Source of the DNA: Flavobacteriaceae bacterium
Lineage (GTDB): Bacteria; Bacteroidota; Bacteroidia; Flavobacteriales; Flavobacteriaceae
Direction of reading: 5' to 3'
Length of the DNA: 64,000 bases
NCBI GenBank assembly: GCA_020346245.1
Contig: CP070778.1
Coordinates: 2,931,763-2,995,762 of the forward strand
Every line of letters begins with the position of its first letter. The stretch's first letter is position 1. A program made the translations under genes and the position numbers. Below the pieces are notes generated by a model that was not told the DNA's origin, made no database searches, and saw only the letters and a program-made list of their open reading frames with translations. Below are positions 1 to 64,000 of the stretch, in pieces.

Positions 1-328
1 TAATTCCATTAATACTGGCAATTGAATTATTGCTGTATTCCACTTCTTTTGTGGTATTATTGTGCCAAAAAATCCACTTCCCGGACTTAAGTCCATTTTC
101 GTAGCTGCCCTGAGAAATCTTATTGCCCAAAGCATCATAACTAATCCACTCACCGTGTAATTGACCCTGTAAATTAAAGGTCCCCTCCTGGCTTATTAAT
201 CCATTATCATGATAATTTGTAACTTCAATCAAGTTAGTTTCTTCATTAAATTTCTGCTCTTTGCTTTCCTGTCCATATGCAAAAACAGTGACAAATGTAA
301 TCACCAAAATTATACTTGCTTTTCTCAT
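1..328 (-). CDS. MORN/YwqK-type repeat protein, secreted (3' end outside window)
   Basis: The reading frame starts with ATG at 328 and runs leftward off the window, so the C-terminus is missing. The first 20 residues form a signal peptide (MRKASIILVITF...) ending near Ala-Tyr-Gly-Gln. The mature part carries repeated G-x-W motifs (LHGEWISY, KSGKWIFW) typical of MORN-like repeats in the YwqK antitoxin-like family. Such small flavobacterial secreted proteins are often mislabelled as nicotinic acid mononucleotide adenylyltransferase, but no nucleotidyltransferase HxGH motif is present. The function is unknown. It lies divergent from the porin at 713. Confidence 0.75.
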   Translation of the reverse strand, partial: MRKASIILVITFVTVFAYGQESKEQKFNEETNLIEVTNYHDNGLISQEGTFNLQGQLHGEWISYDALGNKISQGSYENGLKSGKWIFWHNNTTKEVEYSNNSIASINGI

Positions 329-490
329 GTTTACAATTTTTATATTCCTTAAAACTAGAATAAAGATAAATATTTTTAACCTTATATAAACTTTTACGTA
401 ACGTTAATTTTACATAAAAAACGTAAGCTACTTAATAATAGTACTTTACATCCCTAGCCTACATAGATAATTTTAATAATAATTTAATGT

Positions 491-634
491 TAGCATCACA
501 CATACATCATAACTTTTCTTGAGATTTGATGCTGTGTTTAGACGCAATAATTAGCAAGTTCATAGTGAACATTAGTTTTTGTCGACTATCATTTATGAAT
601 ACTAATGACTGCCTTTGGCCAAGGCAGTTTTTTT
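491..634 (+). ncRNA. Candidate small RNA or leader upstream of the porin gene
   Basis: The gap 329-712 holds no ORF but is structured. In order there is a stem formed by AGCATCA (492-498) with TGATGCT (527-533), a hairpin GTTCA-TAG-TGAAC (558-570), a 15-nt segment (571-585), and a strong intrinsic terminator (609-634). The 15-nt segment is perfectly complementary to 693-707, which ends five bases before the porin ATG at 713. Hairpin, exposed segment and terminator is the architecture of an antisense-type small RNA. No clear TAnnTTTG promoter box was found, so the 5' end is a guess. It could instead be a long 5' leader with an attenuator. Confidence 0.35.
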
Positions 635-707
635 ATTTCATAACTTAATGTTCAGTTAACCTTATGGTAACAATAAAATTAGTCCTTTGTCCTCGACAAA
701 AACTAAT
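571..707. repeat. Perfect 15-bp inverted repeat, arms 571-585 and 693-707
   Basis: ATTAGTTTTTGTCGA at 571-585 is the exact reverse complement of 693-707. The second arm covers the expected ribosome-entry region of the porin gene at 713. The arms are about 110 bases apart and flank the terminator at 609-634. Confidence 0.85.
609..634 (+). terminator. Rho-independent terminator
   Basis: The 7-bp stem CTGCCTT/AAGGCAG (609-615 with 621-627) has a 5-nt loop and is followed by seven T. No ORF precedes it on the plus strand, so it must end a non-coding transcript or attenuate a leader. Confidence 0.75.
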
Positions 708-712
708 ACTTT

Positions 713-1921
713 ATGAAAGCTAAACTACTTACCATAGCATTAATTTTATCCATTATTTCTACAGTATTATCACAGGAATCCAATTCTACAGATGTCTTTG
801 GGAAAGGAATATTTAATCTGATGGGAAAGGACAGTACCTGGAGTATGAAGGTTGCCGCGCGAATGCAATTTTTAGGAACCGCTGCCTGGGAAAAAGGACC
901 GGAAGGTGGTTGGATAAATCCTGCATCCAATATGTTGATAAGAAGAGCACGGCTAAAGTTTGATGGTTTTGCAGTATCTCCGAAATTGAAATATAAAATA
1001 GAATTGGGCCTGTCTAACAGGGATATGGCAGGACAATCAGAGTTTACCAGAAATGCGCCAAGAATGATAATGGATGCTGTAATAAAATGGAATTTCTATG
1101 GAAATTTTGTTTTATGGGCGGGACAAACAAAACTTCCGGGTAATATAGAACGGGTAATTTCATCTGGAAATCTGCAATTAGTGGATCGTTCAATATTAAA
1201 TGCCAATTTTAATATAGATCGCGATATAGGCTTACAATTAAGACATCATTTTAATATTTCTGATAAATTCTTGGTAAGGGAAAAATTTGCATTTTCACAA
1301 GGTGAGGGACGAAATGTGGTTCTTGGCAACCTAGGAGGCCATCAATATACCGGGCGATTGGAACTATTGCCTTTTGGGAAATTTAAAAATAAAGGTGATT
1401 ACTCCGGGAGTGATCTTGCAAGGGAAGAAAAGCCGAAATTAATGCTGTCAGCCACATATGATATTAATTCCAATGCGGTAAGAACCCGAAGTAACCTGGG
1501 TAATTTTATGTACAATGATGTAGGTCTTTATGAAACAACAATAGAAACGCTTTTTGTGGATGCCATGTTCAAATACAGAGGTTTTTCCTTTATGGGCGAA
1601 TATGCAAATAGGACTGCCGATGACCCTGTAGCTAAAAATTCTGATGGCACCGAGACAGGAGATATTGTTAGAGTAGGTAATGGTTTAAACCTTGCAACGG
1701 GATATGTATTTAAAAGTAATTGGGCATTGGCTGTAAGATTTTCTGATGTAACCCCTGATCTGGAGATTACAGGTAGAAACAAATCAGACCAATACACCTT
1801 TGGTATTTCTAAATTTGTAGTAGGCCATAAATTAAAAGTACAAACCGATGTCAGTTTTTTAGATATCCAAGGTGAAACAGACATTTTACTATACAGATTG
1901 CAAGTGGATCTCCATTTTTAA
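713..1921 (+). CDS. Phosphate-selective porin O/P family outer-membrane protein
   Basis: The 402-residue protein has a signal peptide (MKAKLLTIALILSIISTVLSQ) and a beta-barrel-like body with alternating hydrophobic and polar strands, ending in an aromatic residue (VDLHF-COOH) as expected for BAM-inserted barrels. The pattern RRARLKFDGF...KIELGL is characteristic of the OprO/OprP porin family, which forms anion- or phosphate-selective channels. It is followed 76 bases later by a PiT phosphate permease with no terminator seen between, so the pair is probably co-transcribed and supplies outer- and inner-membrane phosphate entry. The bases just before the ATG are complementary to an upstream segment at 571-585, suggesting translational control. 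True ion selectivity cannot be read from sequence. Confidence 0.88.
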   Translation: MKAKLLTIALILSIISTVLSQESNSTDVFGKGIFNLMGKDSTWSMKVAARMQFLGTAAWEKGPEGGWINPASNMLIRRARLKFDGFAVSPKLKYKIELGLSNRDMAGQSEFTRNAPRMIMDAVIKWNFYGNFVLWAGQTKLPGNIERVISSGNLQLVDRSILNANFNIDRDIGLQLRHHFNISDKFLVREKFAFSQGEGRNVVLGNLGGHQYTGRLELLPFGKFKNKGDYSGSDLAREEKPKLMLSATYDINSNAVRTRSNLGNFMYNDVGLYETTIETLFVDAMFKYRGFSFMGEYANRTADDPVAKNSDGTETGDIVRVGNGLNLATGYVFKSNWALAVRFSDVTPDLEITGRNKSDQYTFGISKFVVGHKLKVQTDVSFLDIQGETDILLYRLQVDLHF

Positions 1922-1997
1922 TACAAATAATAACCTTTAGATAACACGTTAAAAAAGCTTACTTTAGATATTTACGAATTAATCCTTCTAGAATATT

Positions 1998-4286
1998 ATG
2001 GATAATATTTACTTAATAATGATAATAGCCTTGGCAGCTTTGGCCATTGCAGATTTGGTAGTTGGTGTAAGTAACGATGCCGTAAACTTTTTAAATTCAG
2101 CAATAGGTTCTAAGGCCATCTCCTTTAGGACTATTATGATTGTGGCAAGTTTGGGCATTGCCTGTGGAGCAATATTTTCAAGTGGGATGATGGAAGTCGC
2201 AAGAAAGGGAATTTTTAACCCGGGAGAATTCTACTTCAATGAGATAATGTTCATTTTCATGGCCGTTATGATAACGGATATCCTGTTACTGGATTTCTTT
2301 AATACCCTTGGGATGCCCACCTCTACTACGGTTTCTATTGTATTTGAATTGTTAGGTGCTGCGGTAGCCATGTCTATGATAAAAATAGGTGCAGACGGCG
2401 GAAGTTTTTCTGAAATTGTAAATTACATTAATACATCTAAGGCCTTTCAGATAATCATGGGGATATTGTTATCTGTTGTTGTCGCATTTTCAATAGGGGC
2501 TTTAGTCCAATGGATTTCTCGTGTTTTGTTGTCCTTTGATTTTGAAAAAAAATCCAAGTGGGTTGGTGCAATATTTGGTGGGGTAGCTTTATCTGCCATT
2601 ACGTACTTCATATTCATGAAAGGTATTAAAGGAACACCTTATGCCGGTCAGACCTTTGACCTTATCGGGGGAGTCAAAATTTCTGAATTCCTTGAAAATC
2701 AGGTATTCTCAATAATTGTTGTGAGTTTTATTTTCTGGTCCTTTTTATCATATATCTTGATAAAGTTTGCGAAAACAAATATTTATAAACTGATTATTGG
2801 TGTTGGGACATTCGCCCTGGCGCTGGCTTTTGCAGGGAATGATCTTGTAAACTTTATAGGTGTGCCTATTGCAGCTTATCAATCTTATGAAGCATGGACA
2901 GTTTCGGGAGTAGCTGCCACTGAATTTAGCATGGAAGTATTGGCTACAAAAGTTCCTACACCTACAATTTTACTTTTCATTTCAGGTATAATAATGGTTG
3001 TTACCTTATGGTTTTCAAAAAAAGCCCGTTATGTGGCAGATACTGAGATTAATCTGGCAAGAGAGGGAGAAGCCAGAGAACGGTTTAGACCAAATAATTT
3101 ATCGAGAGGTCTGGTAAGGTTTACCATATTAGTGTCCAGATATACGGAAACAGTATTACCAAATTCCCTGCTTAAAAAAATTAACAAACAATTTAAAAAA
3201 TCAACACTTGCACTGTCCAAAGGAAAAATACACGAGTATGCCGCTTTTGATATGGTTAGGGCAGCTGTAAATCTTATGGTTGCGGGTATTCTGATTTCCA
3301 TTGCAACGTCCTATAAGTTACCTTTATCTACTACCTATGTTACCTTTATGGTTGCTATGGGAACCTCACTTGCCGATCGGGCCTGGGGTAGCGAGAGTGC
3401 TGTGTATAGGGTGGCAGGTGTACTGAATGTAATTGGTGGTTGGTTTGCTACTGCAATTATTGCTTTTATAAGTGCAGGTACAATTTTAGCTATTATTAGT
3501 TTTGGAAAAGGCGCAGCCATTGCGGTATTACTATTTGTTGCCATTTTATTGCTGGCAAGAAATTATATTTCCTATAACCGAAATGCTAAAGCAATACGTG
3601 CTGAGGATATGTTGGTAAGATCGGAAAGTAGTTCTATTCAGGGCGTAATAGAAGAAAGCGTGCAGAATATTTCTAACGTACTGAAAAGAAGCAGTAAACT
3701 ATACAGAAATAGTATAGACGGTTTAGCTAAACAGGACCTGGACGCACTTAAAAAGAATAAGAACAACGTGGTTAAATTATCTACGGAAATAGAAGATCTA
3801 AGAGACCACTTATTTTACTTTATCAAAAATCTTGATGAGAGTAGTATAGAGGCCAGTAATTTCTATATAAATATTTTGGGATATTTAACAGATATCGTAC
3901 AATCTCTTGAATACATTACAAAAATTACCCATAAGCATGTAAACAATAATCACAAAAAATTAAAGTATAATCAGGTCAAAGAACTCACGGAAATAAATAA
4001 GGAACTGGATTCCCTACTGCAGCGCTCTAAACAGGCATTTGACAATCGTTCCTTTGAGGAAATAGGAATAATATTAAACAAAAAGGAAGAATTATATAAA
4101 ATGGTTTCTCTTAAAGTTGAAAAACAAGTACAAAGAACCCGTTCGGAGGAATCCAGTCCAAAAAATACTACCTTATATTTTTCACTTCTGTTAGAAACAA
4201 AGGATTTAATGACCGCCACTATGAATTTACTTGAATTGTATTATGAAATGTACGATCGAAGTATTGATAATAATAGAATAGAATAA
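1998..4286 (+). CDS. PiT-family inorganic phosphate permease with C-terminal PhoU-like domain
   Basis: The 762-residue membrane protein has the two PiT half-repeats, each with its signature (N-terminal GVSNDAVNFLNSAIG near residue 24; second AGNDLVNFIG near residue 278), separated and followed by many hydrophobic helices. From about residue 540 the sequence becomes hydrophilic and helical (about 220 residues), resembling the PhoU/DUF47-type regulatory helices. Classic PiT permeases are about 500 residues, so this is the long form common in Bacteroidota. It should import phosphate with a cation across the inner membrane. It follows the porin gene in likely operon order and converges on the Na/Pi cotransporter gene. 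Confidence 0.92.
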   Translation: MDNIYLIMIIALAALAIADLVVGVSNDAVNFLNSAIGSKAISFRTIMIVASLGIACGAIFSSGMMEVARKGIFNPGEFYFNEIMFIFMAVMITDILLLDFFNTLGMPTSTTVSIVFELLGAAVAMSMIKIGADGGSFSEIVNYINTSKAFQIIMGILLSVVVAFSIGALVQWISRVLLSFDFEKKSKWVGAIFGGVALSAITYFIFMKGIKGTPYAGQTFDLIGGVKISEFLENQVFSIIVVSFIFWSFLSYILIKFAKTNIYKLIIGVGTFALALAFAGNDLVNFIGVPIAAYQSYEAWTVSGVAATEFSMEVLATKVPTPTILLFISGIIMVVTLWFSKKARYVADTEINLAREGEARERFRPNNLSRGLVRFTILVSRYTETVLPNSLLKKINKQFKKSTLALSKGKIHEYAAFDMVRAAVNLMVAGILISIATSYKLPLSTTYVTFMVAMGTSLADRAWGSESAVYRVAGVLNVIGGWFATAIIAFISAGTILAIISFGKGAAIAVLLFVAILLLARNYISYNRNAKAIRAEDMLVRSESSSIQGVIEESVQNISNVLKRSSKLYRNSIDGLAKQDLDALKKNKNNVVKLSTEIEDLRDHLFYFIKNLDESSIEASNFYINILGYLTDIVQSLEYITKITHKHVNNNHKKLKYNQVKELTEINKELDSLLQRSKQAFDNRSFEEIGIILNKKEELYKMVSLKVEKQVQRTRSEESSPKNTTLYFSLLLETKDLMTATMNLLELYYEMYDRSIDNNRIE

Positions 4287-4309
4287 AAATGATATTTACA
4301 ATCAAAGAT

Positions 4310-4349
4310 TGCACCTTATGATATTCCTTTAGAACTATTGTAAGGTGCA
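4310..4349. terminator. Terminator between convergent phosphate transporter genes
   Basis: TGCACCTTA (4310-4318) pairs with TAAGGTGCA (4341-4349) across a 22-nt loop and is followed by TTTTACTTT on the plus strand. It sits 24 bases after the PiT stop and 3 bases beyond the end of the converging Na/Pi gene, so it can serve one or both. Confidence 0.55.
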
Positions 4350-4351
4350 TT

Positions 4352-6139
4352 TTACTTTCTTGGGACTATTGGATCCTTCCCTTCTTCATTAATTGTTACT
4401 TTCCCTTTAAAGGAAATCTCAGAATGTCCATAAAGTATTTCAGCAACTTCTATTAGTTCTTGAATTAGATTATTCAGATTATCAGTATCATTTACAAGAG
4501 AAGAAGCCATATCAGTTGTTATCAGATCCTTTCGAATTAACCTGTCAATTTCCAGATTGCCCTTATGTATGTTCTCCCTGGCATTTTGTCTGAGTATCAA
4601 TAATTTTTGATGATATTGATCCTTATCTTTTTCTGTCCGGAATAAATAAATTACCCGTAACACTTTAACTACTTTTTTTCTGAATGAATCGTATACTTTT
4701 TTAATGTGTGGATTATCGGAATCTAAATATTTCGAAACATTATTTCCCAAATCAAGAACATTTCGAATAATTTCAACCATTTTCCTATTCGCAAGTTTCA
4801 ATTCCATAATTTTGGAATTTTGGCTTTCATTTAATTTTAGATTACTTTGGGCATTTACGGCGAACTTTATTATTTCTCCATAAATTGTTTTTACTTTTCT
4901 CAAATACAATGCCCGTACGTCTGTTTTAAAATCCTTTGTTGATTTTTTGACAACAGCTTTCGGTTTAAGTTCCGATATTATATCTTTCCTGTGAATATTT
5001 AAAGCGTGAGCCACAATTTCAAAAATGGCATTTTTATATAAATATTTGGTTTCCTTTATCAGGGAAGCAATTGCTGTTTCCGGATATTGCAGCATTTTCA
5101 TTTCCAGAAATTTTGGCTCTTCAATCGCCTTTTCAGGGTCAAGTTTCTCAGGTACTATTTTTGCTACCAGCCGGGCAATAGGCTTAATAAACCAAACCAA
5201 TATAAACGTATTAAGTATATTGAAGACCGTATGGAATAAAGAAATCGCCACTGGTATAGCCGCTGCCACCAAATAAGGGGAGGGAGAACCTAATTGCTGT
5301 GCTAACCAACTTATCATTTGTAAGAACGGATAAAACAATAAGAGCATCCAAACAACACCTAAAACATTGAATATAAGATGTGCTCTGGCCGTTCTTTTTG
5401 CCTGATAATTGCCCACAATGGCGGCAAGATTGGCCGTAATGGTAGTACCAATATTCTCGCCCAGAACCATTGCCGCGGCCATTTCAAATGGTATCCATCC
5501 TTCGGCAGTCATTATCAGTGTTAAAGCCATGGTAGCACTTGAAGACTGAATAACCACAGTTAGAAGAGTACCAATAAATAAGAAGAGGAGTACAGACCAA
5601 AAACCGGCATTTGTATACCTTGAGAGAAATTCCAGGATTTGAGGGTTATCATTAATATTGGGCATAGCATCCTTTAGGAATTGTAATCCAATAAACAGAA
5701 CTGCAAATCCTATAATAAATCCTCCCCAATTTTTTGATTTTTCCTTTTTCGAAAACGTAAATAAAAATCCAAGCCCTACCAATGGAAGGGCAATGGCACT
5801 CATGCTTACTTTAAAGCCCAATATTGTAATTAACCATGCTGTTATGGTAGTTCCAATATTAGCCCCCATGATTACACTTATTGCCTCCGGCAAGGTTAAT
5901 AAAGAAGCATTTGAAAAGCTTACCACCATAAGCGTAGTGGCTGAGGAAGATTGTATTACCGAAGTGATGAGAAAGCCGGTTCCTATACCTAAAAACCGGT
6001 TAGACGTCATGGTTGCAAGAATAGACCGCATTTTATTCCCGGCCAGCCTTAGGAGTGCATCACTCATTACTTTCATTCCAAAGAGGAATAAACCCAATGA
6101 GCCAATCAATTGTAAAATATCTGCAAAACCAAATTCCAT
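4352..6139 (-). CDS. Na/Pi cotransporter family protein (NptA/YjbB-like)
   Basis: The protein has two inverted half-repeats with the family motif QSSSAT (TSVIQSSSATT and TVVIQSSSATM), each followed by a GxNIGTT segment, in a membrane region of about 340 residues. A hydrophilic helical C-terminal region of about 230 residues resembles PhoU. The family exports or imports phosphate with sodium across the inner membrane. I place the start at 6139 (MEFGFADILQ...), where homology to the membrane domain begins; the frame is open to an earlier ATG at 6178, which would add 13 hydrophilic residues. It converges with the PiT permease gene, making a phosphate-transport block. Confidence 0.9.
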   Translation of the reverse strand: MEFGFADILQLIGSLGLFLFGMKVMSDALLRLAGNKMRSILATMTSNRFLGIGTGFLITSVIQSSSATTLMVVSFSNASLLTLPEAISVIMGANIGTTITAWLITILGFKVSMSAIALPLVGLGFLFTFSKKEKSKNWGGFIIGFAVLFIGLQFLKDAMPNINDNPQILEFLSRYTNAGFWSVLLFLFIGTLLTVVIQSSSATMALTLIMTAEGWIPFEMAAAMVLGENIGTTITANLAAIVGNYQAKRTARAHLIFNVLGVVWMLLLFYPFLQMISWLAQQLGSPSPYLVAAAIPVAISLFHTVFNILNTFILVWFIKPIARLVAKIVPEKLDPEKAIEEPKFLEMKMLQYPETAIASLIKETKYLYKNAIFEIVAHALNIHRKDIISELKPKAVVKKSTKDFKTDVRALYLRKVKTIYGEIIKFAVNAQSNLKLNESQNSKIMELKLANRKMVEIIRNVLDLGNNVSKYLDSDNPHIKKVYDSFRKKVVKVLRVIYLFRTEKDKDQYHQKLLILRQNARENIHKGNLEIDRLIRKDLITTDMASSLVNDTDNLNNLIQELIEVAEILYGHSEISFKGKVTINEEGKDPIVPRK

Positions 6140-6238
6140 GTATCTGAAGCTTGTCTGTTTTTTAAATTTAAGTAACAAATAGTTAATTCTAAGTAAATTT
6201 AAGATATTGTAATTCTTTATATAGAAAATAATTAAATC

Positions 6239-6964
6239 ATGACTAAAGCTTTCTTACTGATATTTTGGGTTTGTGGTACTACGCTCCTATGTGGGCAGGA
6301 TCTTTCTCCTAATCAGGTTCTCAACAAATCCATAGCCTATCACGACCCTCAGGGTAACTGGGTTGATTTTACAGGGCAGTTCTTCATTACCATGAAGACG
6401 CCTAACAGCAGCGATAGGTTAAGTGAAATAACCATTGACCTGGCGCAACAATATTTTAAGTTAGTTACCAAAAAAGACAACGTAATTACAGAGCAAATTA
6501 TAAATAAGGAACATTGTAAATTTCTTCTCAATGGTTCTGAAACACTGACTGAGGATGAAATTGCCAAACACAGATTGACCTGCGAGCGCACCCGGACTAT
6601 GAGAAACTATTACACCTATTTATATGGGCTTCCAATGAAGTTGAAAGATCAGGGGACCTTATTGGATAGAAAAGTATACCGGAAAACATTTAAGGGTAAA
6701 ATTTATGAAGTGCTTAAGGTTACGTATGAAGAAGCTGTAGGAAAAGATACCTGGTATTTCTATTTTGACCCTGAATCGTATGCCCTTGAAGTTTATCAGT
6801 TTTACCACGATGAAGAAAAAAACGATGGCGAATACATCATTCTTAGTGGTCTGGAGGAAATTAACGGTATTAAAATGCCTAAAATAAGGGCATGGTACTA
6901 CAATAAAGATGATAAATATTTAGGCACGGATACACTTACTAAAACCAAACCGCTCAAAGACTGA
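6239..6964 (+). CDS. Secreted protein of DUF6503 type
   Basis: This 241-residue protein has an N-terminal signal peptide (about 19 residues, ending LLCGQ) and no further membrane segment. The mature protein looks beta-rich with repeated motifs such as HDPQGNW near the start and WYFYFDPES in the middle, which I associate with the Bacteroidota family DUF6503, distantly reminiscent of the LolA/LolB-like fold. No catalytic motif is visible. It is a single gene, flanked by the divergent Na/Pi transporter and the PepSY-like gene. The family assignment is from memory of its motifs and is moderate. Confidence 0.7.
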   Translation: MTKAFLLIFWVCGTTLLCGQDLSPNQVLNKSIAYHDPQGNWVDFTGQFFITMKTPNSSDRLSEITIDLAQQYFKLVTKKDNVITEQIINKEHCKFLLNGSETLTEDEIAKHRLTCERTRTMRNYYTYLYGLPMKLKDQGTLLDRKVYRKTFKGKIYEVLKVTYEEAVGKDTWYFYFDPESYALEVYQFYHDEEKNDGEYIILSGLEEINGIKMPKIRAWYYNKDDKYLGTDTLTKTKPLKD

Positions 6965-7040
6965 TTAACGGGCGTAGATATTTCAATGTACATGGATACT
7001 TCACACCAGGTTACCATAGTTTCATCCAAATTCCTAAACT

Positions 7041-7082
7041 GACCAAGATCATTTCACGAGAGCAGATGCTTTTATAGTTTTA
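7041..7082 (+). promoter_or_regulatory. Upstream element of the first PepSY-like gene
   Basis: The motif GACCAAGATCATTTCACGA (7041-7059) recurs as GATCCAAATCATTTCAGGA (7785-7803) at nearly the same distance before the start of the paralogous gene (95 and 93 bases). A -7-like box TAGTTTTA (7075-7082) follows. The pair suggests a common regulator or promoter. Confidence 0.5.
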
Positions 7083-7135
7083 ATCAAAGTTACGCCACAA
7101 AGCGTAGAATTTAACAACATCTAAAATCTGTAATT

Positions 7136-7642
7136 ATGAAAAAATTTATTCTAAGTTTATTGGTCATTGGCTTAGCCAGCCAGGTATATTCTCAAATTAC
7201 CAAAGTGGAAGAATTATCAGAAGTTGTAGTTACTGCTGTTAACTACAAATATTTAAATCAAACAGATAATAAAGAGGCCGCTGTTCCTGTTCAAATGCTA
7301 CAACGCAAAGTTGCTGCTTATGATGTAACAACCAAAGATTATTATCAGGACGATTACGATTACTACACTGTGGAATTTTACATTCCTGACGGTAAAATAG
7401 TTGCCGCCTATGATCCTGATGGTAAGATTTTAAGGACTATTGAAAAATTCAAAAATATTAAATTACCTAACGCCGTAACTAAGGCTCTACTAGATCGATT
7501 CCCAAACTGGACGGTTTCAAACGATGTTTATCGGGTAACCTATACAGATAAAAAGGGTGCTAAGAAAATTTATAAGCTTAAGTTAGAAAATGGTGAGAAA
7601 GTAATGAAGATTAAGATGAATGAAGACGGTGAGTTTCTTTAA
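7136..7642 (+). CDS. Secreted PepSY-like domain protein, copy 1
   Basis: The 168-residue protein has a signal peptide (MKKFILSLLVIGLASQVYSQ), a short acidic segment ending in EVVVTAVNYKYLN, then a beta-rich PepSY-like (DUF2874, BLIP-like fold) region that includes the pattern YTVEFYIPDGKIVAAYDPDGKI and a C-terminal repeat of the same type (RVTYTDKKGAKKIYKL). Its close paralogue follows at 7878. Proteins of this type are periplasmic and of unknown function, often controlled by two-component systems. They are frequently mislabelled as nicotinate-nucleotide adenylyltransferase because they neighbour nadD; no such motif exists here. A terminator follows at 7701. Confidence 0.82.
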   Translation: MKKFILSLLVIGLASQVYSQITKVEELSEVVVTAVNYKYLNQTDNKEAAVPVQMLQRKVAAYDVTTKDYYQDDYDYYTVEFYIPDGKIVAAYDPDGKILRTIEKFKNIKLPNAVTKALLDRFPNWTVSNDVYRVTYTDKKGAKKIYKLKLENGEKVMKIKMNEDGEFL

Positions 7643-7700
7643 TATGTAGCAAAGGTAGCTTTGATTACAATTACAAGTAATATGAAGTTGTCTTTTTGAA

Positions 7701-7742
7701 AAAAGGTTCTGCCTCAGTTAGCGGCAGAACCTTTTAATTTTT
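7701..7742 (+). terminator. Rho-independent terminator after PepSY-like copy 1
   Basis: A 13-bp stem (AAAAGGTTCTGCC, 7701-7713, with 7723-7735) is followed by TTTTAATTTTT. It ends the first PepSY-like transcript, so the second copy must have its own promoter. Confidence 0.85.
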
Positions 7743-7784
7743 ACGCTGTTTTTTTACAATTTGATTATTTACCTGCAGCACAGC

Positions 7785-7827
7785 TGATCCAAATCATTTC
7801 AGGAAACTTTGAGGGAAGATATCTTTG
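7785..7827 (+). promoter_or_regulatory. Promoter of the second PepSY-like gene
   Basis: TATCTTTG at 7820-7827 matches the Bacteroidota -7 consensus TAnnTTTG exactly. Upstream lies GATCCAAATCATTTCAGGA (7785-7803), the motif shared with the first copy. No TTG -33 box is present at the right spacing, which fits dependence on an activator at the shared motif. The predicted transcript start lies after 7827, leaving a leader of about 45 bases and excluding the in-frame ATG at 7809 as start. Confidence 0.55.
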
Positions 7828-7877
7828 TACTATTAATGCCAGAAAGTGGCTATATATTAACTTTAAAACGTATTACC

Positions 7878-8384
7878 ATGAAAAAATTTTGTATCGGTTT
7901 ATTGGCTTTTGGGATAGCCGGCCTGACATATTCTCAAGAGATCAAAGTAGAAGAACTATCTGAAGTTGTAGTTGAGGCCGTAAATTATAAGTATTTAAAT
8001 ACAACAGATAATAAAGAAGCTCCGGTGCCTGTTAAATTGCTGGAACGCAAAGCAGCAGCATATGATGTTACCACCAAGGATTATTATCAGGATAATTATG
8101 ATTATTACACTGTTTCATTTGTTATCCCGGATGGGAAATTAGTTGCTGCTTATGGACCCGATGGTAAAATTATTAGAACCATCGAAAAATACAACGACGT
8201 TCCATTACCAAATGAAGTTCGACAAGCATTGCAAGACAGATTCCCAAGCTGGGAGATTGTCAAGGATGTATATAGAATTAGGTATGAGGATCGAGAAGGT
8301 CCCAAAAAGAACTATAAGATTAAATTAAAAAATGGGGATAAAACAATGCGAGTAATGATGAGTGAGCGCGGAGAATTTCTATAA
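7878..8384 (+). CDS. Secreted PepSY-like domain protein, copy 2
   Basis: This 168-residue protein is a tandem paralogue of the gene at 7136, identical in length, with the same signal peptide pattern (MKKFCIGLLAFGIAGLTYSQ), the same EELSEVVV segment and the same PDGK-containing PepSY-like strands. The frame is open upstream to 7809, but the signal peptide begins at 7878 and the -7 box lies at 7820-7827, so 7878 is the start. Function is unknown; a periplasmic, possibly ligand- or protease-inhibitor-like role is only an inference from the fold. Separate terminators after each copy indicate independent transcription. Confidence 0.82.
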   Translation: MKKFCIGLLAFGIAGLTYSQEIKVEELSEVVVEAVNYKYLNTTDNKEAPVPVKLLERKAAAYDVTTKDYYQDNYDYYTVSFVIPDGKLVAAYGPDGKIIRTIEKYNDVPLPNEVRQALQDRFPSWEIVKDVYRIRYEDREGPKKNYKIKLKNGDKTMRVMMSERGEFL

Positions 8385-8437
8385 TATCCGTTTTTAATTG
8401 ATGACAACATTTTACCCCTGATGTTGCTACTTTGCAG

Positions 8438-8469
8438 GGCCCGGAATAATATATTCCGGGCCTTTTTTT
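8438..8469 (+). terminator. Rho-independent terminator after PepSY-like copy 2
   Basis: An 11-bp perfect stem GGCCCGGAATA (8438-8448) with 8452-8462, a 3-nt loop and seven T. It also faces the converging nadD gene. Confidence 0.9.
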
Positions 8470-8479
8470 AACTATACTG

Positions 8480-9064
8480 TTATCTGTAAAAATTCATTTC
8501 ATCCAAATAGATCCATACGGCATCGGGCAACATCGCCCTGATATTTTTACCCAGCTTATGTTGTTTTCGTATAAATGTGGATGATATTTCCATTATAGGT
8601 GCATTTACGCGTTTTATTTTTGGATGTTCCTTAAGTTTATGGTCCGAGGAACCTTCAGAAATCCGGGGATACACATAAATTTCATGGTTTTCCAATATTA
8701 GCTCGTAATTTTTCCACTTGTGAAAGCTCTTTAAATTATCCTCCCCCATTATAAGACAGAATTTACGGTCGTTACCAAATTTTTCTTCGAGGTGCACCAA
8801 TGTATTTATCGTATAATTTGGCTGTGGTAAATCAAATTCTATCTTGCTGGCCTTTAGTTTAGGATATTCTTTTACAGCCTCAAATACCATCTGATAGCGA
8901 TGATTGTTATCCAGCAAGGTTTTCTTTACTTTAAATGGGCTCTGGGGGGTAATCACAAACCATACTTCATCAAGATCAGAAAACTCAACCAAATAATTTG
9001 CTATGACCAAATGACCCACATGTATTGGGTTGAAAGTCCCAAAAAAAAGTCCGGTTTTTTTCAT
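8480..9064 (-). CDS. nadD: Nicotinate-nucleotide adenylyltransferase
   Basis: The 194-residue cytoplasmic enzyme transfers AMP from ATP to nicotinate mononucleotide, giving deamido-NAD in NAD synthesis. The nucleotidyltransferase motif FGTFNPIHVGHL is at residues 8-19, with His15 and His18 as the HxGH pair, and the second motif ISSTFIRK lies near residue 160. The length fits the family (about 190-215). It is the last gene of a yicC-gmk-nadD operon on the minus strand, an arrangement common in Bacteroidota; about 80 bases separate it from gmk. Confidence 0.95.
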   Translation of the reverse strand: MKKTGLFFGTFNPIHVGHLVIANYLVEFSDLDEVWFVITPQSPFKVKKTLLDNNHRYQMVFEAVKEYPKLKASKIEFDLPQPNYTINTLVHLEEKFGNDRKFCLIMGEDNLKSFHKWKNYELILENHEIYVYPRISEGSSDHKLKEHPKIKRVNAPIMEISSTFIRKQHKLGKNIRAMLPDAVWIYLDEMNFYR

Positions 9065-9144
9065 GAATAACCTCTAAATTTTATTCATCCAATTTTTCAA
9101 ACAAGATTTTTTAAACGCTTTGCCAGAGTTTTTCCCTGAAGGAA

Positions 9145-9726
9145 TTATTGTCTCTCTACCCCAACAAAATTTGCAACTAGTTCATGGGCCTCATTTAGTG
9201 CTGCATCTAAATCGTAATTTTTAATAACTATATCAAACTGAGGTGCCGTGGCTAACTCTACCGAGGCTTTTGCGATTCGCATATTTATCTTATCATCACT
9301 TTCTGTACTGCGTTTTTTAAGTCTTATTTTTAGCTCGTCTACACTTGGGGGTTTCACAAATACGGCAAGCGTCTTTTTGGGGTATTTTCTTTTTATTCGC
9401 AATCCACCGGCAACGTCGATATCAAATATGACATTTTTCCCTTCTGCCCATAATCGTTCTACTTCACTTTTTAATGTGCCGTAAAAATTATCTCTGTATA
9501 CCTCCTCCCATTCCAGAAAATCATCATTTTTTATATGCTTCTTAAATTCATTAGTAGTCATAAAATAGTAGTTTTCCCCATGTTTTTCCTTACCCCTTCT
9601 TGGCCTTGAAGTCGCGGAAACGGAAAAAGCCAGATTAAGTTCTTCCTGCTTTAGCAAATATTCTACTATTGTTGTTTTGCCACTTCCGGAAGGAGCAGCA
9701 AAAATGATAAGCTTACCTCCTCCCAT
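9145..9726 (-). CDS. gmk: Guanylate kinase
   Basis: The 193-residue enzyme phosphorylates GMP to GDP with ATP. The P-loop APSGSGKTT is at residues 11-19, followed by the GMP-binding signature SATSRPRRGKEKHGENYYF and the lid region. The length is normal for the family. Its ATG shares one base with the stop codon of the upstream yicC gene (TAATG overlap at 9726), showing translational coupling. It lies between yicC and nadD in one operon. Confidence 0.96.
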   Translation of the reverse strand: MGGGKLIIFAAPSGSGKTTIVEYLLKQEELNLAFSVSATSRPRRGKEKHGENYYFMTTNEFKKHIKNDDFLEWEEVYRDNFYGTLKSEVERLWAEGKNVIFDIDVAGGLRIKRKYPKKTLAVFVKPPSVDELKIRLKKRSTESDDKINMRIAKASVELATAPQFDIVIKNYDLDAALNEAHELVANFVGVERQ

Positions 9727-10583
9727 TATAGTACATTGAGCATTTGTTCCTTAATTTTTTCCAACTCATCTTTCATTTGTACCACCAATTGTTGCATAGG
9801 CGCATAATTGGCCTTAGAACCAATTGTATTAATTTCCCTGCCTATTTCCTGGCTGATAAACCCAAGTTTTTTACCATTAGAATCAGCAGATTTCATTGTC
9901 TCAGTAAAATAGTCTAAATGGTTGCCCAGGCGAACTTTTTCTTCTGTTATATCATATTTTTCAAGGTAATAGATCAGCTCCTGTTCAAAACGGTTGGCAT
10001 CTATTTCCGCTTTCAAATCGGCTACCGCCTTTTCCAGACGCTGACGAATAGTTGCCAATCTATCCGGATCCATTTTTACTACTTCATTTAAAAGGTTCTT
10101 AATTGATGAGATTCTATCCGTAAAATCCTTTTCAAGTACCTGTCCTTCTTTTGTGCGAAAACTAATTATTTCCTCCAATGCTTTCTCAAGGGCATCTTGT
10201 ATGATTTTGTATTCAGAATCATCAATATCTTCCCTTTCTGTTTTAAGAGCGTCCGGTAATCTTAGTGCCATTTCCATGAGCTTAACATCATCGCCATCTG
10301 CAATAGATCTCAGCTGTTTTATGTATTGCCTGACCACCCCTTCGTTCACTACAGAAGATGCTTCGTCTCCTGTGATCTCTACATATAGACCAAAATCTAT
10401 TTTACCCCGTACCAATGAATCAGCAATTGTCTTTCGAAGTTGCAATTCCTTCTCTCGGTAGGCGGAAGGCATACGGGCATTGATATCGAGATTTTTACTA
10501 TTCAGGGATTTTAATTCGATGGTAATTTTTTTGGATGGAAGCTGCACCACATGCTTTCCAAACCCGGTCATGGATTGGATCAT
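9726..10583 (-). CDS. YicC family endoribonuclease-like protein
   Basis: The 285-residue protein begins with the hallmark MIQSMTGFG and has the YicC N-terminal domain (residues 1-155) and the DUF1732 C-terminal domain ending GREINTIGSKA...MKDELEKIKEQ. E. coli YicC is an endoribonuclease; a similar role is inferred here. It is the first gene of the operon with gmk (one-base overlap) and nadD. Its position before gmk is conserved in many Bacteroidota and supports the call. Confidence 0.93.
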   Translation of the reverse strand: MIQSMTGFGKHVVQLPSKKITIELKSLNSKNLDINARMPSAYREKELQLRKTIADSLVRGKIDFGLYVEITGDEASSVVNEGVVRQYIKQLRSIADGDDVKLMEMALRLPDALKTEREDIDDSEYKIIQDALEKALEEIISFRTKEGQVLEKDFTDRISSIKNLLNEVVKMDPDRLATIRQRLEKAVADLKAEIDANRFEQELIYYLEKYDITEEKVRLGNHLDYFTETMKSADSNGKKLGFISQEIGREINTIGSKANYAPMQQLVVQMKDELEKIKEQMLNVL

Positions 10584-10651
10584 AAACTATATTTAATTTT
10601 GATAAAGGTACTAAAATCTAGTAGGGATTATTTAGAGGCCAACCTAATTTA

Positions 10652-11464
10652 CTACAATTCCCTGATCCAAATATTCCTGAAGCTTACTCGGCTATTATCG
10701 CCATGATCCTGAAGTTTCAATGGCCCCTTGCCATGCGGTGGGTTTTTTGGCCAACCTATATAAGTCATAGCCCCTTTTATTTCCACATGATCCTGTACCA
10801 ACACACCATTATGAATAACCGTTATTATCCCCGATTTGGTTTTTCCACCTTCTGAATTGAATTCCGGTGCATGGTAAATAATATCATACGTATTCCATTC
10901 TCCGGTAGGAACCGAGGCTTTAGCCAAAGGAACATGTTGTTTGTAAATTGAAGCTACCTGCCCGTTTACATAAGTGTCATTGTCATTATTATCCAAGACC
11001 TGAACTTCATATAGGCCCGATAGAAATATGCCACTATTTCCCCTGCTTTGTCCCTCTCCTTGTATATCAGCCGGAGATCTCCATTCAATATGCAATTGTA
11101 CGTCACCAAATTTTTGTTTGGTTTGTATATCCCCCGCTTTATCTTTTACAGTCATGCTCCCGTCTTCGTTCAGATGCCATATAACCTCTGTGCTATCCTT
11201 AGCCATCTCCCACAAATCAAAATTACTTCCGTCAAAAAGGATAATGGCATCGCTTGGAGCACCATTATTTCCAAATGGATTTACCACGGGTGGTACAGGT
11301 TCATAGATCTCGGTCTGCTCAGGTTCTGTAGGTTCTTCCCCCATATATTCCTCATAAACTATTAGGTCATCCGAAGTGTCTTCATGAAGTCTATGCGTAT
11401 CCTGGGATCTTTGTTTGCAACTTACAATCACAAGTATTAGGATCAACCAATAGTATCGATTCAT
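10652..11464 (-). CDS. DUF1080 (3-keto-disaccharide hydrolase-type) lipoprotein
   Basis: This 270-residue lipoprotein has a lipobox ending VIVSC (Cys16), an acidic Pro/Glu-rich linker, and a DUF1080 domain from about residue 75: LFDGSNFDLWEMA, a central RSPADIQGEGQSRGNSGIFL and the C-terminal KLQDHGDNSRVSFRNIWIREL. The Pfam family is named for a 3-keto-disaccharide hydrolase and has a concanavalin-like fold. It is the distal gene of a minus-strand operon with a second DUF1080 lipoprotein (2-base gap) and a TIM-barrel isomerase. I infer cleavage of oxidised (3-keto) glycosides in the periplasm. Confidence 0.86.
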   Translation of the reverse strand: MNRYYWLILILVIVSCKQRSQDTHRLHEDTSDDLIVYEEYMGEEPTEPEQTEIYEPVPPVVNPFGNNGAPSDAIILFDGSNFDLWEMAKDSTEVIWHLNEDGSMTVKDKAGDIQTKQKFGDVQLHIEWRSPADIQGEGQSRGNSGIFLSGLYEVQVLDNNDNDTYVNGQVASIYKQHVPLAKASVPTGEWNTYDIIYHAPEFNSEGGKTKSGIITVIHNGVLVQDHVEIKGAMTYIGWPKNPPHGKGPLKLQDHGDNSRVSFRNIWIREL

Positions 11465-11466
11465 AC

Positions 11467-12231
11467 TTACAGTTCTTTTATCTTAATGTTTCTATACCCT
11501 ATACTTATTTTTTCTCCATGATCCTGCAATGCGATCTTTCCGGTTTGATGCTTTCCAAAATCCTCCCAATCGGCAAATTTGGACTTGGCCACCATGGTAT
11601 CCCATCCTTCACCCGTGACCGGGAACTCAACAATTTTCTTCCCATTGAGCACCACAATCCCTTCATTGGTCTTATGATTAATTGTAATTTCATACGTATT
11701 CCACTCTCCTAAGGGTTTTACGACATCGGTGGAAGGTGCAACCATATCATACAGCGCACCTGCCTGGTGTGTTGTGCCGTTTTTGGCATCGGGATGGTTT
11801 ATATTATCTAAAACCTGTATTTCTGGCCCTGTATAGTAAGGCTCAATATATTTCGGATCCTCAACAACCCCCCACATGATACCACTGTTAGCCCCTTCTC
11901 TAACCATCCATTCGAGCTGTAATACAAAATCCGTGTATTCCTTATCCGTTACCAAATTAAACCTGTTCCCATCCGTTCTGGTATCATCCGGCCTCAATAT
12001 CATAGCCCCATCTTCTAATTTCCATACATCGGGCACTTCCTTATCCGGATAAACATGCCAGCCATCAAACGAAGTTCCATCAAAAAGGACGGTCCATTCG
12101 TTTTCTTCATCAGTATTTATGGTCGATTCAATATTTGAAGAGGTAGCACTTTCCTTATCCCTATCCTTTGATTTATCCTTACAACCCATTAAAAGACAGG
12201 CAAATAAAATAACTCCCAGCAAATTTTTCAT
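11467..12231 (-). CDS. DUF1080 (3-keto-disaccharide hydrolase-type) lipoprotein
   Basis: This 254-residue protein has a lipobox ending LLMGC (Cys17) and a charged linker before a DUF1080 domain from about residue 45 (VLFDGTSFDGWHVYP, GANSGIMWGV, ALQDHGEKISIGYRNIKIKEL). It is a distant paralogue of the next gene. The Asp-His-Gly C-terminal motif is shared by both. Being a lipoprotein, it should act in the periplasm or at the outer membrane. The 12-base gap to the isomerase gene upstream and the 2-base gap to the next DUF1080 gene indicate one operon. Confidence 0.87.
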   Translation of the reverse strand: MKNLLGVILFACLLMGCKDKSKDRDKESATSSNIESTINTDEENEWTVLFDGTSFDGWHVYPDKEVPDVWKLEDGAMILRPDDTRTDGNRFNLVTDKEYTDFVLQLEWMVREGANSGIMWGVVEDPKYIEPYYTGPEIQVLDNINHPDAKNGTTHQAGALYDMVAPSTDVVKPLGEWNTYEITINHKTNEGIVVLNGKKIVEFPVTGEGWDTMVAKSKFADWEDFGKHQTGKIALQDHGEKISIGYRNIKIKEL

Positions 12232-12243
12232 AGTTGTATTGTT

Positions 12244-13296
12244 TTAAAGTCCCAGTATTTTTTTAAGCATTTCTTTATCAATGGCGCCCCCGGCAAAATC
12301 ATCAAAGGTCTTTTCAGTAGCTTCTATTATATGATCCTGAATAAACACTGCCCCTTCCCTGGCTCCTTGTTCCGGACTCTTTATGCAACACTCCCATTCC
12401 ATAACTGCCCAAACATCACAGCCGTACTGTGTTAATTTAGAGAATATAGACTTAAAATCTATTTGTCCATCCCCCAAAGAGCGATAACGACCAGCACGTT
12501 CACCCCAATCATTATAACCTCCAAAAGCACCTTTTTTGCCCGTGGGGTTAAACTCAGAATCTTTTACATGGAACGACTTAATAAATTCGTGATAATGGTC
12601 TATATAAGTAATATAGTCTAGTTGTTGTAAAACAAAATGGCTGGGGTCATACAGGATATTGGCACGCTTATGATTCCCAGTGGCTTCGAGGAAGCGCTCA
12701 AAGGTATCTCCATCATGCAAATCCTCCCCGGGATGTATTTCATAACAAACATCTACCCCTTCTTCATCAAAATGATTCAATATTGGGAGCCATCTTTTTG
12801 CAAGTTCTTCAAAACCCATCTCCACTAATCCTGGTGGACGCTGTGGCCATGGATGCCATGTATGCCACAACAGGGCCCCGGAAAATGTTGCATGAGCATT
12901 AATTCCCAGTCTTCGGCTTGCCGTACCTGCTTTCTTAACCACATCAATGGCCCATTCCGTGCGCGCTTTAGGGTTGTTTTTTACCGCATCGGGGGCAAAA
13001 TTATCAAACATCAGATCATATGCCGGGTTTACAGCTACCAATTGCCCCTGTAAATGGGTAGACAACTCGGTAATCTCCAAACCGTATGAATTTATGGTAC
13101 CCTTTAACTCATCGCAATACGTTTGGCTTTCCGCAGCCTTATCCAAATCAATTAAAAAATGTTCCCAGGTTGGGATTTGAATTCCTTTATATCCTAAATC
13201 GGATGCCCATTTACACATCCCTTCAAGTGAATTGAACGGGGCTTTGCTATCTACGAATTGGGCTAAAAATACAGCGGGTCCTTTAATTGTTTTCAT
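12244..13296 (-). CDS. Sugar phosphate isomerase/epimerase (AP-endonuclease-2-like TIM barrel)
   Basis: The 350-residue cytoplasmic protein has no signal peptide and shows the metal-site pattern of xylose isomerase-like TIM barrels: CYEIHPGEDLHDG, ILYDPSHFV, SFHVKDSEF and a late AVMEWECC, giving Glu, Asp, His and Glu ligands. Family members isomerise, epimerise or dehydrate sugars, inositols and 3-keto-sugars. It is the first gene of the operon with the two DUF1080 lipoproteins and is divergent from a GMC oxidoreductase at 13447. That context suggests work on a 3-keto or ketose intermediate; the exact substrate is unknown. Confidence 0.86.
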   Translation of the reverse strand: MKTIKGPAVFLAQFVDSKAPFNSLEGMCKWASDLGYKGIQIPTWEHFLIDLDKAAESQTYCDELKGTINSYGLEITELSTHLQGQLVAVNPAYDLMFDNFAPDAVKNNPKARTEWAIDVVKKAGTASRRLGINAHATFSGALLWHTWHPWPQRPPGLVEMGFEELAKRWLPILNHFDEEGVDVCYEIHPGEDLHDGDTFERFLEATGNHKRANILYDPSHFVLQQLDYITYIDHYHEFIKSFHVKDSEFNPTGKKGAFGGYNDWGERAGRYRSLGDGQIDFKSIFSKLTQYGCDVWAVMEWECCIKSPEQGAREGAVFIQDHIIEATEKTFDDFAGGAIDKEMLKKILGL

Positions 13297-13330
13297 TATA
13301 CAGTTCTATGTGGTTAATCAAATTAGTAAT

Positions 13331-13363
13331 TTGTTAGGTTTCAAGAATTAAATCCTATATTTA
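13331..13363 (+). promoter_or_regulatory. Possible promoter of the first GMC oxidoreductase gene
   Basis: TTG at 13331-13333 is followed after 22 bases by TATATTTA (13356-13363), one mismatch from the Bacteroidota -7 box. It lies 84 bases before the ATG at 13447 in a divergent intergenic region. Confidence 0.35.
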
Positions 13364-13446
13364 ATGGGTAAAAAATCAACTATTATTTCTTCAATTGGGA
13401 AGTGTTAAATATAGCAATAACATCAGAATTAAAATAACATTATAGC

Positions 13447-15150
13447 ATGAATCAGGAGGAGAAATATGACGCCATAGTTGTGGGTACCGGAATAAGTGGA
13501 GGATGGGCTGCTAAGGAATTATGTGAAAAAGGGTTAAAAACCCTGGTTCTTGAACGAGGTAGAATGGTAAAGCATATTGAAGATTACTCCACCATGAATA
13601 TGGACACCTGGGATCTGCCCAACAACAATGAGCTATCCCGGGAAGATCGAAAAAAATACCACAAGCAAAGCAGGGTAAACTGGGCCCCAAAAGAAGATGT
13701 AAAACATTTTTTTGTAAATGATTTGGAGCACCCTTACGTGGAGACAAAACGTTTTGACTGGATTCGAGGTTACCATGTAGGAGGGCGTTCGCTAACATGG
13801 GGCCGGCAGAGTTATAGATGGAGCGATCTGGACTTTGAAGCCAACTTAAAAGAAAGTATTGGCGTAGACTGGCCAGTGCGTTATAAGGATATTGCACCCT
13901 GGTATGATAAGGTAGAAGAATATATAGGGGTTAGTGGAGAAAAACTGGGATTAGGCCATCTTCCCGATGGTAAGTTTCACCCTCCTATGGATCTTATGTG
14001 CCCCGAGGAGGACCTGAAAAATGTATTGTCTGAGAAGTTTGATGATGGCCGGCTCCTCACCATTGGACGCGTGGCAAATATTACTGATCAGGCACGTAAT
14101 ATAGAAGGAAGAAATCCTTGTCAGTTTAGAAACAGATGTTGGAGGGGATGCCCTTTCGGAGGCTATTTCAGTAGTAATTCTTCAACACTTCCTGCCGCTG
14201 AACGAACAGGAAACATGACATTGCGGGCAAATTCTATCGTTTATGAAATTATTTATGATGATAACACTGAAAGAGCAACAGGTGTTCGTGTTATTGATAG
14301 AGAGACTCATGAAAAATATGAATTTAAGGCAAAAGTGATCTTCTTATGTGCCTCGGCAATGGCTTCTGTAGGAATACTTTTGCAATCCAAATCTGAGCGT
14401 TTCCCAAATGGTATTGGCAATAATCATGACCAACTGGGCAGAAACATAATGGACCATCACTATCAATTAGGCGCTTCTGCAAGGGTAGAAGGGCATCTGG
14501 ATAAATTTTACAAGGGCCGGCGCCCTAATGGTTTTTACATCCCCCGATTTGTAAATTTAGACGAAAAGGCTCCCAAGAAAGAATATCTAAGGGGGTTTGG
14601 TTACCAGGGTGGCGCAAGCAGAGAAGATTGGACCTTATCAGTTGCAGAACTGAATTATGGAAAAGAATTAAAAGAGGCCATTCTAAAACCCGGTAATTGG
14701 GAAATTGGCGCTACCGGATTTGGTGAGATGCTCCCTTACCATGATAACAGAGTGACCCTCAGTGACACTGAAAAAGACCAATGGGGATTACCACAGTTAG
14801 ACTTTGATGTTGAATTCAAGGAAAATGAATATAAAATGCGGGAAGATATTATCAAACAAATTACAGAAATGTTTTCCGCTGCAGGATTCAAAGACATAGA
14901 ACCTTATGAAAGAAGTACCGGCCCGGGTCTTGGAATTCATGAAATGGGCGGTGCGCGCATGGGAAGGGATCCAGGAACATCTGTGGTTAATAAACACAAT
15001 CAGGTTCATGATGTGCCAAATATTTATGTTACAGATGGCGCATTTATGACCTCAGCCAGCTGTGTTAATCCTTCCCTTACGTATATGGCTTTTACCGCCA
15101 GGGCAGTAAGCCATGCTGAAAAAGGGATCAATGAAGGAAAATTTTCATAA
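13447..15150 (+). CDS. GMC family FAD-dependent oxidoreductase (copy 1)
   Basis: The 567-residue flavoprotein has the FAD Rossmann motif GTGISGG (13-19), a cysteine-bearing segment CQFRNRCWRGCPFG, and the GMC C-terminal catalytic pair His498 (IHEMGG) and Asn541 (CVNPS). The family dehydrogenates alcohols or sugars, and glucoside 3-dehydrogenases are members. No signal peptide is present; related enzymes are exported by hitchhiking with a Tat-carrying small subunit. Its close paralogue at 19904 is followed by that subunit, but this copy is not. It may share that subunit or act alone. It is divergent from the isomerase-DUF1080 operon. Confidence 0.9.
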   Translation: MNQEEKYDAIVVGTGISGGWAAKELCEKGLKTLVLERGRMVKHIEDYSTMNMDTWDLPNNNELSREDRKKYHKQSRVNWAPKEDVKHFFVNDLEHPYVETKRFDWIRGYHVGGRSLTWGRQSYRWSDLDFEANLKESIGVDWPVRYKDIAPWYDKVEEYIGVSGEKLGLGHLPDGKFHPPMDLMCPEEDLKNVLSEKFDDGRLLTIGRVANITDQARNIEGRNPCQFRNRCWRGCPFGGYFSSNSSTLPAAERTGNMTLRANSIVYEIIYDDNTERATGVRVIDRETHEKYEFKAKVIFLCASAMASVGILLQSKSERFPNGIGNNHDQLGRNIMDHHYQLGASARVEGHLDKFYKGRRPNGFYIPRFVNLDEKAPKKEYLRGFGYQGGASREDWTLSVAELNYGKELKEAILKPGNWEIGATGFGEMLPYHDNRVTLSDTEKDQWGLPQLDFDVEFKENEYKMREDIIKQITEMFSAAGFKDIEPYERSTGPGLGIHEMGGARMGRDPGTSVVNKHNQVHDVPNIYVTDGAFMTSASCVNPSLTYMAFTARAVSHAEKGINEGKFS

Positions 15151-15168
15151 ACCAAAAGTGTATATAGT

Positions 15169-15633
15169 ATGAAAAATGCATCAGCTAGAAATTTGTGGGG
15201 AGACTATTTAGATAAGCACCTGGAGTACGCCTTTTCACATGAACCTAAGGTTACACATATTGGGAATAGTGAAAGTGAAGTGAAGGAGGCTCTAAAACTG
15301 ATCTTATCAGGAAAAAAAAGGGCTACCTCGCATTCCTTGTTAGGGCTTCAGTACAGAAAAGAACCGCTTCCGAAGATAGGAGATTTTACCGTATTAACAG
15401 ATTGGAAAGGCGAAGCCAGATGTATTTTAAGAACGGTAGCTGTAAGGCTTAAGCCATTTTTTAGTATCAGGGAATCTTATTCAAAAATTGAAGGCGAGGG
15501 GGATTTATCTTTAACATATTGGAAAAATAAACATTGGGATGATTATACCAAAGAGCTGGAAGCATTTGGAAGAGTCCCCAGGGAGAGCATGATTGTTGTA
15601 GGCGAATATTTTGAAAAGGTTTTAGAAAGATAA
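15169..15633 (+). CDS. ASCH domain protein
   Basis: The 154-residue protein has the ASCH pattern (GKKRATSHSLLGL near residues 45-60, then a GDFTVLTDWKGEARCILRT strand pair). ASCH proteins have a PUA-like fold and are thought to bind RNA; some are amidohydrolases acting on modified nucleosides. It starts 18 bases after the GMC gene, so it is probably co-transcribed, but it has no obvious link to sugar oxidation. The length is typical. A hairpin at 15651-15675 follows. Confidence 0.85.
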   Translation: MKNASARNLWGDYLDKHLEYAFSHEPKVTHIGNSESEVKEALKLILSGKKRATSHSLLGLQYRKEPLPKIGDFTVLTDWKGEARCILRTVAVRLKPFFSIRESYSKIEGEGDLSLTYWKNKHWDDYTKELEAFGRVPRESMIVVGEYFEKVLER

Positions 15634-15650
15634 CGATAGTTTGGTATAAA

Positions 15651-15675
15651 AGATACCCCAAAATTCGGGGTATCT
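15651..15675 (-). terminator. Terminator between convergent genes
   Basis: AGATACCCC (15651-15659) pairs with GGGGTATCT (15667-15675) across a 7-nt loop. On the minus strand it is followed by TTTTAT, so it best ends the Gfo/Idh/MocA transcript, but it also stands 18 bases past the plus-strand ASCH gene. Confidence 0.6.
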
Positions 15676-15695
15676 AAATCCTATAATAAATGCTA

Positions 15696-16832
15696 TTATT
15701 CCATGTTCACCCAGACGTTACCTTCTTTATTAGATTGGACGGTGGCTTCAATAAAGTTAAGGCCACGAACACCATCTAACATAGTTGGGAATTCGCCGTC
15801 ATTATAATCTTCTCCCCGAATAGCCCTGGCAGCCCCCAAATAAATATTAGCCATAGAATCAAATATCCCTTCTGGATGCCCTGGTGGTAATTTAGTACCG
15901 TCAAGAGACAGCTTCGAATTATAGGCATGGCCGGGTTTATATATTTGTACCGGTTCTGTATCACTTAGCTTATATAGGAAATTAGGCCTTTCCTGCTCCC
16001 AGACAAATGCAGCTTTCTCCCCATAAATTCTTATCGCCAATCCATTCTCTTCACCTGTAGCCACCTGACTGCCTCTGATTACTCCCTTAACATGATCTCC
16101 CATGCGTATTAAAACGGTTCCATCTACGTCCATTTGATTGTCCTCGTAGAGATAATTAAAATCGCATAACAGAGAATTTATCTTTAATCCTGTTGTATAC
16201 TCTATAAGATTAAAAGCATGAACACCTATATCCCCCATACAGGAACTTATACCTGCCTTTTTGGGATCAAGTCTCCACACCGATGAGCGTTTTTCCTTAT
16301 CGTGGATTATTGTGTTAATCCATCCCTGGTAATATCGGGCATCTACTTTGTGAATTTTTCCCAGAGCTCCTTCTTTGATCATCTCACGCATTTGACGAAC
16401 CATAGGATAGCCTGTATAGGTATGCGTTACGGCAAAAACAGTTCATGCCTTATTATGGGCCTCCTGTAAAATTTTTGCCTCTTCCAGGGTAGTGGTCATT
16501 GGTTTTTCACAAATGACATGAAACCCATTATCCAATAGTTTCTTGGCCATAGGAAAATGAAGAAAATTTGGAGTGAGTACAGAACAAACCTGTATTCTTT
16601 CTTCTTTCGGGAGTTTTAGCTCCTCTTCAATAAGGGTGTCAAAATCTTTATATATCCTATTTGTGGGAACATCAATTTCCTTAGCGAATTCCATGTTCAA
16701 TTCAAATACAGGGTTAAAAACACCACCTACTATTTGGTAATTATCATTAATATGCGAAGCTACCCTGTGCAATACCCCGATAAGAGAATCTCCTCCTCCG
16801 CCAATTATTCCTAATCTAATTTTTTTTGCCAT
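15696..16832 (-). pseudogene. Gfo/Idh/MocA family oxidoreductase interrupted by an in-frame TGA
   Basis: Two ORFs, 16443-16832 and 15696-16403, lie in one frame and make a single 378-codon oxidoreductase if the TGA at 16445-16443 is read through. The N-terminal part has the NAD-binding motif GIIGGGGDS and the conserved CEKPMTT. Across the stop the sequence reads HNKA-stop-TVFAVTHTYTGYPMVRQ, with no indel. Homologues usually have Gly there, so a GGA-to-TGA change is the simple explanation. The downstream half retains the family C-terminal domain. It follows the MFS permease by 128 bases and would otherwise be the last gene of that operon. A sequencing error remains possible. Confidence 0.85.
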
Positions 16833-16960
16833 TTTTATATCTCTTTTTTATTATTCCAATATGCAATTCTATTCCAAAAGCCTCACAAAATATAGTATTT
16901 TCTTCTCCATGAGCTTCTCCTGCATTTATCAATAAAGCCGGTTCAATTTATATAAAATAT

Positions 16961-18190
16961 CTAAGACTTATAAGCAATTTTCTCGTTTTTAAATAAGAAC
17001 ACAAACAATAGAGAAACTCCGAATGCAAAAGCAGCAGGAAACAACCAGATCATTTCCCAATTATGTGAGCTATCGCCCAGCATAAAATAATCCGTTATTC
17101 TTCCTGCTATCCAAAAGCCAATTAACATCCCAACCCCATAAGTGGCTAATGTAATTAATCCCTGAGCTGCACTTTTATATTTTGGCCCTGCTTTGCTATC
17201 CGTATATATCTGGCCCGATACAAAAAAGAAATCATAGCAAATACCATGTAAGGCAATCCCCAGTAGGAGAAGAAAGGACAATTCCCCGGCATTTCCGTAA
17301 GCAAAACAGATATAGCGCGCAGTCCATGCTAACATAGCTACGACCATGGTTTTTTTAAAACCAAACCTTTTAAAAAAGTATGGTAAAAGTAGCATAAACA
17401 GAATCTCTGAAATTTGGCCAATAGTCATTTTACCTGCAGGGTTTGAGATTCCTATTTCCCCTAAAAACTGTCCGGCATGCTGGTAGTAAAAAGCCAGGGG
17501 AATGCAAATAAAAATGGAAGCCAGAAAAAACACTAAAAAATTTCTGTCCTTTAAAAGGTTTAAGGCTTCCAAGCCAATAATATCAGCTATCCTTATTTTC
17601 CTTTTCCCGTTTATGGCAGGAGGTGTTTTGGGTAAGGTAAAACTAAAAAAACCTAAAACGCCTGAAGCAAATGCGGTCATTAAGAATGTATTTTTCAGAT
17701 AGCCTTTAGTTAAGCCCTCTGTAGAGTCCCAATGAAAAAGGTAGCTAATCGCTAATCCAGCGACTATCCAACCCGTAGTACCAAAAACACGGACCAGGGA
17801 GAATTGCTTTGCCGGGTCATTCATTTGATTAAAGGATACTGAATTTACCAGCGCCAGGGTTGGCATATATAAAATCATATAACCTAAAATATAAGGGTAA
17901 AACCCGGCAAAACTCGTTGCATAAGCCAACTGAACCATTAAAACCGCACCAATAAGGTGTAGCACTCCCAATATCCTTTCCGCATTAAAATAACGATCTG
18001 CAATTAACCCAATAATAAATGGTGCAATTATTGCCCCCCAGGATTGCGTAGAATAAGCCATGGCGATTTCAGGATCGCTTGCTCCCAAACTTTTGGGTAA
18101 ATATATCCCCATGGTAACATACCAGCTGCCCCAAATAAAAAATTCTAAGAACATCATCACTGAAAGCTGTACCTGAATTATTTTATTCAT
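16961..18190 (-). CDS. MFS permease, nucleoside/sugar:H+ symporter (NupG-like)
   Basis: The 409-residue protein has about 12 hydrophobic helices and begins with the NupG-family pattern MNKIIQVQLSVMMFLEFFIWGSWYVTMG. The family imports nucleosides or sugars with protons across the inner membrane. Here it sits in a minus-strand operon after a TIM-barrel isomerase and a DinB gene, inside an oxidative sugar locus, so import of a keto-sugar or related monosaccharide is a reasonable inference; sequence alone does not settle the substrate. A DinB gene ends 11 bases upstream. Confidence 0.88.
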   Translation of the reverse strand: MNKIIQVQLSVMMFLEFFIWGSWYVTMGIYLPKSLGASDPEIAMAYSTQSWGAIIAPFIIGLIADRYFNAERILGVLHLIGAVLMVQLAYATSFAGFYPYILGYMILYMPTLALVNSVSFNQMNDPAKQFSLVRVFGTTGWIVAGLAISYLFHWDSTEGLTKGYLKNTFLMTAFASGVLGFFSFTLPKTPPAINGKRKIRIADIIGLEALNLLKDRNFLVFFLASIFICIPLAFYYQHAGQFLGEIGISNPAGKMTIGQISEILFMLLLPYFFKRFGFKKTMVVAMLAWTARYICFAYGNAGELSFLLLLGIALHGICYDFFFVSGQIYTDSKAGPKYKSAAQGLITLATYGVGMLIGFWIAGRITDYFMLGDSSHNWEMIWLFPAAFAFGVSLLFVFLFKNEKIAYKS

Positions 18191-18201
18191 GAAATTTTCT
18201 G

Positions 18202-18645
18202 CTATCTTTTATAAGAAATATAGTCTAATGAAAGGGGTTCTAATTCATTATCCCTAAAATTCATTGCTATCTGGGACCTGTGATGTGTTGAATGGTTTAT
18301 TATATGAAATAAAATGTCCTGTAAGGTATTTGTGAAAAGCCTGCCTTCTGAATTTTCATAGTCTATCCTTAGTTCGAAATCTGAAGCATTGGTAGTTATT
18401 TCAAATGAACTTCGCTGATTTTCATAATGAATATCTCCCCAGTCCTGGATAGGGTGAATCTGCCAAACTTTATATTCAGCAGCTTTTCCAAGTATTCTTG
18501 AGTTCCAAATATTGTGTGCATTCAGGATATGACTGAATAGCATTATGCTTTTCTCAGGTACCTTTTCGAGTTTTATACACTCCTCGATGAGTTTTTTATT
18601 GCAAAAAAAATTGTAATCAAAAAGTTGATTAAAAAAAACTTTCAT
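18202..18645 (-). CDS. DinB family protein
   Basis: The 147-residue protein is a predicted four-helix bundle with the DinB/YfiT pattern: an N-terminal hydrophobic helix with ILNAHNIWNSRILG and the C-terminal ILFHIINHSTHHRSQI, whose histidines (with one from the first helix) form a metal site. DinB proteins are metal-dependent, often thiol transferases, of varied and often unknown function. It lies between the isomerase and permease genes with gaps of 16 and 11 bases and is probably co-transcribed; its role there is unclear. Confidence 0.85.
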   Translation of the reverse strand: MKVFFNQLFDYNFFCNKKLIEECIKLEKVPEKSIMLFSHILNAHNIWNSRILGKAAEYKVWQIHPIQDWGDIHYENQRSSFEITTNASDFELRIDYENSEGRLFTNTLQDILFHIINHSTHHRSQIAMNFRDNELEPLSLDYISYKR

Positions 18646-18661
18646 AGGACATGATAAGTGG

Positions 18662-19666
18662 TTAGGTTATTTCTTTGGCTGCTTTAAGCAATAAATCTCT
18701 TGTTGCTATAATCCCCTCTTCTTCGGATAATTCTCTTCCCTCATATTCAACTCCAATATAACCGGTATAACCTGCATCTCTGACAATCTGCAGCATACGA
18801 ACATAGTCTATTTCAGTCTCGTCGCCATTTGCGTCAAAATTGTGCGACTTGGCACTAACAGCTTTAGCATGAACCATTAGTTCCTCAACGCCTTTGTAAA
18901 TATCATAATTCTCTGCACAACCCGCAGCATAATCTTTCGGATCTTTTCTTTTGATACAGAAATTTCCAAAATCTGGTAATGTACCACAATTTGGCATATT
19001 AACCTGGGTCATAACCTCAGACAGCAGAGCTGCATTTGACGAAAGTCCTCCGTGATTTTCCACAAGGATATTAATATCCTTAGTCTTTGCATAAGCAGAA
19101 AGCATAGAAAGTCCGTCTATTGAATTCGCTTTCCATTCAACTGGATCAGAACTTCCGGCCAGATTTACCCTTATAGCATGGCAGTCCATTGCAGCTGCTG
19201 CATCTACCCATTTATAATGATTTTCTACCGCTTTTTTACGTTCTGCAGGATCGGAAGTGGCTAAGTCTCCTTGCCCATCAATCATGATCAAAACATTCTT
19301 TAAACCATACTTCTCGGCTTCAGTGTTGCATTTATCCACAAAAGATTGCATTGCTTCTTCCGAATAATTTGCAGCTTCCAACTCTTTGTTATAAAGCTGA
19401 CTTACATACTCCAGCCCTTCAAATCCCCAATTCCTGGCTTTCTCAGCAAACGTGTAAGGATCAACTTCGTCTGAATTGATCATGTTATGAATAGACCATT
19501 GCGCCAGGGATAATTTAAAAAAAGGTGTTGCCGCTGCAATTACGTTTTCTTCAACTGGCTCATCGCCTTTTTCAGATTTCTTTGCCTCCTTGCAGGAGTA
19601 AATTCCCAGCACAGAAAAACCTATCCCGGCCTGGGTACTATTTTTAATAAAATTTCTTCTTTTCAT
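18662..19666 (-). CDS. Tat-exported sugar phosphate isomerase/epimerase lipoprotein
   Basis: The 334-residue protein begins with a twin-arginine signal (MKRRNFIKN) followed by a hydrophobic stretch and a lipobox-like GIYSC. The body is a TIM barrel of the AP-endonuclease-2/xylose isomerase type, with ILVENHGG, TLPDFGNFC, AKSHNFD and a final IGVEYEGREL giving the metal ligands. Export by Tat implies folding with its metal before transport and action in the periplasm. It is the first gene of an operon with DinB and the MFS permease and is divergent from the second GMC gene. A keto-sugar substrate is inferred from context. Confidence 0.87.
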   Translation of the reverse strand: MKRRNFIKNSTQAGIGFSVLGIYSCKEAKKSEKGDEPVEENVIAAATPFFKLSLAQWSIHNMINSDEVDPYTFAEKARNWGFEGLEYVSQLYNKELEAANYSEEAMQSFVDKCNTEAEKYGLKNVLIMIDGQGDLATSDPAERKKAVENHYKWVDAAAAMDCHAIRVNLAGSSDPVEWKANSIDGLSMLSAYAKTKDINILVENHGGLSSNAALLSEVMTQVNMPNCGTLPDFGNFCIKRKDPKDYAAGCAENYDIYKGVEELMVHAKAVSAKSHNFDANGDETEIDYVRMLQIVRDAGYTGYIGVEYEGRELSEEEGIIATRDLLLKAAKEIT

Positions 19667-19865
19667 AAGTTTGTTTCTCTTGAATAGTTAAGGTGTTGTG
19701 TAAGCGTTCGGATATTAAAATTATTGACTTGTATTCTCCATGTTTGAAGGGTAAAAATTATCATTCAGCCTCGAGTAAACTAACCATTTTTATATTCTCA
19801 GTTTACATTTCATTTTAATGCAGAATCCATAAGTTAATAAGCCATTAAATGTAAAAAATTAATTT

Positions 19866-19873
19866 TATATTTG
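19866..19873 (+). promoter_or_regulatory. -7 promoter box of the second GMC operon
   Basis: TATATTTG matches TAnnTTTG exactly and lies 38 bases before the ATG at 19904. No TTG -33 box is found at the usual distance. Confidence 0.5.
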
Positions 19874-19903
19874 ATGCCTTTAGCATATAAACAATAGTAC
19901 TAT

Positions 19904-21622
19904 ATGAGTAAATTTTATTACAATGAAGAGCAGGAGTCTTATGATGCGATAGTTGTAGGCACTGGTATTAGTGGTGGATGGGCAGCAAAAGAATTATGTG
20001 AGAAAGGACTTAAAACTCTGGTCCTGGAACGAGGGCGAATGGTAAAGCATCGTGAAGATTATCCTACAGCAAATATGGATACCTGGGACTTTCCAAATAA
20101 CGGAGAACTTCCCCCTGAAGAAGTAGCCAAACAGTCGAAGCAAGCGAGGACAGGTTATACCACAAGAGCCCCACATAATTTTTGGTTTGTCAATGATATA
20201 GAACATCCATACAATGAAATAAAACGATTCGACTGGATGCGAGGCTATCATGTTGGAGGAAGATCCTTGCTCTGGGGCCGGCATAGCTATCGCTGGAGCG
20301 ATCTCGATTTTGAAGCAAATAAGAAAGAAGGTATTGGTGTGGACTGGCCGGTTCGTTATAAAGATATTGCCCCCTGGTATACCAAAGTAGAAACCTATGT
20401 GGGGATATCCGGAGAAACTTTAGGCCTGCCACAGTTGCCCGATAGCGTGTTTGAACCCATGATGGAATTGAATTGTGTAGAGCAACACGTAAGGGAAAAA
20501 GTAGCAGAGAATTTTGATGGCCGGGTAATTACCGCAGGTCGTGTTGCACATATAAATAGCAGCAAGCAATTTGAAGGTGACGGGAGAACCAAATGTCAAT
20601 ACAGGAACAGGTGTATTCGGGGATGTCCTTTTGGTGCATATTTCAGCAGTAATTCATCTACCTTGCCGGCTGCAGAAGCCACCGGAAATATGACCCTCAG
20701 ACCCGATTCTATTGTTCATGAAGTTATGTACGACCCCGATACAAAAAAGGCTACCGGTGTAAAAGTGATCGACAGGGTTACCAAAGAAACCTTCGAATTT
20801 AAGGCTAAGGTAATCTTTTTATGCGCTTCAAGTATTGCTTCAACTTCTATCTTAATGCAATCTAAATCGGACCGGTTCCCTAATGGAATGGGTAATGATT
20901 CAGATCAGTTAGGCCGAAATATTATGGACCACCACCTTGGGGTAGGTGCTTCGGGTAAATATGATGGGTTTGAGGATAAATTTTACAAGGGTCGAAAACC
21001 AAATGGTATTTATGTGCCCCGCTTCAGGAATATAGGAGGTGATTCCAATGTAGATGCTTTTAAGCGTGGATACGGCTATCAGGGAAGTGGCAGCAGAAGC
21101 AACTGGGATGAGGCGGTTTCTGAATTGTCTCACGGTAAAGACCTAAAAGAAGCCATTCTTAAACCCGGGGGCTGGACCATGGGGATGGGTGGTTTTGGAG
21201 AAGTGCTGCCTTATGAGGATAACAGGATGACCCTTGATTATGATAAATTAGATGGTTGGGGGCTGCCTACAGTGACCTTTGATGCTGAGCTTAAAGAAAA
21301 CGAATTGAAAATGCGTGAGGATATGAAAGAGCAGGCATATGAGATGCTCACAAAAGCCGGTCTCAGGGATGTTGAAGCTTTTGATAAACCTGTAGCCCTT
21401 GGATTGGGGATCCATGAAATGGGAACTGCAAGGATGGGCAGGGACCCTCAAACTTCGGTAGTTAACGGATTTAACCAGGTGCATGCTGTTAAAAATGTAT
21501 ATGTGACGGATGGGGCCTTTATGACCTCTGCTGCCTGTGTAAACCCATCATTAACCTATATGGCATTTACAGCAAGGGCAGCCAACCACGCTGCTGAACA
21601 ACTTAAAAAAGGATTATTATAA
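19904..21622 (+). CDS. GMC family FAD-dependent oxidoreductase (copy 2), glucoside-3-dehydrogenase type
   Basis: The 572-residue protein is a close paralogue of the gene at 13447, sharing GTGISGGWAAKEL near residue 18, the CQYRNRCIRGCPFG cysteine segment and the catalytic His504 (IHEMGTARMG) and Asn547 (CVNPS). It ends with a one-base overlap (TAATG) on the gene for the gluconate-2-dehydrogenase subunit-3 protein, the classic pair for periplasmic FAD sugar dehydrogenases including glucoside 3-dehydrogenase. I infer oxidation of a sugar hydroxyl, probably C3, with electrons passed to a cytochrome or quinone not encoded here. Confidence 0.9.
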   Translation: MSKFYYNEEQESYDAIVVGTGISGGWAAKELCEKGLKTLVLERGRMVKHREDYPTANMDTWDFPNNGELPPEEVAKQSKQARTGYTTRAPHNFWFVNDIEHPYNEIKRFDWMRGYHVGGRSLLWGRHSYRWSDLDFEANKKEGIGVDWPVRYKDIAPWYTKVETYVGISGETLGLPQLPDSVFEPMMELNCVEQHVREKVAENFDGRVITAGRVAHINSSKQFEGDGRTKCQYRNRCIRGCPFGAYFSSNSSTLPAAEATGNMTLRPDSIVHEVMYDPDTKKATGVKVIDRVTKETFEFKAKVIFLCASSIASTSILMQSKSDRFPNGMGNDSDQLGRNIMDHHLGVGASGKYDGFEDKFYKGRKPNGIYVPRFRNIGGDSNVDAFKRGYGYQGSGSRSNWDEAVSELSHGKDLKEAILKPGGWTMGMGGFGEVLPYEDNRMTLDYDKLDGWGLPTVTFDAELKENELKMREDMKEQAYEMLTKAGLRDVEAFDKPVALGLGIHEMGTARMGRDPQTSVVNGFNQVHAVKNVYVTDGAFMTSAACVNPSLTYMAFTARAANHAAEQLKKGLL

Positions 21623-22269
21623 TGGACAGAAGAATCGCAATAAAAAATATGGGTTTGGCACTTGGTTATACCGTGGCCACTCCAACATTATTAAGTCTTG
21701 TTCAAGGATGTAAAACTGTAGATACCGTTGACTGGACTCCAGATTTTTTTACAAAGGAACAGGGCAACGTACTTCATAAGCTGGTAGATATAATTCTGCC
21801 TAAAACAGACACGCCTTCGGCTTCTGAAGTTAATGTACATATATTCATAGATCGATTTGCCAACGAGATTATGGAAGAAATACAACAAACCGTAACAAAA
21901 TTGTCTTTTGATAAATTTATTGAAAAGGCGCTTAAGGATTCCGGTAAAGATGAAGCAAATGATTTAACTTCTGAAGACCTGGAACCCGTCCTGGCAGAAG
22001 CTCTTCAACTAAGCGAAGAAGAGGAGATAATGAATGAGGATCTGGTTATAAAGAACCCCTCAGCCATGATTAAAGGTGAAAATGATGCAGTATCAGAGGA
22101 ACCGGTTACTTATAACTTTACGAAGAATATTCGGGATATGACAATTTGGGGTTATAAAACTTCGGAATATGTTGGGGAAGAAGTTCTTGCATATTTACCC
22201 GTTCCCGGTGAGTATATTGGATGTGGCGATCTTAATGAACTTACAGGGGGTAAAGATTGGTCACTATAA
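21622..22269 (+). CDS. Gluconate 2-dehydrogenase subunit 3 family protein, Tat signal
   Basis: The 215-residue protein carries a twin-arginine-type signal (MDRRIAIKNMGLALGYTVATPTLLSLV) ending in a lipobox-like VQGC (Cys30). The body is helical with TWD/GYKTSE-type motifs of Pfam Gluconate_2-dh3. This family chaperones and exports the GMC catalytic subunit through Tat. Its start overlaps the preceding GMC stop (TAATG), so the two are translationally coupled. It is followed after 9 bases by a Tat-exported TIM-barrel protein, making a three-gene operon. Confidence 0.88.
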   Translation: MDRRIAIKNMGLALGYTVATPTLLSLVQGCKTVDTVDWTPDFFTKEQGNVLHKLVDIILPKTDTPSASEVNVHIFIDRFANEIMEEIQQTVTKLSFDKFIEKALKDSGKDEANDLTSEDLEPVLAEALQLSEEEEIMNEDLVIKNPSAMIKGENDAVSEEPVTYNFTKNIRDMTIWGYKTSEYVGEEVLAYLPVPGEYIGCGDLNELTGGKDWSL

Positions 22270-22278
22270 AGAACATAA

Positions 22279-23199
22279 TTGAAAAGAAGAAATTTCATAA
22301 ATAAAACGGCTTTTGCAGCAAGTGCCTTGTCTCTGACAGGTGCTTCGGCATTTGGTTATTCCTCAAATGATAATGCAAAACATTCTTTTCACCTGAAATA
22401 TGCCCCCCATATTGGTATGTTCAAACACCATGCCGGAGAAGATCCTATAGCCCAACTTCATTTTATGGCAGATCAGGGATTTACCGCCTTTGAAGATAAT
22501 GGCATGATCGGCCGTGAAATAAAATTACAGGAAAACATGGCCCGGGTCATGATAGAAAGGAAGATGGAAATGGGTGTGTTTGTTGCCCATAAAATCTATT
22601 GGACTGAACCAAATCTGGCTTCAGGAGATAAGGATAAACGCCAAGAATTCCTCAGTGATATCAGGAAAGCCATTGAAGTTGCAAAAAGGGTCAATGCTAA
22701 ATGGATGACTGTAGTCCCCGGTCATGTAGATCTCAGATTATCGATGGGCTATCAAACAGCTAATGTTATTGAGTCTCTTAAACAAGCCAGTGCGCTTTTG
22801 GAACCCCATAATTTAATTATGGTACTGGAACCACTAAACTTCCGCAACCACCCTGGTTTATTTCTTTCAGGTTCTCCCCAGGCCTATGAAATTTGTAAGG
22901 CGGTTAATTCTCCTTCGTGCAAAATACTTTTTGACATTTATCACCAACAAATCCAGGAAGGTAATCTAATACCCAATATTGAGGCCTGCTGGGATGAAAT
23001 TGCGTATTTTCAGATTGGGGACAATCCCGGTAGAAATGAACCTACAACTGGGGAGATAAATTATAAAAACGTTTTTAAGTTCATCCATGAAAAAGGGTTT
23101 AATGGTATTTTGGGGATGGAACATGGTAATTCTATTCCTGATAAAAAAGGTGAATTAGCTGTGCTGAATGCCTATAAAATAGTAGATGCCTTTATTTAA
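22279..23199 (+). CDS. Tat-exported hydroxypyruvate isomerase-like TIM-barrel protein
   Basis: The 306-residue protein begins at a TTG codon (22279), directly giving MKRRNFINKTAFAASALSLTGASAFG, a twin-arginine signal; no ATG or GTG precedes it in frame close enough to the upstream stop. The body matches the Hyi/AP-endonuclease-2 family: WMTVVPGHVD, MVLEPLNFRNHPG, ILFDIYHQQIQEG, IGDNPGRNEPTTGEI and LGMEHGNS, giving the Glu-Asp-His-Glu metal site. It is the third gene of the GMC-subunit-3 operon. I infer isomerisation or hydration of an oxidised sugar in the periplasm. Confidence 0.85.
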   Translation: MKRRNFINKTAFAASALSLTGASAFGYSSNDNAKHSFHLKYAPHIGMFKHHAGEDPIAQLHFMADQGFTAFEDNGMIGREIKLQENMARVMIERKMEMGVFVAHKIYWTEPNLASGDKDKRQEFLSDIRKAIEVAKRVNAKWMTVVPGHVDLRLSMGYQTANVIESLKQASALLEPHNLIMVLEPLNFRNHPGLFLSGSPQAYEICKAVNSPSCKILFDIYHQQIQEGNLIPNIEACWDEIAYFQIGDNPGRNEPTTGEINYKNVFKFIHEKGFNGILGMEHGNSIPDKKGELAVLNAYKIVDAFI

Positions 23200-23402
23200 A
23201 TTGCCCACTACTTTTAAAATCACCATTAGGGTTTAACAGCATTAAAATCTAATTTTTTTAATTGAATGGAGGAATTAGTTGCTTTTTGGCAATTAAATTA
23301 TTGATTTTAACATTTTTTTTATCTTTTTTTTACAATTTGGTAATCCTAATATGGATTTGATGCGTATATATGATTGTTGGAAATAATATAATTCCCCGAA
23401 TA

Positions 23403-23489
23403 ATGGATAACTATTTTATTATCTTATTGATTTACACAGCGTTGATTATCATATCCTACAATGTTGTGAGACCTAGCTTCAAAAAATAG
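23403..23489 (+). CDS. Possible 28-residue single-helix membrane peptide
   Basis: ATG at 23403 opens a 28-codon frame MDNYFIILLIYTALIIIS... ending in RPSFKK and TAG. It would be one transmembrane helix with a basic C-terminus, like known small membrane proteins. There is no other support such as a clear promoter, and chance is a real alternative in AT-rich DNA. Confidence 0.25.
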   Translation: MDNYFIILLIYTALIIISYNVVRPSFKK

Positions 23490-23658
23490 GTAAAAGCCTT
23501 TTTAATAGTTTAAAAATCAGGTTTAATAGGTGACCTACCCCAAAATTTAACGTATTTTTTTTTCAATCAGTCTGGTATTCTTCATGGCTAATTCTTACTG
23601 TACGGAAAGAGCTATTCATTTCATTGTTCACTATTATTGAACGTAAGTCTATTCCATA

Positions 23659-23716
23659 AAAAAACACCTTCTGGACTGGTCCTAAAGATGGGGTAGACCT
23701 GCCCGAGGTGTTTTTT
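23659..23716 (-). terminator. Palindromic terminator downstream of nrdA, possibly branched
   Basis: AAAAAACACCT (23659-23669) pairs perfectly with AGGTGTTTTTT (23706-23716). The 36 bases between contain a second possible stem, GGT(c)CTA with TAGACC. The A and T tracts allow termination on both strands, but nrdA on the minus strand ends 77 bases away and is the likely user. Confidence 0.6.
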
Positions 23717-23792
23717 AATTAATAAACACTATTACACTATAACTGAAACGATATAGTATAGTCAGCCAATTGCATTTCAGTATAGGTTACGT

Positions 23793-26270
23793 TCATGAAC
23801 CGCACATCAGACAATCATCATCTGCTTGTCCTTCCTTGGAGCGTGCGATCAATTCTTTCATTTCAGCTTGTGACATTGGTTCCACATCCGGTTCCTCTTG
23901 CGCAACAGGTGTGGTTTCAACAGCTAAAACTGCTGCAGCTTCAGGAGACGCTGCTGCAACCTCTGCTTCCGCCGCCACACTAATTGGCACTTCTTTTTTC
24001 TTGGTATTATCCAAAGTAAACTTAATGGCGTCTACCGCTGCTTTTGTACGGAGGTAATACATTCCCGTTTTAAGACCACTCTTCCAGGCATAAAAATGCA
24101 TAGAAGTAAGTTTTCCGTAGTTAGCGTTCTCCATAAAGAGGTTTAGAGACTGGCTTTGATCAATAAAATAGCCTCTTTGCCTGGACATATCAATAATGTC
24201 TTTCATACTCAGTTCCCAAACTGTTTTATAGAGCTCTTTAATATCCTGTGGAATATTATCTATATGTTGAATAGAACCGTTGGCTCGCATTAACTCCTGT
24301 TTGAGGCTTTCATTCCATAATCCAAGTTTAACAAGGTCTTCCAGCAAATGTTTATTTACTACAATAAATTCACCAGAAAGTACTCGCCGCGTATAAATAT
24401 TAGACGTATAGGGCTCAAAGCATTCATTATTCCCTAATATCTGTGAGGTAGAAGCTGTTGGCATTGGTGCTACTAAAAGTGAATTGCGTACGCCGTGCTT
24501 TTCTATTTTCTTGCGCAATTTTTCCCAATCCCATCTACCGGATAGTTCTTCATCCTTAATACCCCATAGGTTATGTTGAAATTGACCCTGAGAAATTGGT
24601 GAACCCTTATAAGTTGAATAGGCTCCCTCTTCTTTTGCCTGTTCCATTGAAGCAGTTACAGCTGCATAATAGAGTGTTTCAAAGATATCCTGGTTTAATT
24701 GCTTGGCTTCATCGCTTGTAAAAGGCAGGCGCAACATTATAAAAGCATCTGCCAGACCCTGTACCCCCAAACCTATAGGCCGGTGGCGCATATTAGAATT
24801 TTCGGCCTCTTTAACAGGGTAATAGTTCCTGTCAATTACTCTATTGAGATTTTTCGTTACTCGTTTGGTAACCCTGTATAGTTCTTTATGATCAAATTCT
24901 CCGTTTTTAATGAACATTGGCAACGCTATAGATGCAAGGTTACAAACGGCAACTTCATCAGGAGAAGTATATTCCAATATTTCAGTACATAAATTTGAAG
25001 AGCGGATGGTTCCCAAATTCTTTTGATTGCTCTTCCTGTTCGCTGCGTCCTTATATAGCATATACGGCGTTCCGGTCTCTATCTGTGACTCAAGGATCTT
25101 TTCCCATAATTCTCGCGCTCTAATGGTTTTTCTCCCTTTCCCTGCCGCTTCGTAAGCAGTATATAATTTTTCAAACTCCTCACTGTGATTTGTAAATAAG
25201 CCGGGGCATTCATTCGGGCACATTAAAGTCCATTCTGTATCGGCTTCCACCCTTTTCATAAAAAGATCCGGCACCCACATGGCATAGAAAAGGTCTCTTG
25301 CCCTCATTTCTTCTTTCCCATGATTCTTTTTAAGATCTAAAAACTCAAAAATATCGGCGTGCCAGGGTTCAACATATATTGCAAAACTCCCTTTGCGTTT
25401 TCCTCCACCCTGATCAACATAACGGGCCGTATCGTTAAATACCTGCAACATAGGAACTATGCCATTAGATGTGCCATTTGTTCCGGCTATATAGGACCCT
25501 GTTGCTCTTACATTATGAATTGAAAGGCCTATACCTCCCGCAGATTGAGAAATTTTCGCGGTTTGCTTTAAGGTATCGTAAATGCCATCTATACTGTCGT
25601 CTTTCATTGCCAATAAAAAGCATGAAGACATTTGAGGTTTAGGGGTACCTGAATTAAATAAGGTGGGTGTTGCATGCGTAAAGTACTTCTTAGACATAAG
25701 TTCATAAGTCTCTATGGCCGCATCCAAATCATTAAGATGAATCCCAACAGCAACACGCATAAGCATATGCTGAGGTCTTTCTGCTATTTTTCCATTTAAT
25801 TTTAAGAGGTAGGAACGCTCAAGGGTTTTAAATCCGAAATAATCATACCCGAAGTCACGATTATAAATTATAGTGGAATCTAACTTGTCCGCATTTTCAG
25901 CGATCACCTTAAAAACCTCATCCGATAACAATGGTGCTTTTTTTCCGGTTCTGGGATTTATGTATTCATATAAATCCTTCATTGTTTCAAAGAAGGATTT
26001 TTTGGTATTCTTATGTAAGTTAGAGACAGAAATTCGGGCAGCCAATTTTGCATAATCCGGGTGTGCCGTGGTCATTGTGGCTGCAATTTCGGCAGCCAGA
26101 TTATCCAGTTCGGATGTTGTCACACCATCATACAGGCCTTCAATTACCCTCATGGCAACTTTAACAGGATCTACCAGGTTGTTAAGGCCATAACAAAGTT
26201 TACGTACTCTGGCCGTGATCTTATCGAACATCATCGGCTCTTTTCTTCCATCTCTTTTAACTACATACAT
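23793..26270 (-). CDS. nrdA: Ribonucleoside-diphosphate reductase class Ia, alpha subunit
   Basis: The 825-residue subunit reduces ribonucleoside diphosphates to deoxy forms. It has an N-terminal ATP cone (about residues 1-95, [16 protein letters not shown]) for dATP inhibition, the active-site Cys217 (PQMSSCFLL), the radical motif Asn426-Leu-Cys428-x-Glu430, Cys443, and the C-terminal redox pair Cys820/Cys823 (CLMCGS). An Ala/Glu-rich flexible linker of about 50 residues precedes the tail, longer than usual. It is downstream of nrdB (gap about 120 bases) on the same strand. Confidence 0.96.
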
Positions 26271-26390
26271 GTGTTTCTAATTATTTTTTAAGTGTTAAGT
26301 TGATTATTGAAAGCTTATATCAGTCAAATACCCTAAATAAATGACCTAAATATCACTTATAGAAAAAGGAAAAATTCCTGGTTCTATAAT

Positions 26391-27377
26391 TTAGAAATCA
26401 GCGTCGAAACTGATTTTTTGTGCATCTACGTCTTTATCCTTATTGAGGACACCCGCTTTTTGGTATTCGGAAACACGTTTCTCAAAGAAATTGGTTTTTC
26501 CCTGAAGAGAAATCATATCCATAAAATCAAACGGATTTGTGGAGTTGTATACCTTATCACATTCCAACTCAACCAATAACCTATCCGTAACAAATTCCAG
26601 GTATTGTGTCATGAGTTTGGCATTCATGCCTATAAGGCTCACTGGAAGTGACTCGGTAATGAATTCACGTTCTATATTTAAGGCATCAACGAGAATATCC
26701 GTAATCCGTTTTTTAGGAACCTTGTTAATCAGATGTTTGTTGTGAAGGTGAACCGCATAATCACAGTGCATTCCCTCGTCTCTGGAAATTAGTTCGTTAG
26801 AGAATGTAAGTCCGGGCATTAACCCTCTTTTTTTCAGCCAAAATATAGAGCAGAATGCCCCGGAAAAAAAGATACCTTCAACTGCGGCAAAAGCAATTAA
26901 CCTTTCAGCAAAGCTTGGAGATTCTATCCATTTTAAAGCCCAATCCGCCTTTTTCTTAATGGCCGGAAAATTTTCAATTGCTTTAAACAAAATCCCTTTT
27001 TCCTTTTCATCTTTGACATAAGTGTCGATTAACAGGGAATAGGTTTCCGAATGGATATTCTCCATCATAATCTGGAATCCGTAAAAGAATTTAGCTTCGG
27101 AATATTGCACTTCATTCACAAAATTCTCTGCAAGGTTTTCATTTACAATACCATCAGAAGCAGCAAAAAATGCAAGTATATGCTTGATGAAATATTTTTC
27201 ATCGTCACTGAGTTTATTGTTCCAGTCTGTTAGGTCCTCATGAAGATCTATCTCTTCTGCCGTCCAAAAACAAGCTTCACATTTTTTATACCATTCCCAT
27301 AAATCATTATGTTGTATGGGGAATATTACAAATCGATCTTCGTTTTCCTGTAAAATTGGCTCGTGGGCTGCAGACAT
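26391..27377 (-). CDS. nrdB: Ribonucleoside-diphosphate reductase class Ia, beta subunit
   Basis: The 328-residue subunit holds the di-iron site and tyrosyl radical. Ligands visible are Asp44 (EEIDLHED), Glu106 and His109 (MENIHSE), Glu167 (AVEGIFFSG), Glu201 and His204 (RDEGMH). The radical Tyr113 is four residues after His109, as in eukaryote-like R2 proteins (the HSETY pattern). It belongs to that R2 type rather than the E. coli type. It precedes nrdA on the minus strand, so beta is transcribed first. The upstream gap holds inverted repeats that may bind a regulator. Confidence 0.96.
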
Positions 27378-27433
27378 TATATATTTTTTTTAAGTGTTAA
27401 TGAAGGGTGTGAATTCCTAATTGTTGGGGGTAA

Positions 27434-27441
27434 CAAAGATT
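27434..27441 (-). promoter_or_regulatory. Possible -7 promoter box of the nrdBA genes
   Basis: On the minus strand this reads AATCTTTG, one mismatch from TAnnTTTG, about 57 bases before the nrdB ATG. No -33 TTG at the usual spacing was found. Confidence 0.3.
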
Positions 27442-27536
27442 CAAAAATGTTATCAAATTGTAAAGAAGGTTTTATCAAATACTACTCAAAGTTTTTAACA
27501 CAGCATGTTGAAATCTAGGTTGGCCAGTGATGTTTG

Positions 27537-27557
27537 CTGACTTTCCAGGAAAGTCAG
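27537..27557. repeat. 10-bp inverted repeat upstream of nrdB
   Basis: CTGACTTTCC and GGAAAGTCAG are separated by one base, a near-perfect 21-bp palindrome. It lies about 160 bases before nrdB and is followed on the plus strand by ATTTTG. It may be an operator or a small terminator. Confidence 0.6.
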
Positions 27558-27600
27558 ATTTTGAAAAATAACCGGACTTTTTTGAGTTCGAAAAATTAAA

Positions 27601-27630
27601 CCAAAAAGTATGTTTTATTATACTTTATGG
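27601..27630. repeat. 11-bp imperfect inverted repeat upstream of nrdB
   Basis: CCAAAAAGTAT (27601-27611) and ATACTTTATGG (27620-27630) are inverted repeats with a single mismatch pair and an 8-base spacer. The form is that of a dimeric regulator site; the sequence does not match the NrdR box as I know it. Confidence 0.5.
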
Positions 27631-28416
27631 TTTATTAGAAAAAGGAAATTGAGTAATTCTGTTGTAACTCTTCGCTGGTAAGTGAACTACCAAAAATAAG
27701 GTCTAATAATTACAATTCTGAACTAGTTGGGAATACATATTTACTTAGGAAGGTTATCTTGTCTTTTGATATTTCTATTATCTAAAAATATTCGGGTCTT
27801 ACATAACTTCACTCTTGAAATTTTTGGTTTGCCTAAAGAAAAATATTGCGTAAAAAGTGTTGGTGTTTTTTAGAACGTTTTTTTTTTAATACTGACAAAC
27901 CGTACGACTCAATAGATGTATAAAATGCTAATTACTTCTTGGTTCTGCTGATCTAGGTAGTTCCCCCGAAACCTAAAAATCGAGCAAATTGCATGACCAA
28001 CATGATTGGTATGGTTATCCAATTGGCAATTTCACCTATGGGCCTGCATTAAAGCAGCGGTATTTCTGTATAGATAATACCTCCTCAGAGTCGTACATAA
28101 TGGTTTGACAGTTTTACTTATTTTAATTGGAGTAAAACTGTATTAACCTTCAAAGAACTTAATTTTACTACCTATGGTTATAACCATAAAATCCATTAAT
28201 TGCAGTTTCAAAATATATAGTCTCCTCGAGCATAAATTTTACTTTGTCCTGCAACATTATTTATATAGCTTTTGTTGAAACCAGGCACTCCTTATGCTTT
28301 TCTTTATTTAAAATGGTAAAAGTTAAATCAAGAGTGATATAACCCATAAACTAAGCTTGAGGGATTTTATTAAACGTTGTGATATTGCAGTCTGATATAT
28401 TTTTGTACTCCGAACA

Positions 28417-28578
28417 TTATTCTGTTAACTGGTGCTGATCTTCAGCCAAAATGTTTTCAATGCTATTTTCCGTAAGCACTACATCATCCGGCAACTCCAA
28501 AAGCCCTTCATTATCTGTAAAAACCGCAAACAATAACGCTAAGATTAAAAGGATGAAAAATATGACACATTTTTTCAT
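28417..28578 (-). CDS. Small secreted or membrane-anchored 53-residue protein
   Basis: ATG at 28578 opens a 53-codon frame starting MKKCVIFFILLILALLFAVF, a signal-peptide or anchor helix, followed by an acidic tail (TDNEGLLELPDDVVLTENS... ending QHQLTE). The lysines, hydrophobic core and acidic exterior are typical of an exported peptide. A purine-rich tract (AGAAAAA) precedes the ATG. It is divergent from the LytTR/TPR-kinase genes. The mature part loosely recalls the acidic EELSEVVV segment of the PepSY-like proteins, but this is not proof of homology. The function is unknown. Confidence 0.5.
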   Translation of the reverse strand: MKKCVIFFILLILALLFAVFTDNEGLLELPDDVVLTENSIENILAEDQHQLTE

Positions 28579-28944
28579 TTTTTCTAATGAAATTTACAAG
28601 CGTTTAATGATGGTTCTTTACAAATAATTAGTTAGCCAAAATATGCACTACTAAATGATCTTCACAGTCTATTTGTATAATTGGTACGGTATTATGTATA
28701 TATTGCATTACAATTTCATATATAATCTTTAAATTTTTTGCTTTTTTGTGCTGATTTGTTATAAACACAACAAATTGTTGTTACTAAAATATCTAAGAGT
28801 TATACTTTGTTAGCTTTTCTTTAGAATCCCAATTTTAAGTGTTTTAAGTCTTGTCATACATCAATTTAATCTAACTATACATTATTAAATAAGTCTTGAC
28901 AGCAGTACCCCTATTTTTGTAACTTACAGGAATATTATGTAGTA
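28579..28944. other. Intergenic region between the small ORF and the LytTR gene
   Basis: This 366-base divergent gap is AT-rich and contains only the -7 box at 28912-28919 and no ORF. It must carry the promoters for both directions; the one for the small ORF was not recognised. Confidence 0.6.
28912..28919 (+). promoter_or_regulatory. -7 promoter box of the LytTR/kinase operon
   Basis: TATTTTTG matches TAnnTTTG exactly, 26 bases before the ATG at 28945. A TTGAC lies 13 bases upstream (28896-28900), shorter than the usual 17-23 spacing. Confidence 0.5.
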
Positions 28945-29679
28945 ATGTTAAAAGCGGTTATTGTAGATGATGAAAAAAAGGCAATTCAAAGCCTTGCATG
29001 GGAATTGACAAATTTCAGTGATGAAATAAATGTGATTGCTTCTTTTACCGATCCTTTTGAAGCATTGAATTTTCTTAGCAATAACTCTCCGGACTGCTTG
29101 TTTTTAGATATTGAAATGCCTACTATGGATGGGTTTCAATTCATTCAAAAGTTAAGCAATAAGGAATTCCCTGTTGTGATAACTACCGCCTATAATCAAT
29201 ATGCCATAAAAGCACTAAAGAATGAGGCTATTGATTATCTTTTAAAACCTATAGACACTGACGACTTAAAAGATACAATTGTAAAGGTCAAAAAGTTTAA
29301 TGCCAGAACTTACACAGCAGATAGACTGGAAAAAATTCTTTTAAATTTTAATGCTAATGAAAAGCAAAAAAAAATTACGCTGAATACCGACGGTAAATTG
29401 GTTTTCCTGGAGAGCCAGGAAATCCTATATGCTGAATCCGACGGCAATTACAGTACCATTTACCTCTCGGATGGTCAAAAAATTGTACTTACCAAAAAAT
29501 TAAAAGAGGTTAATGAATTGCTTCCGGATGATTCCTTTTTCAGGATACACAACTCGTACATCATTAATCTCACAAAAATTAAGGAGTTTCTTAAAACAGA
29601 CGGATATGTCGTGCTTCAATCCAATCATAAAATACCCGTTTCCCGGCAAAAAAAGAGTGATTTTCTGGATCTGTTCTAA
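28945..29679 (+). CDS. LytTR family response regulator
   Basis: The 244-residue protein has an N-terminal receiver domain (residues 1-120) with the acidic pair at 8-9 (VDDE), phosphoacceptor Asp55 (CLFLDIEMP) and the conserved Lys in LLKPID near residue 100, then a LytTR DNA-binding domain (about 145-244) with the HNSYIINL motif. It should bind direct repeats upstream of target genes after phosphorylation by the kinase encoded next. The kinase gene begins 18 bases after its stop, so the two form one operon. Confidence 0.95.
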   Translation: MLKAVIVDDEKKAIQSLAWELTNFSDEINVIASFTDPFEALNFLSNNSPDCLFLDIEMPTMDGFQFIQKLSNKEFPVVITTAYNQYAIKALKNEAIDYLLKPIDTDDLKDTIVKVKKFNARTYTADRLEKILLNFNANEKQKKITLNTDGKLVFLESQEILYAESDGNYSTIYLSDGQKIVLTKKLKEVNELLPDDSFFRIHNSYIINLTKIKEFLKTDGYVVLQSNHKIPVSRQKKSDFLDLF

Positions 29680-29697
29680 TCAATTGTAGCATTCCCT

Positions 29698-31665
29698 ATG
29701 TCTGTTCATTTTAAAATCCCCTGTATCCCTTCAATTTTTAATAAAACTTCCCTGATTTTTTGTTTTTGCATATTCTTATTAATAAATGAAACCAATGCAC
29801 AGGTAATCAGCAAAAATTTCAAGGAGACAACCGAAAGTCTTATATCAAAGGCCCCCCAATCTTATAGTGATCTCGAACTTGTTCTTAAGCCCATTCAGCG
29901 GGATACCAGTTTGATGCGTTATTTTGCTAATGCCTCAGCAAAAAAGAACTATTATGTGGGTGTATCCTATGCATTGAACATGCTGGGTATTGCTTATAGA
30001 GATTATGCGCAGTACAACAAAGCTCTTAAACTACACCAAATGGCCTTAGATACGGTAGTGCAATACAACAATACAGAATCTCAAATTTACAGTTTATCAA
30101 TGTTAAGTACTGTCTATCGCCAAACAGTGGCAATTCCATCAGCCCTGGACTGCGCACAAAAAGCTATAGATCTTGCCGAGGCCATTGAACAGCCCAGTAT
30201 AGACATTAAAAGAAGCTTAAATTATTCTCTGAACAGTATTGGTCAAATCTATAGAACTATAGGTGAATTTGATCTTGCCGTTGATAATTTCCAAAAATTA
30301 ATAGTGCTTGAGACCGAACTTGGAAATACCAGGGCAGTTGCCATGAATTATAAGGATATTGGAGAATGTCTTGAGGCGCAGGGTAAGCTGGAAGAAGCGC
30401 TTGAAAATTATAGTAAATCTATAGCTCTTAACGAAAAAGTTGGATCTAACAGGATTCATGTCGAAGCCTATCTGGGTCTGGCTCATACATACGTTCATCA
30501 AGGTAAAATTAGGGAAGCCCTGGATATTTTTGACTCTATTCTTGAAATAGCAAATGATTTGGGCGACAAGAAAATCATTTCTGAGATAAATATCAATATC
30601 GGCTGGGCACAGATACAGAATAATAATTTTGAGGAAGCCAATTACTATTTGAATAAAGGTCTGGAAATGGCCAAAAAATATAACCTGTTGACTGAGATGG
30701 AGGAGGCATACTCCTTTTTAGCCGATTTATGGGAAACCCAGGATGATTTCAAAAAGTCTAAAGAATTCTTTATGGAAGCGGCACAAGTTGAGGAAAGAAT
30801 TTCAAATGATCGCAATAAGCGCTACGTAGCCGATTTAATTTCGCGTTCTGAGACAGGAAAAAAGAATAATCAGATTCAAGTACTTGCAAAAGAGAATGAA
30901 ATAATAAATTTAAAACTGCGCAGAAATCAAAATACCTTATTGATTAGCGCTTTATTAGTGTGCCTGGTTACATTACTACTTTATATTTTATACAGGCAGA
31001 CCCAGCTTAAAAGCGATAAGAAAGTACTCACCCTTGAACAGAGTATGCTACGTAGCCAGATGAATCCGCATTTTTTATTCAATTCACTTAATTCTATAAA
31101 ACACTATATCATTAACAATGAAAAAAAGAACGCTGTTCAGTACCTGAATAAGTTTTCGAAATTAATGCGTAAAATACTTGAATCTTCCTCCATCAGGGAA
31201 ATTCCCCTGGCTGAAGAATTGGAAACTGTTTCGTTGTATATGAACATTGAAAATATTCGCTTTTCTAATGAAATCGATTTTGAAATAATTGTAGATAAAG
31301 ATGTTGATCCGCATGTAATTAAAATTCCTTCTCTTATTCTTCAGCCTTTTTTGGAAAATGCATTATGGCATGGACTCTCTTCCAAAGAAGGTGACAAGTC
31401 TATAATTTTGCAAATAAGTAAAGAAAAAAAAGGGCACGTAACTATCTCTATAACTGATAATGGCGTAGGACGAGAAGCTGCTGAAAAACTCAAAGAAAGC
31501 AAGGTTTTAAAGAGAAAATCAGTCGGGATTGATATTACCAAAGAGCGTCTGGCTAATTTTTCTAAAGAATATCAAAATACTTTTGAGTTAGAAATACAGG
31601 ACCTTTTTGATAAACAGGGCAAAGCTTCCGGCACCAGAATACTTATGCATATTCCTACTACTTAG
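29698..31665 (+). CDS. TPR-containing LytS-type sensor histidine kinase
   Basis: The 655-residue kinase has an N-terminal signal or anchor helix (about residues 15-34), a periplasmic tetratricopeptide-repeat region (about 75-370), a transmembrane helix near residues 415-435 and a cytoplasmic His_kinase domain. The phospho-acceptor is His458 in MNPHFLFNSLNS, followed by the ATPase with LQPFLENALWHG and DNGVG. This is the typical partner of a LytTR regulator. The ligand sensed by the TPRs is unknown. Its 3' end overlaps that of the converging DUF3109 gene by 8 bases. Confidence 0.94.
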   Translation: MSVHFKIPCIPSIFNKTSLIFCFCIFLLINETNAQVISKNFKETTESLISKAPQSYSDLELVLKPIQRDTSLMRYFANASAKKNYYVGVSYALNMLGIAYRDYAQYNKALKLHQMALDTVVQYNNTESQIYSLSMLSTVYRQTVAIPSALDCAQKAIDLAEAIEQPSIDIKRSLNYSLNSIGQIYRTIGEFDLAVDNFQKLIVLETELGNTRAVAMNYKDIGECLEAQGKLEEALENYSKSIALNEKVGSNRIHVEAYLGLAHTYVHQGKIREALDIFDSILEIANDLGDKKIISEININIGWAQIQNNNFEEANYYLNKGLEMAKKYNLLTEMEEAYSFLADLWETQDDFKKSKEFFMEAAQVEERISNDRNKRYVADLISRSETGKKNNQIQVLAKENEIINLKLRRNQNTLLISALLVCLVTLLLYILYRQTQLKSDKKVLTLEQSMLRSQMNPHFLFNSLNSIKHYIINNEKKNAVQYLNKFSKLMRKILESSSIREIPLAEELETVSLYMNIENIRFSNEIDFEIIVDKDVDPHVIKIPSLILQPFLENALWHGLSSKEGDKSIILQISKEKKGHVTISITDNGVGREAAEKLKESKVLKRKSVGIDITKERLANFSKEYQNTFELEIQDLFDKQGKASGTRILMHIPTT

Positions 31666-32227
31666 AAGAATCTAAAGCTATATTCTCCAATTTCTGATAC
31701 CATTTCTGTCCAAACTTTCTGATCAGTGCATCCTTTACAAACTTGTAAATAGGGATTTTTAATTCTTCTCCCAGAGAACAAGCGGGGTCACAGATTTGCC
31801 ATTTATGATAATTCACTGCAGTGAGTTCTTCATATTCTGTTATTCTTACAGGATATAAATGACAGGAAACCGGTTTTTTCCATCTTGTAGCCCCATTATT
31901 AAAGGCTTCTTCAAGGCCACATTTTGCGATCCCTTTTTCTGAATATATGACGTATGCGCATTCTTCCTTATTAATCAAAGGTGTCTCCCATTCTCCATCT
32001 GCACCCTTTATAAAGGCACCTTGTTCTTCTATGGCAGAAACACCCTCAGCCCTTAAAAAAGGTTTAACATCTGCATAAATGTCCACCAGTATTTCTGTTT
32101 CCTTATCCTCCAACGGAGCTCCTGCCTCGCCGTCTATGCAGCAAGCGCCTTTACACGCAGATAAATTACATGCAAATTCCCTTTCCAGAATATCATCGGA
32201 GACAATAGCTTTCCCAATTTGAAACAT
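31658..32227 (-). CDS. DUF3109 family cysteine-rich protein
   Basis: The 189-residue protein shows the DUF3109 pattern: CNLSACKGACCIDGEAGAPL near residues 17-36, ...NKEECAYVIY, then KPVSCHLYPVRI and a last ICDPACSLGE. The arrangement of cysteines suggests an iron-sulphur or metal-binding site, related to YkgJ-type proteins. No function is established. The 3' end overlaps the kinase gene on the opposite strand by 8 bases. A perfect -7 box lies 19 bases before its start. Confidence 0.9.
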   Translation of the reverse strand: MFQIGKAIVSDDILEREFACNLSACKGACCIDGEAGAPLEDKETEILVDIYADVKPFLRAEGVSAIEEQGAFIKGADGEWETPLINKEECAYVIYSEKGIAKCGLEEAFNNGATRWKKPVSCHLYPVRITEYEELTAVNYHKWQICDPACSLGEELKIPIYKFVKDALIRKFGQKWYQKLENIALDSSK

Positions 32228-32245
32228 CTCATAGATTTAAGGTGG

Positions 32246-32253
32246 CAAAGATA
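32246..32253 (-). promoter_or_regulatory. -7 promoter box of the DUF3109 gene
   Basis: On the minus strand this reads TATCTTTG, an exact match to TAnnTTTG, about 19 bases before the ATG at 32227. Confidence 0.55.
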
Positions 32254-32317
32254 ATTATTGAATTTCACAATTATAAAATATTTGTCTTTCTGTGATCCAA
32301 CTACCCCAAGTAAAACG

Positions 32318-32325
32318 TAAATTTG
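32318..32325 (+). promoter_or_regulatory. -7 promoter box of the MarC-family gene
   Basis: TAAATTTG fits TAnnTTTG exactly and lies 25 bases before the ATG at 32351. Confidence 0.5.
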
Positions 32326-32350
32326 CGAGCTTAATTAAATTGAAAGGGCA

Positions 32351-32923
32351 ATGAATTTTAACTTAAGAGAAATAGCTTCGGCAAGTATGATCCTTTTTGC
32401 AGTGATAGACATAATAGGCAACATCCCTATTATTATCAGCTTACGAAATAAAGTAGGTCATATACAATCCGGGAAGGCCACTATAGTGGCGGCAGCTATA
32501 ATGGTAGCTTTTCTTTTTATTGGTGAGGAAATTTTAAACCTAATAGGGATAGATGTAAATTCATTTGCGGTGGCGGGTGCCTTTGTCCTCTTCTTTTTAG
32601 CAATAGAAATGATACTGGGGATTGCGCTTTATAAAGACGATGAACCTGAAAGTGCATCTATTGTACCCATTGCATTCCCTCTTATTGCGGGTGCGGGAAC
32701 CATGACCGCCCTACTTGCATTAAGGGCAGAATTTCACGTGGAGAACATTATTGTGGCTATTATAATTAATATTATTTTTGTCTATATAGTTTTAAAATCG
32801 TCAAAGGCAATTGAAAGGATACTTGGTAAGAATGGGATAAACATAATCCGTAAAGTCTTTGGAGTTATCTTGCTGGCTATAGCAGTGAAGCTATTTACTT
32901 CTAATATTAACCAACTTTTTTAG
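32351..32923 (+). CDS. MarC (UPF0056) family inner-membrane protein
   Basis: The 190-residue protein has about six transmembrane helices and the MarC family motifs FAVIDIIGNIPI near residue 17 and the second-half VPIAFPLIAGAGTMTALLAL. The family was once linked to multiple antibiotic resistance but this was not confirmed; the transported substrate is unknown. A short membrane protein gene follows closely (about 48 bases), so they may form an operon. Confidence 0.9.
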   Translation: MNFNLREIASASMILFAVIDIIGNIPIIISLRNKVGHIQSGKATIVAAAIMVAFLFIGEEILNLIGIDVNSFAVAGAFVLFFLAIEMILGIALYKDDEPESASIVPIAFPLIAGAGTMTALLALRAEFHVENIIVAIIINIIFVYIVLKSSKAIERILGKNGINIIRKVFGVILLAIAVKLFTSNINQLF

Positions 32924-32971
32924 AATTGATGGTCTTTAAGCAATAGGGTGAAAAAACCAGAAACAACTAAA

Positions 32972-33175
32972 ATGAACAAAACATTTTCTATAGTTCTTAT
33001 AATCCTTGGGCTAGTGCTTATTACCTACAATAGTACGCTTATTGATTTTGACGAGCCCTTTAAAGGAAATAGCATTGTTGCTTTGATTGGGATTGTGGCT
33101 TCTCTATGTGCTATTTTATTGCTGTTGATATATATGACTACCAAAAAAATTCAGAAAAAAATAGAGGATAACTAG
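32972..33175 (+). CDS. Small two-helix membrane protein
   Basis: Read from the ATG at 32972, this 67-residue protein has two hydrophobic helices (about residues 4-20 and 36-55), an acidic loop (DFDEPF) and a lysine-rich tail. A GTG at 32948 in the same frame would add eight hydrophilic residues, which is less likely because the ATG gives a normal membrane start. No family was recognised. Its last bases overlap those of the opposing S41 protease gene by 4 bases. Confidence 0.65.
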   Translation: MNKTFSIVLIILGLVLITYNSTLIDFDEPFKGNSIVALIGIVASLCAILLLLIYMTTKKIQKKIEDN

Positions 33176-34788
33176 TTGCTGAATTCAAGTTTTTCCTTTT
33201 GCTGAAATGTAGGTCTATCCAATTCCAGAACTTTTTGAAGCATCTTGTCTGAACTACCCTTGATTTTTGCATTTAGGTTGGATGTAAATAGCTGCTCTGC
33301 CAAAGCCCCTTTTAAGTAGAGCTTTATCTTATCCTCAAAATCATAGAAATTTATTTTGATATTTCTATCTATTGAGTAGTCTACAAACCTTTCAAAAATA
33401 ATATCATCTACACGAAAATCGTGTACAAATTCTGCTTCGGAATAATTGGAATATCTGGTTCTGTCTTCTTCTAAATGTTCAAATATAAATCTGGACATAA
33501 ACCCAAGACTTTCCAGGCTTTCAACTGCTTCTTCTTCATTGGTGCCAATGGGCACAAAGACATCAGGAATAATCCCTCCACCTCCGTAAACCACTTTACC
33601 CTTGGGAGTGGCGAATTTCAGGGAATCTGCTACTTTAATACTATCTACAGAAATTAGCTCGCCATTATGATAGCGATCTGTGAATTTTTGATAATAATCT
33701 TTATTTCCGTTTTTATAGGTCTTTTGAATAGATCGCCCCGTAGGTGTGTAATATCTCGACACTGTAAGTCTCACGGCAGAGCCGTCTCCCAATTCCATTT
33801 CACGCTGTACCAGTCCTTTCCCGAAAGATCTGCGACCAATGATTGTGCCTATATCATTGTCTTGCAGGGCACCGGCAATGATTTCACTGGCGGAGGCAGA
33901 ACGCTCGTTTATTAATACATAGACCGGTTTATCTTCAAAACTACCCTTTTTGGTGGCAAAGGTTTTTTCTATCTGTCCTTTCTTATTTTTCGTATATAGG
34001 ATTAACTTCCCATCCTGCAAAAATTCGTCGGCTAATTGTTCGGCAATTCCAAGATAACCTCCGGGGTTATCCCTAAGATCCAATGCTAGCTTTTTAGCAC
34101 CCTGTCGCTGCAATATTCGCAGGGCCATATTAAATTCTTTATAGGTTGATTCGGCAAATCTATTTATTTTGATATATCCCATTTCGGGAGTAAGCATATA
34201 ATATGCCTGAACGCTCTTTATAGGTATGCGGTCTCTCTTAAGATTTACTCTGAACATTTTGTTTTCAGATTTTCGATAAACCTTAAGCTCTACTGAAGAA
34301 CCATTTTGTCCCTTTAACCTATCTACAATTGCTTCGCTTGGCAGTCTTTTGCCATAAAGGGTGTCGTTGCCTGCCATTAGTATTCTATCTCCTGCCTTAA
34401 TTCCTTTTAGGTAACTAGGGCCCTTTTCTACAGTACGAATTACCGTGATCGTATCCTTATACATATAAAAATTTATCCCTATTCCTACAAAATCTCCCTT
34501 CATATTCTCGGCAACACGCCTCATTTCACTTTTGGGAATATAAACTGAATGAGGATCCAATTTATCCAGAATATTATTTACGGTTACATCTACTATACTG
34601 TCCGTATTGATTTCATCAACATATTCATAATCAATATAATCTATTAGCCTGTTGAGCTTATCCTTTTTAGAATTTGTCGTAAATAATTTCTCAGGAGTAT
34701 CGTTAAAATGAAGTTTCCCACCCACAAAAATTCCAAGCGATAAAGCTAGTGCTATAATTGTTGGCCATATATAATAAAGTTTCTTCAT
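33172..34788 (-). CDS. S41 family carboxy-terminal processing peptidase
   Basis: The 538-residue protease has an N-terminal signal anchor (residues 7-24), a PDZ domain (about 95-180, VGIGINFYMY ... VEKGPSYLKGIKAGDRIL), and an S41 catalytic domain with nucleophile Ser299 (RSASASEI) and general base Lys324 (SFGKGLVQ), 25 residues apart as in Prc/CtpA. The C-terminal extension after about residue 440 is a Bacteroidota-type tail. It should trim or degrade periplasmic and outer-membrane proteins. It precedes a dCMP deaminase-like gene by 15 bases on the same strand. Confidence 0.93.
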   Translation of the reverse strand: MKKLYYIWPTIIALALSLGIFVGGKLHFNDTPEKLFTTNSKKDKLNRLIDYIDYEYVDEINTDSIVDVTVNNILDKLDPHSVYIPKSEMRRVAENMKGDFVGIGINFYMYKDTITVIRTVEKGPSYLKGIKAGDRILMAGNDTLYGKRLPSEAIVDRLKGQNGSSVELKVYRKSENKMFRVNLKRDRIPIKSVQAYYMLTPEMGYIKINRFAESTYKEFNMALRILQRQGAKKLALDLRDNPGGYLGIAEQLADEFLQDGKLILYTKNKKGQIEKTFATKKGSFEDKPVYVLINERSASASEIIAGALQDNDIGTIIGRRSFGKGLVQREMELGDGSAVRLTVSRYYTPTGRSIQKTYKNGNKDYYQKFTDRYHNGELISVDSIKVADSLKFATPKGKVVYGGGGIIPDVFVPIGTNEEEAVESLESLGFMSRFIFEHLEEDRTRYSNYSEAEFVHDFRVDDIIFERFVDYSIDRNIKINFYDFEDKIKLYLKGALAEQLFTSNLNAKIKGSSDKMLQKVLELDRPTFQQKEKLEFSN

Positions 34789-34803
34789 TAGTTGAAATAA
34801 AAT

Positions 34804-35244
34804 TTAAACAACGTTTTCAATGGAAGGGAGGTGTTGCAATTCTACTCCTGCCCTTTTTAGAAAATCCAATCCTGAATTATCCTTGTATACAATCTGATAT
34901 ACAACACGTTTGATACCAGATTGGTGAATAAGCTTACTGCATTCCCGGCAAGGCGATAACGTTATATACAAGGTCGCTCCTTCGCAAGACTGAGTTGAAG
35001 CAGCCACTTTAGAGAGGGCATTGGCTTCTGCATGTAAAACATACCATTTGGTATAGCCTTCTTCATCTTCACAAAAATTCTCAAACCCGGTTGGTGTCCC
35101 GTTATACCCATCAGAGATAATCATCCTATCCTTAACCACAATAGCCCCAACCTGCTTTCGCTTGCAATAGGATAATTTACCCCATTCATGAGCCATTCTC
35201 AAATAAGCCTTGTCGTATTTTTCCTGTTTACTTTGTTTCACCAA
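34804..35244 (-). CDS. dCMP deaminase family protein (ComEB-like)
   Basis: The 146-residue protein has the zinc-dependent cytidine/deoxycytidylate deaminase motifs His71-Ala-Glu73 and Pro98-Cys99-x2-Cys102 (SPCRECS), with Glu73 as proton shuttle. It should deaminate dCMP to dUMP for dTMP synthesis, or a related nucleotide. It is immediately upstream (15 bases) of the S41 protease gene on the minus strand. The length is typical for the small ComEB-type enzymes. Confidence 0.93.
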   Translation of the reverse strand: MVKQSKQEKYDKAYLRMAHEWGKLSYCKRKQVGAIVVKDRMIISDGYNGTPTGFENFCEDEEGYTKWYVLHAEANALSKVAASTQSCEGATLYITLSPCRECSKLIHQSGIKRVVYQIVYKDNSGLDFLKRAGVELQHLPSIENVV

Positions 35245-35403
35245 ACAGAATCTTTATATGTACAAATTAATTCAGGCAAAGCACTAAGATACCCGCTTTG
35301 GGAAAGTCCCACAACCTTATACGGTTAATTTTTATTTAAAACCGTTGTCTGGTATAAAACATTTCTGTTTTCAGACTAAAGTCTATGTGCGGCAACATTG
35401 CCA

Positions 35404-35988
35404 TTACCAGGGCCAGCTATCTATTAGCATGGGTATTGTAAGCAAAATTATAGCCAACAAAACAAACACAGTGAATACCACCCTTTTAATTCCAAATTTA
35501 TTTTGAAAGATATAGGCCAGTATTAGTATGGAAAATATTACTATAACCTGCGAAATCTCTATCCCGCTTGCAAATCCCAGCAAAGGTCCTATTTTTTCAT
35601 CTTCTTCGCTCATCAGCATATTGAAGTAATTGGAGAATCCAAACCCGTGTATAATGCCAAAAAAAGTAGTGCTGAATTCGAGTAAATATCCCCTGGTTCC
35701 AGATTGGACAGCAAAAACCTGAAATATATTATAGGATGCTGTTAACAATATGGTTAGTGGAATTAAAAATTCAACCAATTCCACATCAGCCTTAACAATC
35801 GAATAGGCAGATAACGCTAAGGAAATACAATGTGCGATGGTAAATAATGTAGCCAATACAATTACTTTCCTCCAGTGCTTAAAAGTAAAAGGAGCAGTTA
35901 AGGCCGTTAAAAATAGCACATGATCATACGCTCCCCAATCTAAGACATGGTTAATACCAAGTTTGCAATAGAACCAAAAATCATACAT
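35404..35988 (-). CDS. HupE/UreJ family membrane protein
   Basis: The 194-residue protein has about six hydrophobic helices and the HupE/UreJ pattern with GINHVLDWGAYDHVLFLTAL near the N-terminus and FGIIHGFGFSNYFNML in the middle, where histidines suggest metal binding. Members are linked to nickel or cobalt uptake, but no hydrogenase or urease genes are near. Its function here is therefore unassigned. A gap of about 160 bases separates it from the dCMP deaminase gene. Confidence 0.9.
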   Translation of the reverse strand: MYDFWFYCKLGINHVLDWGAYDHVLFLTALTAPFTFKHWRKVIVLATLFTIAHCISLALSAYSIVKADVELVEFLIPLTILLTASYNIFQVFAVQSGTRGYLLEFSTTFFGIIHGFGFSNYFNMLMSEEDEKIGPLLGFASGIEISQVIVIFSILILAYIFQNKFGIKRVVFTVFVLLAIILLTIPMLIDSWPW

Positions 35989-36067
35989 TTAATTAAATTT
36001 GAAATAACATCATTTAAAAATTAGTTGACAGTTCGTATAAGAGAAATTTTCTGCTACCAAAACGGGA

Positions 36068-36799
36068 TTAGATTCCTCTTTCCTTTTGAATTTGTTCATA
36101 GGCTCGCTGAACTTCCTTAAACTTTTCCTCAGCACCTTTTTTAATGGCCTCATTCTCTGTGATTACCTTATCCGGATGATATTTTTTTGCCATTTTCCGA
36201 TATGCTTTTTTAACTTCCTCATCGGAAGCTGCCTTTTCTATTTCCAATATTTTGTAGGCATTGTCGGCAGATTTTATAAACATTGCCTTAATACTTTCAA
36301 AATCATTCCTTCCAACCCTGAGGTAACCCGCTATTTCCTTTATTTTCTCTATTTCCAAATTACTTAAGGCACTATCGGCCTGTGCAATCCCAAAAAGAAA
36401 ATGTAATAATTGCAAACGCACTTCATAGCGCGTGCGCTGATTCAGGTAAGTACAGATGCGCCGGGCAGATATCTCCCTGTTTTTTATAACCTCATTAAAT
36501 GTTCTGAAAATAGCATTCGCCTTTTCTTTACCATATGTGCTTAGAAAATATTGTCTGACATAGTCTAATTCGCGCTGACTTACTTGTCCATCTGCCTTAA
36601 TCACAATGGAACAAAGAGAAAGAAGGTTTAGTTCAAAATCTGCCGGAGACACACTTTGTCGGGTAAAATCGCTGAATACCGTTCTGCCTCCCGAACTGCT
36701 ATTTAAATTATCTATAAAACTCCCTACTAAAAAGCCCAGAATAGCTCCAGGCAAACGGAAAAGAAAATAACCCAATATTGCGGCGAACCACCTTAGCAT
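36068..36799 (-). CDS. TerB-DnaJ membrane-anchored protein (DjlA-like)
   Basis: Read from the ATG at 36799, this 243-residue protein begins with a membrane segment ([26 protein letters not shown]), then a TerB domain (about residues 55-165) with a calcium or metal-binding-like acidic KADG, and a C-terminal J domain (about 180-240) with the HPD motif at 208-210. DjlA-like proteins recruit Hsp70 at the membrane. The frame stays open to an ATG at 36847, but the perfect -7 box at 36819-36826 (minus strand) would place that ATG upstream of transcription, so I chose 36799. Confidence 0.88.
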
Positions 36800-36818
36800 A
36801 ACCGTAGTAAAATTTGGG

Positions 36819-36826
36819 CAAATATA
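36819..36826 (-). promoter_or_regulatory. -7 promoter box of the DjlA-like gene
   Basis: On the minus strand this reads TATATTTG, an exact match to TAnnTTTG, 20 bases before the chosen start at 36799. Confidence 0.5.
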
Positions 36827-36868
36827 GGATAATATCAATGAATACATTACTTAAAGAATGGTTAAGCT

Positions 36869-36902
36869 TTGCACTATGGATATTACAATTTCACTATCTT
36901 TG
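36869..36902 (+). promoter_or_regulatory. Complete Bacteroidota promoter of the bacilliredoxin gene
   Basis: TTG at 36869-36871, a 23-base spacer and TATCTTTG at 36895-36902 match both -33 and -7 boxes. Transcription should start near 36908, which rules out the longer reading frame starting at 36869. Confidence 0.65.
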
Positions 36903-36928
36903 CGAATAGTTTAATTAAAAAAATGCTT

Positions 36929-37339
36929 ATGTATCCTGAAGAATTAGTAAAACCAATGAGAGCAGATCTGGCTTCAGCCGGGTTTGAAGAATTATATTCA
37001 GCAGAGGCAGTTGAAAGTGCTATTAAGCAAGAAGGTACAACCTTGGTGGTTGTTAATTCTGTTTGTGGATGTGCTGCTGCAAATGCTAGACCAGCTGCTA
37101 AATTAAGTCTGGCAAATGGTAAAAAACCGGACCATCTTATCACTGTTTTTGCAGGGGTAGACACGGAAGCAGTAGACGCCGCAAGAAATCTCATGATTCC
37201 GTTTCCTCCATCATCCCCCAGCATGGCTTTGTTTAAAAATGGAGAATTGGTACATATGATTGAAAGACATCATATAGAAGGAAGACCTGCAGAATTAATT
37301 TCAGAGAATTTAATGCAAGCCTACGAGGAATTTTGTTAA
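36929..37339 (+). CDS. BrxA/BrxB family bacilliredoxin
   Basis: The protein, 136 residues from the ATG at 36929 (MYPEELVKPMRADL; an ATG at 36923 adds two), has the family CGC motif at Cys46 and Cys48 (VNSVCGCAAANARPA), a conserved segment SPSMALFKNGELVHMIERHHIEGR and a thioredoxin fold. Bacilliredoxins remove bacillithiol from mixed disulphides on proteins. Flavobacteria carry such proteins; a role in thiol redox repair is inferred. A canonical promoter lies just upstream and a terminator follows at 37455. Confidence 0.92.
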   Translation: MYPEELVKPMRADLASAGFEELYSAEAVESAIKQEGTTLVVVNSVCGCAAANARPAAKLSLANGKKPDHLITVFAGVDTEAVDAARNLMIPFPPSSPSMALFKNGELVHMIERHHIEGRPAELISENLMQAYEEFC

Positions 37340-37454
37340 CTTTTGTTGTAACAGTATGCTTTATTTCCCTGATATCTCTTAAATTTTCCAAACAGCTTAT
37401 TAACCTCTATTATTAAAACAACGTTTTTTAATTCGTATAAAAAATGGTAAAAAC

Positions 37455-37484
37455 CCGCTTCTATAGAAGTGGTTTTTTATTTTT
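37455..37484 (+). terminator. Rho-independent terminator whose T tract contains a -7 box
   Basis: CCGCTTC (37455-37461) pairs with GAAGTGG (37466-37472, one G-T pair) around a TATA loop, then TTTTTTATTTTT. The core CTTCTATAGAAG is a perfect palindrome. The T tract also contains TATTTTTG at 37478-37485. Confidence 0.75.
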
Positions 37485-37485
37485 G
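37478..37485 (+). promoter_or_regulatory. -7-like box of the acyltransferase gene
   Basis: TATTTTTG matches TAnnTTTG and ends four bases before the ATG at 37490. If active, the transcript would be leaderless or nearly so. Confidence 0.35.
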
Positions 37486-37489
37486 TGCC

Positions 37490-38224
37490 ATGCAAAAAAT
37501 ATTGGCGTATCCGCTTACGGTACTATATTTTATTTTTTTTGGGATAGTTCTGGTGGTCTTCCATCCTATTCAGTGGATCTGCTTTAATCTTTTTGGGTAT
37601 AATGCGCATAAAAAGAGTGTAAGTATCCTCAATTTAGCATTAATACGGTGTACGCATGTACTGGGAACCAGATATACTTTTACCAATCCCTATAGTATTC
37701 CTGCGAACAGACCACTAATTATAATAGCAAATCATCAAAGCATGAACGATATTCCCCCTATAATATGGTTTATGCGCAACCACCACCCCAAATTTGTTAG
37801 CAAAATTGAACTTGGAAAAGGAATTCCCAGTGTTTCATACAATCTTAGACATGGCGGATCTGTACTTATTGACAGAAAAGATGCGAAACAAGCCCTGATG
37901 GAAATATCCAAACTAGGCCAATATGTAGAGAAATTTAATAGAAGTGCAGTCATATTCCCGGAAGGAACCCGAAGCAGGACGGGACATCCAAAAAAATTCC
38001 AGACAACAGGCTTAAAAGTTCTTATGAAAAAAGCACCCTCGGCTTTGATAGTTCCAATTAGTATTAATAATTCCTGGAAAATGCTTCGTTACGGGAAATT
38101 TCCATATGGGATAGGGTCGCATTTAACCTTTAATGTTCATAAACCGATTGATAACAAGGGTAATCCGGAGGAATTAATTGAAAAAGCAGAACAAGCGATA
38201 ACTGATGGCGTAACTTCTTTTTAA
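37490..38224 (+). CDS. 1-acyl-sn-glycerol-3-phosphate acyltransferase
   Basis: The protein, 244 residues from ATG 37490, has an N-terminal hydrophobic helix, the PlsC acceptor motif NHQSMND near residue 80 (His and Asp of HX4D), the glycerol-phosphate motif PEGTRSR near residue 158 and a proline-rich downstream region (IVPISINN). It makes phosphatidate from lysophosphatidate at the inner membrane. The frame is open to 37469, but that would start inside the terminator stem. The stop overlaps the next gene's ATG (TAATG at 38224), so it is coupled to the HD phosphohydrolase. Confidence 0.9.
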   Translation: MQKILAYPLTVLYFIFFGIVLVVFHPIQWICFNLFGYNAHKKSVSILNLALIRCTHVLGTRYTFTNPYSIPANRPLIIIANHQSMNDIPPIIWFMRNHHPKFVSKIELGKGIPSVSYNLRHGGSVLIDRKDAKQALMEISKLGQYVEKFNRSAVIFPEGTRSRTGHPKKFQTTGLKVLMKKAPSALIVPISINNSWKMLRYGKFPYGIGSHLTFNVHKPIDNKGNPEELIEKAEQAITDGVTSF

Positions 38225-38883
38225 TGAACCAGAAAACAATTTTAAAAAATACCGAAATATTTGTCAAACAAAGGTTCAAAGGTGCAGAAGGGGGCCACGA
38301 TTGGTTTCATACGAAAAGGGTATTGGCGAATTCTATTCATATAGCCAAGAAAGAAAATGCCAATTTATTTGTAGTTCAGCTGGCCGCACTGTTGCATGAT
38401 ATTGCAGATTCAAAGTTCCATGATGGAGACGAAACCCTGGGCCCTAAGGTAGCAACTGAATTCTTGAAAGAACAAAAGGTAGATCAGGTATACAGGGAAC
38501 ACGTAGTTAAAATAATAGAATCCGTATCATTTAAGAACAGTCTGGCCCCTTTGGAAAATACCTTTAGCTCAATAGAAATGCAGATTGTACAGGATGCCGA
38601 CAGATTGGACGCTATTGGGGCAATAGGTATTGCCCGTGCGTTTAACTATGGGGGGTATAAAAACCGGGAACTTTATAATCCTAAGATTACTCCAAATATG
38701 AATATGAGCAAAGAGGAATACAAGAAGTCTAAAACCCCGACGATTAATCATTTTTACGAAAAATTGCTGCTCCTAAAGGAAAAAATGAACACTCCCACTG
38801 GTAAAAAGCTTGCGGAAAAACGTCATGAATTCATGCTCAGTTACCTTAACCAATTCTTCCAGGAATGGGAAGGCACAAAATAA
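38224..38883 (+). CDS. HD domain phosphohydrolase
   Basis: The 219-residue cytoplasmic protein has the HD-domain metal ligands: an early His (GHDWFHTKRV near residue 24), the His-Asp doublet (LLHDIAD near residue 59) and a later Asp (VQDADRLDAIG near residue 125). The family hydrolyses phosphate esters of nucleotides, and this subgroup resembles YedJ-type proteins. The substrate is unknown. It is translationally coupled to the upstream acyltransferase gene by a one-base overlap. Confidence 0.9.
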   Translation: MNQKTILKNTEIFVKQRFKGAEGGHDWFHTKRVLANSIHIAKKENANLFVVQLAALLHDIADSKFHDGDETLGPKVATEFLKEQKVDQVYREHVVKIIESVSFKNSLAPLENTFSSIEMQIVQDADRLDAIGAIGIARAFNYGGYKNRELYNPKITPNMNMSKEEYKKSKTPTINHFYEKLLLLKEKMNTPTGKKLAEKRHEFMLSYLNQFFQEWEGTK

Positions 38884-38981
38884 CCTGGTTTTAATTTATC
38901 CAAATTGGCTATCTTCATCACGGAATAATAATACATCCCTTTATTCGTATCTTAAATTGTTATTTCGAAATCAACTCCTAT

Positions 38982-40394
38982 ATGAAGAGAAGAATATTTG
39001 TCAAAAATTTAGCTACAACTTCTGCCGCTTTTTCAATTGTACCCAGCTTTGTTTTGGGTAAAAATCATGTACCGCCAAGCGATACATTATATGTCTCGGC
39101 TTTTGGTGTAGGAGGTCGTGGTGCAAGCGTTATGAGAGGTCTTGATATGACGAAGAAGGTAAAGTATGTTTCTTTATGCGACGTATATGATCGAAGAGCA
39201 GCGAGCAGATACATGAAAAATCCAAAAGTAAAACGATACAAGGACTTTAGAAAAGTTTTTGATAATCATTTAAATGAAATTGATGCCATAATGGTAGCAT
39301 CTCCAGATCATACACATGCAACTATTTCTTTGCCATTTATGCGTGAAAAAAAACATGCCTATGTAGAGAAACCATTAACCCATAATATTGCAGAAGCCCG
39401 CTTAATGACTAAAGTTGCACATGAAAATGGGGTTGTTACTCAAATGGGAAACCAGGGTGCCTCCAGCAATGGCAGCCGGGAGGCCAAAGAATGGATACAA
39501 TCTGGAATAATAGGGAAGGTTGAAAGGGTTGATTGCTGGACGAACAGACCCGTGTGGCCGCAAGGGGTTCCTGCACCTACTGAGGCAGATCCAATTCCCG
39601 AAGGGCTGGATTGGGATTTATGGTTGGGGCCGGCCGCAATGCGCGACTATAATGATTCCTATCTTCCTTTTAAATGGCGAGGTTGGTGGGATTTTGGAAC
39701 CGGAGCATTAGGTGATATGGGTTGTCATATCATGGAAACCCCTTTTGGAGTGTTAGACCTGGGCTATCCCACGGAAGCTGAAGCCAGTTGTACTACGAAT
39801 TGGATAGGAGACTTTATTGAAGCCGACTATAGTCAATCGTGTCCGGCTTCTTCAGTGGTGAGGCTTAAATTTAATACTGTCGAACATGGTGAAATTGCAT
39901 TAAACTGGTATGATGGCGGAATAATGCCCGATTTACCTGACGAATTAAAAGACGGTGAAAAAATTGGAGACACTGGTGGTGGTACTATTTTTTATGGCAC
40001 TAATGGTATTCTGATCTGTGACACCTATTCCAGAAATGCAAGACTTTTACCATCAGAAAGGATGCTGGATATTAAACCGCCTGAACCTTATTTGGATAGA
40101 ATCCCAGGGGATACCGGTGGTCATCAAAGTAATTGGGTTGACGCCTGTATGAAAGGCTTAAAGACTTCTTCTGGTTTTGAGCGTTCAGGACCTTTGACGG
40201 AAGCTGTATTAATGGGAAACCTTGCTATAAAATCATTTCAGTATAAAGAGCCTAATGTAAATGGCCGGGGCTTTACTTATCCCGGCAGAAGAAAAATACT
40301 TTGGGATGGAGAGAATATGAGAGTAACAAATTACGAAAAGGCAAATGAGTGGGTCCAGGGTACCTATCGAAAAGGATGGGAACTTAGTAAGTGA
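38982..40394 (+). CDS. Tat-exported Gfo/Idh/MocA family oxidoreductase
   Basis: The 470-residue protein begins with a twin-arginine signal (MKRRIFVKNLATTSAAFSIVPSFVLG). The NAD-binding domain follows with SAFGVGGRGASVMRG near residue 40 and the catalytic KP motif in YVEKPLTHN near residue 130. The C-terminal domain has the WWDFGTGALGDMGCHIMETPF segment typical of Bacteroidota Gfo/Idh/MocA proteins, some of which are NAD-dependent glycosidases (GH109-like). It should carry tightly bound NAD into the periplasm and act on a sugar or polyol; the substrate is not known. It is monocistronic as far as seen. Confidence 0.9.
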   Translation: MKRRIFVKNLATTSAAFSIVPSFVLGKNHVPPSDTLYVSAFGVGGRGASVMRGLDMTKKVKYVSLCDVYDRRAASRYMKNPKVKRYKDFRKVFDNHLNEIDAIMVASPDHTHATISLPFMREKKHAYVEKPLTHNIAEARLMTKVAHENGVVTQMGNQGASSNGSREAKEWIQSGIIGKVERVDCWTNRPVWPQGVPAPTEADPIPEGLDWDLWLGPAAMRDYNDSYLPFKWRGWWDFGTGALGDMGCHIMETPFGVLDLGYPTEAEASCTTNWIGDFIEADYSQSCPASSVVRLKFNTVEHGEIALNWYDGGIMPDLPDELKDGEKIGDTGGGTIFYGTNGILICDTYSRNARLLPSERMLDIKPPEPYLDRIPGDTGGHQSNWVDACMKGLKTSSGFERSGPLTEAVLMGNLAIKSFQYKEPNVNGRGFTYPGRRKILWDGENMRVTNYEKANEWVQGTYRKGWELSK

Positions 40395-40452
40395 TAAATT
40401 TATCAGCTGTTTTTAGGGCATTGAAGGTTATATCCGCTGCAAATAAATAGGG

Positions 40453-41529
40453 CTAATTGAATAGTTTCCATTGACCCTTTTTATATGGTTCGTATAAATC
40501 CCGATTTAATTTGGGAAATGATCTTCCTTCAAAATATTTCAATTTTGCCAATTTTGCCATATCCTGAATTTGTTTAGCTATTTGACCCTCACCTTTACCC
40601 CGCAATCCAAATCTGCTGTCATTTAATGTTCCTCCATGGCATGAGGCTATAAGGTTCAATACCTTTTCTGCCTTATCAGGCATAATCTTCCTGATCCAAT
40701 CTGTGAAAATAAGGCCAATAGCTCCATTCAATCGCACTATGGTATACGCAAAAGAAGAGGCTCCGTGATCAGCAGCCACCTTTGCCAAATTTATAATTTC
40801 ATGACTGTTTATTCCAGGGATAATAGGGGCCAGCATAGCATTAACAGGGATTTTGTTCTCGGCTAAAATGGCTATTGTTTTTAATCGTTTATTAATAGTT
40901 GTTGTCCTGGGCTCTAAAATCCTTCTGGTATTTTCGGAGAGTGAAGTAAGTGAGATATTTACCCCTACCAGGCCATGGGTATTCAATTCCTTTAACAGGT
41001 CAAGGTCCCTTAAGATCAATGCGTTTTTGGTGATAATCCCAACAGGATGGCGGTACCGTAAAAATACTTCCAGACATGCCCGTGTAATTTTAAATTCCTG
41101 CTCTGCCGGTTGATAACAATCTGTATTTCCAGAAAGCACAATAGTTTCTGCTTTCCATTTACCACTTTTTAGTTTGGATTCCAGAAGGGAAGCAGCATCT
41201 TTCTTTACTAAAATCTTTTGTTCAAAATCTAATCCTGCACTCAAACCCCAGAATTCATGAGTATTCCTGGCATAACAATATATACAACCGTGTTCACAAC
41301 CCTGATAAGGATTCATTGAATATTCCATCCCAACATCAGGACTGGTTACCTTATTTACAACTGTTTTGGGGAAAACAGCTAAGTATTCCGTTTTTCTCCT
41401 GGTGGTTTCTTCACCTTCCTTCTCGCAAAATTCAAGAAAATCCTGCTCTATTTCGTGTATGTGCTTAAGAAATTTGTTGGGCGTATTATGCTGTGCTCCC
41501 CTTCCCTTAATAAAATTGTTTTGCTTCAA
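40453..41529 (-). CDS. PA0069 family radical SAM protein
   Basis: The 358-residue protein has the radical SAM cluster motif Cys78-x3-Cys82-x2-Cys85 (GCEHGCIYCYAR), followed by the family's GNTDCYQPAEQEFKITR and VNISLTSLSENTRRILEPR. It belongs to the spore photoproduct lyase-like subgroup named for P. aeruginosa PA0069; its substrate is unknown. A -7 box TATATTTG lies just upstream of its start. It is downstream of, and on the same strand as, the 41577 gene with a gap of 47 bases. Confidence 0.93.
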   Translation of the reverse strand: MKQNNFIKGRGAQHNTPNKFLKHIHEIEQDFLEFCEKEGEETTRRKTEYLAVFPKTVVNKVTSPDVGMEYSMNPYQGCEHGCIYCYARNTHEFWGLSAGLDFEQKILVKKDAASLLESKLKSGKWKAETIVLSGNTDCYQPAEQEFKITRACLEVFLRYRHPVGIITKNALILRDLDLLKELNTHGLVGVNISLTSLSENTRRILEPRTTTINKRLKTIAILAENKIPVNAMLAPIIPGINSHEIINLAKVAADHGASSFAYTIVRLNGAIGLIFTDWIRKIMPDKAEKVLNLIASCHGGTLNDSRFGLRGKGEGQIAKQIQDMAKLAKLKYFEGRSFPKLNRDLYEPYKKGQWKLFN

Positions 41530-41544
41530 TAATTGGATTTATTC

Positions 41545-41552
41545 CAAATATA
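41545..41552 (-). promoter_or_regulatory. -7 promoter box of the radical SAM gene
   Basis: On the minus strand this reads TATATTTG, an exact match to TAnnTTTG, 16 bases before the ATG. It sits inside the palindrome ATTCCA-AATATA-TGGAAT (41541-41558). Confidence 0.45.
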
Positions 41553-41576
41553 TGGAATTTTTCCTATGTTAGCAAT

Positions 41577-43127
41577 TTAATTAATAGAGACATTCACTAA
41601 TTGTTTTTTGCTTCCTCTTTTAGCATAAAACAAAACTGCATTATCGTTAAAGTCCATTAATGGTTTGGATACCATAAGCGGTAGTCGGGCTTCTTTATCA
41701 TCGATGATTTTTTCATAACTCATTTTGCCATGTTTATCGAGTTGTATAACAAAAACATTTCTATTCCTGCTAAAGCCCTGTTTAAAAATTATACGCTCAT
41801 TATTAAGGAGTTGAGGATTCTCTGCAGAGCTGCTTATAAAAAAGTAGGTATTGTCGTTTTTGGTATAGGAGCAATAAGATGCGTAGGCGCCATCACCCTG
41901 TGTTACCTCAGATTTATTAATATTTCTGGCCCAAAGCATCTCACCTTTCAAATTGATCTTTGCACTCACAATGTCGTTATGATGAAAACGTTCCACTCTT
42001 AGTCTGCCTCCGCTGGAATTAGCCTGTATGCTCGATGTTACAAAATACTCTTCAGCATTGAAAAGTATTTCATCATCTTTAGTGAAGCTTACATTTTTAA
42101 ATACAAGATTTTTTACCTGCTCTGCGCCCTCCTTGCCAAACTTATCTGTCATAAACTGATTTGAAAAAGGGTTGTATTTCCTTATTTGGACTTCAAGCGT
42201 CATTGGGTCCAATTTAAAATATCCCAACCCATTATACCTGTTATCCTTCCTATCAGCATAAAACCCTACGCAAATCAAATCCCCTTTATGAAGAATAGGT
42301 TTTAGCGCTTCAGAGTATTTCCCCGGCCCGTCAAAGATTTGGGTACTGGCCCCTTGTTTTGTCAGCATTATGAGTTCATACTGAAATTTTCGCTCCAGTG
42401 CTGTAAATCTTTTTTTCTTAAAATATGCTTTTCCAATAATATATACCCGGTCCATATTTGTGGAAACTGCTATATTCTCAAAAGCATAATTCTTATCTTC
42501 TACTTCATTAGAAAAATCCTGTTCAAACATCTTTTTAAGCGATGCACTAAACACGTAAATATTATGTTTGTTTATTTTTCCCTTCTTGAAATGGGTGCTA
42601 ATTATAAAGGCATTTTTATCTTCACTGAACAGGGCCGTGGTAGTAAAACCAGATGAGAAATTTCTATTATAGTAGTTACGGTCATAGGGTTGCTTAACCT
42701 GATCTGACTTAATTGATAGCAGCTTCTCTATCGTAAAATTAAAATTCGAAATTGGACTCCGGTGTACTACATAATCATAGGACAGAGTTTCCAGATTATA
42801 ATCCAGAAACAATAAATATAATTGCCCATTTTTAATATAACCCTCTATAAAATCAAGCCCTTTTAGCTTATAATTATATTCAGAAACCAATTCAAGGTCT
42901 TTGTTATAATGCTCTATAAAATAACCCTTGGGTTTTAGGATCATTCCTGCATAATAAGATCTTACTAAAATAGTTCCGCCTTTCCCATCCTGGGAAATTG
43001 AAACTAAGTTGGAATATTTATATCTGTCGTCATACTTTTCTCCAAAATCATAGGAAATAGGCATTTTTTGCCCATAAATAAGGCTCGCAGTTAAAACTGC
43101 CAAAAAAACGAAAACACGAATTTTCAT
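41577..43127 (-). CDS. Secreted protein of unknown function
   Basis: The 516-residue protein has a signal peptide (MKIRVFVFLAVLTASLIYGQ) and a long beta-rich body with repeated strands ending in polar turns, as in a beta-propeller (for example IYVFSASLKKMFEQDF, LGYFKLDPMTLEVQIRKYN). No catalytic or family motif was recognised. It follows a crotonase gene by 24 bases and is probably in the same transcript. It could bind or monitor something in the periplasm, but this is only inference. Confidence 0.75.
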   Translation of the reverse strand: MKIRVFVFLAVLTASLIYGQKMPISYDFGEKYDDRYKYSNLVSISQDGKGGTILVRSYYAGMILKPKGYFIEHYNKDLELVSEYNYKLKGLDFIEGYIKNGQLYLLFLDYNLETLSYDYVVHRSPISNFNFTIEKLLSIKSDQVKQPYDRNYYNRNFSSGFTTTALFSEDKNAFIISTHFKKGKINKHNIYVFSASLKKMFEQDFSNEVEDKNYAFENIAVSTNMDRVYIIGKAYFKKKRFTALERKFQYELIMLTKQGASTQIFDGPGKYSEALKPILHKGDLICVGFYADRKDNRYNGLGYFKLDPMTLEVQIRKYNPFSNQFMTDKFGKEGAEQVKNLVFKNVSFTKDDEILFNAEEYFVTSSIQANSSGGRLRVERFHHNDIVSAKINLKGEMLWARNINKSEVTQGDGAYASYCSYTKNDNTYFFISSSAENPQLLNNERIIFKQGFSRNRNVFVIQLDKHGKMSYEKIIDDKEARLPLMVSKPLMDFNDNAVLFYAKRGSKKQLVNVSIN

Positions 43128-43151
43128 GATAAATAATGAATTTTAAGCTCA

Positions 43152-43934
43152 TCAGGTTCCCGGAAAATCTGCCTTTCTTTTTTCTAAAAAGGCAGAAGTG
43201 CCCTCTTTAAAATCGGCTGTTCCAAAACAACTTCCAAATGCATTTATTTCGGTTTCAAACCCTTTCGCATTATTCTTAAAACCCGCATTTATCGCTTTTA
43301 TTGCATAAGAAATTGCAACAGGTGAGTTATTCGTTATCTTACCAGCCATTTTTATGCAAAACGGTAATAGTTCTTCCTGAGTCACTACATAATTTACCAA
43401 ACCATAGGATAATGCTTTCTCCGCATTAATCATTCCGGCAGTCATGATAAGTTCCATGGCTCTGCCCTTTCCGATTAATTGGGGTAACCGCTGCGTGCCT
43501 CCATAACCGGGAATTACACCAAGAGATACTTCAGGAAGGCCCATTTGGGCATTATTAGCTGCGATCCTGAAATGACAAGACATTGCTAATTCCAGTCCGC
43601 CCCCAAGTGCAAATCCGTTGATAGCAGCAATGACCGGAGTAGCTAGGTTCTCTATAAGGTCAAAAAGAATTTTCTGTCCCTTTGCAGCAAGTTCTTTGCC
43701 TTCTTTTACAGAATAATTTGAAAATTCTGAGATATCCGCGCCGGCCACAAAAGCTTTTTCTCCGCTCCCTGTAAGTATTATGGCCCTTATTTTTTTATCC
43801 TTGTCGAGTGTCTTAAAAGCCTTACTCAAGTCTTTGATCGTTGCTCTGTTTAATGCATTTAATTTTTTTGGCCTGTTTATAATAACTGTAGCCAGGCTAT
43901 CATCAAGCTCAATGAGGACATTTTCAAAGTTCAT
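43152..43934 (-). CDS. Enoyl-CoA hydratase/crotonase family protein
   Basis: The 260-residue enzyme has the crotonase signatures: oxyanion-hole segments AFVAGADISEF and ALGGGLELA, and catalytic Glu115 and Glu135 (GLPEVSLGVIPGYGG), 20 residues apart as in enoyl-CoA hydratase. It hydrates trans-2-enoyl-CoA to 3-hydroxyacyl-CoA. No other beta-oxidation gene is adjacent. It lies between a sensor kinase gene (20-base gap) and the 41577 gene (24-base gap), so it appears to be part of a mixed operon. Confidence 0.93.
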   Translation of the reverse strand: MNFENVLIELDDSLATVIINRPKKLNALNRATIKDLSKAFKTLDKDKKIRAIILTGSGEKAFVAGADISEFSNYSVKEGKELAAKGQKILFDLIENLATPVIAAINGFALGGGLELAMSCHFRIAANNAQMGLPEVSLGVIPGYGGTQRLPQLIGKGRAMELIMTAGMINAEKALSYGLVNYVVTQEELLPFCIKMAGKITNNSPVAISYAIKAINAGFKNNAKGFETEINAFGSCFGTADFKEGTSAFLEKRKADFPGT

Positions 43935-43954
43935 AGGTCATAATTTTATTGATT

Positions 43955-45436
43955 TTATTCTACTTTTGGAAACAATACCGTAAATACGGTCCCTTTGCCG
44001 GGCTGTGAAGTAAAATTAATACTGCCGTTATAGGTTTCAACAATATTCTTTACCATGCCCAGGCCTAATCCCATCCCGCTGGATTTGGTGGTGAACTTCG
44101 GTTCAAATACCTTATCCTTAAATCCATCCTGAATTCCAATGCCATTGTCCGCTACGGATATTTTTACTTTATCTCCATGTGAAACTACAGAAACCAATAT
44201 TCTTGGCGATTCTACTTCCGGAACGGCTTGTATAGCATTCTTAACCAAATTTGTAATTACACGTATCAATTGAGTACGATCTAATTTGGCTATAATTTCC
44301 TCCTCATCTGCCATAAAATGAATGTACTTTTCATTAAAAATGTCCAAAGCCAGTTTAACAATTTTTACCACATTCAAATTTTCATTCTGTTGAGCCGGCA
44401 TTTCCGCAAAGCTTGAAAACGCCGAAGCAATGCTGCTCATTGTATCAATTTGCTGAATCAGAGTCCGGGAAAATTCCTTTACTTTGGTTTGTACATCGGG
44501 ATCGTCGGGATTAAATTTTCTTTCAAAACTTTGAACACTCAAGCGCATAGGTGTAAGCGGATTTTTGATTTCATGGGCTACCTGCTTTGCCATTTCACGC
44601 CAGGCCTGTTCCCTTTCACTGCGAGCGAGTTTGGCCGCACTAATTTCTAATTCATCAATCATCTCATTATATGAATCAATAAGTTTTCCTATTTCGTTTC
44701 CCGGATTTTCAATCAATATTTTTTCATTTCTTTTCGTAAGATCAGTTTGCGTAATCTTATCAGAAATAGTCTGCAAAGAACGGGTAATGTACTTGGAAAT
44801 AAAATACGCCAGAACAACAGCAATAAGCAACATAAAAAGATAGACCACAGAGAGACGCATCAGGAATTCCCTAAGCTCCATATCATTAAGGGTGTTATCC
44901 TCATAATATGGCAGATTTAATATACCAATTGGTTTAAATTTGTCGTCATTTATGTAGGTATACGAAGCCTGGTATTTATCGCCGGCAGCAGTATCCTCCA
45001 ATATGTATCGTTTGTTCACTGCATTTGATAACATTTCAATTATTTCCGAATCCAGGTGTAGTGATATGGAATCATTTCTGAATCTTGGTTTTGAACTCTT
45101 TATTAAATTCCCCTTGAGGTCGTAAATATTGAAATTAACGTTTTGGACATCAGCGATCCTGTAAATTTCATCTTTAAATATCAGGGCAAGATTTTCTGTA
45201 GTTACCGGATAAGTTGTTTCCTGTAGGGTATAGGCAATACTCTGTTTAATTTGTCCTTCCTTTCGCTCTAAACGAACCTGGTGATAATCTTTAGATTGCT
45301 CCCTATATTGGTAAATAGTGACCCCAGCTATTAATACCGATGCAATGAGCACCAGTAAAATCATAGTGACAAAAATTCGGGATCTAAGGGATAATTTTTT
45401 AAACAATGACTCCTGATTTGAGTTTAAAGATAGCAA
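43955..45436 (-). CDS. Sensor histidine kinase (NtrY-like), HAMP-containing
   Basis: The 493-residue protein has two transmembrane helices (about 21-42 and 193-215) bracketing a periplasmic domain, a HAMP linker (about 212-265) and a His_kinase core with His288 (AHEIKNPLTPM), N-box NLVKNAIQA, DNGIG and GMGLGLGMV. It resembles nitrogen-response NtrY kinases. There is no response regulator gene in the adjacent sequence, so the partner is encoded elsewhere. It lies in a minus-strand run between hemJ (45-base gap) and the crotonase gene. Confidence 0.92.
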   Translation of the reverse strand: MLSLNSNQESLFKKLSLRSRIFVTMILLVLIASVLIAGVTIYQYREQSKDYHQVRLERKEGQIKQSIAYTLQETTYPVTTENLALIFKDEIYRIADVQNVNFNIYDLKGNLIKSSKPRFRNDSISLHLDSEIIEMLSNAVNKRYILEDTAAGDKYQASYTYINDDKFKPIGILNLPYYEDNTLNDMELREFLMRLSVVYLFMLLIAVVLAYFISKYITRSLQTISDKITQTDLTKRNEKILIENPGNEIGKLIDSYNEMIDELEISAAKLARSEREQAWREMAKQVAHEIKNPLTPMRLSVQSFERKFNPDDPDVQTKVKEFSRTLIQQIDTMSSIASAFSSFAEMPAQQNENLNVVKIVKLALDIFNEKYIHFMADEEEIIAKLDRTQLIRVITNLVKNAIQAVPEVESPRILVSVVSHGDKVKISVADNGIGIQDGFKDKVFEPKFTTKSSGMGLGLGMVKNIVETYNGSINFTSQPGKGTVFTVLFPKVE

Positions 45437-45481
45437 TAATCAAGCCAAAGCAGCCATTGAAATAACCCAAATTAAACAGTG

Positions 45482-46033
45482 TTAAGCATTGGGGTTCCTT
45501 TCTCTAAACCTCTTATACAATCGTATCCCCAGCATAAGAAGAATGCCGAGGACGATAAGACCCAATACACCAAAAATCCAGTTGAAGGTGCCCTTCAATA
45601 TTACCAGAAATGTAACGGCAAACAGAATTACAGTGGCGCCTTCATTCCAAATTCGCATAAAATTGGAAGAATACTTTATTTCGTCGCGCTGTAACTGAAG
45701 ATAAATCATATGTGTTTTCATATGATAAACAATGAGCAATACTACGAATACCAATTTAATAAGCATCCAAGGCTGTTCTAACCAACCGGGTATTAACAGT
45801 AGCAACCAGATTGCAAAAACCGTACATAAAACCGCTGAAGGCCATGTAATTATATACCATAACCGCTTTGTCATTAGTTTAAGTTGGTTAGATAGTATTT
45901 CTTTATCAGGAGAAGGCTTGTCTGCTGCTTCAATATGGTAAATGAACAATCTTGGTATATAAAATAATCCCGCAAACCATGTCACTACAAAGATTAGATG
46001 CAGTGCTTTAATATAATTATAGTATTCTTCCAT
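45482..46033 (-). CDS. hemJ: Protoporphyrinogen IX oxidase HemJ (CopD-like)
   Basis: The 183-residue protein has four to five hydrophobic helices and opens with KALHLIFVVTWFAGLFYIPRLF-type sequence characteristic of HemJ, with His12 as a candidate haem ligand. It oxidises protoporphyrinogen IX to protoporphyrin IX, the step before ferrochelatase, which is also in this window at 60405. General annotation may call it CopD family. Its start overlaps the stop of the beta-propeller gene (TAATG at 46033), so it is coupled to it. Confidence 0.88.
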   Translation of the reverse strand: MEEYYNYIKALHLIFVVTWFAGLFYIPRLFIYHIEAADKPSPDKEILSNQLKLMTKRLWYIITWPSAVLCTVFAIWLLLLIPGWLEQPWMLIKLVFVVLLIVYHMKTHMIYLQLQRDEIKYSSNFMRIWNEGATVILFAVTFLVILKGTFNWIFGVLGLIVLGILLMLGIRLYKRFRERNPNA

Positions 46034-49000
46034 TATTTCTCATATCTAATTGCTCCAATACCTGCTTCCCACAGTTTTTTATTAAAATCTGGCAGTTCTT
46101 TTTCTAAAAATTCATTCCCTTGCATTTTTAATCGTTCCCATTCTTTATCCAATTCATTTTTACGAACCCTGGATGAGGTATTCACCCTTGGTATTGCACT
46201 ATTGGTTTGGTCTTTTAGAAACAGGTACTCCGCGGTAAATTTATTTGGAAAATTTTCTACATCGTCATACGCCCTGGATTTACGCTGTATCATATCCTCA
46301 TCCCATTGGTTCAATCTATTATAAAGGGCTATCCCTGCCTTTTTAAGATCATTATCTTCCAGGTCCCTAATGATGTCCTTAAGTTGTGTCCTGGCATTAT
46401 AAAGTGTATTCACCATCAGGTGCATTTGGGTAATATTTTCCTCCAATTCCGTCATAAATGCATCGTAGGCATCATACTGTCCCGGTTTGGTTTCAAAACC
46501 TGGTGTTTCCAGAATATTTGCCGTTGTACTAATTGTTTTATCTCCCATCCGTAACTTTAAAGTATATGTTCCTGGTGGCGCCATATGCCCTCTAAAGTTA
46601 GCTTCGATATAGGTGTCAGGGATACCCGGAATTATTGGATAAAGCATGTCCCATACAAATCTGTTTAAGCCTTCGTCCATGGAAAGAACAGGTGCCGGAG
46701 GTGGGCCGCCACCTTCATGTTTTTTATAATTTGGGTCTTTTTCGGAACTAAACTTGCGAATAAGCTTACCCTCCTCGTTAAGTATTTCCAACATAATTTC
46801 TTCAGTAGGAGCAGTCTTAGGTAATTCATAATACAGTACAACTCCGTTAGCAGGGTTGACACCGTAAAATGGATTAGTTCCTTTAAAAGTAGTTGAATTC
46901 ATATTTAAAGGGCTATCCCAGGATCCATTATATGCATCCTCGGGCTTCATTATTCCAAAATTGCTATTCTGATTCCTGTATTGGGCAAGTGCCCCGAGGT
47001 CATCTAAAATCCAAAAAGATCTTCCCGAAGTAGCTACAATTAAATCGCCCTGGTGTACCATTAAATCAGTAATAGGCGTCACAGGTAAATTAAGCTGAAA
47101 AGGTTCCCATGAAACCCCTCCATTCCAGGAAATATAAATTCCTTTTTCCGTTCCTGCGTAGAGAAGGTTTTTGCGTGAAACATCTTCCCGAACTACTCTG
47201 GTAAAGGAACCGTAAGGAATTCCTGAACTAATATTTGTCCATGTTTTACCGTAATCCGTGGTCTTGTACAAGGCAGGAGTATAGTCATTGAACTTATAGC
47301 GAGTCGTTGCAATATAGGCAGTTGCCGGGTAATGTGGCGAAACATCAATAGCGTTAATCAAACATTCCCTGAGGCCTTTTGGAGTAACATTTTCCCAGCT
47401 TTCCCCCCCATTCTTTGTTATATGAACAAGACCATCATCACTGCCTGTCCAAAGCACTCCCTTTTCATGTGGCGATTCTATCATATGGGCTATTGTTCCA
47501 TAATTTTCAGCACCAACTGCCTCAACGGTATATGGCCCGCCTCCTTTACCTTGTTTTTCATCCATATTGCGGGTTAAATCGGGAGAAATTTCCTCCCAGT
47601 TAAGCCCTTTATCCCTCGTTCGCAATACCAATTGGGCACAATGATAATAAGTGTCGGGTTCATGTTGCGATCTTATTATTGGCGCACTCCAGTTGTAAAG
47701 GTATTTCATATCCCTCGCAGCTCTTCCCAAATATTGAATGGGGGCTGCCATAATTTTTGTTTCAGACCTGGTCTGCATATCAAGTATTTCAATAGTCCCA
47801 AGGTAATTGCCTCCCATAACATACCTTGGATTATCAGGGTCAAATGCAAGAAAAGCACTTTCACCACCTGCGGCATAGGTCCAATCTCTTTCCGTGATGC
47901 CCTCTCGCCCTAACGAAAGACTTGCAATTTTTACAGAGGAATTATCTTGTTGTCCCCCATAGACATTATAGGGAAAAAGCCTATCGGCATTTATTCGGTA
48001 AAACTGAGCAGTAGGCATTATATCCTGAGTAGACCATGTTTTACCACTATTATAGGTGATGGCGGCGCCACCATCGTTAGCTATAACCATGTTTTTTGAA
48101 TTGTCCGGATTTATCCACAGATCATGGTAATCCCCATGAGTACCGGTTATCACTTCCCACGTTTGTCCCCCATCAATAGATCGGTAGGTGGAAGCGCTTA
48201 AGACATACACTGTATTTTCATCATTAGGATCTGGAAACACCTCAATATAATACCAGGCGCGTTGCACTAATCTATTATCACCACTTACCATGGTCCAGGT
48301 AATACCTGCATTATCAGAAACAAACAACCCTCCCTTATCCTGATCAGAATCACTTTCAATCAAGGCATAGACTTTATCAGAATTGGCCGGACTTACGGCA
48401 ATAGCCATCTTGCCCTTTTCTTCTGGTAGTCCTTCGCCTATTTCAAACCAATTTTCTCCCCCATCAACAGATTTATAAAGTCCGCTTCCGGAGCCCCCGC
48501 TAATAACTATATGCGGTTTCCTTTGATGGTGCCACATTGCGGCATAAAGCACCCCGGGTGTATTGGGATCCATTGAAAGTTCTGAACATCCGGTAAGTGT
48601 ATTTACAAATAAAACTTGCTCCCAGCTTTCCCCGCCATCAACAGATTTATAGATTCCGCGTTCTTCATTCGGGGCATATAATGCTCCCTGAGCTGCCACA
48701 TAAACGATATCCGGATTTTTAGGGTGAATAACAATTCGCGAGATATGTTGTGTTTTGCTTAACCCCAGTTTTTTCCAGGTTTTCCCGGCATCTGTAGACT
48801 TATAAACGCCATCACCATAGGAGGTCATAACTCCTCGTGGTGCGTGCTCTCCCATTCCACAGTAAACAACATTGGGGTCCGAGGGTGAAACAGCAACTGC
48901 GCCCACTGAGCCTGTCTGAAAAAACCCATCCGATATATTTTCCCATCGTTGGCCGGCATCGCAAGTTTTCCACAGACCCCCTCCTGTAGTTCCCATATAA

Positions 49001-49164
49001 TAGGTTAATGGATCTCCAATGACGCCAGTAGCGGTTACCGATCTGCCGCCTCGAAAAGGGCCGATATTCCGATATTTAAGAGGTTTAAAATAAGTTTCCG
49101 CATCCTGGGCAAAACCCAGACTTATGGATAATACAAAAACAAACAGTACATAAAGATCTTTCAT
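46033..49164 (-). CDS. Sortilin/VPS10-type BNR-repeat beta-propeller protein (paralogue A)
   Basis: The 1043-residue secreted protein has a signal peptide (about 19 residues), then two beta-propeller regions with repeated sialidase/BNR motifs (SxDxGxxW, such as [31 protein letters not shown]), and a C-terminal region of about 350 residues without repeats. It belongs to the family often labelled as glycosyl hydrolase (VPS10/sortilin-like), but no catalytic motif is proven. A second copy lies just upstream (28-base gap), and its stop overlaps the hemJ start. Confidence 0.9.
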
Positions 49165-49191
49165 TCTAATAGTGTAATATTTTATATGGAT

Positions 49192-52100
49192 TTATTCTTC
49201 GATAAATAAGTAATTCAGCTTTAAATCGTTAAAAGCCTCGTTAAATTCCTTGATTTCTTTATCAACCATAGTATTAAAATTGACCAATTGCGCATTGATC
49301 TTTGTGGTCAATTCATTTTTTACAGCAATGTCCTGATCTGTTGGTGGAAAATCATCCATGGAGACTAAACGATTCAGATGTGCCAGCTTATTGGTCAGTC
49401 GAATTGGAAAATTCAAAGGATCTTGACTGCTACGGTTTTTAGTTTGATATAATGCTTTTTCAATCTCTTCGAAACCCTTTTTCATTTCCCTGGCTTTCTC
49501 CACCAAATCGTTCGTTGTGGAATTACCTTTATACTGTTCAATGAAGGTATTTAAGCGGGATGTAATTTTGCGTATCTTTTCTATAGATTTATGTGCCTTG
49601 TCTACTGTTGAATTTATATCGCTTATAAAATTATATTGTTTTTGCATATCCGCTAATGAAACTTCAGCTCTAGGATCCGGTAAAATAGCAAACGTTTCGG
49701 AGATACTCGTTCCATTTCTGTTCAAATAAACTTTGTAAGTGCCCGGAACGGCCTTGGCCCCATCAAGGTTGGCCGACCATAAAATCATCCCCTCCAATTT
49801 TTCTGCTCCTTCGCCCTTAGTATCCCAGACATGGATATTTCCTCCATTTTGGACTTCCAACTTAGCTTCTTTTTTGTCGCTATAAGTAGTAAAATTAGCA
49901 AGTGTGTCACCAGACATAGACATGTATGTTAGTGCAATACTATCTTTCTTGTCCCATTCTTTTAGGTAAAACTGAGTCATTACTCCGGCCGGATGGTTTT
50001 GTCCTTCTGTTTTTGAAGGTTCACTAGCTGCCAGGCCTTTAGTCCTGTATGCATCTTTGGGTTTAAAAAGTATTGTAGCCGCATTTTTATTGGCACTATT
50101 AAGCTGATGCAAGACAGTAAGGTCATCAATAATCCATAAACTGCGCCCCTGGGTTGCCACAATAAGTTTATCATCTTTAATACTAAGATCGGTTATGGGA
50201 ACAATGGGCAAATTAAGTTGAAAAGCCTGCCAGCTTTGCCCATCATTAAAGCTTATATACATTCCGGTCTCTGTCCCTGCATATAGGAGACCTTTTCTTT
50301 TTGGGTCCTCGCGAAGAACTCGTGTAAAGTGTTCATCGTTTATACCGTTCGTTATTTTTTTCCAGGTTTTACCAAAATCACTGGTTTTGTACAAGTATGG
50401 TTTAAAGTCGCCCAATTTGTAGCGCGTTGCTGCTACATAGCAGGTGCCTTCATCAAAAGCAGAAGGTTCAATACTGTTTATCATGTTCCACTCCGGCATG
50501 TTTGCAGGTGTTACATTCTCCCACCTTTCTCCTCCATTTTTCGAAACATGTATAAGTCCGTCATCACTTCCAACCCAGAGTAAACCTTCCTTAAGCGGAC
50601 TTTCATTGGCCGCAAAAATGGTACAATAATACTCAACACCGGTGTTGTCCTGTGTAATTGGCCCTCCACTCGAAACTAGTTTTGACGGTTCATTTCTGGT
50701 TAAATCTTCACTCAATAGTTTCCAGCTTTGGCCCTCATTTTCACTTAGATGTACGTGATTGGAAAAAGTGTATAATTTTTTTGGATCATGTTTGCTGAAA
50801 ATGATAGGAAAATTCCATTGAAAACGGTATTTCATTCCCTCCGCACCATATCCCATAGGGTTATCGGGCCATACATTAACCGCCCTAGTGGTCCCGGTCT
50901 TATGATTTACTCTTGTTAAAAAGCCTCCATAGCTGCCACCATAAACAATGTCATTATCTAAAGGATCTATAGCAATATGAGCCGATTCTCCTCCAGCTGT
51001 TTCTTCCCAATCATCCTCACTAATGCTGTTGCCATCACTCCGATGTTTAATACGGATTGTTGAATTATCCTGCTGGGCAGCATATATTCGAAATGGAAAA
51101 TCATTGTCTGTCGTTACCCTGTAAAACTGAGCTGTGGGTTGATTGTAATAGGTGCTCCATGTATCACCCCCATCATAAGAAATCTGAGCTCCTCCATCAT
51201 CTCCAATAATCATCCGCTTTGAATTTTCTGGTGCTATCCACAAATCGTGATGGTCCCCATGAGGAGCATTAAATGTCTTAAAAGACTTCCCTCCGTCTGT
51301 AGATTTATGGTAACGCACATTTAAAACATAAATAACATCTTCATCCTCAGTATCAGCATATAGTCTTGTGTAATACCACGCTCTTTGTCTTAACTTTCTT
51401 TCGCTATTAACCTGTGTCCATTTTTTACCCCCGTCTTCACTCCGGTAAAGACCTCCTTTTTCCTTTTGTTCAACAATTGCCCAGACGCGTTCAGAATTTT
51501 TAGGTGATACTGTTACACCTATTATTCCTAGAGTATCCTTTGGAAACCCTTCATTTTTTGAAATTTCATTCCATGTTTCCCCGCTATCGGTGCTTTTCCA
51601 TAGAGCAGAGCCTTCTCCCCCGCTGCTCAGACTATACGGCGTCCTTTTTGCTCTCCATGTAGAAGCATATAATATACGTGGGTTGTTGGGATCCATGATA
51701 AGGTCAACTGCGCCAGCCTGATCATTTACAAAAAGCGTTTTGCGCCAGGTGGCACCTCCATCTGTACTCTTATAAATGCCTCGATCCGGAGTTGGTTTAT
51801 AAATATTCCCCAATACAGCCGCATAAACTATATCCGGGTTTTCCGGATGTATACGAATACGCGGTACATGCCTGCTTTTCTGAAGACCAATCGACTTCCA
51901 GGTTTTGCCAGCGTCCACTGTTTTCCAGATACCATAGCCAGAAGATACATTCCCCCGCAAAGTTTTTTCACCCCCACCTACATAAATTACATTTGGATCA
52001 CTTTTTGCAACTTCTACAGCACCAATACTGCCTCCAAAAAATCCATCTGAGATATTTTCCCAACTCCTGCCGCCATCAACTGTTTTCCAAACACCTCCTC

Positions 52101-52329
52101 CGGTAGCACCAAAATAGAACAGATTAGGTTCTTGCGGCACTCCGGTGACAGCTGCTGAACGTCCGCCTCGAAAAGGGCCCACTAATCTATATTCAAGGCT
52201 TGAATATAATGCTTCAGGGTATTCAAATTGTGTATTGGAAGTAACTCGTTTTTTTTGAGCATTTGTAAGAGAGACTAATGATAAAGCAGCCAAAACTAAA
52301 AGGCATGCCTTAGCAGTAATGAATTTCAT
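49192..52329 (-). CDS. Sortilin/VPS10-type BNR-repeat beta-propeller protein (paralogue B)
   Basis: The 1045-residue secreted protein is a tandem paralogue of the gene at 46033, with signal peptide (MKFITAKACLLVLAALSLVSLTNAQ), the same start [19 protein letters not shown], the same BNR motifs and the same GSDDGLIHVSKNGGERWENVTP centre. The C-terminal region is helical. It is probably the first gene of a long minus-strand run down to 41577. A remnant of a third copy lies at 56482. Function is unproven; secretion and a binding or hydrolytic role are suggested by the family. Confidence 0.9.
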   Translation of the reverse strand: MKFITAKACLLVLAALSLVSLTNAQKKRVTSNTQFEYPEALYSSLEYRLVGPFRGGRSAAVTGVPQEPNLFYFGATGGGVWKTVDGGRSWENISDGFFGGSIGAVEVAKSDPNVIYVGGGEKTLRGNVSSGYGIWKTVDAGKTWKSIGLQKSRHVPRIRIHPENPDIVYAAVLGNIYKPTPDRGIYKSTDGGATWRKTLFVNDQAGAVDLIMDPNNPRILYASTWRAKRTPYSLSSGGEGSALWKSTDSGETWNEISKNEGFPKDTLGIIGVTVSPKNSERVWAIVEQKEKGGLYRSEDGGKKWTQVNSERKLRQRAWYYTRLYADTEDEDVIYVLNVRYHKSTDGGKSFKTFNAPHGDHHDLWIAPENSKRMIIGDDGGAQISYDGGDTWSTYYNQPTAQFYRVTTDNDFPFRIYAAQQDNSTIRIKHRSDGNSISEDDWEETAGGESAHIAIDPLDNDIVYGGSYGGFLTRVNHKTGTTRAVNVWPDNPMGYGAEGMKYRFQWNFPIIFSKHDPKKLYTFSNHVHLSENEGQSWKLLSEDLTRNEPSKLVSSGGPITQDNTGVEYYCTIFAANESPLKEGLLWVGSDDGLIHVSKNGGERWENVTPANMPEWNMINSIEPSAFDEGTCYVAATRYKLGDFKPYLYKTSDFGKTWKKITNGINDEHFTRVLREDPKRKGLLYAGTETGMYISFNDGQSWQAFQLNLPIVPITDLSIKDDKLIVATQGRSLWIIDDLTVLHQLNSANKNAATILFKPKDAYRTKGLAASEPSKTEGQNHPAGVMTQFYLKEWDKKDSIALTYMSMSGDTLANFTTYSDKKEAKLEVQNGGNIHVWDTKGEGAEKLEGMILWSANLDGAKAVPGTYKVYLNRNGTSISETFAILPDPRAEVSLADMQKQYNFISDINSTVDKAHKSIEKIRKITSRLNTFIEQYKGNSTTNDLVEKAREMKKGFEEIEKALYQTKNRSSQDPLNFPIRLTNKLAHLNRLVSMDDFPPTDQDIAVKNELTTKINAQLVNFNTMVDKEIKEFNEAFNDLKLNYLFIEE

Positions 52330-52616
52330 ATAGCGTATTTTTCAATGATCGGCTAATGTAGGAAAAAAACCAGGGAATTGAGAATGAAATGCCAGAACAG
52401 ATGATTGCAGTTTATCATTCCAGATAGTTCGGTTTCTTATTAACTCATAGCTCCAGATCTGATGCTTTTAGAACATTTTGTACAGAAATAATCCCTAATT
52501 TTAACAATCCCAAATTTTTTAAACAACCACTAAAATTAGGCAAGCTTTATCAAAATCATTGACATGCCTTTATAAGTATAAAATAGTATAGAAAAATAAT
52601 CAACAAGAAATAGCGA

Positions 52617-53504
52617 ATGATATTAGAAAAGAGAATACCATTAAAATATTGGTTAAGGCAAATAAAATGGGATCTGCTTATTGTAAGTGTTTTCTCGATA
52701 TTAATATTTTTTTTTAAGATTTACGTAGTTAATTTGGACATACCATTGAGTATAGGAACATTTTTGGGAACGGCTATTGCCTTGTTATTGTCTTTTAAGC
52801 TTTCCCAATCTTATGACCGGTGGTGGGAAGCCCGTAAAATATGGGGGGCTATAGTTAACGATTCCAGGTCTTTTGTAGTACAACTAAAACAATTCAATAA
52901 AGAATCCGAAAATGCTATAATTAAAACTATGTCATACAGGCAGATCGCCTGGTGCTATGCTTTGGGTAGTTATTTACGGAAGCTGGATGCACCTGATAAT
53001 TTAGAAGACTATATTTCTCCGGAAGAATTTTTCACATTAAGAGACAAAAATCATATCCCCCTGGCTTTACTGGACAGTAATGCACAAAATGTAAGGAATC
53101 TCCATAAAGAAAAATCACTCAATGACTTCCAGCAAATACAATTAGATTCTACAATAACAAGGCTTACAGCTTCAATGGGAATGGCTGAACGAATAAAAAA
53201 CACCGTTTTTCCACGAACCTATAGAAATGTTTTACACTTTTTTATCTATATCTTTTTGCTTTTGTTGTCTTTAGCCCTTGAAGATGTCTATGGTTTTTTA
53301 GAGATCCCTTTATTAGTTTTAATTTCTATTCCATTTTTTATGCTTGAAAAAATTGCTTTTGTCATTCAGGACCCTTTCGAAAATAAACCAACAGATACTG
53401 CAATGACGAGTATAGCCCGAGCCATTGAGATAAACATTAAGGAATTATTGGGGGAAAAAGAATTACCTGAGCCTTTAAAAGCTAACGGGTTCTATATTAT
53501 GTAG
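52617..53504 (+). CDS. Bestrophin family ion channel protein
   Basis: The 295-residue protein has about four hydrophobic segments and the bestrophin pattern: FLGTAIALLLSFKLSQSYDRWWEARKIWGAIVNDSRSF near residue 48-85, matching the pore-lining helix with the conserved RWWEAR-W-G motif. Bacterial homologues (YneE-like) are ion channels, often sodium-selective. It is followed 39 bases later by the GH30 gene; no functional link is evident. An AT-rich gap of about 290 bases precedes it. Confidence 0.88.
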   Translation: MILEKRIPLKYWLRQIKWDLLIVSVFSILIFFFKIYVVNLDIPLSIGTFLGTAIALLLSFKLSQSYDRWWEARKIWGAIVNDSRSFVVQLKQFNKESENAIIKTMSYRQIAWCYALGSYLRKLDAPDNLEDYISPEEFFTLRDKNHIPLALLDSNAQNVRNLHKEKSLNDFQQIQLDSTITRLTASMGMAERIKNTVFPRTYRNVLHFFIYIFLLLLSLALEDVYGFLEIPLLVLISIPFFMLEKIAFVIQDPFENKPTDTAMTSIARAIEINIKELLGEKELPEPLKANGFYIM

Positions 53505-53543
53505 ATGCCCGGAAATTCAAAAAAAAAAGAAAAGTAACGTATT

Positions 53544-54983
53544 ATGAAGTCATATTTATTTAAAAAATTAGGGTCAGTAGTTGTCCTTTTGCTGATTCTA
53601 AGTGTTTTAAGCAGTTGTAAGGGTCGATCCGGTTCTGAAGACACACTGCCAAAAGCTATGCTATACCGTACCTCGCTGGACCAGTCAGAACTATTGAATG
53701 AAATTGAAATAAGAAACCCCAGGGTTTCCGATTCAGTTTCAGTTGAATCCACTATTACGCTGAGGCCATCGATCACTTACCAGGAAATGGATGGTTTTGG
53801 TTATACCCTTACTGGTGGTAGTGCGTTGCATCTGCAAAAAATGAACGCTTCTGCAAGAGCAAAAATTTTAGGAGAACTCTTTGGTAACGACTCCAACAGT
53901 ATTGGGGTTAGTTATCTTAGAGTAAGCGTTGGTGCTTCGGATCTGGACGAATATCCCTGGTCTTATAATGATCTCCCACCAGGTAAAACTGATCCTGAAT
54001 CAGAACATTTTTCGTTAGCTTATGATACACTATACCTCATTCCGGTTTTAAAGGAAATCCTTAAAATTTCTCCCACAATAAAAATAATGGGTTCACCATG
54101 GTCCCCACCTCCATGGATGAAGGATAATGGGGATACAAGAGGTGGAAGCCTGCTAAAAGAATATTACCCGGCATACGCCAATTATTTTGTAAAATATATA
54201 AAGGCCATGGAAGCCGAAGGCATCCCAATTGATGCTATAACTGTTCAAAATGAACCACTGCATCCTGGCAATAATCCAAGCCTTCTAATGTTGGCAAAAG
54301 ATCAGGGTGAATTTGTAAAAAATCATTTGGGCCCTGCTTTTAAAAAAAATGGCATTTTAACCAAAATAGTTATTTATGATCACAATGCAGACAGGCCAGA
54401 CTATCCTATTACCATTCTTGACGATTCAATTGCAGCACAATATATAGATGGCTCTGCATTTCATTTGTACGGTGGCACTATTGATGCCCTCACCAAAGTT
54501 CATAATGCCCACCCCGATAAGCATCTTTATTTTACCGAACAATGGATTGGTGCTCCCGGAAATTTCGAAGAGAATCTTAGCTGGCATATAGAAAATCTCA
54601 TTATTGGTGCCCCTCGAAATTGGAGCCGTAACGTTTTACAATGGAATCTGGCAGCAGATGAAAATCAGGAACCACATACAGACCGGGGTGGCTGTACCCG
54701 CTGTTTGGGAGCAATTACTATAGAAGGTGACATTGTTACGCGTAATCCTGCCTATTATATCATAGCCCATGCGTCAAAATTTGTGCCACCTGGCTCTGTT
54801 AGAATAGATTCTGACCAGGAAGGGGGCATACTAAACGTAGCCTATACTACCCCTGATAATAAAACAGTAGTTATTCTGCAAAACAAAAATGATAAAAGCA
54901 TTACTCTTGAACTCAAAAAGGAAGAAGAAAAGGTACAATTAACTTTAGGTGGAAATGACATAGGTACCCTGGTATGGTATTAA
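53544..54983 (+). CDS. Glycoside hydrolase family 30 lipoprotein
   Basis: The 479-residue lipoprotein has a lipobox LSSC (Cys25) and a GH30 TIM barrel with a C-terminal beta domain. Visible motifs are the family start YQEMDGFGYTLTG (79-91), MGSPWSPPPWMKDNG (182-196), acid/base Glu237 (TVQNEPLH) and nucleophile Glu332 (YFTEQWIG). The family includes glucosylceramidases and endo-beta-1,6-glucanases. The architecture matches the glucosylceramidase/beta-1,6-glucanase branch rather than GH30 xylanases. It is likely at the outer-membrane surface. No SusC/D pair is adjacent, so the polysaccharide target is not shown. Confidence 0.92.
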   Translation: MKSYLFKKLGSVVVLLLILSVLSSCKGRSGSEDTLPKAMLYRTSLDQSELLNEIEIRNPRVSDSVSVESTITLRPSITYQEMDGFGYTLTGGSALHLQKMNASARAKILGELFGNDSNSIGVSYLRVSVGASDLDEYPWSYNDLPPGKTDPESEHFSLAYDTLYLIPVLKEILKISPTIKIMGSPWSPPPWMKDNGDTRGGSLLKEYYPAYANYFVKYIKAMEAEGIPIDAITVQNEPLHPGNNPSLLMLAKDQGEFVKNHLGPAFKKNGILTKIVIYDHNADRPDYPITILDDSIAAQYIDGSAFHLYGGTIDALTKVHNAHPDKHLYFTEQWIGAPGNFEENLSWHIENLIIGAPRNWSRNVLQWNLAADENQEPHTDRGGCTRCLGAITIEGDIVTRNPAYYIIAHASKFVPPGSVRIDSDQEGGILNVAYTTPDNKTVVILQNKNDKSITLELKKEEEKVQLTLGGNDIGTLVWY

Positions 54984-55083
54984 ACCACTGAAAACAAAGG
55001 AGGCTGGGACATAGTAGCATGAAAATGACCCAGGAATACTATGGGAAAATTGTTCAGAAAAGGGTTAGTGAGGTTGAAGGGAA

Positions 55084-56418
55084 TTACTCATTGGAGGCAT
55101 ACTTCTTCATTTCGGTAGTCACATAAATTAATGCCTGTTCCCAAGCCTTTCCTATCCTTTCTGTGAATAATTCTCCTAGTTCTTCCTTAATTGTTTCTTT
55201 AAGGGATTCTAATACTACCGGATAATGCTCTTCCATCACCCCATATCTAGCATGACTTTTACCAAGCGATTTTAACCCTAATTCTAAATATTCTGGCCTG
55301 CTCATAGAGTAAACAATGCCTCCTAACATATGCGTTAAAAGTCTGCCCTGGGACTGCATATTATTTTTAAATAGCTCTCTGGTTTGAGGGGATTTTGTAA
55401 ATACTTTATTGTAAAATTTCTCTGCAAACTCATCTTCATTTCTTAGCAAATAATCCAAGGAATTCTGTAGTTCTAGTTGAATATCCATTTCTTTAAAACC
55501 AATTAACTCATATAGTATGGTTTCGTGCTCATGCCCTTTCATTTGGTTACTGTATTTTTTCCCAAGGTTTAAGGTGTTTTTAGGAAATCCTTTATGAACA
55601 GATTCAGAAATTAAAAGATTAGTTCCTGCTTGCCTGTTGAAACCTTGTATCCTACTGGCAGTATTTATAGGGTCACCAACTACTGCAAATTGCTTATGTT
55701 TGGGATGTCCTAAATGCCCTACAAATGCTCTGCCAAAGTTAATTCCAATACCCATTTTAATTTCTGTATCAAAATCAATAAGTTCCAAACGATTAAGCCT
55801 TTCAATTGCATATTGCATGCCCAGAGCGGCACGTACTGCATCTTTACAATTCTTATTTTGCATACCTCCTGAAACCCCGAATAGTCCTATAATTTCATCT
55901 CCTACATACTGATATATAACACCATTATTAATCAAAATGGGATCGCCTAATACAGTATAAAACCGATTTAATATATACGCTGTATCAAATGTTTTGTTCT
56001 CAGAGGCGATTTTGGTGAAACCTCTAATATCACAAAATAAGATGGCAATAGCTCTTTCTTCTGCTGTTCCTTCAGGCAAAGTTTCTAATTGAAGTTTATT
56101 AATTTCAGTGCTATTCCATACTAACCTTTGAATTGTAATATCATCTTTTACATAACATTGGCATGCCAATCTTATAGAAGGATCCCACTTTCGTAATTGA
56201 GCAGTTTCCTTTTCCATTCTAGTTCTTGGAGTTATGTTTTGGAGACCCTCCAAAATTCTAACGCGGCATGTAGTGCATTGTCCACTTCCTCCACATTCAT
56301 GCATGTGTGGTATCTGATTTATTATTGAACAGTCCAATAGTGTAGCATCTGGATCTTTAAATTCCACTTTTTGATTAATCCCACTATAAGTTACTATTGG
56401 TTCTTTTACTTGTGGCAT
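55084..56418 (-). CDS. [2Fe-2S] ferredoxin - class III nucleotide cyclase - globin fusion protein
   Basis: The 444-residue cytoplasmic protein has three domains. A ferredoxin domain (about 5-105) carries the cluster cysteines Cys42-x5-Cys48-x2-Cys51 and Cys86 (or 88). A class III adenylate/guanylate cyclase domain (about 120-305) has metal Asp130 (LFCDIRGF), Asp174 (YVGDEI) and the catalytic Asn252 and Arg256 (GDPINTASRI). A globin domain (about 315-440) has B10 Tyr336, CD1 Phe350 and proximal His389 (GKSHARYG), aligned to flavohaemoglobin-type globins. It should make cAMP or cGMP under control of redox state and a haem ligand. Ala at the position before VVGD leaves the nucleotide specificity open. 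It stands alone. Confidence 0.9.
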   Translation of the reverse strand: MPQVKEPIVTYSGINQKVEFKDPDATLLDCSIINQIPHMHECGGSGQCTTCRVRILEGLQNITPRTRMEKETAQLRKWDPSIRLACQCYVKDDITIQRLVWNSTEINKLQLETLPEGTAEERAIAILFCDIRGFTKIASENKTFDTAYILNRFYTVLGDPILINNGVIYQYVGDEIIGLFGVSGGMQNKNCKDAVRAALGMQYAIERLNRLELIDFDTEIKMGIGINFGRAFVGHLGHPKHKQFAVVGDPINTASRIQGFNRQAGTNLLISESVHKGFPKNTLNLGKKYSNQMKGHEHETILYELIGFKEMDIQLELQNSLDYLLRNEDEFAEKFYNKVFTKSPQTRELFKNNMQSQGRLLTHMLGGIVYSMSRPEYLELGLKSLGKSHARYGVMEEHYPVVLESLKETIKEELGELFTERIGKAWEQALIYVTTEMKKYASNE

Positions 56419-56481
56419 TTTATCCGCTTTATTAGTTATATAGTTAAAAGTAAAAAAAAAAATACTAGTTATAGATTAACA

Positions 56482-56871
56482 AATGAATCTTATACATTCT
56501 ACTTTGGAGCCAGTAATGGCTTGTGGAAAATAGAAGATGCGGGGACCTACTGAGAGCCCGTAGGCGATGCCTACTTCAAATCCGGAAACATAGGGGCCAT
56601 GGAATTCTCCCAATCTAATTCTAATATTGCTTATGTGGGTATGGGAGAGCCCCAAATGTGGATTAACGTTAGTTGGGCTGACGGAGTATATCCAGATGAT
56701 GATATAAATAAAATGCAAGAGCCTAAGGAACTGATCACCAAAAGCCCTGAAAGAATCAGTATGCTTAAATATTTAATCCGAGAATACAGTTGGAAACATT
56801 TTTATAGTGGAGGACTCGCCCAAGGAATCGATTCAATGATTCCAAAACTGGAAGCCGAAATATATAGGTAA
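56482..56871 (+). pseudogene. Decayed fragment of a third sortilin/BNR beta-propeller gene joined to another tail
   Basis: In one frame, the sequence TFYFGASNGLWKIEDAGTY, a TGA at 56551-56553, then EPVGDAYFKSGNIGAMEFS...IAYVGMGE aligns with the N-terminal propeller of the genes at 46033 and 49192 ([18 protein letters not shown]...W...GSVGAVAVS...VVYCGMGE). The TGA falls exactly where the intact copies have Trp, so TGG became TGA. After ADGVYPDDD the match stops, and a different 50-residue tail (ERISMLKYLIREYSWKHF...) follows, so a deletion joined two genes. No start codon of the original gene remains. Confidence 0.7.
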
Positions 56872-56965
56872 TCTTGGTAGTCTTAAATTGTTACTATGAT
56901 AAGTTGATTCATAACCTCTTATTTTAATTCCTTACCTTATGAAGAACAACTAACATTTACTTCTC

Positions 56966-57715
56966 ATGATTGGTTTCTTCCGTAAGATCCGTAGAAAACT
57001 AGCAGACGATAACCAGTTCTTCAAATATTCCAGATATGCCATTGGGGAGATTGTACTGGTTGTTGTAGGGATTTTGATTGCCTTGCAGATTAATAATTGG
57101 AATAATAATCGAATAGGACATTTAAATGAGAAAGTACTTTTATCATATATTATTGAAGATCTTAGATATGATCATGAAATCCTTATCGAATTGATTGAAC
57201 AGGCACAATCTAAACAAAGTTTACATGAAAAACTTTATAATGAATCCATAGCAGAATTCATCTCAACTCGGAATGAACCTTTTTCATCCGAAATATTGGA
57301 ACTGATATTTCTCCTTAGCAAGACTTGGGACAACCATCAGGATGCTGTAGAGGAAATATCAGAGAAAGATCTCAGAAGTGATCTCAATAAATATTTTAGT
57401 GATTACAATGTAACAAACAATTATGTCGAAATTCATAATGAAGCCGTAATTGAGTTACGGCAATATTTCAGACAATATGAACTTCTGAACCTAAATGTCA
57501 TATTTAATTCTAATCCCAATAAACAAAGTTTTGACCCAAATACCCTAATTCATACAGATAAGTTCAGAGCACTATTGGGAACAAAGGAATTTAATTCTCT
57601 TCTTGTTGAGTTGTATCTCGGAAATCAGGACGTTATACAATGGTTGGAGACCCTCTCAAAAAGAAATGAGTTCTTGCGATCGAAACTGACAGAATATCTG
57701 GACCAAAATAAATAG
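56966..57715 (+). CDS. DUF6090 family membrane protein
   Basis: The 249-residue protein begins with a basic cytoplasmic segment (MIGFFRKIRRKLADDNQFFKYSRYAIGE) and one transmembrane helix (IVLVVVGILIALQINNWNN), then a helical, mostly charged extracytoplasmic part. This head is the hallmark of the flavobacterial family DUF6090. The function is unknown. It lies next to the decayed propeller fragment in a region of orphan genes. A gap of about 330 bases follows. Confidence 0.85.
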   Translation: MIGFFRKIRRKLADDNQFFKYSRYAIGEIVLVVVGILIALQINNWNNNRIGHLNEKVLLSYIIEDLRYDHEILIELIEQAQSKQSLHEKLYNESIAEFISTRNEPFSSEILELIFLLSKTWDNHQDAVEEISEKDLRSDLNKYFSDYNVTNNYVEIHNEAVIELRQYFRQYELLNLNVIFNSNPNKQSFDPNTLIHTDKFRALLGTKEFNSLLVELYLGNQDVIQWLETLSKRNEFLRSKLTEYLDQNK

Positions 57716-58042
57716 AAATATTGGCAATAGTATACGTTCAAAATGAAAATTTAACGAGGTCTGAATTTTCCACACCTGATTAAGCCACTCTGATAAATTC
57801 TAGGTAAACATTAATTCTAAATACACCTCATCTAAATACATGTGCTGTTACACTATCTAATATTGTGATCTTGTACTAATTGGACAATTAAAAATTCCTT
57901 TACTAAAAATCCCAGAGCTACAATTATTACCTTAGTGCTGGTACAAAAGAAATAAAGTACATATGCACTTTATTCATTTGTTGGCAGCAACCTGTCTTAG
58001 AACTAAATCAATTATTCATATATAACTTATGATACTGAAACT
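57716..58042. other. AT-rich gap without recognised elements
   Basis: No ORF, strong hairpin or -7 box was recognised in this 327-base stretch between two membrane-protein genes. Confidence 0.6.
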
Positions 58043-58741
58043 ATGAATACACAATCCAAAAGATTCATATTAGTAGCAATTGTTTGCTGCCTTCTCTCAG
58101 TAATTACAACACTTGGAATTCACTCTAACCTGTTTGATTTAGGTGAGTTGAATTTTGATGAGCGAATAAGGCTATTTGAAAATTCGACATATATTGCCAA
58201 TAGGTTCTGGGTGATTGCACATTGCCTGTTCGTATTAATTTCTATGCTTGGTTTCTTATTGATTCAGTTTAAAAAGAGTCCTGGATATACATTAACAGGT
58301 TTTGTATTCTTTGCGGTTTTTTCATTCACGGAAATCTTTCGACAGATGTTTGTTTTTTTCTATTTGAACAATCTGCGTAGGTCATATCTAGAAACAAATG
58401 ATGCTGCAGTTCAAGAGATGATAAAGATAAACATGGATCATGCAGGGTTAATTGGATATGCTCTTTTTGGGTTGTTCATTTTGGCATTTGCAATGGGAAA
58501 CATATTTTACGGAATCAGCCTCCTTAGTGGTATCAAGATTGATCGCATACTTGCTTATCTCTTATTGATTTGGGGTTTTGGTAATTTAACTGCCTTCGGG
58601 AATGAATTTTGGCAATCTGAATCAGTAGGGCATTTTGTAGAGTATTTCAGTGTCGTTTATCAACCAATAATGAGAATATTAGTAGGATTATGGATGATTA
58701 ATAAATACAAGAAAATAAGGCAGCAGCCAACATATACATAA
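58043..58741 (+). CDS. Multi-pass membrane protein of unknown family
   Basis: The 232-residue protein has about six hydrophobic helices, beginning at residue 8 (FILVAIVCCLLSVITTLGI) and including FWVIAHCLFVLISMLGFLLI and YALFGLFILAFAMG, with short loops. The overall look resembles DUF4386-type membrane proteins but no diagnostic motif was seen, so I leave it unassigned. It is a single gene with no obvious partners; the converging MATE gene ends at 58943, about 200 bases away. Confidence 0.75.
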   Translation: MNTQSKRFILVAIVCCLLSVITTLGIHSNLFDLGELNFDERIRLFENSTYIANRFWVIAHCLFVLISMLGFLLIQFKKSPGYTLTGFVFFAVFSFTEIFRQMFVFFYLNNLRRSYLETNDAAVQEMIKINMDHAGLIGYALFGLFILAFAMGNIFYGISLLSGIKIDRILAYLLLIWGFGNLTAFGNEFWQSESVGHFVEYFSVVYQPIMRILVGLWMINKYKKIRQQPTYT

Positions 58742-58942
58742 GATCTAATTTAAGGCTATTTAGGTGTGTTCTAAGAGGACATCTAAAGCTTCCTATCCTA
58801 CTTTTTACTAATTTTCGTCACTAATTCGTCACCTATAAAACAGAAAAGCTACTAAAAATAAAGATTTAAGAGCTTTTAAATTTACTCTGGTATAGTATTA
58901 AAACTGAACTGACCCTGTTGTGTTTGAGTATAATAATATTTT

Positions 58943-60319
58943 TCAGACCAATACCTTTTTTACTTCTTTTCTTAGGTAAAACCCGGTAACCAGAGTCGCT
59001 AATACATCGGCAATAGGAAAGGAGATCCAAACACCTAATTCGCCTAGAAAATTCGGCAATATCAGGATTAAAGGAATAAAAAAGAACCCTTGTCGGGTAA
59101 GTGTAAGGAGCAAAGCGGGAATAGCTTTCCCAACAGCCTGAAAATATGCCGCCCCTATTAGTTGAAGTGCTATAATAGGCGTTACTGCAAATACCCATCG
59201 CATTGCCGGAGGTGCATGTTCCAGGACAAAGGCATTTGTAGCTAATTCCAATGCAGGCATATTTGGTTTATCGCTTAAAAACAGGGCCGTAATTTCTGCG
59301 GGAAAAATCATTAGAACTACAAAAACGAGTGTAGCAATAATAGCCGCATATTTAATAGCGGTATTAATTGATTCCCTTACGCGACCGTATTTTTGTGCCC
59401 CATAATTGTACCCGGCAATAGGGAGGAAGCCCTGGGTAACACCATATACGGGAAAAAGGGAAAACATCAGCATTCTTCCTATAATTGCATAAACAGCCAC
59501 CATAGGTTCTCCACCAAGAGAAAAAAGAATATTATTCATTAATAAATATGTGATACTTATTACCGCCTGCCTCGAGAGGGTTACAAATCCCAAACCTCCT
59601 ATTTCCCGTAAAATATTTCGATCTAATCCAAAATGAGACCAATTAATTTTTAATTCAGAATTTTTAGATCTGAAAAAATAAAAAATATAGGCAAAACACA
59701 TCAGGTATCCCGCCGTGGTTGCCCAGGCCGCTCCTGCCATCCCCCAATTCAATACATAAATGAAAATATAGTCTAATAAGAGGTTTCCTATTGATGGTAT
59801 AATCATGGCAATCATGGCAAACTTAGGTTTTCCCTCTGCGCGAATAACCGTGTTGCCCATCATACATAGCGCTAAAAAGGGCACGCCGTATAAAACTATT
59901 ATATAGTAGATCTTAGCGGGATCAAATATAGCACCCTTGCCCCCGAAAGCAGGGATCAAAGCATCTACATAATATAACCCCAAAACCACCATAGAAATGG
60001 TGACCAACAGCGTTAAAGTAATCTGATTTCCAAAGGTTTTCAACGCCTTTTCTTTATGATCGGCGCCCAGAGCACGAGAAATGATGCTACTGCCGCCTAT
60101 CCCAATAGCCATTCCAAGCGCTGCAATAAAAAAAGAAACCGGCAGTACAACATTGATAGCCGCTATGGCAATAGAACCAATCCAGTTGCCTACAAAAATG
60201 GTATCTACCAATACATTTAGTGACATTACAAGAATGCCTATAGAAGCCGGCACTGCCTGCCTTATAAGAAGTCTTCCAATGGGTTCGGCCCCTAGTTGAT
60301 CTGAGGAGACTTTCGCCAT
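58943..60319 (-). CDS. MATE family efflux transporter
   Basis: The 458-residue protein has about 12 transmembrane helices in two six-helix bundles and the family pattern IGRLLIRQAVPASIGILVMSLNVLVDTIFVGNWIGS near the N-terminus, GMAIGIGGSSIISRALGADHKEKA, and in the second half GFLPIAGYNYGAQKYGRVRE. It should export a cationic drug or metabolite using a sodium or proton gradient; the substrate is unknown. It is just downstream of hemH (gap about 85 bases) on the same strand. Confidence 0.93.
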   Translation of the reverse strand: MAKVSSDQLGAEPIGRLLIRQAVPASIGILVMSLNVLVDTIFVGNWIGSIAIAAINVVLPVSFFIAALGMAIGIGGSSIISRALGADHKEKALKTFGNQITLTLLVTISMVVLGLYYVDALIPAFGGKGAIFDPAKIYYIIVLYGVPFLALCMMGNTVIRAEGKPKFAMIAMIIPSIGNLLLDYIFIYVLNWGMAGAAWATTAGYLMCFAYIFYFFRSKNSELKINWSHFGLDRNILREIGGLGFVTLSRQAVISITYLLMNNILFSLGGEPMVAVYAIIGRMLMFSLFPVYGVTQGFLPIAGYNYGAQKYGRVRESINTAIKYAAIIATLVFVVLMIFPAEITALFLSDKPNMPALELATNAFVLEHAPPAMRWVFAVTPIIALQLIGAAYFQAVGKAIPALLLTLTRQGFFFIPLILILPNFLGELGVWISFPIADVLATLVTGFYLRKEVKKVLV

Positions 60320-60404
60320 TATTGCTCTGTAATTATAAAATTATGCATACACTGCGAGATGATTTCTCCTTTTTGCCAGTTCAATAATAATTAAATGCCG
60401 GTTA

Positions 60405-61436
60405 TTATATAGGTAAGGCCTCACTTTTGTGCCAATTGTTTATCCATTCCGCCATTAAAGCCACCCAGGAACTACTCTCGTTTAAACAGGGTATATGAAT
60501 ATAATCTTCTCCCCCGGCCTCAATAAATTGCTCTTTGCCCTCCATTGCAATTTCTTCAAGCGTTTCCAGGCAATCACTTACAAAAGCAGGTGTAACCACG
60601 GCAAGCCTCTTAATTCCTTCTTTAGCCAGACGTTCAAACTCAAAATCTGTATAAGGCTTTAACCATGGATCTCCCGCAAGACGCGATTGAAATGAGGAAC
60701 TCACTTTATGTTCGTCCAGATTTAGCTCCGCTTTTACCAATTCCGTAGTATCATAGCACTGATGTCGATAACATGTATGGTGTGCAACTGAGTTTGTCTG
60801 GCAACAACTCCCATCTATTTTGCAATGAAATTTAGTTGGGTCTGACTTTCTGATATGCCGTTCCGGAATTCCATGGTAGGAAAATAAGATATGATCATAT
60901 TCAAAGTCTTTTAATCTGCCGGAAATTCTCTCTGAAAGAACTCTAATATAATTCGCATTCTTATAAAATGCAGGTAAGGTTGTAATTTTTATATCAGGAT
61001 AATTAGCCTGCTGTTCCTGCATAGTTTTAACAACAACTGTCTCATAGGAAGACATGGCATAGTGAGGGTAAAGGGGTACCAATAATATTTCACTCACTCC
61101 CTTATCCTCTAATTCCTGTAAGGCATTCTTTATGCTCATTGAACCATAGCGCATCCCCAGGGCAACAGGCAGGTCTGTTTGCTGTTGAACTTTAGATGCA
61201 AAGCGTTCCGATATTACAATTAAAGGAGAGCCTTCTTCCCACCAAATCTTTGCATAAGCCTTTGCAGATTTCTTAGGGCGGGTTTGAAGGATAATTCCGC
61301 GAACAATTAAATTGCGCAACCAATTTGGAACGTCAATGACGCGCTCATCCATTAAAAACTCGTCCAAATATGGTTTTACTTCTTTAGCCGTTGGACCATC
61401 GGGAGATCCTAAATTAACTAACAATACACCCTTCAT
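60405..61436 (-). CDS. hemH: Ferrochelatase
   Basis: The 343-residue enzyme inserts Fe2+ into protoporphyrin IX, the last step of haem synthesis. The family signature SYHGIPERHIRKSD contains catalytic His188; the conserved Glu lies in the SDCLETLEEIAMEG segment near residue 290. A cysteine-rich stretch (CKIDGSCC...CYRHQCYDT) near residue 204-225 is longer in cysteines than usual. HemJ (45482) supplies its substrate. A -7 box TATTTTTG lies about 35 bases before the start. The MATE gene follows. Confidence 0.96.
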   Translation of the reverse strand: MKGVLLVNLGSPDGPTAKEVKPYLDEFLMDERVIDVPNWLRNLIVRGIILQTRPKKSAKAYAKIWWEEGSPLIVISERFASKVQQQTDLPVALGMRYGSMSIKNALQELEDKGVSEILLVPLYPHYAMSSYETVVVKTMQEQQANYPDIKITTLPAFYKNANYIRVLSERISGRLKDFEYDHILFSYHGIPERHIRKSDPTKFHCKIDGSCCQTNSVAHHTCYRHQCYDTTELVKAELNLDEHKVSSSFQSRLAGDPWLKPYTDFEFERLAKEGIKRLAVVTPAFVSDCLETLEEIAMEGKEQFIEAGGEDYIHIPCLNESSSWVALMAEWINNWHKSEALPI

Positions 61437-61469
61437 AATTCTTTTTTTAAGCTATTTTTTTTAACAATA

Positions 61470-61477
61470 CAAAAATA
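61470..61477 (-). promoter_or_regulatory. -7 promoter box of hemH
   Basis: On the minus strand this reads TATTTTTG, an exact match to TAnnTTTG, ending 34 bases before the hemH ATG. Confidence 0.5.
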
Positions 61478-61580
61478 CTACTTGGAATGAAACTCCGTTA
61501 ATTTAAGGCGAATACTTTTCTGATGTCTAAATAAGCAATCCTTATAGAGTCAACCTCTCTATCAATAATTTTTTTTAAAA

Positions 61581-61607
61581 TTGCATTGGCATTAGTTAAT
61601 ATTCTTG
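61581..61607 (+). promoter_or_regulatory. Possible promoter of the TraB/GumN gene
   Basis: TTG (61581-61583) is followed after 16 bases by TATTCTTG (61600-61607), one mismatch from TAnnTTTG. It lies about 40 bases before the ATG at 61648. Confidence 0.35.
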
Positions 61608-61647
61608 CCTCGGAAAATGTACAAGAGGTGCCAAACAAACCAATATA

Positions 61648-64000
61648 ATGCGCTTAACTTCAATAATTATCTGCTCTGTTTTATCAGTGATGTGCTATTC
61701 CCAGTCGGAAAAAAGTTTACTCTGGGAAATATCTGGCAATGGCTTGGAAACATCCTCATATTTATACGGCACCATGCACGTGAGTAAGAAAATAGCTTTT
61801 CGATTGGACGATGTTTTTTATGAAGCGCTGGACAAAAGTGAAATAATTGCTCTTGAATCAGATCCTGAAACCTGGCTGGAAAGTGAAGATCGTTTTGGCT
61901 CTGGTTCGCAGAAAAAAGAATATGGATTCAACACAAAAGGGTTTTATACACATTCTTTTGCTTTACAGCATCCAAGAAAAAAAGAGCTGGCATCTTACCT
62001 GGCATTTGAGGAAAGGTTGGTAAATAGCATTCTGTACCGAACGAATGAAAATTCACAAAATTTTGAGGAGGATACTTATTTGGATATGTTTATCTATCAG
62101 GCAGGAAGCAGGTTTAACAAACCTATCCTGGCATTGGAAAAGCTGGAAGAATCCGCTGCATTGGTAGGAAGGGCGAGCCTGAATTCCATGAAAATGAAAC
62201 CGGATGAATGGCTTCAAAAAAGGATGCAGCAACAAGACCTGATGTTTTTGATGCAGGATGCGTATCGAGAACGCAATCTAAGTTTGTTGGATTCTATAGA
62301 TAAAGCCATGTATACGGATCACTACCTAAAAAACATGCTCTATATCCGCAATGATAACATGGCAAAAAGTTTAGATTCTGCTATACAAAAAACCAAAGTT
62401 TTTGCTGGAATTGGTGCAGCTCACTTACCAGGCACACATGGGGTAATTGCATTATTGAGGGAAAAAGGATATATTGTAGAGCCCCTTGTATCTGAAGCAA
62501 CAGATAAGGGTCAGAAACTCAAAAATAAATTCTTAGGTCAAATAAAGGCCCATTCTTATAAAACTTTTGGTCCGGATGACAACTTCTTTACCATTTCTCT
62601 TCCCTATAAACTATATCCGATATCCGAAAGAATTACGACTGTATACGTTTCACCAGATTTGGCAAATGGAAGTTATTTTATGGTAAACAGGGTGCCTACT
62701 TATGCCAATTTGAAAGCAGGAGGAGACTACACTTTGGAGGATATAGATCAGTTACTATTTGAAAATATCCCCGGAACTATTTTGAGTAAAAAACCTATTG
62801 TCAACCAGAGGTATAAAGGTCTGGACATCAGAAACAAATTAAAGAATGGAGATCATCAGCGATACCAAATTTATATCACCCCGCTCGAGATACTAATTTT
62901 TAAAATGGGAGGAGAAGGTGATTACGTCGTTAATTATTCTGACAAAATATTTAATAGTCTCAAATTTAAAAACCCCAATGAAGGCAACGAGCTAATATCC
63001 TCAACTTATAAGGACTTTGAAATAGCCATGCCAGGCTTGCATAAATTTACGAATGCATCCAGACGGGGTAGTCGTAATATTGAGGGATACGACCAAGCAA
63101 GCAACTCCTATTATTTTTTAAAGAAAACAACCCTGAATGATTTAAATTTTATTGAGGAAGACACCTTTGAACTCAAACAAATTCAAAAAAGAATATACCA
63201 GGACCTTAAACTTAAACCAAAATACAATTCTTTTGACAAGAAAACCCTTACTTCAAAAGCTGTTTGGGATTCTGTTACAGGTCAGGATCTGTACTTGAAA
63301 ACAGTGATCAAAAGAGGCGATTATTATTTGATGGGTGTACGCACCAATAGTGAAATGCGCGCTAATGAATTTTTCAATTCGTTCAAAATTACAGAAGTAT
63401 CTTATCCCGAAGAGTTCAAAAAGGTGGTAGATACAGCCATGCATTTCAGTACGGTTACCTCCATAGACCCCCCTAAATTTGTTGAGAATAGTAATCACCA
63501 ATTAAGAAATAAGAAAAAAACAAAGGCTTATAGTCCGTATTCCAAAAGGACAGTTTATCAGAACAAAAATAATGAGGCCATAGAGGTAGAACTAACTAAA
63601 TCTCATGACTATCTAACCTTTTCAAACATAGATTCTATTTGGGTATTACGTAAAAAACAATATTCAGATAAACAGTTTGTTATCCAAAATGAAAAGACCA
63701 GGACCTCAGCTGATGGTTCCCACGAACTACAATTCGTTATCACAGATACCGCCAGTACAAGGGGTATCCTAATAAAGAATGTCATTCGGGGCGGACTGTT
63801 TTACCAATTAAAGACAGTTGTGGATACCATCTCGGAGACCAGCCCTTTTGTAAGTGCTTTTTTCGACAATTTTAAACCGGTAGGTAAGCCTTTAGGAAGA
63901 GGTCTCCTGGAAGATAAAACAGCAGATTTCTTTGCCGCACTGAGGAAAAATGATAGTATAGTACTTAAGGGCTATAGATATCTTTTGTTTGATGAACGCC
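61648..64000 (+). CDS. TraB/GumN family protein with long C-terminal extension (truncated by window)
   Basis: The reading frame opens with ATG at 61648 and stays open to the window end (more than 780 codons). A signal peptide (MRLTSIIICSVLSVMCYSQ) is followed by the TraB/GumN (Tiki-like) domain with the two catalytic GX2H motifs, Gly41-Thr-Met-His44 and Gly256-Ala-Ala-His259 (GIGAAHLPG), and a conserved acidic residue pair near IIALESD. This domain ends near residue 300. The following several hundred residues have no known family and look beta-rich and secreted. TraB/GumN proteins of this type are metalloprotease-like. Homologues of about 300 residues are normal, so the extension is unusual. 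Confidence 0.85.
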   Translation, partial: MRLTSIIICSVLSVMCYSQSEKSLLWEISGNGLETSSYLYGTMHVSKKIAFRLDDVFYEALDKSEIIALESDPETWLESEDRFGSGSQKKEYGFNTKGFYTHSFALQHPRKKELASYLAFEERLVNSILYRTNENSQNFEEDTYLDMFIYQAGSRFNKPILALEKLEESAALVGRASLNSMKMKPDEWLQKRMQQQDLMFLMQDAYRERNLSLLDSIDKAMYTDHYLKNMLYIRNDNMAKSLDSAIQKTKVFAGIGAAHLPGTHGVIALLREKGYIVEPLVSEATDKGQKLKNKFLGQIKAHSYKTFGPDDNFFTISLPYKLYPISERITTVYVSPDLANGSYFMVNRVPTYANLKAGGDYTLEDIDQLLFENIPGTILSKKPIVNQRYKGLDIRNKLKNGDHQRYQIYITPLEILIFKMGGEGDYVVNYSDKIFNSLKFKNPNEGNELISSTYKDFEIAMPGLHKFTNASRRGSRNIEGYDQASNSYYFLKKTTLNDLNFIEEDTFELKQIQKRIYQDLKLKPKYNSFDKKTLTSKAVWDSVTGQDLYLKTVIKRGDYYLMGVRTNSEMRANEFFNSFKITEVSYPEEFKKVVDTAMHFSTVTSIDPPKFVENSNHQLRNKKKTKAYSPYSKRTVYQNKNNEAIEVELTKSHDYLTFSNIDSIWVLRKKQYSDKQFVIQNEKTRTSADGSHELQFVITDTASTRGILIKNVIRGGLFYQLKTVVDTISETSPFVSAFFDNFKPVGKPLGRGLLEDKTADFFAALRKNDSIVLKGYRYLLFDER

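Follow-up and report, generated by a model that had tools for sequence, protein, structure and literature searches.

A ferredoxin-cyclase-globin fusion protein of Flavobacteriaceae, a relative of the ferredoxin-coupled class III cyclases and candidate redox and gas sensor

Can one protein chain bring both a redox centre and a haem-bound gas to bear on a cyclic-nucleotide signal? The question is raised by a single open reading frame (ORF) in a stretch of 64,000 nucleotides (hereafter the window) from contig CP070778.1 of a Flavobacteriaceae bacterium, the genome of which is 3.05 Mb in size and 81% complete. A sequence-only reading of the window had proposed that this ORF carries a [2Fe-2S] ferredoxin, a class III nucleotide cyclase and a globin in this order, and that redox state and a gas such as O2 or NO jointly tune its output. 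The features of the gene and of its predicted product, herein referred to as FCG (ferredoxin-cyclase-globin protein), are as follows.

55084..56418, minus strand: FCG gene (444 aa), with an ATG start and no internal stop
56146..56388, minus strand: Fer2 [2Fe-2S] ferredoxin domain, residues 11-91 (Pfam PF00111, E 1.1e-10); ligands Cys42, Cys48, Cys51 and Cys86 with C-x5-C-x2-C spacing, invariant in 20/20 rows (see below)
55510..56055, minus strand: class III nucleotide cyclase domain, residues 122-303 (Pfam PF00211 Guanylate_cyc, E 1.2e-15); metal Asp130/Asp174, catalytic Asn252/Arg256, base-setting Gln170 and Ala245
55111..55419, minus strand: globin domain, residues 334-436 (Pfam PF00042, E 4e-12); Tyr336 (B10), Phe350 (CD1), Gln357 (E7), Leu361 (E11), proximal His389 (F8) and Tyr399

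Domain make-up and distribution of FCG

By a Pfam scan of the window protein, Fer2, Guanylate_cyc and Globin were all identified above the gathering cut-off, and the sequence matches in PDB agreed, with 2w01 for the cyclase (9.4e-19), 3s1i for the globin (3.3e-16) and 1i7h for the ferredoxin (4.4e-6), so that the proposed three domains and their order in one ORF were borne out. Entry 2w01 is an adenylate cyclase by its PDB listing and is, as we take it, the guanylyl cyclase Cya2; the 1i7h ferredoxin is presumably that of E. coli. The strand, left unnamed by the sequence-only reading, is minus; the plus-strand reading of 55084-56418 contains stops throughout. No hydrophobic segment was detected in FCG by hydropathy scan, and the chain opens with the Fer2 domain. 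FCG is 99% identical to a protein of Eudoraea adriatica DSM 19308 (Flavobacteriaceae).

A census of 397 Flavobacteriaceae genomes gave 17 matches at E 1e-35, of which 15 are full length, distributed in 12 of 237 genera, and the other two are ferredoxin-cyclases without the globin. The survey of 395 Bacteroidota genomes gave 75 matches at 1e-20, mostly through the cyclase alone, and only three of full length, from the window genome, one more member of Flavobacteriaceae, and a genome of another class (G340). The last is the sole match at 1e-35 in its class (1/244 genomes), and such a lone distant carrier would fit transfer or loss. Seven FCG loci were found in named records (one in Eudoraea, three in Mangrovimonas, one in Robertkochia, and a MAG with two copies) by a scan that matched short exact peptides and reaches close relatives only. 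The two copies of the MAG (L036 and L040), 95.3% identical, both lie on contig CAJXYJ010000002.1, about 22 kb from each other. The whole-genome survey covered Bacteroidota, and plasmids and viral contigs were also searched, the latter giving no FCG relative among the contigs searched; restriction of FCG to Bacteroidota is not claimed.

Altogether 24 full-length rows were collected, and after removal of four that repeat the contig of another row, 20 distinct rows from 19 genomes were left: 15 from the family census, four from named records only, and G340. The comparison set included 14 other ferredoxin-cyclases, after four repeated two-domain rows had been removed. Pfam matches to Fer2, Guanylate_cyc and Globin were present in all 20 distinct rows, with identity from 99 to 38%. 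The orthologues are 439-490 aa long and form a single open frame down to 38% identity; the stops flagged inside the matches of three rows (L048, L049 and L054) are located at the C-terminal end, and these ORFs are whole (441 aa). Pairwise dN/dS ranged between 0 and 0.21 in the ferredoxin, cyclase and globin domains wherever unsaturated (four pairs with the window copy, one extra globin pair, and L036 versus L040, the remainder being saturated), indicating that all three domains are maintained under purifying selection.

An assembly or frameshift artefact that fused separate genes is virtually inconceivable and was rejected; nothing spoke in its favour, and the three domains recur at similar length in 20 full-length rows, whose sources include named isolates, a MAG and genomes of a single contig. 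The one-frame orthologues and the low dN/dS together rule out the frameshift that the sequence-only reading had named as a refutation, and the FCG fusion is real and conserved. For the ferredoxin-cyclase core, a tree of 34 rows was built, with weak joins at depth and some long branches flagged; all 20 fusion rows are gathered on the same side of one branch (support 100/100) with one label change, and a single fusion event suffices on the sampled tree.

Cofactor residues, the cyclase site and the lineage of the globin

The residues named by the sequence-only reading (Cys42, Cys48, Cys51, Asp130, Asp174, Asn252, Arg256, Tyr336, Phe350 and His389) were invariant in 20/20 rows, and so were Cys86, Gln357, Leu361, Tyr392 and Tyr399. 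The fourth cluster ligand had been left as Cys86 or Cys88. Because Cys88 is replaced in four rows, by Ser in L038, by Thr in L006 and L039, and by Ala in L007, the ligand is assigned to Cys86.

The two metal-binding Asp and the catalytic Asn and Arg expected of a class III cyclase are present in all of the FCG rows (20/20). The usual pair of residues that sets the nucleotide base is Lys with Asp, Thr or Ser for ATP, and Glu with Cys for GTP. Position 245 had been taken as the base-setting position on its own, but the pair in FCG is Gln170 (20/20 rows) with Ala (15 rows) or Ser (five rows) at 245, and neither the ATP- nor the GTP-type pair was found in any of the 20 rows. Among the 14 other ferredoxin-cyclases, the first position is occupied by Lys in six, Asp in four, and Asn, Glu, Gln and Ala in one each, and the second by Thr in 10 and Ala in four. 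Mycobacterial Rv0386 also has Gln at the base position. The residue preceding Gly295, as counted by eye, is Lys in two FCG rows (Lys294 of the window copy, and L007), non-basic in the other 18, and Lys or Arg in 14/14 of the other ferredoxin-cyclases; this basic residue (KG motif) is presumably the equivalent of Lys1065 in the mammalian cyclase.

As judged from these alignments, the FCG active site has its metal-binding and transition-state residues intact and its base and phosphate contacts altered. No cyclic-nucleotide product is assigned because of the Gln/Ala(Ser) pair and of the basic residue missing in 18/20 rows. The claim that Ala245 leaves cAMP or cGMP undecided stands in its outcome, but its reasoning was incomplete with respect to the invariant Gln170 and the missing basic residue. 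The cyclase activity of FCG could be low or altered, in view of this missing residue and the unusual pair.

For the C-terminal domain, Globin PF00042 scored 47.1 bits (cut-off 22) versus 18.1 bits for Protoglobin (cut-off 25). On alignment with 3s1i, residues Tyr336, Phe350, Gln357 and Leu361 fall onto its residues 29, 43, 50 and 54, which we take to be B10, CD1, E7 and E11. An AlphaFold2 model of the globin only (mean pLDDT 81.8, pTM 0.76) gave 3s1i, Hell's Gate globin I, as the best Foldseek match (TM 0.84 by query length), and FCG shares with it the fold, the CD1 Phe, the TyrB10/GlnE7/LeuE11 pocket and the proximal His. The model of full-length FCG (pLDDT 47.7, eight alignment rows) is too poor for the domain arrangement or the cluster-haem distance. 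The features of F-type single-domain globins (TyrB10, PheCD1, GlnE7, LeuE11, HisF8 and a 3/3 fold) are all found in the FCG domain; these globins stand alone, whereas that of FCG closes a cyclase chain. FCG gave no Pfam match to the FAD/NAD(P) reductase domains of flavohaemoglobin, the globin stopping at residue 436 of 444.

Judging from these sequence features, the FCG globin is of the flavohaemoglobin/single-domain lineage, placed C-terminally, and is not of the globin-coupled-sensor type. In globin-coupled sensors the globin is N-terminal, and they are not known to contain a ferredoxin. Like FCG, they combine a globin and a signalling output in one chain, but they use a globin of the sensor family. 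An N-terminal globin of Protoglobin type is not found in FCG, Protoglobin being below the cut-off and the domain C-terminal, and the reference of the sequence-only reading to globin-coupled cyclases needs correction on this point. Two families of 3/3 globins, the sensor family being one, are distinguished in passages of PMC7082302.

Ferredoxin-coupled relatives and possible modes of control

The closest characterised relative of FCG is CyaC of Sinorhizobium meliloti. Passages of PMC10463352, citing Wissig 2019, describe CyaC as having two haem B and a ubiquinone-linked, redox-sensitive activity, and a [2Fe-2S] cluster is drawn; for the 6TM-ferredoxin class IIIb adenylate cyclases (cluster 1), a dihaem is predicted in passages of PMC4821796. 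These cyclases and FCG alike unite a [2Fe-2S] domain, a class III cyclase and a haem module in one chain. The Fer2 domain N-terminal to the class III domain is found in FCG; the 6TM dihaem anchor is not, and unlike the CyaC type, FCG is without a membrane anchor and has a C-terminal globin as its haem module. The likeness to CyaC is by published description, the sequence identities (about 26-39% by domain) being those between FCG and plasmid-borne ferredoxin-cyclases of the same plan, and not CyaC itself.

The plasmid search gave 570 records matching FCG, none with 80% query coverage. Twelve plasmid regions were compared, two of them globin-only and 10 carrying ferredoxin-cyclases hand-picked among the 40 matches listed of the 570. 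In seven of these 10 (Alphaproteobacteria, Burkholderia), the protein is extended at the N-terminus by about 270 aa, and five His in this extension are invariant in 7/7 rows. The hydrophobic segments therein numbered 6, 6, 5, 1, 5, 6 and 5 by a simple hydropathy scan, six spans being present in 3/7 only; Pfam Sdh_cyt was sub-threshold in 3/6 scanned (E 0.013 to 0.89) and absent in 3/6, and the Pfam scan of the seventh anchored row (L043) gave no match in the N-terminus. The dihaem reading of the anchored relatives draws on the published descriptions and on the invariant His. The base pair is Lys/Thr in 5/7 anchored plasmid rows versus Gln/Ala(Ser) in FCG. A ferredoxin-cyclase-Rieske fusion was found on the Rhizobium etli 8C-3 plasmid pRsp8C3c (L044:3932-5326; C-terminal Rieske, E 1.2e-9). 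The plasmid ferredoxin-cyclases of Hymenobacter (L042) and Rhizobium gallicum (L087) showed no third domain in Pfam. The two-domain ferredoxin-cyclases of Bacteroidota (five compared) have the same Fer2 and cyclase core as FCG, but are without the globin, 301-319 aa in length, and differ in the base pair (Asp/Ala in four, Glu/Thr in one, versus Gln/Ala(Ser) in FCG).

FCG belongs with the ferredoxin-coupled class III cyclases, and is not a new kind of system. To our knowledge, the globin-coupled adenylate cyclase of Leishmania is without ferredoxin. This cyclase is oxygen-dependent as described in passages of PMC6027212, and globins joined to guanylate cyclases are mentioned in general, with no ferredoxin-cyclase-globin, in passages of PMC3820574. 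In the literature searched on the fusion and its close relatives (titles, abstract openings and some passages), no ferredoxin-cyclase-globin protein was found. Cyclases under the control of a haem-bound gas and those under the control of a redox centre are both known; what appears to be new, as far as the literature searched goes, is the presence of both a ferredoxin and a globin on one cyclase chain.

The reading we prefer, at a probability of about 0.5, is that FCG is a soluble dimeric cyclase set jointly by the haem globin and the [2Fe-2S] cluster, that is, a cytosolic counterpart of CyaC. The globin would bind O2 (or NO) on ferrous haem via the Tyr-B10/Gln-E7/Leu-E11 pocket; electrons would move between haem and cluster, or the cluster would hold the haem ferrous; the oxidation or ligand state would then rearrange the cyclase homodimer, leading to a changed cyclic-nucleotide output; and the nucleotide would pass to putative cNMP-binding proteins, three of which are encoded in the genome. 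The parts are present in the protein, and from them we infer the electron exchange, the identity of the ligand, the direction of control and the product. In favour of this model are the intact domains, the invariant cofactor and catalytic residues, the low dN/dS in each domain, the single origin, the relatives with redox modules, the globin pocket and fold resembling O2-bound 3s1i, and the position of FCG as sole Pfam globin in 12/15 carrier genomes. Against it are the altered cyclase site, the failure of the neighbourhoods to yield a partner (see below), the patchy spans and Sdh_cyt matches of the anchored relatives, and the haem-free two-domain ferredoxin-cyclases.

As to the input, O2 together with redox state is likelier, and NO is less favoured. 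Denitrification genes were scanned in 15 carriers, including the window genome (only 81% complete), and in 30 Flavobacteriaceae non-carriers picked from survey lists without matching for clade. The nosZ propeller was found in 8/15 carriers versus 16/30 non-carriers, and cytochrome d1 in 0/45 genomes. Copper nitrite reductase exceeded the cut-off in 0/15 carriers versus 12/30 non-carriers (Fisher p 0.004, kinship ignored), and at the looser E 0.001, which caught other proteins too, in 2/15 versus 23/30; the contrast may reflect shared ancestry. An NO sensor of denitrifiers thus found no support in these genomes, with nosZ equal, copper nitrite reductase over the cut-off in none of the 15 carriers and cytochrome d1 in none of the 45 genomes. 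The joint redox and gas signalling that the sequence-only reading put forward fits the domains as ordered in the chain, and the kinship with CyaC strengthens it; as its signal, NO found no genomic support.

The main rival, about half as credible as joint control, holds that FCG contains two independent sensors, the cluster reading redox and the globin reading O2 or NO, each acting allosterically with no electron exchange. The cyclase indeed separates the ferredoxin from the globin in the sequence, two-domain ferredoxin-cyclases exist without the haem module, and the Leishmania cyclase (as described in passages of PMC6027212) is globin-coupled and oxygen-dependent, but the recurrence of the core with redox-looking modules (the five-His segment and Rieske) suggests electronic coupling.

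It is rather improbable that the main work of the globin is NO dioxygenation or an O2-dependent redox reaction, with electrons coming from the ferredoxin and with the cyclase as a weak reporter of turnover or a degenerating domain. Such a role is consistent with Tyr-B10, Gln-E7, Leu-E11 and His-F8, which are common to flavohaemoglobins and single-domain globins (the roles of these pocket residues being general knowledge), and with the basic active-site residue absent in 18/20 rows. It also agrees with the globin content of the carriers: in a count that leaves truncated globins outside, FCG is the sole Pfam globin in 12/15 carrier genomes, the remaining three having one or two extra standalone globins and none of flavohaemoglobin size, and among the 30 non-carriers a Pfam globin was found in six, three of which are flavohaemoglobin-sized. 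Globin-domain matches besides the fusion in 296 Bacteroidota genomes were ORFs of 138-196 aa (standalone-globin size) or 403-410 aa (flavohaemoglobin size). Against a mainly enzymatic globin stand the metal Asp, Asn and Arg, invariant in 20/20 rows, the purifying selection on the cyclase, and the lack of association with denitrification genes.

Under joint control, one soluble chain would integrate gas and redox input. The fusion also points to a general role of the ferredoxin-cyclase core as a redox-to-messenger adaptor able to take different electron modules. A bolder form, which we regard as doubtful, is an internally wired gas-to-nucleotide converter, in which O2 or NO chemistry at the globin haem would exchange electrons with the cluster, and the redox state of the two would drive the altered cyclase (Gln/Ala-Ser pair, basic residue missing) to make an unusual cyclic nucleotide or to act with relaxed substrate choice. 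FCG would then be one of a wider class in which exchangeable redox partners (a dihaem anchor, a Rieske or a globin domain) are joined to one ferredoxin-cyclase core. FCG gives a way into the study of cyclic-nucleotide signalling in marine Flavobacteriaceae, and its size suits purification and spectroscopy.

Gene neighbourhood and genome context

The closest clearly coding ORFs on either side of the FCG gene are both on the plus strand, and from this arrangement the gene is probably transcribed alone. No conserved operon partner was found in the 26 regions compared (some genomes being represented twice), and the neighbours agree only among close relatives. The window genome encodes three proteins with a cNMP-binding domain over the cut-off, none adjoining FCG, and as read from their sequences two of them resemble Crp/Fnr regulators and one a response regulator.

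In three related genomes (L073, L074 and L075), an ORF of 465 aa, by its sequence a putative FAD-linked oxidase, is located directly downstream of FCG, and a divergent ORF pair faces FCG, one member resembling by reading a histidine kinase, the other a NarL-type response regulator. This arrangement is not general among the compared regions. An ORF for ferrochelatase (haem synthesis) is located about 4 kb from FCG in the window (60405-61436, minus strand); none of the other regions whose neighbourhoods were compared contains a counterpart of this ORF.

Side by side on the minus strand, the window encodes two large Sortilin-Vps10/BNR-repeat proteins, one of 1043 aa (46033-49164) and one of 1045 aa (49192-52329). 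Directly upstream of FCG, on the plus strand (56485-56712), lies a remnant of Sortilin-Vps10/BNR type, which is interrupted by an in-frame stop and shares 41.6% identity with a section of the 1045-aa protein.
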